From NCBI GenBank assembly GCA_900316255.1, contig ONCI01000009.1:32512-67784 (forward strand): a stretch of 35,273 nucleotides of DNA, in the 5' to 3' direction. Below the pieces are notes generated by a model. The model saw only the letters and a program-made list of their open reading frames with translations, did not search any database and was not told the DNA's origin. Source of the stretch: an uncultured Eubacteriales bacterium (lineage in GTDB: Bacteria; Bacillota; Clostridia; Oscillospirales; Oscillospiraceae). Positions 1 to 35,273 of this stretch are shown here, in pieces; the first letter of the stretch is position 1; the number at the start of each line of letters is the position of its first letter. Both the position numbers and the translations under genes were made by a program.

Positions 1-98
1 GAGAACCAGCGGCCTCTTGCAATTTAATCCGCCGCAGGCGGCCAACACGGCGCGAAGCGGCGGGTTGGCCGCTGGTTCAAATCCAGTCACTCGGACCA
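1..98 (+). tRNA. 3' part of a tRNA-like gene, incomplete and rearranged
   Basis: Positions 71-87 form a T-arm (GCTGG, loop TTCAAAT, CCAGT). They are followed by a 7-nt acceptor strand (88-94), discriminator A95 and an encoded CCA (96-98). The part 5' of this is not normal tRNA. AACCAGCGGCC (4-14) is a perfect inverted repeat of GGCCGCTGGTT (67-77), and the two enclose smaller hairpins (29-41; 40-46 with 64-70). A stretch near 9-33 resembles a Lys-type anticodon arm with an expanded loop, but this is weak. The 5' half lies outside the window, so the isotype cannot be assigned. It may be a pseudo-tRNA or a tRNA gene invaded by a small palindromic element. Confidence 0.4.
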
Positions 99-138
99 AA
101 TTCAGGGCTTCCCCTTTGGGGAGACCCTGAATTTTTTT
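98..138 (+). terminator. Rho-independent terminator after the tRNA-like gene
   Basis: AAATTCAGGG (98-107) pairs with CCCTGAATTT (125-134). An inner CCCC/GGGG stem sits between them and a T run follows. It directly abuts the encoded CCA, as expected for the end of a tRNA transcript. Confidence 0.8.
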
Positions 139-216
139 ATGTGAAAGCGTTGAACCGTCGTCCTCCTGCACTTCCATCAACGGCCGCCGGGCAGATCCAA
201 TCAGACGGTCCAAAGT

Positions 217-288
217 CAGGGCATAATCCTGAGGTTGGATGCCCTGAAAGCAGGAACCTTTCCCGAGGGGAAAAACGCCTGCTTTTTT
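217..288 (+). terminator. Hairpin pair ending in a T-tract terminator, no gene in 140-394
   Basis: CAGGGCAT (217-224) pairs with ATGCCCTG (239-246). Directly after it, AAAGCAGG (247-254) pairs with CCTGCTTT (278-285), with an inner TTTCCC/GGGAAA-like stem and a T run. The second hairpin is a good rho-independent terminator. I see no convincing coding region between 140 and 394. The long minus-strand reading frame there is a shadow. Confidence 0.6.
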
Positions 289-329
289 CCGGATAATCTA
301 TCTCACTTTTTTTGAAAAAATCGCTCTGT

Positions 330-362
330 TTTAACAATACTTTAACATCAGCATGGTATGCT
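330..362 (+). promoter_or_regulatory. Response-regulator direct repeats and -10 box before the two-component operon
   Basis: TTTAACAATAC (330-340) and TTTAACATCAG (341-351) are tandem 11-bp repeats in the place of a -35 box. They are followed after 5 bp by TATGCT (357-362) as a -10. In-phase 11-bp direct repeats are the usual binding pattern of OmpR/PhoB-type regulators. The same arrangement occurs at 2541-2595, suggesting autoregulation by the adjacent regulator (inference). Confidence 0.55.
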
Positions 363-394
363 TCCGGTATCAGAAAGCTGTTGGGGGTGCCATC

Positions 395-1069
395 ATGTTC
401 AAAATCCTGGTGGTGGAGGATGACCGCGAGCTCAACCGGGCGGTCTGCTCCTTTTTGAATCGGAACGGATATGAAGCGTTGGGCTGTCTCGGCGCTAATG
501 AGGCCTATGACGCCCTGTATGGCGGCAATGTGTTCGACCTGATCATCTCGGACATCATGATGCCGGAGATCGACGGCTTCGAGTTTGCCCGCACCGTCCG
601 CGGCACGGATCAGAACATCCCCATCCTCTTCATGACCGCGCGGGACGACTTCGCGGCCAAGCAGCGGGGATTTCGTGTGGGGATCGACGATTACATGGTC
701 AAGCCCATCGACCTGGAGGAGCTGCTGCTGCATGTGGAGGCGCTGCTGCGCCGCGCCGGGATCACCACCAGCCACAAGCTGGAGCTTGGCTCGCTGGTGC
801 TGGACGCCGACGAGCGTAGTGCGGTGCTGAAGGGGGAGGAAATCCCGCTGACCGTGCGGGAGTTCAACCTCCTGTACAAGCTGCTTTCCTACCCCAGAAA
901 GGCCTTCACCCGCAGCCAGCTGATGGACGAGTTCTGGGACGGGGAGACCGGCTCCGGCCCCCGTACCGTGGACGTGTACATGACCAAACTCCGGCAGAAG
1001 TTTGCCGACTGCGACGACTTTGAGATCGTCACGGTCCACGGCCTGGGCTACAAGGCGGTGCTGAAATGA
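395..1069 (+). CDS. OmpR/PhoB-family response regulator
   Basis: A 224-residue response regulator. The N-terminal receiver domain (about 1-115) has the acidic pair E8-D9-D10, the phospho-acceptor D53 in a DLIISDIMMPE context, and the conserved threonine and lysine in the FMTARDD and VKP motifs. The C-terminal half (about 130-224) is a winged-helix DNA-binding domain with the typical ending VRGLGYK-like (here VHGLGYKAV). The ATG at 395 is chosen because the receiver begins MFKILVVEDD there; an in-frame ATG at 353 would add residues unlike the family and overlap the promoter. It overlaps the kinase start by 4 bp (ATGA), so the two are translationally coupled. It probably activates its own operon and the epimerase gene through shared 11-bp repeats (inference). 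Confidence 0.9.
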   Translation: MFKILVVEDDRELNRAVCSFLNRNGYEALGCLGANEAYDALYGGNVFDLIISDIMMPEIDGFEFARTVRGTDQNIPILFMTARDDFAAKQRGFRVGIDDYMVKPIDLEELLLHVEALLRRAGITTSHKLELGSLVLDADERSAVLKGEEIPLTVREFNLLYKLLSYPRKAFTRSQLMDEFWDGETGSGPRTVDVYMTKLRQKFADCDDFEIVTVHGLGYKAVLK

Positions 1070-2124
1070 GGAAAGAGAAAAACCAGAAAAGGATCGCGTT
1101 TCTGCAGCTGTTCTGCATCTTCTTTCTGCTGATCGCCTTCGTGCTGACCAGTTCCATGGTCCTGTTTATGACCTATCTCAGAAACTCCATGGAGATCAGC
1201 CTCAACGACGCCAACATCCGCATGGCGGCCCTTGTCACCTTCGGCAATGTGTTTCTGCTCAGCCTGATCTGCGCGGCGGTGGACACCCTGCGCCGCAAGC
1301 TCACCGTGGAGCGACCGGTGAAACGGATCATCCAGGGAGCGCAGCGGGTCATGGACGGAGACCTTACCGCCCGCATTGAGCCGGTGCGGGGGGTGGACGC
1401 GGGCTTCAACGCCATCATCGACTACTTTAACCGCATGGAGGAAGAGCTCTCCGGCATGGAGACCCTGCGCACGGATTTTATCGCGAACGTCTCCCACGAA
1501 CTGAAAACCCCGCTGGCGGTGATCCAAAACTACGGCACCATGCTGCAGCAGCCGGATCTGTCCGAGGAAGAGCGGAAGGACTACGCCCGCACGGTGACCA
1601 ACGCTTCCCAGCGGCTTGCCAGTCTGATTACGAATATCCTGAAGCTCAACAAACTGGAGAACCAGCAGATTTATCCGAAAAAGGAACGCTTCGACCTGGG
1701 CGAGCAGCTGTGCGAATGTCTGCTGGGCTTTGAAAACGCCTGGGAAGCGAAGAACTTGGAGATCGAAACCGACATTGCTGATGGCGTCACGGTGGAGAGC
1801 GACCCGGAGCTTTTGAGCCTGGTGTGGAACAACCTGTTTTCCAACGCCGTCAAGTTTACCGAGCCCGGCGGTACGGTGGGGCTGAAGCTGTACACCGAAA
1901 GCGGGCATGCGGTGGTGGAGGTCTCGGACACCGGCTGCGGCATCAGCCCGGAGGTGGGAGCGCATATCTTTGAGAAGTTCTATCAGGGCGACAGCTCCCA
2001 CGCCACCCAGGGCAACGGCCTGGGCCTGGCCCTGGTGAAGCGGGTGGTGGATATCGTGGGCGGTGAGATCGGCGTGAGCAGCGAGCCGGGCAAGGGCACG
2101 ACCTTTACGGTGAAGATCAAATAA
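1066..2124 (+). CDS. Membrane sensor histidine kinase
   Basis: A 352-residue sensor kinase. Two hydrophobic segments (about 10-36 and 54-72) lie close together, leaving only a very short external loop, so it probably senses something at or within the membrane. A HAMP-like linker follows (about 75-125). The HisKA domain has the phosphorylated H144 in NVSHELKTP, and the HATPase_c domain has an N box (WNNLFSNAVKF), G1 (DTGCGI) and G2 (GNGLGLALVKRV). All motifs needed for autophosphorylation are present. It phosphorylates the regulator encoded just upstream, with which it shares a 4-bp overlap. The signal cannot be read from the sequence; small intramembrane kinases of this build often respond to cell-envelope stress (family knowledge). 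Confidence 0.9.
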   Translation: MRKEKNQKRIAFLQLFCIFFLLIAFVLTSSMVLFMTYLRNSMEISLNDANIRMAALVTFGNVFLLSLICAAVDTLRRKLTVERPVKRIIQGAQRVMDGDLTARIEPVRGVDAGFNAIIDYFNRMEEELSGMETLRTDFIANVSHELKTPLAVIQNYGTMLQQPDLSEEERKDYARTVTNASQRLASLITNILKLNKLENQQIYPKKERFDLGEQLCECLLGFENAWEAKNLEIETDIADGVTVESDPELLSLVWNNLFSNAVKFTEPGGTVGLKLYTESGHAVVEVSDTGCGISPEVGAHIFEKFYQGDSSHATQGNGLGLALVKRVVDIVGGEIGVSSEPGKGTTFTVKIK

Positions 2125-2138
2125 GGAGGAGCACAAAC

Positions 2139-2507
2139 ATGAGTGAGCATTTTGAGTATAGCTATTCCGCCGAGCGGCAGAGCGAGATCGATGCGATCCG
2201 CAAAAAATATCTGCCTCAGTCGGAGCAGGAGGACAAGCTGGAGCAGCTTCGAAAGCTGGACGCCAGCGTGGGAACCACGGCGCTGATCGCCTCCATGGCG
2301 CTGGGCATCTTCGGCGCGCTGGTCTTCGGCGTGGGGATGTGCTGCTTTTTGGTGTGGAACCTCTGGCTGCCCGGGGCGCTGGCCTGTGTGCTGGGCGCGG
2401 TGTGGATGATGCTGGCTCCGGCGCTGTACCGTAGGCTCTATGAAAAGCGCAAGGCGGAGATCGCCCCGGCGATCCTCCGACTGACGGAAGAACTGAGTCA
2501 GAAATAA
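2139..2507 (+). CDS. Small two-helix membrane protein of unknown function
   Basis: A 122-residue protein with a charged N-terminal 45 residues, including a Glu/Lys/Leu-rich probable helix. Two membrane segments follow (about 48-70 and 74-95), then a basic and acidic C-terminal tail. A GGAGG ribosome site lies 8 to 10 bases before the ATG and only 14 bp separate it from the kinase stop. It is therefore the third gene of the two-component operon and is followed at once by a terminator. Similar small membrane proteins sit in clostridial two-component operons, but no function is established that I can name. A role in signal sensing or membrane adaptation is only a guess. Confidence 0.75.
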   Translation: MSEHFEYSYSAERQSEIDAIRKKYLPQSEQEDKLEQLRKLDASVGTTALIASMALGIFGALVFGVGMCCFLVWNLWLPGALACVLGAVWMMLAPALYRRLYEKRKAEIAPAILRLTEELSQK

Positions 2508-2509
2508 AG

Positions 2510-2538
2510 AAAAGTCTCGATTTTTCGAGACTTTTTTC
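2510..2538 (+). terminator. Rho-independent terminator of the two-component operon
   Basis: AAAAGTCTCGA (2510-2520), loop TTTT, TCGAGACTTTT (2525-2535), then further T residues. It lies directly after the stop codon of the small membrane protein gene. Confidence 0.9.
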
Positions 2539-2540
2539 TT

Positions 2541-2595
2541 TTTAACAATTCTCAAACATTTCGCCAAAACCTCGCAAACATTCCTCTGATATCTT
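2541..2595 (+). promoter_or_regulatory. Four 11-bp direct repeats and -10 box before the epimerase gene
   Basis: Four consecutive 11-bp units lie here: TTTAACAATTC (2541-2551), TCAAACATTTC (2552-2562), GCCAAAACCTC (2563-2573) and GCAAACATTCC (2574-2584). They are followed after 5 bp by TATCTT (2590-2595) as the -10. The first unit matches the repeat before the response regulator (330-340) in its first nine bases, and the spacing to the -10 is the same. This is likely a binding array for that regulator. Confidence 0.6.
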
Positions 2596-2648
2596 TTGAG
2601 CGTCCCAAGGGGATGAAACAAAAAATAACCGATACGGAGGAATATACA

Positions 2649-3917
2649 ATGAATACCAACACCAACGAACTCTACATCGTCACCGGGGCGGCCGGCAATC
2701 TCGGCAGCGCCATCGTCCGCAATCTTGTCAGCAAGCAACTGCCCGTGCGTGCCTTCGTCCTCCGGGGCGAGGAGGCGGCCAGGCACCTTCCCAAGGAAGC
2801 GCAGGTCATTGAGGGCGACGTGACGGATCTCTCTTCTCTCGAGACCCTGTTCGCTGACCTTCCCGAGAACACCGCCGTCTACTGCATCCACTGCGCGGCC
2901 ATGGTGTCTGTGAGCAATCTGGTGGCGGAAAAGATCTGGCATGTGAACGTGGACGGCACGCAGTACATCATCGACAAGTGCCGTGAGCACGGCGTCCGGC
3001 TCATTTTCATCGGCTCCACCGGCGCGATCCCCGAGCAGCCCATGGGCACCGCCATCAAGGAAGTGGACCACTATGATCCCAATGCGGTCATCGGTCTCTA
3101 CGACCAGACCAAGGCGGCCTCCTGCCAGCTGGTGCTGGACGCCATCCACGCGGGCGAGATCGACGGCTGCCTGATCCTGCCCTCCGGCATCTCCGGCCCC
3201 ATGGACTACACCTTCGGAAACGTGGCGGGCGTCATCCGCGAGTACACCGAGGGCAAGATGCCCGCGGGCGTCGAGGGCACCTTCAACTGTGCCGACAACC
3301 GGGACATGGCCGAGACCATCCTCCACGCCTGCAAGGACGGCCGCACCGGCGAGAGCTACATCCTGGGCGGCGACATGATCGGTATGAAGGAGGTCTTCGA
3401 CATCCTCTCCGAACACACCGGCCTCCCCACCATCAAGACCATCCTGCCCGCCGGCGTCGGCAAGGTGCTGGGCAAGCTGAGCGACGTGGCCGAAAAGCTG
3501 ACCCACAAGCCCCAGCGCATGACCAGCTTTGCCGTGTACAATCTGGTTCGCAACAATGAATTCGACTCCTCCAAGGCCATGGAAGAGCTGGGCTACAGCC
3601 CCCGTCCCATGGCACAGAGCATCGCCGAGGAGATCGACTGGATGATCGAAGAGGGCATTGTGACGCTGCCGGAGCCCGCGCCTGCCGACGAGCGCAGCCT
3701 GGGCCGGAAGTTCGTGGACGCCAATCTGCAGTTCGGCGAGACCCTGGCCGCTGGCTTCAACAAGATGTCCGAGGGCGTGGTGTCCGGCTATAAGGCCATC
3801 GAGACCGGCGTGGTCAAGGGCTACACCGCGATTGAGGACAGCTTTGTGGGAGCTTTCCTGACCCGCGAAGGAGAAAGTGTCACGGAGGCCAAGGCAAGAG
3901 TAAAAGCCGGCGCGTGA
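2649..3917 (+). CDS. NAD(P)-dependent epimerase/dehydratase (extended SDR) with a repetitive C-terminal tail
   Basis: About 422 residues. The N-terminal Rossmann fold has the dinucleotide motif TGAAGNLG (about 8-15), and the catalytic Tyr-Lys pair lies in the YDQTKAA motif (about 152-158). It belongs to the extended short-chain dehydrogenase family acting on sugar-nucleotide, dihydroflavonol-like or steroid-type substrates; the substrate cannot be told. After the SDR domain a tail (about 350-422) contains two near-identical 11-residue units, VVSGYKAIETG and VVKGYTAIEDS, followed by FVGAFL, an amphipathic pattern that could contact the membrane or a partner. The start at 2649 is supported by GGAGG at about 2636-2640; an upstream in-frame ATG at 2613 lacks such a site. 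Probably regulated by the neighbouring two-component system. Confidence 0.8.
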   Translation: MNTNTNELYIVTGAAGNLGSAIVRNLVSKQLPVRAFVLRGEEAARHLPKEAQVIEGDVTDLSSLETLFADLPENTAVYCIHCAAMVSVSNLVAEKIWHVNVDGTQYIIDKCREHGVRLIFIGSTGAIPEQPMGTAIKEVDHYDPNAVIGLYDQTKAASCQLVLDAIHAGEIDGCLILPSGISGPMDYTFGNVAGVIREYTEGKMPAGVEGTFNCADNRDMAETILHACKDGRTGESYILGGDMIGMKEVFDILSEHTGLPTIKTILPAGVGKVLGKLSDVAEKLTHKPQRMTSFAVYNLVRNNEFDSSKAMEELGYSPRPMAQSIAEEIDWMIEEGIVTLPEPAPADERSLGRKFVDANLQFGETLAAGFNKMSEGVVSGYKAIETGVVKGYTAIEDSFVGAFLTREGESVTEAKARVKAGA

Positions 3918-3937
3918 TCACCTGAAAAGAGAACAAT

Positions 3938-3979
3938 AAAGCTCAGACGCTGTCAAGAATTGCAGCGTCTGAGCTTTTT
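3938..3979 (+). terminator. Terminator after the epimerase gene
   Basis: AAAGCTCAGACGCTG (3938-3952) pairs with CAGCGTCTGAGCTTT (3963-3977) and a T run follows. The A run on the other side means it could also stop minus-strand transcription reaching it from the TetR remnant. Confidence 0.85.
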
Positions 3980-3981
3980 GC

Positions 3982-4041
3982 TCAAAACTCCCCGGCGGCG
4001 ATCAGACTGTAATGCCCCAGCCGCTCCAGGCGGCGCGGCAT
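3982..4041 (-). pseudogene. 3' remnant of a TetR-family regulator gene
   Basis: On the minus strand the last 17 codons before a TGA read RRLERLGHYSLIAAGEF. This is identical to the C-terminus of the complete TetR regulator at 17214-17780. Upstream of these codons the similarity stops at once. It is therefore the stub of a deleted or recombined paralogue, and it still abuts a terminator hairpin (3938-3977), as the complete gene does (17168-17201). The following 4042-4231 holds nothing I recognise as a gene or a clear structure. Confidence 0.7.
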
Positions 4042-4231
4042 TTCTATCTCTCCCGCGTGAGAGCGGATACTCTGGAGCTCACGACAAGGCGGCTGTATCT
4101 GAAAAACTACCGGCGGAGAAGACGGTCGGGATAGATTATCACCATGACTGCGCAGTCCAATTACCGCAAGACACGCATTGCCTGCTAATGAAAAAAGTAT
4201 CAGAAAGCATAAACAAGGTAAAGCCATCCCT

Positions 4232-5422
4232 TTAATGCGATTGCTTTTCCTTCCGATACGCGCTCGGGAGCATGCCGGTGACCTCACGGAAGCGCGTCCC
4301 GAAATAGGTTGTCGAACAGTAATGCAGACTGGATGCGATTTCCGTAATCGGCATCGTTGTGGTCTCCAGCAGGAGCTTTGCGCGCTCAATCCGTGCATAC
4401 TGGATATAATCCCGCAGGTTATCCCCGGTTTCGGCCTTGAAGCGGCGGGAGAGATAGCTTTCCGTATAGCCCACCTTCTCCGCCAGAATCCCGAGACTCA
4501 GATCATCCTCTGTATGAAGGGCGATATAATCCAGACAGAACCGGATCTGCTGTGAGGTGACGGGATTGCTGCCCGACTGGTGCACGCGCCGGATAAAATC
4601 CTCATACATGGCGTGATTGGTAACGCCGACCTCGGAGATGGTCTTGCACTCCAGCAGACTCTGACTGTAGCTGTCACCCAGCGAATAGGCCAGTTCCGGG
4701 GACAGACCTCCCTCGATGGCGGCCCGGGTGCAGAGCCGGGTGAAGCCGTAGGCGCTGAGGATCGCATTTTTGACGGCGTCTTCTGTTTTCACCTGCGCCC
4801 CTTTGCTGAGCAGCCCTGCCCGCGCCATGGTGGAGGCGTAATCCAGATCGCCCTTGCGGATATGCTCCAGCAAAGCCTGCTCCACCATCCAGGTCTGGTG
4901 CCGGTCGCGCTTGGTCTGGGCGCTTTTCTTTGCCGCGCCGGTTTTGCGCTCCTGAAGCTGCAGATCGCTGCGGCTGAGCTTTTCACCGGTCAGAAGGAAG
5001 TGCAGCATCACGCCGAACTGAAAGAAGGTGATGGAGGAGACGACCGGGAGCGCCTTCATGGCTTCCTGCAGACGGACACGCATGCTGTAGGTGAGATCGT
5101 AACGCCCGATGGCCTCCTGGATGCTGGCCATGCTGATCTCGGTATTGAAAACGGGGCCGATCACATAGATCGCATTCTCAGCAAAGCAGGCGCACCACAA
5201 GGCGCTGAGCTCCGCCGACAGGATCAGCGGAAGCCGACTGGCTTTGGCATATTCCAGCATATAGCGCAGGCAGCCGACACGCTCAAAGGCCGTATGAAAG
5301 AATGTGTCGGGGCAATTGCTGCGGAGAAGAGTTCCCTCATAGTCATAGCATGAACTGTAAATCGTCGGCTTGCAGGTCAAAGCCTCCAGAAAGCCCTCCA
5401 CCGCGATGCTTCGTTCGTCCAT
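4232..5422 (-). CDS. AraC-family transcriptional regulator (YesN-like), local activator of the first sugar locus
   Basis: A 396-residue regulator. The N-terminal ~280 residues form a ligand-sensing region with the conserved stretch LCTRAAIEGGLSPELAYSLG. The C-terminal ~100 residues carry two helix-turn-helix motifs of the AraC type (LGILAEKVGYTESYLSRRFK and ITEIASSLHYCSTTYFGTRF) and end LPSAYRKEK. The start at 5422 is chosen because GAGGTGAGGA lies just before this ATG; the in-frame ATG at 5491 would run through the regulatory palindrome. It is divergent from the GPH symporter gene, 188 bp apart, and most likely activates it in response to a sugar. It is a paralogue of the regulator at 20148-21350, sharing layout and linker motif. 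Confidence 0.88.
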   Translation of the reverse strand: MDERSIAVEGFLEALTCKPTIYSSCYDYEGTLLRSNCPDTFFHTAFERVGCLRYMLEYAKASRLPLILSAELSALWCACFAENAIYVIGPVFNTEISMASIQEAIGRYDLTYSMRVRLQEAMKALPVVSSITFFQFGVMLHFLLTGEKLSRSDLQLQERKTGAAKKSAQTKRDRHQTWMVEQALLEHIRKGDLDYASTMARAGLLSKGAQVKTEDAVKNAILSAYGFTRLCTRAAIEGGLSPELAYSLGDSYSQSLLECKTISEVGVTNHAMYEDFIRRVHQSGSNPVTSQQIRFCLDYIALHTEDDLSLGILAEKVGYTESYLSRRFKAETGDNLRDYIQYARIERAKLLLETTTMPITEIASSLHYCSTTYFGTRFREVTGMLPSAYRKEKQSH

Positions 5423-5472
5423 TTTCCTCACCTCAAAAACAGAGTAACACAATTTTCTTGTCTTGAAAATAA

Positions 5473-5507
5473 TTTTATTGTCCTCTTGCAAGAAGAGGAC
5501 AATAAAA
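5473..5507. promoter_or_regulatory. 15-bp perfect inverted repeat between the AraC gene and the symporter
   Basis: TTTTATTGTCCTCTT (5473-5487) and AAGAGGACAATAAAA (5493-5507) are perfect inverted repeats with spacer GCAAG. The site lies in the divergent promoter region. It could be an operator or, as RNA in either direction, a T-flanked hairpin. GCAAGAA recurs at 5488-5494 and 5519-5525, 31 bp apart, which could be AraC half-sites. Confidence 0.5.
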
Positions 5508-5554
5508 CGATACCAAAAGCAAGAAAATTACTTTTCTGCAGAGCAAAGCTCCTA

Positions 5555-5560
5555 TATAAT
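5555..5560 (+). promoter_or_regulatory. -10 box of the first sugar operon
   Basis: TATAAT at 5555-5560 matches the sigma-A -10 consensus. No good -35 hexamer lies 16-18 bp upstream, as is usual for activator-dependent promoters. It precedes the symporter start by about 50 bp. Confidence 0.55.
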
Positions 5561-5610
5561 AACGCCAGAAGCCAAAACCTATTTCTGACCAATAAAAGGA
5601 GAAAAGAGAA

Positions 5611-7011
5611 ATGGCACGCAAAGAAAGACTGCAAGACCCCAATCACTTGAGCTTCGGCCGCCTGCTGGCCTTCAAGAGCTCGGATATCTCCGCGGCATGG
5701 ATCAACGTGATCATGCTCAACTTCCTCTCCATCTACGCAAGCGACACCCTGGGCATCGGCGTGGCGACTATCGGCACGCTGCTGCTGGCCAGCAAGATCG
5801 TGGACGCATTCACCGACATTTTTGCCGGCTGGCTCGTCGACAACACCCACACCAAGTGGGGCACCGGCCGCACCTATGAGCCCGCCATCATCGGCATGAC
5901 CATCTGCACCGTGCTGCTTTTCGCGGCAAAGCCCGAGTGGACCACCACGGCCAAGTGCGCCTGGATCTTTATGATGTACACCTTCACCTTCTCCATCTTC
6001 TCCACGCTGCGCGCGGCCGGCGCCAATCCCTACACCATCCGCCACTTCTCCAACAACCCCGTGCTGCTGAAGAAGGTCGCCTCCTACGGCGGCATCATCA
6101 CCATGTTCGGCTCCATCATCGTCAGCACCGCCTTCCCCGTGCTCATGGCCAAGGTCGCTACCAGCGCCTCCGGCTGGACCCGCGCCGTGCTGATCGTCAT
6201 GATCCCCGCCACTCTCATCGGCCTGCTTCGCTTCCTGATCTGCAAGGAGGACCCCAAAGTCGGTGCAGGTGAGGAGCATGTCAAGGTCAATCTCAAGGAG
6301 ATCTTCACCCTCTTCAGAAAGAACAAGTATGTGTGGCTCTTCGCGGCGATCATGCTCTCCTACAACATCATCACCAACCTGGCCGTCAACACCTACTATT
6401 TCAAGTACATCGTGGGCAACACCGCCCAGATGGGCCTGCTGTCCATCTTCGGTATTGTGCTGCTGCCCCTGATGCTCACCTTCCCCGCCATCATGAAGAA
6501 GATCGGCACCATGGGCAAGATGATCGCCATCTTCTGCGTCATCGGCATCGTGGGCTATGTGATCTGCTTCTTCTCCAAGGGCTTTGTCCCCGGCGTGCTG
6601 GCCGGCTATCTGCTGGGCACCCTGGCCACCCTGCCCATCGCCTACTACGGCGTGCTGTTCATCATGAACATCTGCAACTACAATGAGATGATCGGCCTGC
6701 CCCGTATGGAGGGTTCCTCCAGCATCCTCTCCAACTTCGCCACCAAGTTCGGCGCGGCCATCGGCGCATACGTCACCGGCATCCTGCTGAGCCTGGGCGG
6801 CTACATCTCCACCACGGGCGAAGAGATCGTGGCCCAGCCCGCCAGCGCTCTGTTCATGATCCGCTTTGACTTCGCCCTGATCCCGGCGATTCTGCTGGTG
6901 GTCATCGCCCTGTGCTGCCTGGCCTTCTCCAAGCTGGAGCCCAAGGCCGAGGCCTTCGAGAACGAAAAGAAGGCAAAGCTCGCCGCCGCGGCGGAAGCCA
7001 AGGCCGAATAA
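5611..7011 (+). CDS. GPH-family sugar:cation symporter
   Basis: A 466-residue integral membrane transporter of the glycoside-pentoside-hexuronide:cation symporter family (MFS fold, about 12 hydrophobic segments). The family motif in helix II reads KIVDAFTD, with D65 and D69 corresponding to the cation-site aspartates of MelB. A second hallmark follows as WGTGRTYEP in the loop after it. It ends in a charged, Ala/Lys/Glu-rich tail (EAKAE). AAAGGAG precedes the ATG. It is the first gene of the run to 15977 and probably imports the oligosaccharide or glycoside that the downstream cytoplasmic glycosidases hydrolyse. Expression is probably controlled by the divergent AraC regulator. The exact substrate is not readable. 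Confidence 0.9.
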   Translation: MARKERLQDPNHLSFGRLLAFKSSDISAAWINVIMLNFLSIYASDTLGIGVATIGTLLLASKIVDAFTDIFAGWLVDNTHTKWGTGRTYEPAIIGMTICTVLLFAAKPEWTTTAKCAWIFMMYTFTFSIFSTLRAAGANPYTIRHFSNNPVLLKKVASYGGIITMFGSIIVSTAFPVLMAKVATSASGWTRAVLIVMIPATLIGLLRFLICKEDPKVGAGEEHVKVNLKEIFTLFRKNKYVWLFAAIMLSYNIITNLAVNTYYFKYIVGNTAQMGLLSIFGIVLLPLMLTFPAIMKKIGTMGKMIAIFCVIGIVGYVICFFSKGFVPGVLAGYLLGTLATLPIAYYGVLFIMNICNYNEMIGLPRMEGSSSILSNFATKFGAAIGAYVTGILLSLGGYISTTGEEIVAQPASALFMIRFDFALIPAILLVVIALCCLAFSKLEPKAEAFENEKKAKLAAAAEAKAE

Positions 7012-7033
7012 TAATCCTAATAAATCTGCACCG

Positions 7034-7064
7034 AACGGGCAGCGGCGATCTGCCGCTGCCCGTT
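7034..7064 (+). terminator. Intercistronic hairpin after the symporter gene
   Basis: AACGGGCAGCGGC (7034-7046), loop GATCT, GCCGCTGCCCGTT (7052-7064): a 13-bp perfect stem followed by only a few T residues. It may stabilise the upstream message or reduce readthrough, giving different levels of transporter and enzymes. It is not clearly a full terminator. Confidence 0.55.
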
Positions 7065-7080
7065 TCTGTAAAGGAGAACC

Positions 7081-8637
7081 ATGAAACAACAGGCCTTTAA
7101 TCCCTTCCTACCTCTCTGGGAGACGGTGCCGGACGGCGAACCCCATGTCTTTGAGGGCAGGCTCTATCTCTACGGCTCCCACGACAAGGAGGGCGGCGAG
7201 CGCTACTGCCAGCAGGGCAACTACGTGGGCTGGAGCGCTCCGGCGGACGATTTGAGCGACTGGCGCTATGAAGGCGTGATCTTCGAAGCAAAGCAGGACC
7301 CCCGGGTGCAGGGCGCGCTGTGCGACCTCTACGCGCCCGACGTGGTGCGCGGCAATGACGGGCGGTATTATCTCTACTACTGCATCAGCGGCGGCGCTTC
7401 CGAGACGGTGGCGGACACCCACAACACCCCCATCGGCGTGGCGGTCTGCGACACGCCCGCTGGACGCTACGAGTATTACGGCTTTGTCCGCAACCCGGAC
7501 GGCAGCCCCTATCTGCGCTATCTGCCCCATGACCCGGCAGTGATCAACGACGAGGGCGTCATCCGCCTCTATCACGGCTATGCCCTCTCGATGAAGGCGG
7601 CCGAGGGCCACGGCGGCCAGAGCGGCCGGCCCATGCCGGACTTTCGCAGCATGAGCGTGGAGGCCAGGCTTCAGCTGCTTCGGCGCTTTGAGACGATGCT
7701 CTTCCACCGCAGCGCGGAGGAGCTGGCCGCCTACACCGAGGACATCATGGGCGCCAATACGGTGACGCTCGCGGACGACATGCTCACGGTCACAAGCGAG
7801 CCGAAGCGGATCCTGCCGGGCCAGTTCATGGCCTACGGCACGGAGTTTGAGGGCCACGCCTTTTACGAGGCCAGCTCCATCCGCAAGATCGGCGGACGCT
7901 ACTACTTTATCTACTCCGACGAGAACAGCCACATGCTCTCCTGTGCGGTGAGCAATTATCCCGACCGGGACTTTCATTTCGGCGGCGTGCTGATCTCCAA
8001 CGGCGACGTGGGACTGGACGGCAGGACGGAGGAAGACCGCCTCAACATGACGGCCAACAACCACGGCAGCATCGAGTGCGTAAACGGACAGTGGTACGTG
8101 TTTTACCACCGCCAGACCCACAACTCCACCTTCAGCCGCCAGGCCTGCGCCGAGCCCATCGTCCTCGGCCCGGACGGCAGCATCGCCCAGGTGCCCTGCA
8201 CGAGCTGCGGTATCAACGGCGGGCCGCTCAAGGCGGAAGGACTGTACCCGGCGGTCATCGCCTGCAATCTCACAAATGGGCATATGCCCCACCTGGCAAA
8301 CCGCCTGGGCGACGGGGACATTCCCTATATCACCCACAGCGGCGAGGGGGCGGAGGCCGAGCGCTATATCACAAATATCAAGGACGGCACCCGGATCGTG
8401 TTCAAGTCCTTTGCCTTCTGCGGTCCGGTGAGCCTGAGAATCCAAACCAAAGCCGCCGGCAGCGGGAGCTTTACGGTAAAACTGGACGATACCGTGCAGG
8501 GCGCGGTCTCTATCCCCGCAACAGAGGTCTGGACGGAGCACGGACTGGTGCTGGAGGCCGAGGGCGATCACGCGCTGGAGCTCTGCTATCACGGCGCGGG
8601 TACGGCGGAATTGCGCAGCATCGAATTTGAAAAATAA
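7081..8637 (+). CDS. Glycoside hydrolase family 43 enzyme with C-terminal carbohydrate-binding-like domain
   Basis: A 518-residue intracellular GH43 five-bladed propeller. The three acidic residues expected of the family can be placed: D18 in VPDGEPHVF as base, D87 in YAPDVV as the pKa modulator, and E263 in FYEASSIRK as acid. The last ~130 residues (from about 390) form a beta-rich domain resembling CBM6-type modules (RYITNIKDGTRIVFKSF). No signal peptide is present, so the substrate must be imported. Family activities are mainly alpha-L-arabinofuranosidase, beta-xylosidase or galactanase; a choice cannot be made from sequence alone. AAGGAG sits just before the ATG. It is followed 10 bp later by the GH2 gene. 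Confidence 0.85.
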   Translation: MKQQAFNPFLPLWETVPDGEPHVFEGRLYLYGSHDKEGGERYCQQGNYVGWSAPADDLSDWRYEGVIFEAKQDPRVQGALCDLYAPDVVRGNDGRYYLYYCISGGASETVADTHNTPIGVAVCDTPAGRYEYYGFVRNPDGSPYLRYLPHDPAVINDEGVIRLYHGYALSMKAAEGHGGQSGRPMPDFRSMSVEARLQLLRRFETMLFHRSAEELAAYTEDIMGANTVTLADDMLTVTSEPKRILPGQFMAYGTEFEGHAFYEASSIRKIGGRYYFIYSDENSHMLSCAVSNYPDRDFHFGGVLISNGDVGLDGRTEEDRLNMTANNHGSIECVNGQWYVFYHRQTHNSTFSRQACAEPIVLGPDGSIAQVPCTSCGINGGPLKAEGLYPAVIACNLTNGHMPHLANRLGDGDIPYITHSGEGAEAERYITNIKDGTRIVFKSFAFCGPVSLRIQTKAAGSGSFTVKLDDTVQGAVSIPATEVWTEHGLVLEAEGDHALELCYHGAGTAELRSIEFEK

Positions 8638-8647
8638 AGGAGTAGCC

Positions 8648-10858
8648 ATGCGAACCATCATCAACTTCAATGATAACTGGACCTTCCATAAACCCGGCGA
8701 GACCGCCGTCCCCGTAACGCTGCCCCATACCTGGAACGCAGTCGACGGACAGGACGGCGGCAACGACTACTGGCGCGGCACGGCAGCCTATGAAAAGCAC
8801 TTTGCAAAGCCGGATCTGAAAGAGGGCGAGCGCTGCTATATCGAGTTTGGCGGCGCAGCCATGACGGCGGATGTGACCCTGAACGGCACACATCTTGCCC
8901 GCCACGAGGGCGGCTACTCCACCTTCCGAGTCGATCTCACCGAGGCGCTGCAGGAGGAAAACCTGCTCACCGTCACCGTGGACAACAGCGACAACGACCG
9001 GGTCTACCCCCAAAAGGCCGATTTCACCTTCTACGGCGGACTCTACCGGGATGTGAAGCTGATCCTGGTTCCCGCCGAGCATTTTGAGCTTGTCAAGGAC
9101 GGCACCCCCGGTATCAAAGTCACGCCGACCGTGCATTTGAAAGACCGCGAAGCCTATGTCATGGTTGAGACCAGGCAGACAGGCGGTGCGGAGGTCTGGA
9201 TCGAGATCCCCACCGAGCACATCAAAGAGTTCCGCCGCGTGGAAGCCTACGGCGGCCACGCTGTCACCAACATCATCCTGAAAAACGTGCATCTCTGGGA
9301 CGGCGTGGACGATCCCTATCTCTACACGGTTACGGCAAAGCTTGTCCGCGGCGGCGAAGTGCTGGATGAGATCTCCGCCCGCTTCGGCTGCCGGGAGTTT
9401 CATATCGACCCGGAAAAGGGCTTCTTCCTCAACGGGCGCAGCTATCCTCTGCGGGGCGTGAGCCGTCACCAAGACCGGATCGGTATGGGCAACGCTCTGA
9501 CGATCAAGGAGCATGAGGAGGACATGGCCGTTGTGCGGGATCTGGGCGCGAATACCCTGCGCCTGGCTCACTACCAGCACGCGCAGGAGTTCTACGACCT
9601 CTGCGATGAAAACGGCATCATCGTCTGGGCGGAGATCCCCTATATCACGAAGCACATGACGAATGGCAGGCAGAACGCCGTGAGCCAGATGCGTGAACTG
9701 ATCACTCAGTGCTATAACCATCCCTCCATCGTCTGCTGGGGTCTGAGCAACGAGATTACCGCCAGCAGTCCCGTGACGGAGGAACTGCTGCAGGATCACC
9801 GGGAGCTGAACGAGCTCTGCCATGAGATGGACGGCACCCGCCCCACGGTCATGGCCCACGCCTTCATGCTGGAGAAGGACAGTCCGCTGATCCCCATCGC
9901 CGATCTCGCCAGCTACAACCTCTACTTCGGCTGGTATCTGGGCGAGCTGGAGCAGAATGAGCAGTTTTTCGACGAATACCACGCCATGTACCCGGATCGC
10001 GTGATCGGATTCAGTGAATACGGCGCGGACGCCAACGCGGCTTTCCACTCCTCCCGCCCCGAGCAGGGCGACTACAGCGAGGAATATCAGTGCGTCTACC
10101 ATGAGCACATGCTGAAGATCATCGAGGAGCGGCCTTACCTCTGGGCGACCCATGTGTGGAACCTGTTTGACTTTGCCGCCGACGGGCGCGATGAGGGCGG
10201 TAAGAAGGGCGAAAATCAAAAAGGCCTTGTGGAGTTCGACCACAAGACCAGAAAGGACGCCTTCTATCTCTACAAGGCCGCCTGGAGCAGGGAGCCCTTC
10301 GTCCATCTCTGCGGCAAGCGTTATGTGGATCGGGCAGAGGATAAGACGGAGATCAAGGTCTATTCCAACTGTGACGCGGTGACGCTCTATGTGGATGGCA
10401 GGGAGTTGGAAACCAAGTCCGGCAAGACCGTCTTTACCTTTGCCGTCCCCATCTCCGGCGAGCACAGGATCGAGGCCGTCAGCGGCGCGTGCCGGGATGA
10501 GATGCAAATTCGGCGGGTGGAGAAGCCCAACCCGGCCTATGCCTTCGGCGATGCGGGTCCTGTGGTCAACTGGTTTGACAAGGAAGATCTCAAACCCGGC
10601 TTCTACTCCATCAAGGACAAATTCGGCGCGCTGATGCAGAATCCCGCCACTGCTGCTATCGTCGGCAAAATCATGGCTAAAGCCACCGCCAGCCGGGGCG
10701 ACGTGGCCAAAGAAGCCAGCGCCAACAAGGCCCTGCAGCAGATGATGGCGGCCATGAGCTTTGAAAGCCTTCTGAAAAAAGCCGGCGCCAACGTAGTGCC
10801 GCCCGAGATGGTGAAGGCCATCAACGACGCCCTGCAGCAGATCAAAAAGGAGGGCTGA
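8648..10858 (+). CDS. Glycoside hydrolase family 2 enzyme (probable beta-galactosidase) with C-terminal helical domain
   Basis: A 736-residue GH2 enzyme. It has an N-terminal sugar-binding jelly roll (NFNDNWTFHK, LPHTWN), an immunoglobulin-like domain and a TIM barrel. The acid/base is E369 in GLSNEITASS and the nucleophile is E457 in GFSEYGADAN. It lacks a signal peptide. After a short beta-domain it ends with a ~75-residue helical segment (about 662-736) unrelated to classic GH2 folds. A matching segment is found at the N-terminus of the next gene product. The start at 8648 has AAAGGAG immediately upstream; an earlier in-frame ATG at 8627 overlaps the GH43 stop and lacks a site. Beta-galactosidase is the likely activity, but beta-glucuronidase is possible. 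Confidence 0.87.
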   Translation: MRTIINFNDNWTFHKPGETAVPVTLPHTWNAVDGQDGGNDYWRGTAAYEKHFAKPDLKEGERCYIEFGGAAMTADVTLNGTHLARHEGGYSTFRVDLTEALQEENLLTVTVDNSDNDRVYPQKADFTFYGGLYRDVKLILVPAEHFELVKDGTPGIKVTPTVHLKDREAYVMVETRQTGGAEVWIEIPTEHIKEFRRVEAYGGHAVTNIILKNVHLWDGVDDPYLYTVTAKLVRGGEVLDEISARFGCREFHIDPEKGFFLNGRSYPLRGVSRHQDRIGMGNALTIKEHEEDMAVVRDLGANTLRLAHYQHAQEFYDLCDENGIIVWAEIPYITKHMTNGRQNAVSQMRELITQCYNHPSIVCWGLSNEITASSPVTEELLQDHRELNELCHEMDGTRPTVMAHAFMLEKDSPLIPIADLASYNLYFGWYLGELEQNEQFFDEYHAMYPDRVIGFSEYGADANAAFHSSRPEQGDYSEEYQCVYHEHMLKIIEERPYLWATHVWNLFDFAADGRDEGGKKGENQKGLVEFDHKTRKDAFYLYKAAWSREPFVHLCGKRYVDRAEDKTEIKVYSNCDAVTLYVDGRELETKSGKTVFTFAVPISGEHRIEAVSGACRDEMQIRRVEKPNPAYAFGDAGPVVNWFDKEDLKPGFYSIKDKFGALMQNPATAAIVGKIMAKATASRGDVAKEASANKALQQMMAAMSFESLLKKAGANVVPPEMVKAINDALQQIKKEG

Positions 10859-10861
10859 GCC

Positions 10862-12226
10862 ATGGTCTATAACGTCAGCATGAAGATCGCCCATCTGCTG
10901 GAAAATGAGCAGGCGGTTCAGGTGTTCGACCGCTTTCTGCCCGGCATGCGGAAAATGGCGGAGGCGAATCCCCAGGCCGCATCCCTCTCCGTGGAGCAGC
11001 TGGTGCGCTATACCCGCAATCCCAAAGCAAATGAAGTGATCGCCGCGCTGGACGAGGCCTTGAACGCGCTGAACACCCCTGAAAACGCCGTCAGCCCCAG
11101 TGAACGGAAGCTGATCGAACGCTTCAAAGCAATCGAGGCGGAGGACATGGCAAAAGCACAAAAGCCCGCCGATCACCGGCAGGACACGATCTGCCCCGGT
11201 CAGCCCTGGCTGGACACCAAAGGCGAGCGCATCCAGGCCCACGGCGGCGCAGTCTATTACGAAGACGGCCTGTACTACTGGTACGGCGAGAACAAGGAAC
11301 ACACCGACGGACAAAACGGCATCTGGACCTGGGGCCTCAAGGTCTACGCCTCCGCCGATCTGATGAACTGGGAAGACCGGGGCTTCTTGATCCCGCCGGA
11401 GCTGGACGATCCTAACTCCGCGCTGTTTCCCACCAAGCGCGTGGACAGGCCCCATATCCTCAAGTGCAATAAAACCGGGAAATATGTCTGCTGGATCAAG
11501 CTCTCCGGCCCGGAGGCGGCCTTTACGATCTGGCAGGCGGACAAGCTGCTGGGGCCCTATGAGATGGTGGAAAACCTCTACAACCCCGGCTGCCACAAGG
11601 CGGGCGACTTTGACCTGATCGCCGATCCCGTGACTGGAAAAGGCTATCTCTACTTCGACGCCGATCACAACTCCATGCTCTGCATGGAGCTGAGCGCGGA
11701 TTATCTCCGTGCGGAGAAGGAAATCGCCAAGAGCTATGCCAATCTCCACCCGCCCTTCACCCGCGAGGCCCCGGCCCTGTTTGAAAAGGACGGAAAGAAG
11801 TACATGCTCACCAGCGGCATGACGGGCTATGTGCCGAACCGCAGCGACAGCTCGGTGTGCGAGTCCTGGGACGGCGTGTTTGAGAGTCTGGGCGATCCCC
11901 ATGTGAACGACAGCTCCTGCGCCTCCTTCAACAGCCAGATCTCCAAGATCTTCCGCGTGGAGGGCACGGAGCGCTTCATCGCCATGGCCGACCGCTGGCT
12001 GCCGGGAACAAAGGTGGATGCCAGATTGGCCGACGTTTTCACCCGCGTGATTGCCGGAACTTATGACCCGGAGCACTATCAGGCGACGGAAGAAGAGCGG
12101 CGGGAGATGTATGAGGCCAACAAGCTGGAGACAGCCGACACGTCCATCGCGGACTATGTCTGGCTCCCCATCGAGTGGGAAAGCGGAAAGCCTGTCCTCC
12201 GCTGGCAGGACAGCTGGAAGCCCTGA
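10862..12226 (+). CDS. GH43 enzyme resembling subfamily 24 exo-beta-1,3-galactanase, with N-terminal helical domain
   Basis: A 454-residue protein. Residues 8-80 are a helical domain similar to the C-terminus of the GH2 enzyme encoded just upstream (ordered motifs: LLENEQA, a SVEQL helix, then NEVIAALDEALNAL). From about 110 a five-bladed propeller follows with AHGGAVYYEDGLYYWYGENK, VDRPHIL and FTREAPALFEKDGKKYMLTSG, a pattern typical of galactan-active GH43_24, in which the usual catalytic base is replaced. Probable activity is release of galactose from beta-1,3-galactan main chains of arabinogalactan (family knowledge). No signal peptide. AAGGAGG lies 10 bases before the ATG and overlaps the end of the GH2 gene, so the two are coupled. 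Confidence 0.82.
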   Translation: MVYNVSMKIAHLLENEQAVQVFDRFLPGMRKMAEANPQAASLSVEQLVRYTRNPKANEVIAALDEALNALNTPENAVSPSERKLIERFKAIEAEDMAKAQKPADHRQDTICPGQPWLDTKGERIQAHGGAVYYEDGLYYWYGENKEHTDGQNGIWTWGLKVYASADLMNWEDRGFLIPPELDDPNSALFPTKRVDRPHILKCNKTGKYVCWIKLSGPEAAFTIWQADKLLGPYEMVENLYNPGCHKAGDFDLIADPVTGKGYLYFDADHNSMLCMELSADYLRAEKEIAKSYANLHPPFTREAPALFEKDGKKYMLTSGMTGYVPNRSDSSVCESWDGVFESLGDPHVNDSSCASFNSQISKIFRVEGTERFIAMADRWLPGTKVDARLADVFTRVIAGTYDPEHYQATEEERREMYEANKLETADTSIADYVWLPIEWESGKPVLRWQDSWKP

Positions 12227-12290
12227 AAGGAGTACAAAACATCACCGAGGGCACGGTTCAGCCCTTTGTTTGAGAAAGGAGGACACTAAC

Positions 12291-13562
12291 ATGATTCCCA
12301 AAGGCTTTCTGATCGGCGCGGCGACCGCCGCCCATCAGGTCGAAGGCAATAATATTCACAGCGACTACTGGGCCCAGGAGCATATGGAATTCACCAGCTT
12401 CAACGAGCCCAGCGGCGAGGCCTGCGACCACTATAACCGCTACGAAGAGGATATCCGTCTCATGGCCGCGGCGGGACTGAACGCCTACCGCTTCTCCATC
12501 GAGTGGGCCCGCATCGAGCCGCAGCCCGGCGTCTTTGACGAAAACGAGATCGCTCACTACCGCAAGGTTTTGGAGTGTTGCCGGGCAAATGGCGTGGAGC
12601 CCATCGTCACCATGCACCACTTCACCAGCCCCAAGTGGCTCATCGAGCAGGGCGGATGGGAAGCGGAGGCGACGGTTGAGAAGTTCGCCAATTACTGCCG
12701 CTACGTTGTCGAGCAGCTGGGCGATCTGTTCACCTATGTCTGCACCATCAACGAGGCCAACATGGGCATCCAGATCGCGGCGATCTCCAGGCGCTATATG
12801 CAGATGATGATGAAAAACCAGAGCGCCGAGGGAAAAGTGCAGGTGGGCATTAACCTGGAAAACCCGATGATGGAGCGCATGAAGAAGCAGGCGGCCGAGA
12901 ACATGAAGCTCTTCGGCACGCCCCAGCCCCAGGTCTTCGTCTCCGGCCGCACGCCGGAAGGCGATCTGCTGGTGATGCGCGCCCATCAGGCGGCGAAGGC
13001 GGCCATGAAGGCGTTCAAGCCCGAGCTGCGGGTTGGCATCACGCTCTCCCTGCACGATATCCAGGCACAGCCCGGCGGCGAGGACGCGGCGGCGAAGGAG
13101 TGGAACGAGGAATTCCTGCACTACCTGCCCTACATCAAGGACGACGATTTCTTCGGCGTGCAGAACTACACCCGCACCCTCATGGGGCCGGAGGGCAGTC
13201 TGCCTGTGCCGGACGGCGCGGAGACCACCCAGATGGGCTATGAGTTCTATCCCCAGGCTCTGGGCCATGTGCTCCGCACCGTGCACAAGAGCCTGCCGAT
13301 CCCCCTGATCGTCACGGAGAACGGCGTGGCCGTTTCGGACGACAGCCGCAGAGTTGCCTTCATCGAGGAGGCGCTCCGCGGCGTGCAGGGCTGCCTTGAC
13401 GAGGGCATCCCGGTCAAGGGCTATCTATACTGGAGCCTGATGGACAACTTCGAGTGGCAGAAGGGCTTCTCCATGACCTTCGGTCTGATCGCCGTGGATC
13501 GCGCCACCCAGCAGCGCAGCCCCAAGCCCAGCCTTGCTTATCTGGGAAGCTATACCAAATAA
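12291..13562 (+). CDS. Glycoside hydrolase family 1 beta-glycosidase
   Basis: A 423-residue cytoplasmic GH1 TIM-barrel enzyme. It starts with the family N-terminal signature (FLIGAATAAHQVEGN), has the acid/base E155 in CTINEAN and the nucleophile E343 in IVTENG, and shows the aglycone-site stretch YWSLMDNFEWQKGF near the end. There is no phosphate-binding loop obvious enough to call it a 6-phospho-beta-glycosidase, and a symporter rather than a PTS serves the operon, so free beta-glucosides or beta-galactosides are likely substrates. GAAAGGAGG lies before the ATG. A 64-bp gap separates it from the GH43 gene and 12 bp from the following GH2 gene, in the same operon. Confidence 0.9.
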   Translation: MIPKGFLIGAATAAHQVEGNNIHSDYWAQEHMEFTSFNEPSGEACDHYNRYEEDIRLMAAAGLNAYRFSIEWARIEPQPGVFDENEIAHYRKVLECCRANGVEPIVTMHHFTSPKWLIEQGGWEAEATVEKFANYCRYVVEQLGDLFTYVCTINEANMGIQIAAISRRYMQMMMKNQSAEGKVQVGINLENPMMERMKKQAAENMKLFGTPQPQVFVSGRTPEGDLLVMRAHQAAKAAMKAFKPELRVGITLSLHDIQAQPGGEDAAAKEWNEEFLHYLPYIKDDDFFGVQNYTRTLMGPEGSLPVPDGAETTQMGYEFYPQALGHVLRTVHKSLPIPLIVTENGVAVSDDSRRVAFIEEALRGVQGCLDEGIPVKGYLYWSLMDNFEWQKGFSMTFGLIAVDRATQQRSPKPSLAYLGSYTK

Positions 13563-13574
13563 GGAGCAGACGCC

Positions 13575-15977
13575 ATGAAATGGAATGACTTCAATCAGAA
13601 TTGGGAGTTTCAGCACGGCGAGCCCAGCAGCATCCCCATGCTGCCGCAGAAGAAGGAGACCGTCTCCCTGCCCCATGACTTTATGATCGCGGGAGACGTC
13701 TCGCCCAAAGCTCCCGGCGGGGCGGAGACCGGATTCTATACCGGCGGCATCGGCTCCTATACCAAGTACCTGGAGCTGGCCGAGGACGAGCTGCACGAGC
13801 AGCACATCCTGTACGTCGGCGGCTGCTTCGGATCATGCAAGGTCGTGGTGAACGGCCATGTGATGGCTCGGCACCACTACGGCTACACGCCTTTTGCCGT
13901 TTCCTTGGACCGCGCGCTGAAGGCGGGCAAAAACCGCATCACCGTCACGGCGGCAGATTCCAACGAGCCCAACTCCCGCTGGTACTCCGGCGCGGGGCTC
14001 TACCGCAAGGCCTATCTGTTGACCGGCCCCGCCGTCCATATCGCACCGGATGGGATCTTTGTCAGCACGCTGGCCGTGGAGAACGGCACGGCACAGCTGC
14101 GTGCGCGCGTCACGGTCTGCAACGACGGCGCGGAGGATTGGACGGGAACTGTCAAAGCGACGGTCGAGAACGAGACAGGCGAGACGATTCTTTCCGTTCC
14201 GGCCGGAGCGTGCCGGGAGGCGGAGCTTGCGTTGACGATCCCGGCGGCCAGGATCTGGGATCTGAATGACCCGCAGCTCTATACTCTTCATGTGGAGGCT
14301 GGGGATGACGCGGACAGCGTACGTTTCGGTATCCGCACCATCACCGTGGACGCGCAGCACGGCCTGCGACTCAACGGACGCACGGTGAAGCTCAAGGGCG
14401 GCTGCCTGCACCATGACAACGGCATTCTCGGCGCGGCGGCGCACCGGGACAGCGAATATCGCAAAATCAAACTCCATAAGGAAAACGGCTTCAACGCCGT
14501 CCGCTTTGCCCACAACCCGCCCTCGAAGGAGATCCTGGACGCTTGTGATGAGCTGGGGCTGCTGGTGATCGACGAGGCCTTTGACGTGTGGAACATGGAG
14601 AAGGACAGCTACGACTTCTCCCAGTATTTTGCGGCGGAATGGGAAACCGAACTCGGCGCCTTTGTCCGGCGTGACCGCAACCACCCCTGCGTTTTCCTCT
14701 GGTCCATCGGCAACGAGATCCCCGAGCAGGGCGGCCTTTCGGACGGCTATGAGACCTCCCAAAAGCTCGCGGCTTTCGTCCGCTCGCTGGACGATACCCG
14801 CCTTGTGGGCGGCGCGCTTTGCTCCTTCTTCCGGGGTCTGGACGACGAGGACAACGCCAAATACTGGCAGTCCATCATGGAAAACGCCGCGGAACTCCAG
14901 AAAAACGGCATGGTGAATCTGGATTGCCCTTATGGCAAGGCCATCTGGGACGAACGCACCGCGCCCTTCGTGGAGCCCTGGGACGTGGTGGGCTACAACT
15001 ACCTGCGCTATCACTATGAGCCCAGCCACGAAAAGCACCCGGAGCGGGTCATCTGCTGCACCGAGTCCAAGCCCCGGGAACTGGTGGAATACTGGGCGGA
15101 CGTGGAGCGCCTCGACTACCTGATCGGCGACTTTGAGTGGACCAGCATGGACTATCTGGGCGAGGCGGGCATCGGCAACAGCTTCTATGTGGAACCATCT
15201 GAGGTCGCGGCGAAGATGCAGGCCATGCACCGCACAGCCTATCCCGCCCGCACGGCGGACTGCGGCGACTTTGACCTCTGCGGCTTTGTAAAGCCCCAGC
15301 TGGCCTTCCGCCGGATCGTCTGGGGAAGCAAGGAAACGTTTCTTGCCGTGACCAATCCGCGGCATCACGGAAAAGTGGAGCTCCTTGGCCGCTACGGCTG
15401 GGCCGACTGTGCCCGCTGCTGGACCTGGCCGGCGGAAGCCGGATCGCCTGTAAAGGTGGAGATTTATTCGCCGGGCAAAACAGCAGAGCTCTTCTGCAAT
15501 GGTCGCTCCATGGGACGGCAGATCGTGGAGGGCTTCAAGGCTGTGTTCGAAACGATCTATGAGCCGGGCACGCTGTGCGCGGTGAGCTATGACGAAAACG
15601 GAGAGGAAATCTCCACCGATGAGATCAGCACATACGGCAAGCCTGCCAAGCTGCGCATCACGAGCGAATGCGGTGATACGCTCCCGGCTGACGGGGAGAG
15701 CCTCTGCTACGCCGTGGTGGAGATCACGGACGCGGACGGCAATTTTATTCCCTGGGCCGAAGATGAGCTGACCGCCGACTACACCGGCGAGGGCAAGCTG
15801 CTTGCCTTCGGCTCGGCCCGCCCCACCACGGAGGAAAACTACACCGCCGGCACGATCACCGCCTACAGGGGCCGCGCCCTGGCCGTCATCTGCGCTGCCG
15901 CAGCGAAAGGGCAGTCCCTCCTGAGCGTGAAAAGCAAACGCTTCGGAGAGGCCGAGATCGAACTTCACTTTATCTGA
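13575..15977 (+). CDS. Glycoside hydrolase family 2 enzyme, long form
   Basis: An 800-residue GH2 enzyme: sugar-binding domain (LPHDFMIAGD, RWYSGAGLYR), Ig-like domain, TIM barrel, then C-terminal Ig-like domains of the kind found in long GH2 galactosidases (SPGKTAELFCNGRSMGRQ). The acid/base is E381 in WSIGNEIPEQG and the probable nucleophile is E497 in CCTESKP. In close relatives the latter is usually GSES/GSET, so the CCTES context is slightly unusual. No signal peptide. It is last in the operon and ends in a strong hairpin (15991-16031). The enzyme at 22988-25282 is a paralogue with the same domain order. Beta-galactosidase is most likely, beta-glucuronidase or beta-mannosidase not excluded. 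Confidence 0.87.
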   Translation: MKWNDFNQNWEFQHGEPSSIPMLPQKKETVSLPHDFMIAGDVSPKAPGGAETGFYTGGIGSYTKYLELAEDELHEQHILYVGGCFGSCKVVVNGHVMARHHYGYTPFAVSLDRALKAGKNRITVTAADSNEPNSRWYSGAGLYRKAYLLTGPAVHIAPDGIFVSTLAVENGTAQLRARVTVCNDGAEDWTGTVKATVENETGETILSVPAGACREAELALTIPAARIWDLNDPQLYTLHVEAGDDADSVRFGIRTITVDAQHGLRLNGRTVKLKGGCLHHDNGILGAAAHRDSEYRKIKLHKENGFNAVRFAHNPPSKEILDACDELGLLVIDEAFDVWNMEKDSYDFSQYFAAEWETELGAFVRRDRNHPCVFLWSIGNEIPEQGGLSDGYETSQKLAAFVRSLDDTRLVGGALCSFFRGLDDEDNAKYWQSIMENAAELQKNGMVNLDCPYGKAIWDERTAPFVEPWDVVGYNYLRYHYEPSHEKHPERVICCTESKPRELVEYWADVERLDYLIGDFEWTSMDYLGEAGIGNSFYVEPSEVAAKMQAMHRTAYPARTADCGDFDLCGFVKPQLAFRRIVWGSKETFLAVTNPRHHGKVELLGRYGWADCARCWTWPAEAGSPVKVEIYSPGKTAELFCNGRSMGRQIVEGFKAVFETIYEPGTLCAVSYDENGEEISTDEISTYGKPAKLRITSECGDTLPADGESLCYAVVEITDADGNFIPWAEDELTADYTGEGKLLAFGSARPTTEENYTAGTITAYRGRALAVICAAAAKGQSLLSVKSKRFGEAEIELHFI

Positions 15978-15990
15978 TCCTATGCAAACA

Positions 15991-16031
15991 GGCGCCCGGG
16001 AAACCGCTGGTCTCAACGGTTCCCGGGCGCC
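15991..16031 (+). terminator. Hairpin at the end of the first sugar operon
   Basis: GGCGCCCGGGAAACCG (15991-16006) pairs with CGGTTCCCGGGCGCC (16017-16031) with one bulged A. It lies 14 bp after the GH2 stop. No T run follows, so it may protect the message 3' end rather than end transcription by itself. Confidence 0.6.
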
Positions 16032-16116
16032 AGTGCGATTGGAGATGGACGGTATTCCTTTGCCGGTTTAAGTGTGTATTGTTCAGATTACTTTCATCTG
16101 CCCATGTTTGCCCCCT

Positions 16117-16209
16117 GCAAGCAGGGCAAGTGCGGCCACACTCTGCTTTTTTGCATCAGCAAGCAGGGCAGGCTTCATGAACTTTTGAAAAAGTTCATGA
16201 AGCCTGCCC
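16117..16209. repeat. 21-bp near-perfect palindrome and short direct repeat in gene-free DNA
   Basis: The arms at 16166-16186 and 16189-16209 are perfect 21-bp inverted repeats (start GGGCAGGCTTC) separated by GA. GCAAGCAGGGCA occurs twice (16117-16128 and 16159-16170). No coding sequence is convincing in 16032-16256. The palindrome could be a bidirectional terminator without T run or a repeat element. Confidence 0.6.
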
Positions 16210-16256
16210 GTTGCCGATCGCAAAAGCTTGTTGAGGCTCCGCCCCAAAACCCGATC

Positions 16257-16362
16257 AATAGTTCAGATTCCATCTGAAAGCTTCGCGATGAAACATCGCT
16301 TCAACAAAAAAGCCCGGTGACCTACTGGTAGTACTCCAGAAAGCCACCGGGCTTGAACTATT
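16257..16362 (-). terminator. Terminator of the TetR gene within a multi-hairpin segment
   Basis: On the minus strand AAGCCCGGTG (16354-16345) pairs with CACCGGGCTT (16319-16310) and is followed by a T run, making the terminator for the TetR gene at 16369-16932. The whole segment is bracketed by AATAGTTCA (16257-16265) and TGAACTATT (16354-16362). It also contains the hairpins TTCAGAT/ATCTGAA (16262-16278) and GCGATG/CATCGC (16285-16299). Confidence 0.65.
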
Positions 16363-16368
16363 CGGACC

Positions 16369-16932
16369 TTATAGCAATGACTGCTCGCTTGTTTGCGGTC
16401 TGATACATTGTGTGAGAAGCTCAGCCATCGTGTCGACAGATTCCCGGCAGCCGCGTTTCAGCCACCGCTCCACAACCTTCATCGCGCCGCTGAGCGTGAA
16501 CAGATAGTGATAGAGCCCGGCGGCGCGCTGTTCTTCCGTGTCTTGCGGCCCGGCTGCCCATACCTCGTTGAACATCGTCTCCAGATATTCCGCCGTGGAC
16601 AGTCGCTCCAGATACCAGCGGTAGAAATGCCGGTAACGATAGACAAAATCCAGCGCGACACGCAGCCCTTCCAGACTCATGTAATTGCTGAAATGAACAT
16701 TTGCTTCATCAAAGGCCCGGATATGCTCTACCCGCAGCAGGGAATCGATATTGGCCCAGAGGTCGTAAAGGCTTTCATAGTGCGCATAGAAGGTCGAACG
16801 GTTGATCCCTGCGACAGCGCATAGCTTTTTGACCGTGATATCTTTCAGCTCATTCTTCTCCAAAAGCCGCGCCATCGTCTGTTGGATCAGCTCATGCGTG
16901 AACTGATAATGGCTTTTTTTCTTGGTGTTCAA
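16369..16932 (-). CDS. TetR/AcrR-family transcriptional regulator
   Basis: About 187 residues. The N-terminal helix-turn-helix has the TetR signature (ELKDITVKKLCAVAGINRSTFYAHYESLYDLW). The rest is a helical ligand and dimer domain. No ATG fits the start. A TTG at 16939-16941 sits directly against AGGAG, too close for initiation, while the TTG at 16932 has this site at about 9 bases, so 16932 is preferred. It precedes, on the opposite strand, the remnant of a transporter gene (17009-17149), whose full version it may once have controlled (inference). Its ligand is unknown. Confidence 0.8.
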   Translation of the reverse strand: MNTKKKSHYQFTHELIQQTMARLLEKNELKDITVKKLCAVAGINRSTFYAHYESLYDLWANIDSLLRVEHIRAFDEANVHFSNYMSLEGLRVALDFVYRYRHFYRWYLERLSTAEYLETMFNEVWAAGPQDTEEQRAAGLYHYLFTLSGAMKVVERWLKRGCRESVDTMAELLTQCIRPQTSEQSLL

Positions 16933-17008
16933 GTGTCTCAACTCCTCATGCTTTCAAAAATCCAACACGAATTGCGAGATTGATGCTTGTTGTCGGTATT
17001 GTAGCATC

Positions 17009-17149
17009 GCGGAAGAAAAACGCCTCAAAGAGCTGAAGGCCAAATGCGAAAAGAAGGGCCTGAACTTTGAGGAAGAAGAGGCCAAGTACCAGGCAAAGCT
17101 CGCCGAGAAGAAGGCGAAAGCTGAGGCCAAGGCTGCAAAACGAAAATAA
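17009..17149 (+). pseudogene. 3' remnant of a GPH-type transporter gene
   Basis: The frame ends with a highly charged sequence (AEEKRLKELKAKCEKK, then Glu-rich, then KAKAEAKAAKRK and a stop). Charged Ala/Lys/Glu tails of this kind end GPH symporters in this group, and both symporters in this window end in EAKAE. No start codon with a ribosome site and no membrane segment remains. It is followed by a strong hairpin. I read it as the last ~47 codons of a transporter gene, the rest deleted. The alternative is a small charged protein started at 16922, which lacks a ribosome site. Confidence 0.55.
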
Positions 17150-17167
17150 CCTGCAACCCATAGAAAA

Positions 17168-17201
17168 CTCGCCGGGACAGTCAGCAGACTGTCCCGGCGA
17201 G
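17168..17201 (-). terminator. 15-bp perfect hairpin, terminator of the second TetR gene
   Basis: CTCGCCGGGACAGTC (17168-17182), loop AGCA, GACTGTCCCGGCGAG (17187-17201). On the minus strand it is followed by TTTTC, fitting a terminator for the TetR gene at 17214-17780. On the plus strand it ends the transporter remnant. Confidence 0.75.
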
Positions 17202-17213
17202 CCGCCAAAGACA

Positions 17214-17780
17214 TCAAAACTCTCCCGCGGCAATCAGACTGTAATGCCCGAGGCGCTCCAGACGGCGCGCAAACTGGCTGGGCGACAGATCCTGATCGTC
17301 GTCGATCCAGTTGAGCATCAGCCGCATGGAGCCGAGAAAGACGTAGTCAAAGATAAATTCCAGTCGATCCCGATCGTAGGTCGGGAATTCTTTTTGCCAC
17401 TCGTCCACGATCCCGTCCCTGACGAGATTCCGCATGCTGTTGAGAAACTGCGGGTCGCCGTTGTCGCCCATCAGCACGCGGCATAGCTCTCGGTTCTGCA
17501 GGACACAGGAATAGATCTTGGCCAGATAACTGACGTTCCTTCCCTCATTCCAAAAGCGGTCGAAGGTCTCCATGTTCTCGGCGATGAAATCGTTCTCGAT
17601 CTCCTTCAAAACCTCCTGGGGCTGGCCGTAATGGAGATAAAAGGTGCCGCGGTTGATTCCGGCCTCCGTGCACAGATCCTTGACCGAGACAGCCCCGATG
17701 GGCTGCTCCCTCAGCATGCGCAGCAGCGCGCGGTGCAGCATCTCTTTCGTAACTCGAACTCTTGCGTCCTGGTTGTTCAT
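17214..17780 (-). CDS. TetR/AcrR-family regulator, divergent from the GH3 gene
   Basis: A 188-residue regulator. The helix-turn-helix (IGAVSVKDLCTEAGINRGTFYLHYGQPQEVL) is typical TetR/AcrR. The C-terminal domain contains EFIFDYVFLGSMRLMLNWIDDD and ends RRLERLGHYSLIAAGEF, the same ending as the stub at 3982-4041. The start at 17780 has GGAGAGCG just upstream; the in-frame ATG at 17804 has no such site. It is divergent from the GH3 gene and a symmetric TetR-style operator lies in the GH3 promoter (17858-17876), so it most likely represses that gene, with a sugar or glycoside as inducer (inference). Confidence 0.85.
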   Translation of the reverse strand: MNNQDARVRVTKEMLHRALLRMLREQPIGAVSVKDLCTEAGINRGTFYLHYGQPQEVLKEIENDFIAENMETFDRFWNEGRNVSYLAKIYSCVLQNRELCRVLMGDNGDPQFLNSMRNLVRDGIVDEWQKEFPTYDRDRLEFIFDYVFLGSMRLMLNWIDDDQDLSPSQFARRLERLGHYSLIAAGEF

Positions 17781-17852
17781 AGCGCTCTCCGAGAAAATCA
17801 ACATTTTGAGGGGATTTGTTCATTAACAGGCAAAGATATTGAAATCTGTTTA

Positions 17853-17881
17853 TTGTAAATAGACACCGCGTCTATTATAAT
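17853..17881 (+). promoter_or_regulatory. Sigma-A promoter with TetR-type operator in its spacer
   Basis: TTGTAA (17853-17858) and TATAAT (17876-17881) are separated by exactly 17 bp. The spacer is occupied by a perfect 7+7 inverted repeat, AATAGAC (17858-17864) and GTCTATT (17870-17876), with ACCGC between. A regulator bound here would block RNA polymerase. The TetR gene diverging at 17780 is the obvious candidate. Confidence 0.7.
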
Positions 17882-18083
17882 GATTATATGATGGCGGAAC
17901 GCCATACGGCGTTCCGCCGAGCCGCTTGGCGGCTCCGCGCGGCAGCAGGGCTGCTGCGCCATATAATCATTGCAATGAGCATCGCGCGAATGATTATTAG
18001 AATCATTCGCTGCCAAACTTGTCGTTTGGCAGCGGAATCAATCGAATCCTCGATTGATTCCGCCTTGCGATGATCATTATAAT
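17874..18083. repeat. 210-bp nested palindrome: two tandem cloverleaf-like units with terminal inverted repeats
   Basis: The outermost arms ATTATAATGAT (17874-17884) and ATCATTATAAT (18073-18083) are perfect 11-bp inverted repeats. Unit A is bounded by a 12-bp stem (17879-17890 with 17960-17971). It encloses three hairpins: 17893-17918 (11 bp, loop ATAC), 17919-17935 (7 bp, loop TTG) and 17942-17957 (7 bp). Unit B is bounded by 17974-17985 with 18067-18078 (11 of 12 pairs). It encloses three more: 17986-18010 (10 bp), 18012-18030 (7 bp, extendable) and 18032-18063 (14 bp, loop ATCC). Almost every base can be paired. No reading frame is convincing. It lies wholly between the promoter and the GH3 gene. 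Confidence 0.9.
18054..18083 (+). promoter_or_regulatory. Possible second promoter formed by the right end of the palindrome
   Basis: TTGATT (18054-18059) and TATAAT (18078-18083) are 18 bp apart, with the -10 provided by the terminal inverted repeat itself. It would start RNA about 40 bases before the GH3 start codon and skip the structured segment. The TetR operator would not cover it. Confidence 0.4.
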
Positions 18084-18131
18084 GGAACCAATCCAATAAA
18101 GCAAGTAAAATAATAGAATGGAGGGAACACG

Positions 18132-20147
18132 ATGAACTTTGAGCAGGCAGTCAAAGCGTATCAGGCAAACCCCATCAAGGAAGAACTGGAAAAGCAGGTC
18201 TCCGCCCTGTGCGGGGAAATGACGCTCAACGAGAAGATCTACATGCTCTCCGGCCACACCATCGGCCAGACGCAGGTGGACATGATCAAGACCGGGCGCA
18301 ACTATAACGTACGCTCGCTGAAGGCGGGCGGCTGCAAGCGCCTGGGCGTGCCGCCGGTAGCCTTTACCGACGGGCCGCGCGGCGTCGTCATGGGCAATTC
18401 CACCTGTTTCCCGGTGTCCATGCTGCGCGCCTCCGCCTTTGACCCGGAGCTGGAATACCGCTTCGGCAAGGCCATCGCCGACGAGGCCATCGCCCAGGAC
18501 GCCAACTACTTTGCGGGCGTCTGCATCAACTTGGTACGTAATCCGCGCTGGGGCCGCACGCAGGAGACCTACGGCGAGGATCCCTTCCTGCTGGGCGCGT
18601 ACGGCGCCACGCTGACCAGGGCCGTGCAGGAGGAGGGCATGATCGCCTGCCCCAAGCACTTTGCCCTCAACTCCATTGAGGATCTGCGCTTCTTCGTCAA
18701 CGCCAAATGCGACGACCGGACGCTGCATGAGGTCTATCTGCCACACTTCAAGAAGTGCATCGACGCCGGGGCCCAGTCCATCATGGGCGCCTACAACAAG
18801 TTTGACGGCGACTACTGCTGCGCCTCGAAGAAGCTGTTGACCGACATTCTCCGGGATGAGTGGGGCTTTGACGGCTTTGTGATGTCGGACTTTGTCAACG
18901 GCGTGCACGACGCGGAGAGCAGTCTCAAGGCCGGGCTGGACATGGAAATGATGTTCACCATGCACTACAACGGCTTTGCCATCAAGAAGCTGCTGAAAAA
19001 CGGCAAGCTGCAGCAGGAGCACATCGACCGCGCCGTGCGCAATATCCTGCGCGTGCTGATCCGCCAGGTGCCGCAGCTGAGGCCCCGCAGCAAGAGTGTG
19101 GTGGGTTCCGTGGAGCATCGGCTCCTGGCCCGTGAAATCGCGGAAAAGGGCATGGTGCTGCTGGAAAACAACGGCGTGCTGCCGCTCTCCAAGGATGCGC
19201 GCGTGCTGGTCACCGGCCCCTACGCCGACGAGGCCAACGTGGGCGACCAGGGTTCCAGCCGGGTCTGGGACAAGAACATCGTGACGCCCTTTGCCGGCAT
19301 CTCCCGCGTGTTCAAAAACGCTTCCCTGACCGAGGGCGATGTGGCGGTGGTCTGCGTGGGCTCCAACCGCAAAAAGGAGGGCGAGTTCTTTGCCAGCGCC
19401 AGCGAGAAGATGAAGAAAAAGCCCAAGGACTGCGGCGGCGACCGGGACAGCCTGCGCCTGGAGGCCGAGGAGGTCGAGCTGATCAAGTCTCTGAAAGCCC
19501 GGGGCAAGAAGGTCGTCGTGACGCTCTACTCCGGCTGCGCCATCATCGTGGAGGAGTGGAAGCAGTATGCCGACGCCATCCTCATGAACTATTACTCCGG
19601 CTGCGAGGGCGGCACGGCGCTGGCCAACCTCCTCTGCGGGGACAGGAACTTCACAGGCAAGCTGCCCTTCACGGTGGCCAAGGACGAGCGCGACTATCCC
19701 GCCTTCCTCAGCATCGGCCAGAAGCCCTATGAAATCACCTACGGCTACTACCACGGCTATACAAAGATGGATAAGGAAGGCATCACCCCCGCCTATCCCT
19801 TCGGCTACGGCCTGAGCTATACCAGCTTTGAAGTCTCCGAAGCTGCTGCCGCGTGGAGCGATGAGGCGCTGACTGTTACCGCGAAAGTCAAGAACACCGG
19901 CGACTTTGACGGCGCGGAAGTCCTGCAGGTCTATGTAGGCTCCCAGGGCGCTGCCAACGGAGACGACCGGCCGGTGAAGCTCTTGAAGGGCTTTCAGCGT
20001 GTGGAGCTGAAGGCCGGTGAGGAAAAGACCGTGACCGTCACGATCCCCAGGGAGGAACTGAAGTTCTGGACGCCCGATGGCTGGGTGCTGGACGCAGGAT
20101 ACACGGTCTATGTGGGCACAGACAGCAAGAACGCAGAACAGGTATAA
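18132..20147 (+). CDS. Glycoside hydrolase family 3 beta-glycosidase
   Basis: A 671-residue GH3 enzyme. The N-terminal TIM barrel carries the substrate-binding motifs TDGPRG, NLVRNPRWGRTQETYGEDPFL and CPKHFALNS and the nucleophile D253 in GFVMSDFVNG. The middle alpha/beta sandwich holds VLLENNGVLPLS and NYYSGCEGGTALANLLCG. The fibronectin-III-like C-terminal domain begins about 570 (YPFGYGLSYTSFE) and ends in a hydrophobic-tail-free VYVGTDSK. No signal peptide, so it is cytoplasmic. Activities in this group are beta-glucosidase or beta-xylosidase/arabinosidase. GGAGGG lies 9 bases before the ATG. It stands alone between the palindrome and a convergent AraC gene whose stop codon is the next base. 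Confidence 0.92.
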   Translation: MNFEQAVKAYQANPIKEELEKQVSALCGEMTLNEKIYMLSGHTIGQTQVDMIKTGRNYNVRSLKAGGCKRLGVPPVAFTDGPRGVVMGNSTCFPVSMLRASAFDPELEYRFGKAIADEAIAQDANYFAGVCINLVRNPRWGRTQETYGEDPFLLGAYGATLTRAVQEEGMIACPKHFALNSIEDLRFFVNAKCDDRTLHEVYLPHFKKCIDAGAQSIMGAYNKFDGDYCCASKKLLTDILRDEWGFDGFVMSDFVNGVHDAESSLKAGLDMEMMFTMHYNGFAIKKLLKNGKLQQEHIDRAVRNILRVLIRQVPQLRPRSKSVVGSVEHRLLAREIAEKGMVLLENNGVLPLSKDARVLVTGPYADEANVGDQGSSRVWDKNIVTPFAGISRVFKNASLTEGDVAVVCVGSNRKKEGEFFASASEKMKKKPKDCGGDRDSLRLEAEEVELIKSLKARGKKVVVTLYSGCAIIVEEWKQYADAILMNYYSGCEGGTALANLLCGDRNFTGKLPFTVAKDERDYPAFLSIGQKPYEITYGYYHGYTKMDKEGITPAYPFGYGLSYTSFEVSEAAAAWSDEALTVTAKVKNTGDFDGAEVLQVYVGSQGAANGDDRPVKLLKGFQRVELKAGEEKTVTVTIPREELKFWTPDGWVLDAGYTVYVGTDSKNAEQV

Positions 20148-21350
20148 CTATATCCCGTTTCTCTGCCGATACTCCGTGGGAGTCATGCCGACGGCCTTCC
20201 GGAATTCAGCTGTAAAATAGCTTTGGGAGCTGAAGCCGAGACTGTGACAGATGTTCTGGATCGAGTCGTTGCTGCTGAGGAGCGCGAGTCTGGCAAGCTC
20301 GATCCGACGTTGACGCAGATACTGCTGCATCGTCTGTCCGGTCTGCTTTTTGAACTCTCTGGCCAAATAGGAAACCGAGTAACCCATTTCTTCCGCAATG
20401 TCCGGCATGCTCGGCGTATTCTCCAGGTGCGTGTCCAAGTATTGGAACAGCTTTTGAAACAGCGGCGAGACGCCTGCATAGCGGCAATCATGAACCCGCT
20501 GCACAAAGTCATCCTGCATCCTGCTGTTGATGCCTGCCACTTCCTCAAAGCTCCCGGCACTCTCCACACTGTTGATGTAACGGTCGCTGAGCGTGTAGGC
20601 GAGCTCCGGCGAGAGTCCTCCGCGAATCGCCGCCCGGGCGCAGAGCGATGTAAAAATGATGATAGAGTTCTTGATGTGCCGGAGGGTATCTCCGCCGCCG
20701 AGCGGTACCATCTGCCCGCGTCCGACAAGCTGCCCGGCGCGCTTGCGATAGTCCAGATTACCCTCTTCGATCAGCCGCAGAAGTTCCTGCTCCATGGCCC
20801 AGGTGCCATGGGAGGAGATTGGCTGCTGCTTTTCCTGCGTTTCGGGAGCGGCGGTCTTGCGATCCACAAAATGGAAGCTGACGGAGTCCAAATGCTGGCC
20901 ACAGAGGCTGTAGTGGAGCATAAGGCCGTAGTCCATCCAACGGTTGATGGGAAACATGGGCAGTGCGGAGAGCTGCCCGACCAGCTCACGCTTTTCGCCG
21001 CCGGAAATCCCAAGCGCGGAGATCGCCGCCTCCAGCCGAGGCACGGAGATATCTTCGAGGAAGACCGGACCGATCAGATGAAATGCGAGGAGTTCACCCT
21101 CCTCCTTTTCAAAATCCAGGATCCACAGAAGGCCGGAGCAGCCGGTGATTACCACGGGGAGCTGTTCGTCTGCCAAAGAGGAAAAAAAGAATGGGGCGTC
21201 TTCATTCAAATTAAGCAATGCCGGGATATGCTGCGAGAATGGGCAGTTGGTGTCCTTAAGCAGTAAAGACGGATCGAAAACCGTGTGGTATAGTGCGTGG
21301 CCGCAGCCGATCAGTTCATAGAAGAACGCAAGTTTTTGGTGAAGATTCAT
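20148..21350 (-). CDS. AraC-family transcriptional regulator (YesN-like), local activator of the second sugar locus
   Basis: A 400-residue regulator. The sensing region (about 1-290) includes LCARAAIRGGLSPELAYTLSDRY, the same linker motif as in the regulator at 4232-5422. The C-terminal AraC domain has two helix-turn-helix motifs (MPDIAEEMGYSVSYLAREFK and IQNICHSLGFSSQSYFTAEFR) and ends MTPTEYRQRNGI. It diverges from the GPH symporter gene with 165 bp between, and likely activates it. AAGGTGG lies about 12 bases before the ATG. Its stop codon (20148-20150) directly follows the GH3 stop with no spacer and no terminator, so convergent transcripts must overlap. Confidence 0.88.
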   Translation of the reverse strand: MNLHQKLAFFYELIGCGHALYHTVFDPSLLLKDTNCPFSQHIPALLNLNEDAPFFFSSLADEQLPVVITGCSGLLWILDFEKEEGELLAFHLIGPVFLEDISVPRLEAAISALGISGGEKRELVGQLSALPMFPINRWMDYGLMLHYSLCGQHLDSVSFHFVDRKTAAPETQEKQQPISSHGTWAMEQELLRLIEEGNLDYRKRAGQLVGRGQMVPLGGGDTLRHIKNSIIIFTSLCARAAIRGGLSPELAYTLSDRYINSVESAGSFEEVAGINSRMQDDFVQRVHDCRYAGVSPLFQKLFQYLDTHLENTPSMPDIAEEMGYSVSYLAREFKKQTGQTMQQYLRQRRIELARLALLSSNDSIQNICHSLGFSSQSYFTAEFRKAVGMTPTEYRQRNGI

Positions 21351-21397
21351 AGTTTCGAGGCCACCTTTTTGTGTACTAAAGCGAAAAAATCATTTAG

Positions 21398-21464
21398 GGC
21401 AGATAAAAGATAAAATAGGCAGATTAATTATAACGCTTTTTTCGTTCTTTTGCTATAGTAAAAT
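21398..21464 (+). promoter_or_regulatory. Direct-repeat activator site and weak promoter of the second sugar operon
   Basis: GGCAGAT occurs at 21398-21404 and 21418-21424, 20 bp apart, which is about two helical turns and typical of AraC-family half-site spacing. TATAGT (21454-21459), or the overlapping TAAAAT (21459-21464), can act as -10. No good -35 is present, fitting activator dependence. Confidence 0.45.
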
Positions 21465-21515
21465 CAGCAAAACAAAAATACGTTTTAAAATATTGAAACA
21501 GGGAGGAAAAACACT

Positions 21516-22919
21516 ATGGCAAAAAAAGAACGGCTCAATGAAAAGGGTGTTCCGTTTGGCGCGAGACAGCGGATGCCGATCTGGTACGGCGCGGTCTGGT
21601 CCACCCGCGGCATTGCGGCGGCCATCAACGTGGTGCTGGTCGTCTACGTCACCTTTTACAGCACAGACCTTCTCGGCCTGAATCCCGCCATCATCGGCGG
21701 CATCCTTCTGGCGTCCCGAATCGTCGACGCCTTCACGGATTTGGGCTTCGGCTACATCCTGGATAAGACTCACACTCGCTGGGGCAAAGCGCGCCCCTAC
21801 GAGGTCTTCATCATTTTAGAGTGGCTCTTTACGATCCTTCTGTTCAACACCCCGCAGCACGCGAGCGCCGCTGTGCAGTATGTCTGGATCGGCTTCATGT
21901 ACATTATGATCAACGCCATCTGCGCTACGGCTCTCGGCGGTATCGATTCGGTGTATCTGGCCCGCGCCTTTACCACTGAGCAAAATCAGATCAAAGCCAT
22001 CTCCATCAACGGCGCCATCGTCATGATCTGCTCCATCGCGTTCAACATCGTGTTCCCCAGCTTCCTGGCCGCAGGCGGCAAGACCCTGGCCGGCTGGAGC
22101 AGCATGGTCATCTCTCTCGGCGTTGTGATGGCAGTCCTCGGCATCCTGCGCTTTATTTTCTGCAAGGAGATCGTGAAGGACGAACCGAACGAGGACGGCA
22201 AGCGCACCACCAATGATCTCACCATGAAGGAATCGCTGTCCGCCATCTCGAAGAACAAGTATCTCTTTATCATCGTCGGCCTGATGCTCATCACCTTTAT
22301 TGTGAACAACATGCAGAGCGCCACGACCTATTACTTCAAGTACGTCTACGGTGACGTGAGCATGCAGGGCACCGTCGCCATCACGACGCTGATCGTAGTT
22401 CCCGCCCTGATCGTGTTCCCGGCACTCGCCAAGAAGTTCGGCACGACAAAGCTGCTGCAGGTCTGCAGCGGGATCGGTATCGCGGGCATCGCCATTCGCA
22501 GCCTCGGCGGCACCAATCTTGTCACGCTCATCATCGGCGGCATCCTCTTCGGCCTCGGCACCATGCCCATCTCCCTGATGATCAACACCTACCTCATTGA
22601 CTGCATGGATTACGGCGAATGGAAGACCGGCGTGCGTGTGGAAGGCTTGGTTGCCTCCATCGCCAACTTCGCCTCCAAGGTTGGCGCGGGCATTGCCTCG
22701 GGTCTCACGGGTCTTGTCATGGGGCTTGCGGGTTATGACGGACTGGCCGAGGTGCAGACCGCCTCTGCCAACAACGCGATCGTGTTTCTGTACAACTACA
22801 TGCCCCTGATCCTCTTCTGCGTCATGCTCGTTCTGAGCCTGATGTACAAGGTGGACAGCATCCGTCCGCAGATGAACGCGGATCTGGCCGCCAAGCACGG
22901 CGAAGCCAAAGCTGAATAA
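21516..22919 (+). CDS. GPH-family sugar:cation symporter
   Basis: A 467-residue transporter with about 12 membrane segments. The helix II motif reads SRIVDAFTD, with D71 and D75 as cation-site aspartates, followed by the loop WGKARPYE. It has the same family and layout as the symporter at 5611-7011 but differs clearly in sequence, so a different glycoside is likely. It ends KHGEAKAE. GGGAGG precedes the ATG. It heads the run of GH2, GH78, DUF1232 and araA and probably imports rhamnose- or arabinose-containing glycosides (inference from neighbours). Confidence 0.9.
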   Translation: MAKKERLNEKGVPFGARQRMPIWYGAVWSTRGIAAAINVVLVVYVTFYSTDLLGLNPAIIGGILLASRIVDAFTDLGFGYILDKTHTRWGKARPYEVFIILEWLFTILLFNTPQHASAAVQYVWIGFMYIMINAICATALGGIDSVYLARAFTTEQNQIKAISINGAIVMICSIAFNIVFPSFLAAGGKTLAGWSSMVISLGVVMAVLGILRFIFCKEIVKDEPNEDGKRTTNDLTMKESLSAISKNKYLFIIVGLMLITFIVNNMQSATTYYFKYVYGDVSMQGTVAITTLIVVPALIVFPALAKKFGTTKLLQVCSGIGIAGIAIRSLGGTNLVTLIIGGILFGLGTMPISLMINTYLIDCMDYGEWKTGVRVEGLVASIANFASKVGAGIASGLTGLVMGLAGYDGLAEVQTASANNAIVFLYNYMPLILFCVMLVLSLMYKVDSIRPQMNADLAAKHGEAKAE

Positions 22920-22932
22920 TTCTTGACACCGC

Positions 22933-22959
22933 GGAGGCGGCGGCTGAGCCGCCGCCTCC
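22933..22959 (+). other. Intercistronic GC-rich hairpin after the second symporter
   Basis: GGAGGCGGCGGC (22933-22944), loop TGA, GCCGCCGCCTCC (22948-22959). There is no T run. It occupies the same place as the hairpin at 7034-7064 in the first operon (between symporter and first enzyme), suggesting a common role in differential message stability. Confidence 0.6.
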
Positions 22960-22987
22960 CTGCGCATTTTGGAAGGAGAATGAACCC

Positions 22988-25282
22988 ATGAAACAGATTG
23001 CGTTCAACGATAACTGGCTTTGCAACGGAAAAGCCGTCACCCTGCCGCACGACGCGCAGATCAGCGAGAAGCGCGGCAAGGACGTCTCCAACGGCGGCCA
23101 CGGCTATTTCCCTGGCGGCCTCTACACTTACGAAAAGACCTTCACCGCTCCGACGGAGTGGGAAGGCAAAACGATCCTCGTGGAGTTCGAGGGCGTGTAC
23201 AAAAACGCGACCGTCAGCCTCAACGGCAAAGAGCTCTGCTTCCATCCCTACGGCTATACTGGCTTCTTTGTGGAGCTGAAGGGGCTGAACTACGGCGGAT
23301 CGAACACCCTCACCGTGGTGGCGGACAACTCCAAGCTCCCCAACTCCCGCTGGTACTCCGGCTCCGGCATCTACCGCCCGGTGTGGCTGCACATCTGTGA
23401 AAAAGGCGGTCTCCGGCCCGAAAGCGTCAAGATCAGCACCGTGAGCATCGACCCGGCGGTGATCAAAATAGAGTCGCCAGTCTCCGTCAAGGCAGACGTG
23501 GATGGTATCGTCGGCAAAGGCATGAGCTTTGAGCTGACCATCCCCAACGCCAAGCTCTGGAGCGATGAAGAGCCCAATCTCTATACCGCGAAGATCACGG
23601 CGGGGGAGGGGGACTGTGTGGAGATCCCCTTCGGCATCCGCAAGATCGAATGGTCCAACAAGGGCCTGTTCATTAACGGCAAAAAGACCCTGCTGCGGGG
23701 CGGCTGCGTCCACCACGACAGCGGCATCCTGGGCGCCGCCACCTACGCCGAGAGCGAGGAGCGCCGGGTGCGCATCCTGAAGGAGAACGGCTTCAACGCC
23801 ATCCGCTCGGCCCACAATCCCTGTTCCAAGGCCATGCTGGAAGCCTGCGACAGATACGGCATGTATATGATGGACGAGACCTTCGACATGTGGTACAACC
23901 GCAAGAACCCGTACGATTACGGCTGTGACTTTGAAACGTGCTGGGAATCCGACGTCACCGCCATGGTGGAGCGGGACTATAACCACCCCTCCGTCATCCT
24001 CTACTCCATCGGCAACGAGGTGGGCGAGCCCGCCGAGGCCAAGGGACTGGACTACGGCAGGAAGATGGTCGAGCTCTGCCACAGGCTCGACGCCTCCCGC
24101 CCCGTGACCTGCGGCGCGAATCTCATGATCATGGGCAAAACGGCCAAGGGCAACGCCCTGTATAAGGACGGCGAGCAGCCCGGCGGCGAGCAGAAGCCCC
24201 AGAAGGAAAACGGCAATGCGAGCCTTATGTTCAACATCATCGCCTCCTTTGTCGGCTCCGGCATGAACAAGAGCGGCAACTCCAAAAAGATCGATGAAGT
24301 GACCACGCCCTTCCTGGATTCCCTGGACATCGCGGGCTACAACTACGCTTCCGGCCGCTATCCCCTGGAGGAGAAGGCGCACCCGAACCGGGTGGTCTTC
24401 GGCAGCGAGACCTTCCCCCAGGATATCTGGAAGAACTGGCAGATGGTGAAGAAATATCCCTATCTGGTGGGCGACTTCATGTGGACGAGCTGGGACTACT
24501 TAGGTGAAGCAGGCATCGGTGCCTGGAGCTACACCGGCGGCATGCCCTTTAACCGTCCCTATCCCTGGATCCTGGCGGGCGCCGGCGTCATCGACATCCT
24601 CGGCATTCCAGACGGCAGCTGCAAGTACACCGCCACGGTCTGGGGCCTGGAGCAGAACCCGGTCATCGCGGTGCGGCCGGTGAATCATCCCGGCGTGCGG
24701 GTGTCCAAGTCCATCTGGCGGGGCACCAACGCCATCCTCTCCTGGAGCTGGGCAAACTGCGAGGGCAACAAGGCCGAGGTGGAGGTCTACTCCGACCAGA
24801 CCCAGGTGGAGCTGCTGCTGAACGGCAAAACCGTCGGCAGGCAGAAGGTGAAGGAGTGCAAGGCGCTCTTCAAGATCAAATACGCCCCCGGCACGCTGAC
24901 CGCCGTGGCCTATGACGCGAGCGGCAGAGAAGTGGGCAGAAGCGAGCTGTGCTCCGCTTCCGGTCCCTTTGGCATCGCCGTGCGTCCGGAGAAGGATGCG
25001 GTTAAGCCCGGCGAGATCGTCTACGTCCCGGTGAACATCGAAGGGGCCAACGGCCTGGTGGAGTCCAACGCGGACCGGAAGCTGACCGTTACCGTCGAGG
25101 GCGGCGAGCTGCTGGCCTTCGGCAGCGCCAATCCCTGCACCGAGGAACAGTACCATACCGGCAGCTTTACCAGCTACTACGGCCGCGCCTTGGCCGTCGT
25201 CCGCGCGGGCGAGAGTGGAACGGTCACGGTCCGTGTATCCGGCGGAAACATGAACGGGACGGCAGAAATCACCGTCAAGTGA
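22988..25282 (+). CDS. Glycoside hydrolase family 2 enzyme, long form
   Basis: A 764-residue GH2 enzyme: N-terminal jelly roll (FNDNWLCNG, LPHDAQISEKR, RWYSGSGIYRPVW), Ig-like domain, TIM barrel with acid/base E344 in YSIGNEVGEP and nucleophile E474 in VFGSETFPQD, and C-terminal Ig-like domains (LLNGKTVGRQKV, GGELLAFGSANPCTEEQYHTG). It has the same architecture as 13575-15977. No signal peptide. GAAGGAG lies just before the ATG. Beta-galactosidase is the likeliest activity; others in the family remain possible. It is followed after 10 bp by the rhamnosidase gene. Confidence 0.88.
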   Translation: MKQIAFNDNWLCNGKAVTLPHDAQISEKRGKDVSNGGHGYFPGGLYTYEKTFTAPTEWEGKTILVEFEGVYKNATVSLNGKELCFHPYGYTGFFVELKGLNYGGSNTLTVVADNSKLPNSRWYSGSGIYRPVWLHICEKGGLRPESVKISTVSIDPAVIKIESPVSVKADVDGIVGKGMSFELTIPNAKLWSDEEPNLYTAKITAGEGDCVEIPFGIRKIEWSNKGLFINGKKTLLRGGCVHHDSGILGAATYAESEERRVRILKENGFNAIRSAHNPCSKAMLEACDRYGMYMMDETFDMWYNRKNPYDYGCDFETCWESDVTAMVERDYNHPSVILYSIGNEVGEPAEAKGLDYGRKMVELCHRLDASRPVTCGANLMIMGKTAKGNALYKDGEQPGGEQKPQKENGNASLMFNIIASFVGSGMNKSGNSKKIDEVTTPFLDSLDIAGYNYASGRYPLEEKAHPNRVVFGSETFPQDIWKNWQMVKKYPYLVGDFMWTSWDYLGEAGIGAWSYTGGMPFNRPYPWILAGAGVIDILGIPDGSCKYTATVWGLEQNPVIAVRPVNHPGVRVSKSIWRGTNAILSWSWANCEGNKAEVEVYSDQTQVELLLNGKTVGRQKVKECKALFKIKYAPGTLTAVAYDASGREVGRSELCSASGPFGIAVRPEKDAVKPGEIVYVPVNIEGANGLVESNADRKLTVTVEGGELLAFGSANPCTEEQYHTGSFTSYYGRALAVVRAGESGTVTVRVSGGNMNGTAEITVK

Positions 25283-25292
25283 GAATAAAAAG

Positions 25293-27866
25293 ATGAAAGC
25301 GAAGCATTTACAAGTCGAATATCTGACTGAGCCACTGGGGCTCGGCAATCCGAAGCCCCGGTTTTACTGGCACGCGGAGGATGGAATCACGCAAACCGCC
25401 TATCGGATCGTCTGCACCCGTGGGGGCAAGACCGTCTGGGACAGCGGCAAGGTGGAGAGCCAGTCCATGACCCACATCCCCTATGGGGGAGAGATGCTCC
25501 GCAGCCGGGATGCTGTTACCTGGAGTGTGCAGCTCTGGGATGAAAAGGGCGAGCCGGGCGAAGCCAGCGAAAGCCACTTTGAGCTTGGACTTTTAAACGA
25601 GAGCGACTGGACGGCCAAGTGGATCGCCGGCGACTACAAGCCCGATCCCAGGCGCCGCTATCCGGTGGACTGCTTCAAAAAGGAATTTGTCGCGAAGGAT
25701 GTCGTCAAGGCGCGCCTCTATGCCACGGCCCGCGGCGTCTATGACGTGACGATCAACGGCAGACGTATCGAGGACTTTATCCTTGCCCCGGGCAGTACGG
25801 ACTACCGCAAGCGCATCCAGGTGCAGACCTACGACGTGACCGCGCTGCTTGCCTCCCCCTCCGGGGGAGGTACCGCGTCAGCGGCGGAAGGGGTTCGCAA
25901 CTCCATCGAGCTGCGGCTGGCGGACGGCTGGTATCGCGGGAGCGTCGCGGCCTACGGCGTCACGAACGTCTTCGGCACCCAGACCAGCGTGCTGGCTCAA
26001 CTGGAGCTGACCCATGCCGATGGCACCGTGGAGACGATCACAACCGACGAGAACTGGGCCTGGTCCAACGACGGCCCCATTCGTTTTGCTGACCTCAAGG
26101 ATGGTGAAGTGTATAACACCACGATGCAGCCGACGTACAACGGCAAGGCACAAGTCGTGACAGCTCCCAAAGGCGTGACGCTGTGCGCCTCGGATAACGT
26201 GCCGGTCACGGAGCACGAGCGCTTTACCCCGTCGCTCCTGCCCGGCAAGGTGCTGGACTTCGGCCAGAATATCGCGGGTTATCTCAGCTTCCGTATCAAG
26301 GGAAAGAAGGGGCAGCGCATCCGCATCGTCTGCACAGAACTATATGATGCAAAGGCACAGGCTGTCGTCCGCAGCGCGGTGGAGACGAGGCCCGCCGCCG
26401 GCTGGACGCAGCAGAAGCTGATCCTGAAGCTGATGACCCAGCAAGTCAAAGGCGAGAGCGTAGAAACGCCCCTGCAGGAGATCCTGTTCACCTGCTCCGG
26501 CGGGGAGGACTGCTACAAGACCGCCTTCGCTGTCTTCGGCTTCCGCTACGCTCAGGTGATTGGAGACGTCGAGATCGACCCGAAGGACTTCACCGCCATC
26601 GCGGTCTACTCCGATCTGGAGCAGACAGGAGATTTCTCGTGCTCGGACCAGCACGTGAACCGGCTGGTGAAGAACACCCGCTGGAGCATGAAGGGCAATT
26701 TCCTGGACGTGCCCACCGACTGCCCGACGCGCGAGCGTCTGGGCTGGACGGGGGACGCGCAGGTCTTCTTCCACAGCGGAGCCTATCTCATGAACACCGC
26801 GCCCTTCTTTGGCAAGTGGCTGCGGGATATGGAGGACGGACAGTATAAAAACGGCCTGGTCCCGGCTGTGCTGCCCTTTAACGGCGTGGAGATGATGTAC
26901 AAGGCAACCGGCTCCTCCGTGGGCTGGGCGGACGCGATCTACCTTGTTCCGTATCGCTATTATCAGCGCTTCGGCGACAAAGCGCTCCTGCGTCGCTGCT
27001 GGCCGATGATGAAGAAATACGCGGACTACCTGCTGAAGAATCGCGAGAAGGACGGCCACTATGAAAAGGGCGTCCACCTGGGCGAGTGGCTGGAGCCGGT
27101 GGAGTTCCGCGACAAGGTCTACGGCGCCAAGGCCAAGCACCCGGAAGAGTGCACCGCCTATCTCTATCTCGCCATGACCACCATGGCGGAGATCGCCTCC
27201 CTGCTGGGCGAGCCGAATGATGCCTACCGCGAAGCAGCCGCTCAGGCGAAAGAGATTTATCCCAAATACGCTGAGCTGGACACCGACCGGCAGGCCAAGC
27301 TGGTGCGCCCGCTGGCGCTGGGGCTTCTGGACGGGGAGAAAAAGAAAGCCGCCCAGAAGAGACTCATCAAGGCGGCAGAGAACTTTAACTATCGCGTCGG
27401 CACAGGCTTTCTGTCCACGCCATTCCTGCTGAGCGAGCTGACCGAGGCGGGCGCGGCGGAGACGGCCTATCAAGTGCTGCTCAACCCGGAAAAGCCCGGC
27501 TGGCTCTATGAGGTGGAGCAGGGCGCGACTACAGTCTGGGAGACCTGGGAGGGCTATGTGGGCAAGGGCGACTCCGGAAGCCTCAACCACTATTCCCCCG
27601 GCGCGGTGTGCCAGTGGCTCTTCGACACCTGCGCGGGCATCCGGCCGGACGGCGAGAACCGCTTTGTGCTCGCCCCGGTCCCCAGCGGCGGGCTGAGCCA
27701 CGCCGAGGCCAGCTATAAGAGCCTTTACGGAGAAGTGGAGAGCCGCTGGGAGAGGACGGAAAACGGCTTCCGATACACCGTCACGATCCCGGCCAACTGC
27801 ACGGCGGAGATCTGTCTGCCGGATGGGCGCAAAGAAACCGTGACAACGGGCAGTTATCAATTTTGA
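25293..27866 (+). CDS. GH78 alpha-L-rhamnosidase
   Basis: An 857-residue enzyme with the domain order of bacterial GH78. The N-terminal Ig-like domain starts with LTEPLGLGNPKPRFYW. It is followed by the SDWTAKWIA region, a carbohydrate-binding jelly roll (YATARGVYDVTINGRRI), an (alpha/alpha)6 barrel and a C-terminal beta-sandwich. Catalytic-site acids are visible in DCPTRERLGWTGDAQ (D476, E481, D488), and the base-side glutamate is E750 in TTVWETWEG. It removes terminal alpha-L-rhamnose from glycosides or polysaccharide side chains. No signal peptide. An in-frame palindromic repeat replaces part of a surface loop near residues 187-201. No strong ribosome site is seen; the gene may be coupled to GH2 translation. 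Confidence 0.93.
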   Translation: MKAKHLQVEYLTEPLGLGNPKPRFYWHAEDGITQTAYRIVCTRGGKTVWDSGKVESQSMTHIPYGGEMLRSRDAVTWSVQLWDEKGEPGEASESHFELGLLNESDWTAKWIAGDYKPDPRRRYPVDCFKKEFVAKDVVKARLYATARGVYDVTINGRRIEDFILAPGSTDYRKRIQVQTYDVTALLASPSGGGTASAAEGVRNSIELRLADGWYRGSVAAYGVTNVFGTQTSVLAQLELTHADGTVETITTDENWAWSNDGPIRFADLKDGEVYNTTMQPTYNGKAQVVTAPKGVTLCASDNVPVTEHERFTPSLLPGKVLDFGQNIAGYLSFRIKGKKGQRIRIVCTELYDAKAQAVVRSAVETRPAAGWTQQKLILKLMTQQVKGESVETPLQEILFTCSGGEDCYKTAFAVFGFRYAQVIGDVEIDPKDFTAIAVYSDLEQTGDFSCSDQHVNRLVKNTRWSMKGNFLDVPTDCPTRERLGWTGDAQVFFHSGAYLMNTAPFFGKWLRDMEDGQYKNGLVPAVLPFNGVEMMYKATGSSVGWADAIYLVPYRYYQRFGDKALLRRCWPMMKKYADYLLKNREKDGHYEKGVHLGEWLEPVEFRDKVYGAKAKHPEECTAYLYLAMTTMAEIASLLGEPNDAYREAAAQAKEIYPKYAELDTDRQAKLVRPLALGLLDGEKKKAAQKRLIKAAENFNYRVGTGFLSTPFLLSELTEAGAAETAYQVLLNPEKPGWLYEVEQGATTVWETWEGYVGKGDSGSLNHYSPGAVCQWLFDTCAGIRPDGENRFVLAPVPSGGLSHAEASYKSLYGEVESRWERTENGFRYTVTIPANCTAEICLPDGRKETVTTGSYQF
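25852..25893 (+). repeat. Palindromic repeat inserted in frame in the rhamnosidase gene
   Basis: CCTCCCCC (25852-25859) and GGGGGAGG (25863-25870) form an 8-bp hairpin. CCGC/GCGG (around 25873-25884) and AAGGGG follow. The encoded segment ASPSGGGTASAAEGV interrupts the usual loop between DVTALL and NSIELRL. Short palindromes of this CCTCCCCC type recur in gut Clostridia genomes as far as I recall; this is recognition by memory, not a search result. Confidence 0.6.
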
Positions 27867-27891
27867 ATCATCAAGAAAAAGGGGAAAAACC

Positions 27892-28296
27892 ATGAGCAGT
27901 GTAATTGATTTTGACAAGGCGAAAGATCTTTTGGACAGCTTTTCGGGCCAGGCGGAGCAGCTTCTGACCCAGCCGGCCAAGGTGGAGGAACTGCTGCAAA
28001 AGGCAGAGCAGCGGCTGAAAGAGATCCCGGCCATCGGCGGAGCGCTGTCCCGGCTGCCGCTGATGATCTCCATGATCCGGGCGTATATCCGCAAGGAATA
28101 TGACGTTGTGTCCGTCAAGGTCATCGTCACCATGCTGTGCGCGGTGATCTATCTTCTGAAGGGCAAGGATCTGATCCCGGACAAGACGCCGATCCTCGGC
28201 TATGCGGATGACATCGCCGTGATGGCGGCCGCGCTCTATTTCGTGGAGCCGGAGCTGAACGCGTATTCTCGGTGGAGAGGGGAGAAAAACGTATGA
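27892..28296 (+). CDS. DUF1232 (YkvA-type) membrane-associated protein
   Basis: A 134-residue protein. The N-terminal ~65 residues are helical and charged. A hydrophobic segment (about 78-92) is followed by the DUF1232 hallmark GKDLIPDKTPILGYADDIAV and another hydrophobic stretch. The function of this domain is not established. AAGGGGA precedes the ATG. Its stop overlaps the araA start (ATGA), so it is translationally coupled to arabinose isomerase, an unexpected partner. It sits 25 bp after the rhamnosidase gene. Confidence 0.8.
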   Translation: MSSVIDFDKAKDLLDSFSGQAEQLLTQPAKVEELLQKAEQRLKEIPAIGGALSRLPLMISMIRAYIRKEYDVVSVKVIVTMLCAVIYLLKGKDLIPDKTPILGYADDIAVMAAALYFVEPELNAYSRWRGEKNV

Positions 28297-29756
28297 AGTA
28301 CGAATTCTGGTTCGTGGTCGGCAGTCAGTTCCTGTATGGTCCGGAGGTTCTGGAGACGGTGGAGGCCCGCGCAAGGGAGATGGCAGCAGAGCTTTCCAAG
28401 GTGCTGCCTTATCCGCTGGTGTATAAGGTGACCGCCAAGACCAATAAGGAGATCACCGATGTGGTCAAGGAGGCCAATTATCGCGATGAGTGCGCCGGCA
28501 TCATCACCTGGTGCCACACCTTTTCTCCCAGCAAAATGTGGATCAACGGCCTGGCCAATCTCCAAAAGCCCTACTGCCATCTGGCCACCCAGTACAATAA
28601 AGAGATTCCCAACGAAGAGATCGACATGGACTTCATGAACCTGAACCAGGCCGCCCACGGCGACCGGGAGCACGGCTTCATTGCCGCGCGGCTGCGCATG
28701 CCGCGCAAGGTCGTGGCAGGCTACTGGCAGGATGAAAAGGTCCATAAGCGCCTCTCCGACTGGATGAAGGCCGCCGTGGGCGTGGCCGTGTCCAAAGACA
28801 TGAAGGTCATGCGCTTCGGCGACAATATGCGCGAGGTGGCCGTCACAGAGGGCGACAAGGTCGAGGTGCAGCGGAAGCTCGGCTGGCAAGTCAACACCTG
28901 GGCAGTCGGAGATCTCGTAAAAGAAATGAACAAGGTCACCGAGGCTGAAGTCGACGCGCTGGTGGACGAGTATGAGGCCAGCTATGTCATTGCTACCGAT
29001 AACCTCTACGCCATCCGCTACCAGGCGAAGGAAGAGATCGCCATGAAGAAGATGCTGGATCGCGAGGGTTGCAGGGCCTTCACCAACACCTTCCAGGATC
29101 TCTATGGCATGGAGCAGCTGCCGGGTCTGGCCTCCCAGCACCTTATGGCCCAGGGCTACGGCTACGGCGGCGAGGGTGACTGGAAGGTCAGCGCCATGAC
29201 CGCCATTTTGAAGGCTATGGGCGAGAACGGGAACGGCGCCTCCGGCTTCATGGAGGACTATACATACCATCTGGTCGAGGGCCAGGAGTATTCTCTCGGC
29301 GCCCACATGCTGGAGGTCTGCCCGTCTCTGGCGGCGGACAAGCCCCGTATTGAGACCCATCATCTGGGCATCGGTATGAACGAAAAAGACCCCGCCCGTC
29401 TGGTGTTCGAGGGCAAGGCCGGCAGGGGCATCGTGGTTTCCCTGATCGACATGGGCGGCAGACTGCGCCTCATCGTGCAGGACATCGAGGCCGTGAAGCC
29501 CATTATGCCCATGCCGAACCTGCCGGTGGCCCGGGTCATGTGGCGGGCGCTGCCGGATCTCACCACCGGTGTGGAGTGCTGGATCACGGCCGGCGGTGCG
29601 CACCACACGGTGCTGAGCTATGATGTGACCGCCGAGCAGATGCGCGACTGGGCTCGGATGATGGACATCGAATTCGTCCATATCGGCGCGGACACGACGC
29701 CCGAGAAGCTGGAAGAGGAACTGCTGGTCAAGGATCTGGTGTGGAAGTTAAAATGA
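28293..29756 (+). CDS. araA: L-arabinose isomerase
   Basis: A 487-residue enzyme converting L-arabinose to L-ribulose in the cytoplasm, the first step of arabinose catabolism. It opens with the family signature EFWFVVGSQFLYG. It contains the conserved CAGIITWCHTFSPSKMWI, the substrate-site region MEDYTYHLVEGQEYSLGAHMLEVCP and the histidines of ETHHLGIG and GGAHHTVLSYD. The length matches the family (about 490-500). The start at 28293 has GGGGAGA a few bases upstream and overlaps the DUF1232 stop by 4 bp; an earlier ATG at 28272 is less well placed. Its usual partners are missing or broken: the kinase fragment follows at once and no ribulose-5-phosphate 4-epimerase gene is present. Confidence 0.95.
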   Translation: MKYEFWFVVGSQFLYGPEVLETVEARAREMAAELSKVLPYPLVYKVTAKTNKEITDVVKEANYRDECAGIITWCHTFSPSKMWINGLANLQKPYCHLATQYNKEIPNEEIDMDFMNLNQAAHGDREHGFIAARLRMPRKVVAGYWQDEKVHKRLSDWMKAAVGVAVSKDMKVMRFGDNMREVAVTEGDKVEVQRKLGWQVNTWAVGDLVKEMNKVTEAEVDALVDEYEASYVIATDNLYAIRYQAKEEIAMKKMLDREGCRAFTNTFQDLYGMEQLPGLASQHLMAQGYGYGGEGDWKVSAMTAILKAMGENGNGASGFMEDYTYHLVEGQEYSLGAHMLEVCPSLAADKPRIETHHLGIGMNEKDPARLVFEGKAGRGIVVSLIDMGGRLRLIVQDIEAVKPIMPMPNLPVARVMWRALPDLTTGVECWITAGGAHHTVLSYDVTAEQMRDWARMMDIEFVHIGADTTPEKLEEELLVKDLVWKLK

Positions 29757-29764
29757 TGAATTAA

Positions 29765-30126
29765 GAAAAGACTGTCCTCGGTATCGAGCTGGGCTCGACC
29801 CGCATCAAGGCCGTTCTCATTGACGGGAAACACATCCCCATCGCCCAGGGTGATTTTGATTGGAATACCTATTGGTGAACGGCGTCTGGACCTACTCCAT
29901 GGACATGGTGCATACCGGCCTGCAGGCCTGCATTGCCAATCTGAAGGCCGACGTCAAGGCCAAATTCGGCGCGGAGCTGACCACGGTGGGGGCGATCGGC
30001 GTTTCCGCCATGATGCACGGCTATCTGCCCTTCGACAAGGACGGAAAGCAGCTGGCGGAGTTTCGCACCTGGCGCAACACCATCACGGGCGAAGCCGCTG
30101 AGGAGCTGACAGCACTCTTTGTCTAA
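29765..30126 (+). pseudogene. Truncated, frameshifted FGGY-family sugar kinase (ribulokinase or xylulokinase)
   Basis: The frame from 29765 reads [20 protein letters not shown], the phosphate-1 motif of FGGY kinases. A TAA stands just before it and no start codon remains. At about 29862 one base is missing: after GDFDW the frame stops at TGG-TGA, while the +1 frame goes on with [19 protein letters not shown]-like kinase sequence ([31 protein letters not shown]). It then ends ELTALFV and stop, about 125 residues into a normal ~500-residue protein. Three separate lesions (start, frameshift, deletion) mark a dead gene. Its position after araA points to ribulokinase. Confidence 0.85.
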
Positions 30127-30160
30127 CTGAAGAACTCAAAATTCAGAACGGAAAAATACT

Positions 30161-31219
30161 ATGAAAAAGAAGGTAACGATTCAGGATATTGCGGATGAGC
30201 TTGGCCTGTCCCGGAACACAGTCTCCAAGGCCATCAACAACACCGAGGGCATCTCGGACAGCACCCGGGAGAAGATCCTGCAAAAGGCTGTGGAAATGGG
30301 CTACAAGCAGTTTTCCTATGTTCAGTCCCAAATGCAGGCTCAGCAGAAGGAGGCTGAGGTTGAGGGTTGCGGATATCATGGGGAGCTTGCTCTGCTCACC
30401 ACCAAGCTCTTCAGCCAGTCGCACTTTGCATCTGTGATGATGGATCGGTTCCATCAGGAGATGGCTCAGGCGGGATATACGCTGAATACCCATCGAGTAG
30501 ACAAGGAGAACATCGTGAAGCTGAGTCTGCCGAGGACCCTGCAGACGAGCCGTGTCAGCGGACTGATTTGCTTTGAGCTCTTCGACTACCGCTATGGGGA
30601 AATGCTCTGTTCCCTGGGGCTGCCCATTCTGTTTGTGGACGGGCCATGCAAGCGTAAGGGGAAAAGCCTCCCCTGCGATCAGCTCTATATGGAAAACACC
30701 GTAGAGCTCACCCGCCTTGTGCGGGATCTGCTTTCCCGGGGCAAGAGGAAGATCGGCTTTCTCGGGAACTGGGAGCACTGCCAGTCCTTCTATGAACGCT
30801 ATCTTGCCTTCCGAAATGCCATGATGATGGAGGGCGCGCCGGTGGAGGAACGCTTCCTCCTCTGCCACAACAAAGGTCTGGAGATAGATCGCTTTCTCAG
30901 CGAATTGAAGTCGATGCCCGACGTTTTCCTCTGCGCCAACGACTTTGTGGCCATGGACGCCATGGCGGTGCTCCGTAAACGGGGATTTAGGGTTCCTGAT
31001 GATGTTCTCTTCTGCGGCTTCGATGATTCCCCGGAATCCAGGCTTCACTCGCTGACCACGGTACACATCCACACCCAGATCATGGCCTGCGAGGCCGCCC
31101 GGCTGCTGCTATCGCGCATCCGTGAACCATCTCTTGATTACCGCACCGTTTACACGGAAACCTACCTGATTGAGCGGGAATCGACCCTGGGTTCCGAAAA
31201 GGAGCCACAGGCGACGTAA
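30161..31219 (+). CDS. LacI-family transcriptional regulator
   Basis: A 352-residue regulator. The N-terminal helix-turn-helix reads VTIQDIADELGLSRNTVSKAINN and is followed by the hinge-like GISDSTREKILQKAVEMGY. The rest is a periplasmic-binding-protein-like effector domain (LLFVDG-like strand, RGKRKIGFLGNWEHCQSF, DVFLCANDFVAMDAMAVLRKRGFRVPDDVLFCGFDDS, LTTVHIH). It is complete, unlike the genes on both sides. Probably a repressor of pentose or glycoside genes. AACGGA is only a weak ribosome site before the ATG at 30161. Its original target may have been the arabinose genes or the lost neighbours. Confidence 0.88.
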   Translation: MKKKVTIQDIADELGLSRNTVSKAINNTEGISDSTREKILQKAVEMGYKQFSYVQSQMQAQQKEAEVEGCGYHGELALLTTKLFSQSHFASVMMDRFHQEMAQAGYTLNTHRVDKENIVKLSLPRTLQTSRVSGLICFELFDYRYGEMLCSLGLPILFVDGPCKRKGKSLPCDQLYMENTVELTRLVRDLLSRGKRKIGFLGNWEHCQSFYERYLAFRNAMMMEGAPVEERFLLCHNKGLEIDRFLSELKSMPDVFLCANDFVAMDAMAVLRKRGFRVPDDVLFCGFDDSPESRLHSLTTVHIHTQIMACEAARLLLSRIREPSLDYRTVYTETYLIERESTLGSEKEPQAT

Positions 31220-31239
31220 ATCTGTTTAGAAATCAAATA

Positions 31240-31737
31240 AGTAAGCAGCTATCCGCGTCCAAGGGCCTGGAGGGCTTTTCCGTGTCCAGCCCGAATTTCG
31301 GCCTGGCTCATCAGGCCTGCGATCCCTGGGGCGGCGGCTGCGTCACGCTCACCGGAGCGGAGAACGCGGACGCCCGCGCCTGGTATGCGGCCAATCAGAT
31401 GCCTGTGCTTGCCTATTCCAGCCTGGCGAGAGGCTTTTTCAGCGGCAAGTTCAAAGCTTTCGACTACGAGGGCGCGAAGAAGGCGCTGGACGGCCCGGCG
31501 CAGAAGGGCTATCTCTGCGAGGAGAACATGCGGCGGCTGAAAAACGCGGAGATCCTGGCGGAGAAGTATGGGACTTCCGTGACGGATATCGCGCTGCGCT
31601 ATCTATTCGGAAGCGAGATGAACGTGTTTGCCCTTATGAGCACCACCAATCCCCGGCGCCTGCCGGGCAATGTAGAAGCGGCGAATCATCCGCTGGATCG
31701 GAATGATGTCCTTTTCCTGGAAAAGGACTGCGGGTAA
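31240..31737 (+). pseudogene. C-terminal half of an aldo/keto reductase
   Basis: The frame encodes KGLEGFSVSSPNFGLAH, then WYAANQMPVLAYSSLARGFFSG, KNAEILAEKYGTSVTDIALRYLF and VFALMSTTNPRRL, the typical C-terminal half of aldo/keto reductases, including the NADP-binding serine/arginine region. The N-terminal ~150 residues with the catalytic Tyr/Lys/His are absent. The remaining frame starts within 25 bp of the LacI stop codon and has no ribosome site; a GTG at 31282 is not a believable start. A deletion joined its middle to the end of the regulator gene. Confidence 0.8.
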
Positions 31738-31751
31738 CGCATCTGAAAGAA

Positions 31752-31937
31752 ACAGCCTCGGCAGAAGGACTGCCGAGGCTGTCAGACTGTAGACAAACCA
31801 ATGCGGCATAGCATAGACACGCATGGGGGGATTGTGAAGGGGGGAGGGTATGCCCCCCTTCACGTCCAATCAACGCAAAAGCTGTCGACACTTTGTCGAC
31901 AGCTTGACAGCCCCGGCAGAAGGACTGCCGGGGCTGT
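31752..31937. repeat. Cluster of four hairpins with two near-identical outer copies
   Basis: ACAGCCTCGGCAG / CTGCCGAGGCTGT (31752-31782) and ACAGCCCCGGCAG / CTGCCGGGGCTGT (31907-31937) share the loop AAGGA and differ by a compensated base pair. Between them are GTGAAGGGGGG / CCCCCCTTCAC (31834-31863) and AAGCTGTCGACA / TGTCGACAGCTT (31879-31905). The outer arms could also pair with each other. The first may be the terminator of the former aldo/keto reductase gene. From 31938 to 32068 nothing else is evident. Confidence 0.75.
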
Positions 31938-32068
31938 TTCCAATCGGATTTCTTCCGGGAATTGGGCTGCTGCGGGATGCCGCGCCGCGGGATCGTAAAA
32001 ACTGCCGGAAAGCATGCGATGCTCCCCGTGATTTCAGGTCAGATCTCACAGCAGAAAGCCAAATTGAT

Positions 32069-32097
32069 TTGACAAGCTATCGTCAGAATGATAAAAT
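32069..32097 (+). promoter_or_regulatory. Strong sigma-A promoter before the transketolase genes
   Basis: TTGACA (32069-32074), a 17-bp spacer, then TAAAAT (32092-32097). This is a near-consensus promoter pointing at the transketolase pair, with a start point near 32104 and a leader of about 220 bases. Confidence 0.65.
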
Positions 32098-32319
32098 CGA
32101 AAAGATGGAACTGGTCGGTATCGTGGGACCGTCTCCGTCTCTGACCATACCGTCCCAGGCGGCGGCCACAGCATCGCCGCCACAGAAAAATACAAGCTGA
32201 CCGAGCAGGCGGACCGTATCTGCGCCGGCGACGCCCGGATCCGTTATTGGAGCGGGGAGGAGCAGGCGGCGGGAAGGGACCAGCGCCAAGGCTTGGCCAT
32301 TCATCCAAAGGGGGAGTAA
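32095..32319 (+). other. Protein-like open frame of unknown origin in the transketolase leader
   Basis: The frame ending at TAA 32317-32319 reads through about 70 codons with natural-looking composition (for example TVSVSDHTVPGGGHS and KYKLTEQADRICAGDARIRYW, then GLAIHPKGE). It has no start codon with ribosome site. An ATG at 32105 lies in another frame. It may be the tail of a lost gene, in keeping with the decay around it, or chance. I do not recognise the family. Confidence 0.3.
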
Positions 32320-32321
32320 TC

Positions 32322-33048
32322 TTGCAGGAAAACAACAAACTGAAGGCTTTTGCGGCTGAGATCGAATCCCAAGTGGCCCGAGCGGGACAAGCTGGTCTGC
32401 TCCAAGGGACACGCCGGCCCCGCCGTCTACGGCACCTTGGCGCTGAAGGGCTTCTTCCCCTATGAGGAGCTGAAGACCCTGAATCGCCCCGGTACCCATC
32501 TGCCCAGCCACTGCGACCGGAACAAGACCCCCGGTGTGGACATGACCACCGGCTCCCTGGGCCAGGGCACATCCCTCGCCTGCGGCATGGCCCTGGGCGA
32601 CAAGCTCCGCGGTCGGGACAGCCGCGTTTTCCTCATCATAGGCGACGGCGAAAGCAACGAGGGCCAGGTCTGGGAAGCCCTATCCTTTGCCGCGGCCAAG
32701 AAGCTGGGCAACCTGGTGGTTCTGTTGGACTGGAACAAGCGCCAGCTGGACGGCTGGACCAAGGACATTTTCCCCATGGGAGACTATGTCGCCAAGTTTG
32801 AGGCCTTCGGCTTCGATACCGTGAAGGTCAACGGCAACGACATCGACGAGCTGGTCCCCGCGCTGGAGCGCACCCGTGCCGGCGGCGACAGGCCCTATGC
32901 CATCGTGATGGACACCGTGAAGGGCGCGGGCGTTGCCGAAGTGGCCGAGAAAGCCATGAACCACAGCCTGCCCGTAAGCGACGAACAGTATGAGCGCTGG
33001 ACTGCCCAGCTCAAGGAAGAGATCAAGGCCCTGGAGGTGGAGAAATGA
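32322..33048 (+). pseudogene. Transketolase N-terminal subunit with an internal deletion and frameshift
   Basis: GGGGGAG followed by TTG at 32322 opens a frame MQENNKLKAFAAEI, a plausible transketolase N-terminal start. At about 32363 the frame is lost. The other frame resumes with NPKWPERDKLVCSKGHAGPAVYG, TPGVDMTTGSLGQG, the thiamine-diphosphate motif GDGESNEGQVWEA and DWNKRQLDG, and continues to the stop. About 40-50 residues between these parts, including the GHxGGS segment that normally contacts the cofactor, are missing. The remaining 232-codon frame from 32350 has no ribosome site. It overlaps the C-terminal subunit gene by 4 bp. Likely inactive, unless the lesion is an assembly error. 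Confidence 0.75.
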
Positions 33049-34004
33049 AGATCGTATATGACGGAAGCATGGATCCCCGCCCCTGCAAGACCATCCTGGG
33101 GGAGACCATCCCCGCCCTGGCGGCTGAGGATCCGGATGTGATCTATCTGGATGCTGACCTGATGAACTGCATCGGCACGGCCAAGTGGGCAGCTGCCAAC
33201 CCGGACCGGGCCATCAACTGCGGCATTGCCGAGGCCAATATGATCGGTGTGGCCGCGGGCCTCGCCTCTGCCGGCTTCAAGCCCATCGTCCACACCTTCG
33301 GACCCTTCGCGTCCCGCCGCTGCTATGACCAGATCTTCCTCTCCGGGGGTTATGCGAAAAACGACATCACCGTGATCGGTTCCGACCCCGGTGTCACCGC
33401 CGCCCTCAACGGCGGCACTCACATGCCCTTTGAGGATGTGGCCCTCTACCGGGCCCTCCCCGGCTCCACCGTTATCGACGTCACAGACCCCACCATGCTC
33501 ATCAGCGTCCTGCGCCAGTGCAAGGATCTGCCCGGCGTGAAGTACATCCGCGTGGGCCGCAAGAGCTATGCCCGGGTCTATGAGGACGGCAGTGAGCTGC
33601 CCATCGGCAAGGCCGTCACCCTGCGGGAAGGTACGGATCTTGTGATCTTTGCCTGCGGCATTATGGTGCATGAGGCCCTGCAGGCCGCCGCAGCGCTGGA
33701 GAAGGAGGGAATTTCCGCAGCGGTGCTGGATCTGTTCACCATCAAGCCCCTGGACGCGGAAGCCGTGGCCTCCTGGGCGGAGAAGACGGGCGCTGTGGTA
33801 GTTGCCGAGAACCATAACCGCTACGGCGGTCTCTGCTCCGCCGTCAGCGAAGTCCTGGCCGAGCGCTGCCCCACCCCTGCCGCTTTCGTGGCTGTGGAGG
33901 ATGAATTTGGCGAAGTCGGCCCCCAGGGCTACCTGCAGGAGCGCTTCGGCCTCACCGCCGCGCACATTGAGGAAGCGGCCAGGAGCGTGCTGAAGCGGAA
34001 ATAG
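33045..34004 (+). CDS. Transketolase C-terminal subunit (split transketolase)
   Basis: A 319-residue protein covering the pyrimidine-binding and C-terminal domains of a two-gene transketolase. The catalytic glutamate is E63 in NCGIAEANMIGVAAGLA. The domain shows FGPFASRRCYDQI, HMPFEDVALYRALPG and the C-terminal VVVAENHNRYGGLCSAV. With an N-terminal partner it moves two-carbon units between sugar phosphates in the non-oxidative pentose phosphate pathway. This fits pentose use in the window, but the partner gene upstream appears broken. The ATG overlaps the stop of the upstream gene (ATGA), and GGAGGTGGAG lies before it. It looks intact. Confidence 0.9.
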   Translation: MKIVYDGSMDPRPCKTILGETIPALAAEDPDVIYLDADLMNCIGTAKWAAANPDRAINCGIAEANMIGVAAGLASAGFKPIVHTFGPFASRRCYDQIFLSGGYAKNDITVIGSDPGVTAALNGGTHMPFEDVALYRALPGSTVIDVTDPTMLISVLRQCKDLPGVKYIRVGRKSYARVYEDGSELPIGKAVTLREGTDLVIFACGIMVHEALQAAAALEKEGISAAVLDLFTIKPLDAEAVASWAEKTGAVVVAENHNRYGGLCSAVSEVLAERCPTPAAFVAVEDEFGEVGPQGYLQERFGLTAAHIEEAARSVLKRK

Positions 34005-34068
34005 AAGAAATAAGGCCGGTATTCAGCCCTGGCCTGACCGTCGGCTCAGACAGCGGCTTCCTTCCATC

Positions 34069-34112
34069 AAAAACAGAGCTGTGAGATCAGCATCTCTCAC
34101 AGTTCTGTTTTT
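34069..34112. terminator. Bidirectional terminator after the transketolase genes
   Basis: AAAAACAGAGCTGTGAGA (34069-34086) pairs with TCTCACAGTTCTGTTTTT (34095-34112) with one G-T pair and loop TCAGCATC. The A and T runs on the two sides let it work in both directions. Confidence 0.85.
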
Positions 34113-34473
34113 CTATTTCCCATTGCTTTATTCATTGCCCCGTGTTACTCTGTTAGCGAGGGCATCTTGTTTCACAGCAAACGGTACATCCGCCGGTAGC
34201 TTCTTGACAAGATCGCCCTCATTTTCTTTTGAATTGTACCTCCCCCATTTTCCCCTAAAAGCAAGGGCTAAATTGTGAATTATCACCGAGAACCCTCATG
34301 AATGGGGAATGAAACCTCCATGCTTCTGGTAAAAATGACGAAAAAAAGACAATTTTGCCCAAATGCCGGGGAAAACAGGGGGTGCTGCGGCAATTGACCC
34401 GGGAAATACCGCGAAAAAGTTCAGAAAAATCTCAAAATTGCCTGAAAACTCTGGGTTTACGGGAATCTGATGC

Positions 34474-34502
34474 TTGACGAACAGAGGAAAAAGCGTTATC
34501 CT
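34474..34502 (+). promoter_or_regulatory. Candidate promoter for hppA with a long leader
   Basis: TTGACG (34474-34479), 17 bp, TATCCT (34497-34502). It would give a leader of nearly 490 bases to the hppA start. From 34113 to 34473 I see no gene or clear structure; the DNA there is more AT-rich than its surroundings. Confidence 0.35.
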
Positions 34503-34679
34503 GTTGGAAGAATTGATCGGAAACGTATGAGAAAAGAGGAAAGGCGCGCCAAGCCCATCCTGGCAGCGCTGCTTTACGCCGCCGCCTGTGCCTCTCAGGA
34601 GGGAGGCACCGGGCGTTATGGACGGCAGTTTCCGGGACGCGGAGACAACTATTCCGAATTTCTATCGCTGATATACAAA

Positions 34680-34964
34680 AGTCCTATTGGAAGAGAGGAA
34701 AGCTCTTCTGATAGAATGATCCATAGGACGTCGATGGCCGCTTGCGAAAAAAGCCGGCAGAGCTTGGATACATTTCCGGACGTGATCCAAATTCACCCTG
34801 AGCCGCGCATCGCGGCGCGCGGGAAGCATGCAGCGATCCTAACGTGCTGCGAGGCCTCGCGCAGTCGTCAAACGAAACGGAGTTCATTCTGTTTCCGCCT
34901 TTGAGGGAATATTTTCTTTGACGCAGACGCGGGTTCTCGATTGCGAAACGAGTTTCGCAATTGC
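34680..34964 (+). other. Structured, gene-free segment upstream of hppA
   Basis: GTCCTAT (about 34680) and ATAGGAC (about 34730) bracket a GAAGAG/CTCTTC hairpin. TTGGAT/ATCCAA (about 34764-34801), GCAGC/GCTGC (about 34831-34851) and a GAAACGGA/TCTGTTTC stem (about 34875-34896) follow, and then a palindrome at 34940-34961. The segment has no believable reading frame. It may be a structured leader of hppA or a repeat element; no known riboswitch class is recognised. Confidence 0.4.
34940..34961. promoter_or_regulatory. 10-bp perfect inverted repeat close before hppA
   Basis: ATTGCGAAAC (34940-34949), GA, GTTTCGCAAT (34952-34961). It lies 33 bp before the hppA start codon. It could be an operator for a dimeric regulator or an RNA hairpin just ahead of the ribosome site (GGAGG at about 34979-34983). 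Confidence 0.55.
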
Positions 34965-34994
34965 CCAATCAAGATGACGGAGGTAGACAGAACG

Positions 34995-35273
34995 ATGGAA
35001 AAATACTTTATTCTCGGTTTTCTGGGTTCGATCCTGGCGCTGGGTTTTTCGGTGATCCAGCGGCGCAGGGTCCTGTCTGTTTCGGAAGGGAATGAGCGCA
35101 TGCAGAAGATCGCCGCGGCGATCCGTTCCGGTGCCAACGCCTATCTGAAGCATCAGTACAGCACGGTGTTCAAAGTCTTTGGTATCGTGTTCGTGCTGCT
35201 GCTGGTGATGGCCTTTGCCTCCGGCGGAAGGATGCTCTCCCGGGTGACGCCCTTTGCCTTCCTTACCGGCGGC
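34995..35273 (+). CDS. hppA: Membrane-bound ion-pumping pyrophosphatase, N-terminal part (window edge)
   Basis: Ninety-three codons are present and the frame is open to the window end. A membrane segment (about 3-20) is followed by the signature SEGNERMQKIAAAIRSGANA and YLKHQYSTV, typical of the first cytoplasmic loop of membrane pyrophosphatases, and a second membrane segment (about 60-77). The enzyme hydrolyses pyrophosphate and pumps Na+ or H+ out of the cell; the ion and K+ dependence are decided by residues beyond the window. GGAGG lies about 11 bases before the ATG. Usual length is near 700 residues, so about 13% is visible. Sugar:cation symporters nearby may draw on the gradient (inference). 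Confidence 0.8.
   Translation, partial: MEKYFILGFLGSILALGFSVIQRRRVLSVSEGNERMQKIAAAIRSGANAYLKHQYSTVFKVFGIVFVLLLVMAFASGGRMLSRVTPFAFLTGG

Follow-up and report, generated by a model that had tools for sequence, protein, structure and literature searches.

A non-coding element of about 200 bp lies between a TetR-family regulator gene and a GH3 glycosidase gene in the window, which is the whole stretch of 35,273 nucleotides analyzed here. It is best explained as non-autonomous mobile DNA, built as an inverted pair of three-armed cloverleaves and served in trans by an enzyme that recognizes the folded DNA, a reading to which we give a probability of roughly two in three. A non-coding mobile element of unusual build was among the possibilities raised in the initial annotation, and it is borne out by dispersed copies, by empty and filled sites with AT and by clustering of relatives within genomes. 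In the proposed mechanism the enzyme supplied in trans would recognize the folded single-stranded (or cruciform) DNA of the element, the ends would be cut at AT and joined to an AT of the target, and copies still able to fold would keep spreading, by which covariation would be imposed on the active lineage. Recognition through folded DNA is likely. The window copy would sit in the GH3 promoter, leave it usable and become the GH3 5′ leader.

The kind is already known, namely small non-autonomous palindromic mobile DNA. The plan of two cloverleaves with covariation at the DNA level is new to the extent of the libraries and literature excerpts searched. It is a more tentative and rather doubtful proposal that these elements form a new class of mobile DNA, whose signal would be the single-stranded fold of two inverted cloverleaves, with an undescribed type of enzyme, an old plan kept in at least three families of one order despite divergence of the hairpins, and landing in promoters with rebuilding of the -10 box. 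In palindromic repeats of the REP kind in bacteria the hairpin is small and the type of transposase is known, whereas the fold of the window element is far more elaborate. Two-sided changes without the wobble signature of RNA make selection for folded DNA directly testable, and a filled site with a 98.7% identical empty one, recent dispersal and a modular design make the hunt for the enzyme tractable. The insertions in -10 boxes suggest a route by which a selfish element may enter promoters with little damage.

Structure and distribution of the element

Positions 17860-18095 of the window fold at -134.8 kcal/mol as RNA (z -12.9) and at -92.4 as DNA (z -14.2), and in both cases none of 200 dinucleotide shuffles was equally stable. 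The twin cloverleaf with three hairpins per outer stem, as first described from the sequence, is thus reproduced in both chemistries, and its units, given there as about 93 and about 105 bp, measure exactly that. The element spans 17877-18080 as AT, 200 bp and AT, in the order AT, unit A, GC, unit B, AT, that is AT-[AATGA..TCATT]-GC-[AATGA..TCATT]-AT. The hairpins of unit A have 11, 7 and 10 pairs and those of unit B 10, 8 and 14 (Table 1). Among 117 copies the junction is exactly GC in 78, and the exact palindrome TCATTNNAATGA is missing from 35.

Table 1. Positions of the element, its parts and its neighbors in the window.
Feature	Position	Strand	Basis
TetR-family regulator gene, upstream (context)	17214..17804	-	
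-35-like hexamer TTGTAA, 17 bp upstream of TATAAT (putative)	17853..17858	+	sequence, alignment
-10 hexamer TATAAT (putative), rebuilt at left edge from flank T and element ATAAT	17876..17881	+	
Left AT dinucleotide	17877..17878	.	one AT in L355 (empty), two in L212 (filled)
Unit A, 93 bp cloverleaf AATGA...TCATT	17879..17971	+	fold and aligned copies
Unit A outer stem	17878-17890 with 17960-17972	+	fold
Unit A hairpin 1	17893..17918	+	fold, covariation
Unit A hairpin 2	17919..17935	+	fold, covariation
Unit A hairpin 3	17937..17959	+	fold, covariation
Junction dinucleotide GC in TCATT-GC-AATGA	17972..17973	.	comparison of 117 copies
Unit B, 105 bp cloverleaf AATGA...TCATT, kin of reverse-complemented unit A	17974..18078	+	
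Unit B outer stem	17974-17985 with 18067-18078	+	fold
Unit B hairpin 1	17986..18010	+	fold, covariation
Unit B hairpin 2	18011..18031	+	fold, covariation
Unit B hairpin 3	18032..18063	+	fold, covariation
Right AT dinucleotide	18079..18080	.	empty and filled sites, 117 copies
GH3 glycosidase gene, downstream (context, outside element)	18132..20147	+	

The edges needed correction. The 11-bp terminal inverted repeat ATTATAATGAT/ATCATTATAAT of the initial annotation does mark inverted ends, but 3 bp on each side belong to the host flank, as the empty sites and the 117 copies place the edge of the element at ATAATGA...TCATTAT; judged from these alignments, the outermost ATT/AAT is a target preference and not element. 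The TetR-family and GH3 neighbors were named rightly, but the operator said to adjoin the element is no more than putative: the inverted repeat AATAGAC-N5-GTCTATT found there is not kept in three aligned relatives. What these three do keep is an imperfect palindrome, TGTTCATTAACA, some 50 bp upstream.

Five full copies of 77-100% identity were found in the own genome, and 53 of 101 genomes of the genus (own genome counted) have a match, which answers the earlier concern that no other copies might exist. An assembly artefact is very unlikely because the copies occur in many separate assemblies. With the structure model of unit B, matches were found in 13 of 300 genomes and 11 of 106 genera of a family draw and in 3 of 394 genomes of an order draw, with the own genome included every time; the strict filters of such large draws make these figures minima, and one genome matched in the genus search (G027) was missed in the family draw. 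When 13 genomes were scored deeply, the richest had 106, 91, 54, 45 and 37 unit matches, which we read as tens of elements since one element gives several match rows, and a pattern scan of named genomes gave at least 116 stretches. Every one of the 80 titles listed belongs to a metagenome assembly or an uncultured bacterium, with the label Oscillospiraceae, Ruminococcaceae, Clostridia, Clostridiales or Eubacteriales, and several of them name goat or sheep gut. The element is scattered among gut bacteria of a single order. No element match was found by blastn in plasmids or phages, and neither of two element patterns has an exact match in viral contigs. In contigs of G287, a genome of another genus, unit B begins at base 29-34, that is, assemblies repeatedly break within the element, so the copy numbers of draft genomes are probably underestimates.

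Mobility and target sites

For three sites, the two flanks were joined and looked for in 102 genomes of the genus. At the window site, G074 and G030 run on without interruption and G395 carries the element. At the second site the element lies within a gene of G073 (alpha/beta hydrolase-like by a weak Pfam match, below cut-off, in an intact relative), and the uninterrupted sequence of G064 is 98.7% identical to it across 687 nt; GTG-AT-GGAAGG in G064 becomes GTG-AT[AATGA...TCATT]AT-GGAAGG in G073, whose copy is a 159-bp deletion derivative. AT stands once in the empty locus (L355) and twice in the filled one (L212). At the third site G090 and G033 align without the element at 75% identity. The comparison of orthologous sites that had been proposed has therefore given the insertion boundaries, with AT on both sides once the site is filled. 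G073 and G064 are species-level genomes; the other long cross-species matches at the sites compared do not exceed 88%, and gene transfer is a possible source of the near-identical stretch of these two.

Recent spread was also seen. In G287, five of the seven copies of unit B that were read have the same 107-nt sequence within differing flanks. For a kinship test, 57 of the 117 copies were 190-216 long and carried a genome label, and 29 of these lie in the four genomes that hold four or more of them; the nearest relative was within the same genome for 21 of the 29, as against a mean of 7 and a maximum of 16 in 200 shuffles. Mobility of the element is close to certain. Two loci hold apparent tandems with a single AT in common, one at about 946 of L241 (TCATT-AT-AATGA) and one around 1340-1760 of L466, as if one element had inserted at the end of another.

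The target preferences were drawn from 117 copies chosen by ends of the ATAATGA...TCATTAT type, 74 of them 204 bp long. Their average flank profile is mirror-symmetric, with 68% T at -1, 65% A at +1 and weaker stretches about 14-18 bp off that are T-rich on the left and A-rich on the right, and insertion targets thus favor T-AT-A. The small size, the terminal inverted repeats, AT on both sides and the symmetric average target agree with an ordinary MITE; its ends would be those of a DDE insertion sequence that is lost or was not seen, its target duplication 2 bp, and its hairpins passive and kept matched by replication slippage and template switching from one arm to the other. The same central dinucleotide, and a target that resembles the joined ends, would also suit a serine recombinase exchanging strands at the central AT, with a circle junction TCATT-AT-AATGA and a target TT-AT-AA. 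T at -1 and A at +1 are positively associated (odds 2.8, p 0.02), and T at -2 and A at +2 avoid each other (odds 0.34, p 0.012), which hints at a polarity of the target. Such an asymmetric component speaks for a third possibility, movement of the REPIN or IS200-IS605 type as single strands by an HUH (Y1) transposase, in which AT would not be a true duplication but the last part of a shared cleavage sequence, TTAT|, and the inverted units would let either strand serve. A hidden-orientation fit of the targets also gave an asymmetric motif; no null was completed for it and it is not relied on. A joined-frame test for in-gene insertions over 97 copies was noisy and was left out of the results.

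TATAAT is read at 148 of the 234 element ends. A -35 match of at least 5/6 to TTGACA stands at spacer 17 for 12 of these 148 ends; at the other 36 spacings (spacers 8-44, 0-4 such matches each) the mean is about 0.9. Judged by this spacing, it is shown that some copies occupy predicted promoter -10 boxes, in which the element end rebuilds TATAAT on insertion. L019 is one such case (TTGACG-N17-TATAAT) and the window copy, TTGTAA-N17-TATAAT, is a weaker one. Its -35-like hexamer is present in two empty loci (L356, L360) as well as in the filled L365, and the window copy sits in the -10 box of a probable GH3 promoter restored by the element end. The GH3 transcript would then start within the element, which would form its 5′ leader.

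Conservation of the fold and kinship of the units

Covariation was analyzed in 34 aligned copies, which are the best matches of the window copy together with the other copies of the own genome and not a random sample. Standard pairs fill 96.8% of the pair cells, and two-sided changes occur at 33 of the 83 pairs, a number that none of 500 shuffles reaches; when the structure is shifted by 1-3 columns only 30-51% is paired. The compensatory changes that the initial annotation had asked to see are therefore present.

Whether RNA or DNA is the folded molecule was approached by counting G·T and A·C cells in 71 in-register copies among 74 distinct 204-bp ones, with two of the 83 pairs dropped (one a constitutive T·G pair, the other largely unpaired). 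By this count 5544 cells are Watson-Crick, 59 G·T, 67 A·C and 81 of other kinds. With all 83 pairs kept, G·T rises to 123, of which 64 come from the constitutive pair. In a tRNA control (acceptor and T stems of 23 distinct CCA-ending tRNAs) there were 24 G·T against 4 A·C, and the two sets differ with a Fisher p of 1.4e-4, which is to be read with the caution that the cells are not independent; against our reading, the single pair 104/196 gives 14 of the 67 A·C cells. Because selection on RNA would favor G·U over A·C, the fold appears to be maintained as DNA rather than as RNA. It also counts against the reading as DNA recognized in its folded form that templated correction of quasi-palindromes, and not selection, could have produced the covariation.

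One orthologous pair, the window and G395, was compared base by base. The element differs at 11 of 204 positions (5.4%) and the 200-nt left flank at 11.5%. Of the differences within the element, four amount to an exchange of two neighboring base pairs, another four disrupt or weaken pairing, and the remaining three fall at unpaired positions. Templated correction, local selection and slow change would each suit this one case. The swapping of adjacent base pairs in place favors the passive hairpins of an ordinary MITE, and the higher conservation of the element than of its flank fits maintenance in place or a host role equally well as it fits our explanation.

That higher conservation, and the start of the window copy at a rebuilt promoter upstream of GH3, would also be expected of a structured RNA or leader that serves the host and has spread by duplication. 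We hold this to be highly improbable, since G·U shows no excess, copies lie between unrelated genes and within a hydrolase-like gene, and the orientation to genes has no significant bias (of 85 copies placed, 13 against 24, p 0.10). A rough gene call makes 33 of these 85 convergent and 15 divergent. Orientation in longer stretches (37 of 78) also had no significant bias, nor did local and 20-kb strand tests, which are silent on use of the lagging strand because the two strand proxies do not agree (r 0.06). Rfam 15 gave no match in the window at gathering scores, the best weak one being a nematode snoRNA (E 0.69). An RNA regulator or riboswitch was rejected as the nature of the family on these grounds, and the highly folded GH3 leader RNA proposed earlier is not supported in this role either, there being neither wobble excess nor significant orientation bias; a GH3 leader is a possible side effect at the window site, because element-free relatives show the location in the -10 box of a probable promoter.

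The two units are related to each other. In four of the five own-genome copies unit B, read from the opposite strand, scores 54.6-56.1 bits with the model of unit A, which gives no match to unit B on the same strand at E 1. Part of this score is self-complementarity, because the model also scores 37-46 bits on the opposite strand of unit A itself. The aligned outer sequences of both units agree, and with the opposite-strand match this makes the element an inverted pair of related modules, each AATGA...TCATT.

Diverged copies keep the plan. Ends and plan are kept in G334 and G376 at 0.65-0.72 identity to the window units, above a baseline of 0.51-0.64 from eight shuffles. Two genomes of other families lie near this baseline with the plan kept, namely G520 (0.59-0.61, apparently two tandem elements) and G503 (0.53 for unit A, 0.72 for a 61-nt unit B that holds a single hairpin). 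Since the plan persists at such identity, copying of arms alone is insufficient, which argues against the ordinary MITE. The G376 variant was found in 1 of 17 genomes of its genus, that is, in itself.

Derivatives lacking a single hairpin recur among the atypical copies fetched. In L208-L219 several lack whole or half hairpins, and the deletions follow the fold. An apparent lone unit B (L314, 318-424, minus strand) and an apparent lone unit A (L479, 16652-16746, plus strand) each have AT on both sides and may be single-cloverleaf elements or deletions between repeated end motifs. A 42-bp remnant (L342, 536-577) keeps both ends with nearly all hairpins gone.

Candidate enzymes and comparison with known systems

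The search for the mobilizing enzyme covered three families, namely Y1 transposases, serine recombinases and IS630-type DDE_3. Neither an enzyme nor an autonomous relative was found in the families and loci searched, which weighs against a trans-acting enzyme that reads the fold. The end-pattern search of seven genomes revealed no longer element at the orphan ends that were read. The ones retrieved proved to be contig ends, degenerate remnants or copies of the element, and a few table matches stayed unread. Separate searches with the units in the fetched loci gave 846 unit matches and 35 orphan rows, in which places are often repeated. An arrangement of unit A, gene and unit B was not recognized in these loci, where 23 wider pairs of A and B were not inspected singly.

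IS630-type DDE_3 was absent from all 14 genomes searched, nine of which bear the element, and this partner was rejected. Together with the want of a longer element among the orphan ends, this makes the ordinary MITE unlikely in spite of its fitting ends and target.

Serine recombinases (PF00239) were found in nine of nine element-bearing and two of five element-free genomes, in keeping with strand exchange at the AT. None of 30 such loci holds an element match or the TCATTNNAATGA palindrome, and the sole matches of two genomes differ in size class (a 226-aa frame in G000, a 484-aa frame in G019, which is 85% complete). The hairpins would moreover be needless for such an enzyme, and we regard the serine recombinase as quite unlikely; as a partner it is present but unlinked.

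Y1 genes are present in 56 of 102 genomes of the genus, two of them checked as RAYT-like, and a DNA-level fold and an inverted pair like that of BIMEs agree with a Y1 transposase. Against it, none of 50 Y1 loci, 20 of which are weaker Y1 matches, holds an element match or the end pattern, the own genome with its five copies has no Y1 match at E 0.001, and only 4 of 117 copies carry the motif GT[AG]G no farther than 20 nt from an end. Movement by Y1 is thus improbable, though it deserves some weight. As a partner Y1/RAYT is present in the genus but unlinked, with no match in the own genome.

Integron attC sites, mentioned in the initial annotation, have R′ and R″ boxes beside an integrase gene. 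Several other known systems were compared with the element. The GC clusters of yeast mitochondrial DNA are GC-rich hairpins flanked by AG or ACT repeats, with which the double-hairpin elements of Allomyces mitochondria are grouped here. The element is not a member of the yeast clusters, being bacterial, about 200 bp long and made of two three-armed modules, with AT and a T-AT-A preference; no relation of sequence or host is claimed, and the likeness is at most one of working.

REP, BIME and REPIN sequences with their RAYT (TnpA-REP) are, in the excerpts of PMC6006769, short non-coding palindromic intergenic DNA in inverted pairs with presumed single-stranded mobilization. The element shares these traits, part of the score for its inverted pair of related palindromic units being self-complementarity, but its modules are three-armed and of 93 and 105 bp where a REP hairpin has 21-65 nt, GT[AG]G, which REPs have at the hairpin foot, is near an end in just 4 of 117 copies and its copies adjoin none of the Y1 loci scanned. 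Bacterial MITEs are described in the excerpts of PMC10969869 as small and non-coding with inverted ends and direct repeats at the target. The element is likewise short and non-coding with terminal inverted repeats (in 117 copies selected by their ends), and AT goes from one to two copies, either as a target-site duplication or as a shared cleavage sequence; it differs in having no parent IS found, a repeat of merely AT and a covarying two-cloverleaf fold without wobble preference. IS607 elements, in the excerpts of PMC6188088, are without terminal inverted repeats or target duplications. A possible dinucleotide crossover in the element would resemble these serine transposons, but the element has inverted ends and AT on both sides. 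No such element is described in the excerpts of the literature searched (including PMC4478555, PMC10969869, PMC2267715 and PMC6006769).

Two Y1 genes were looked at closely, L415 (1515-2108, minus strand) and L424 (1514-2005, minus strand). They are RAYT-like, with no element copy adjoining, and match the NCBIfam REP-associated tyrosine transposase at E 2e-20 and 1e-17, below cut-off. The L415 protein shows, by eye, repeated GGASPSP-like stretches, which may come from its own, different REP family.
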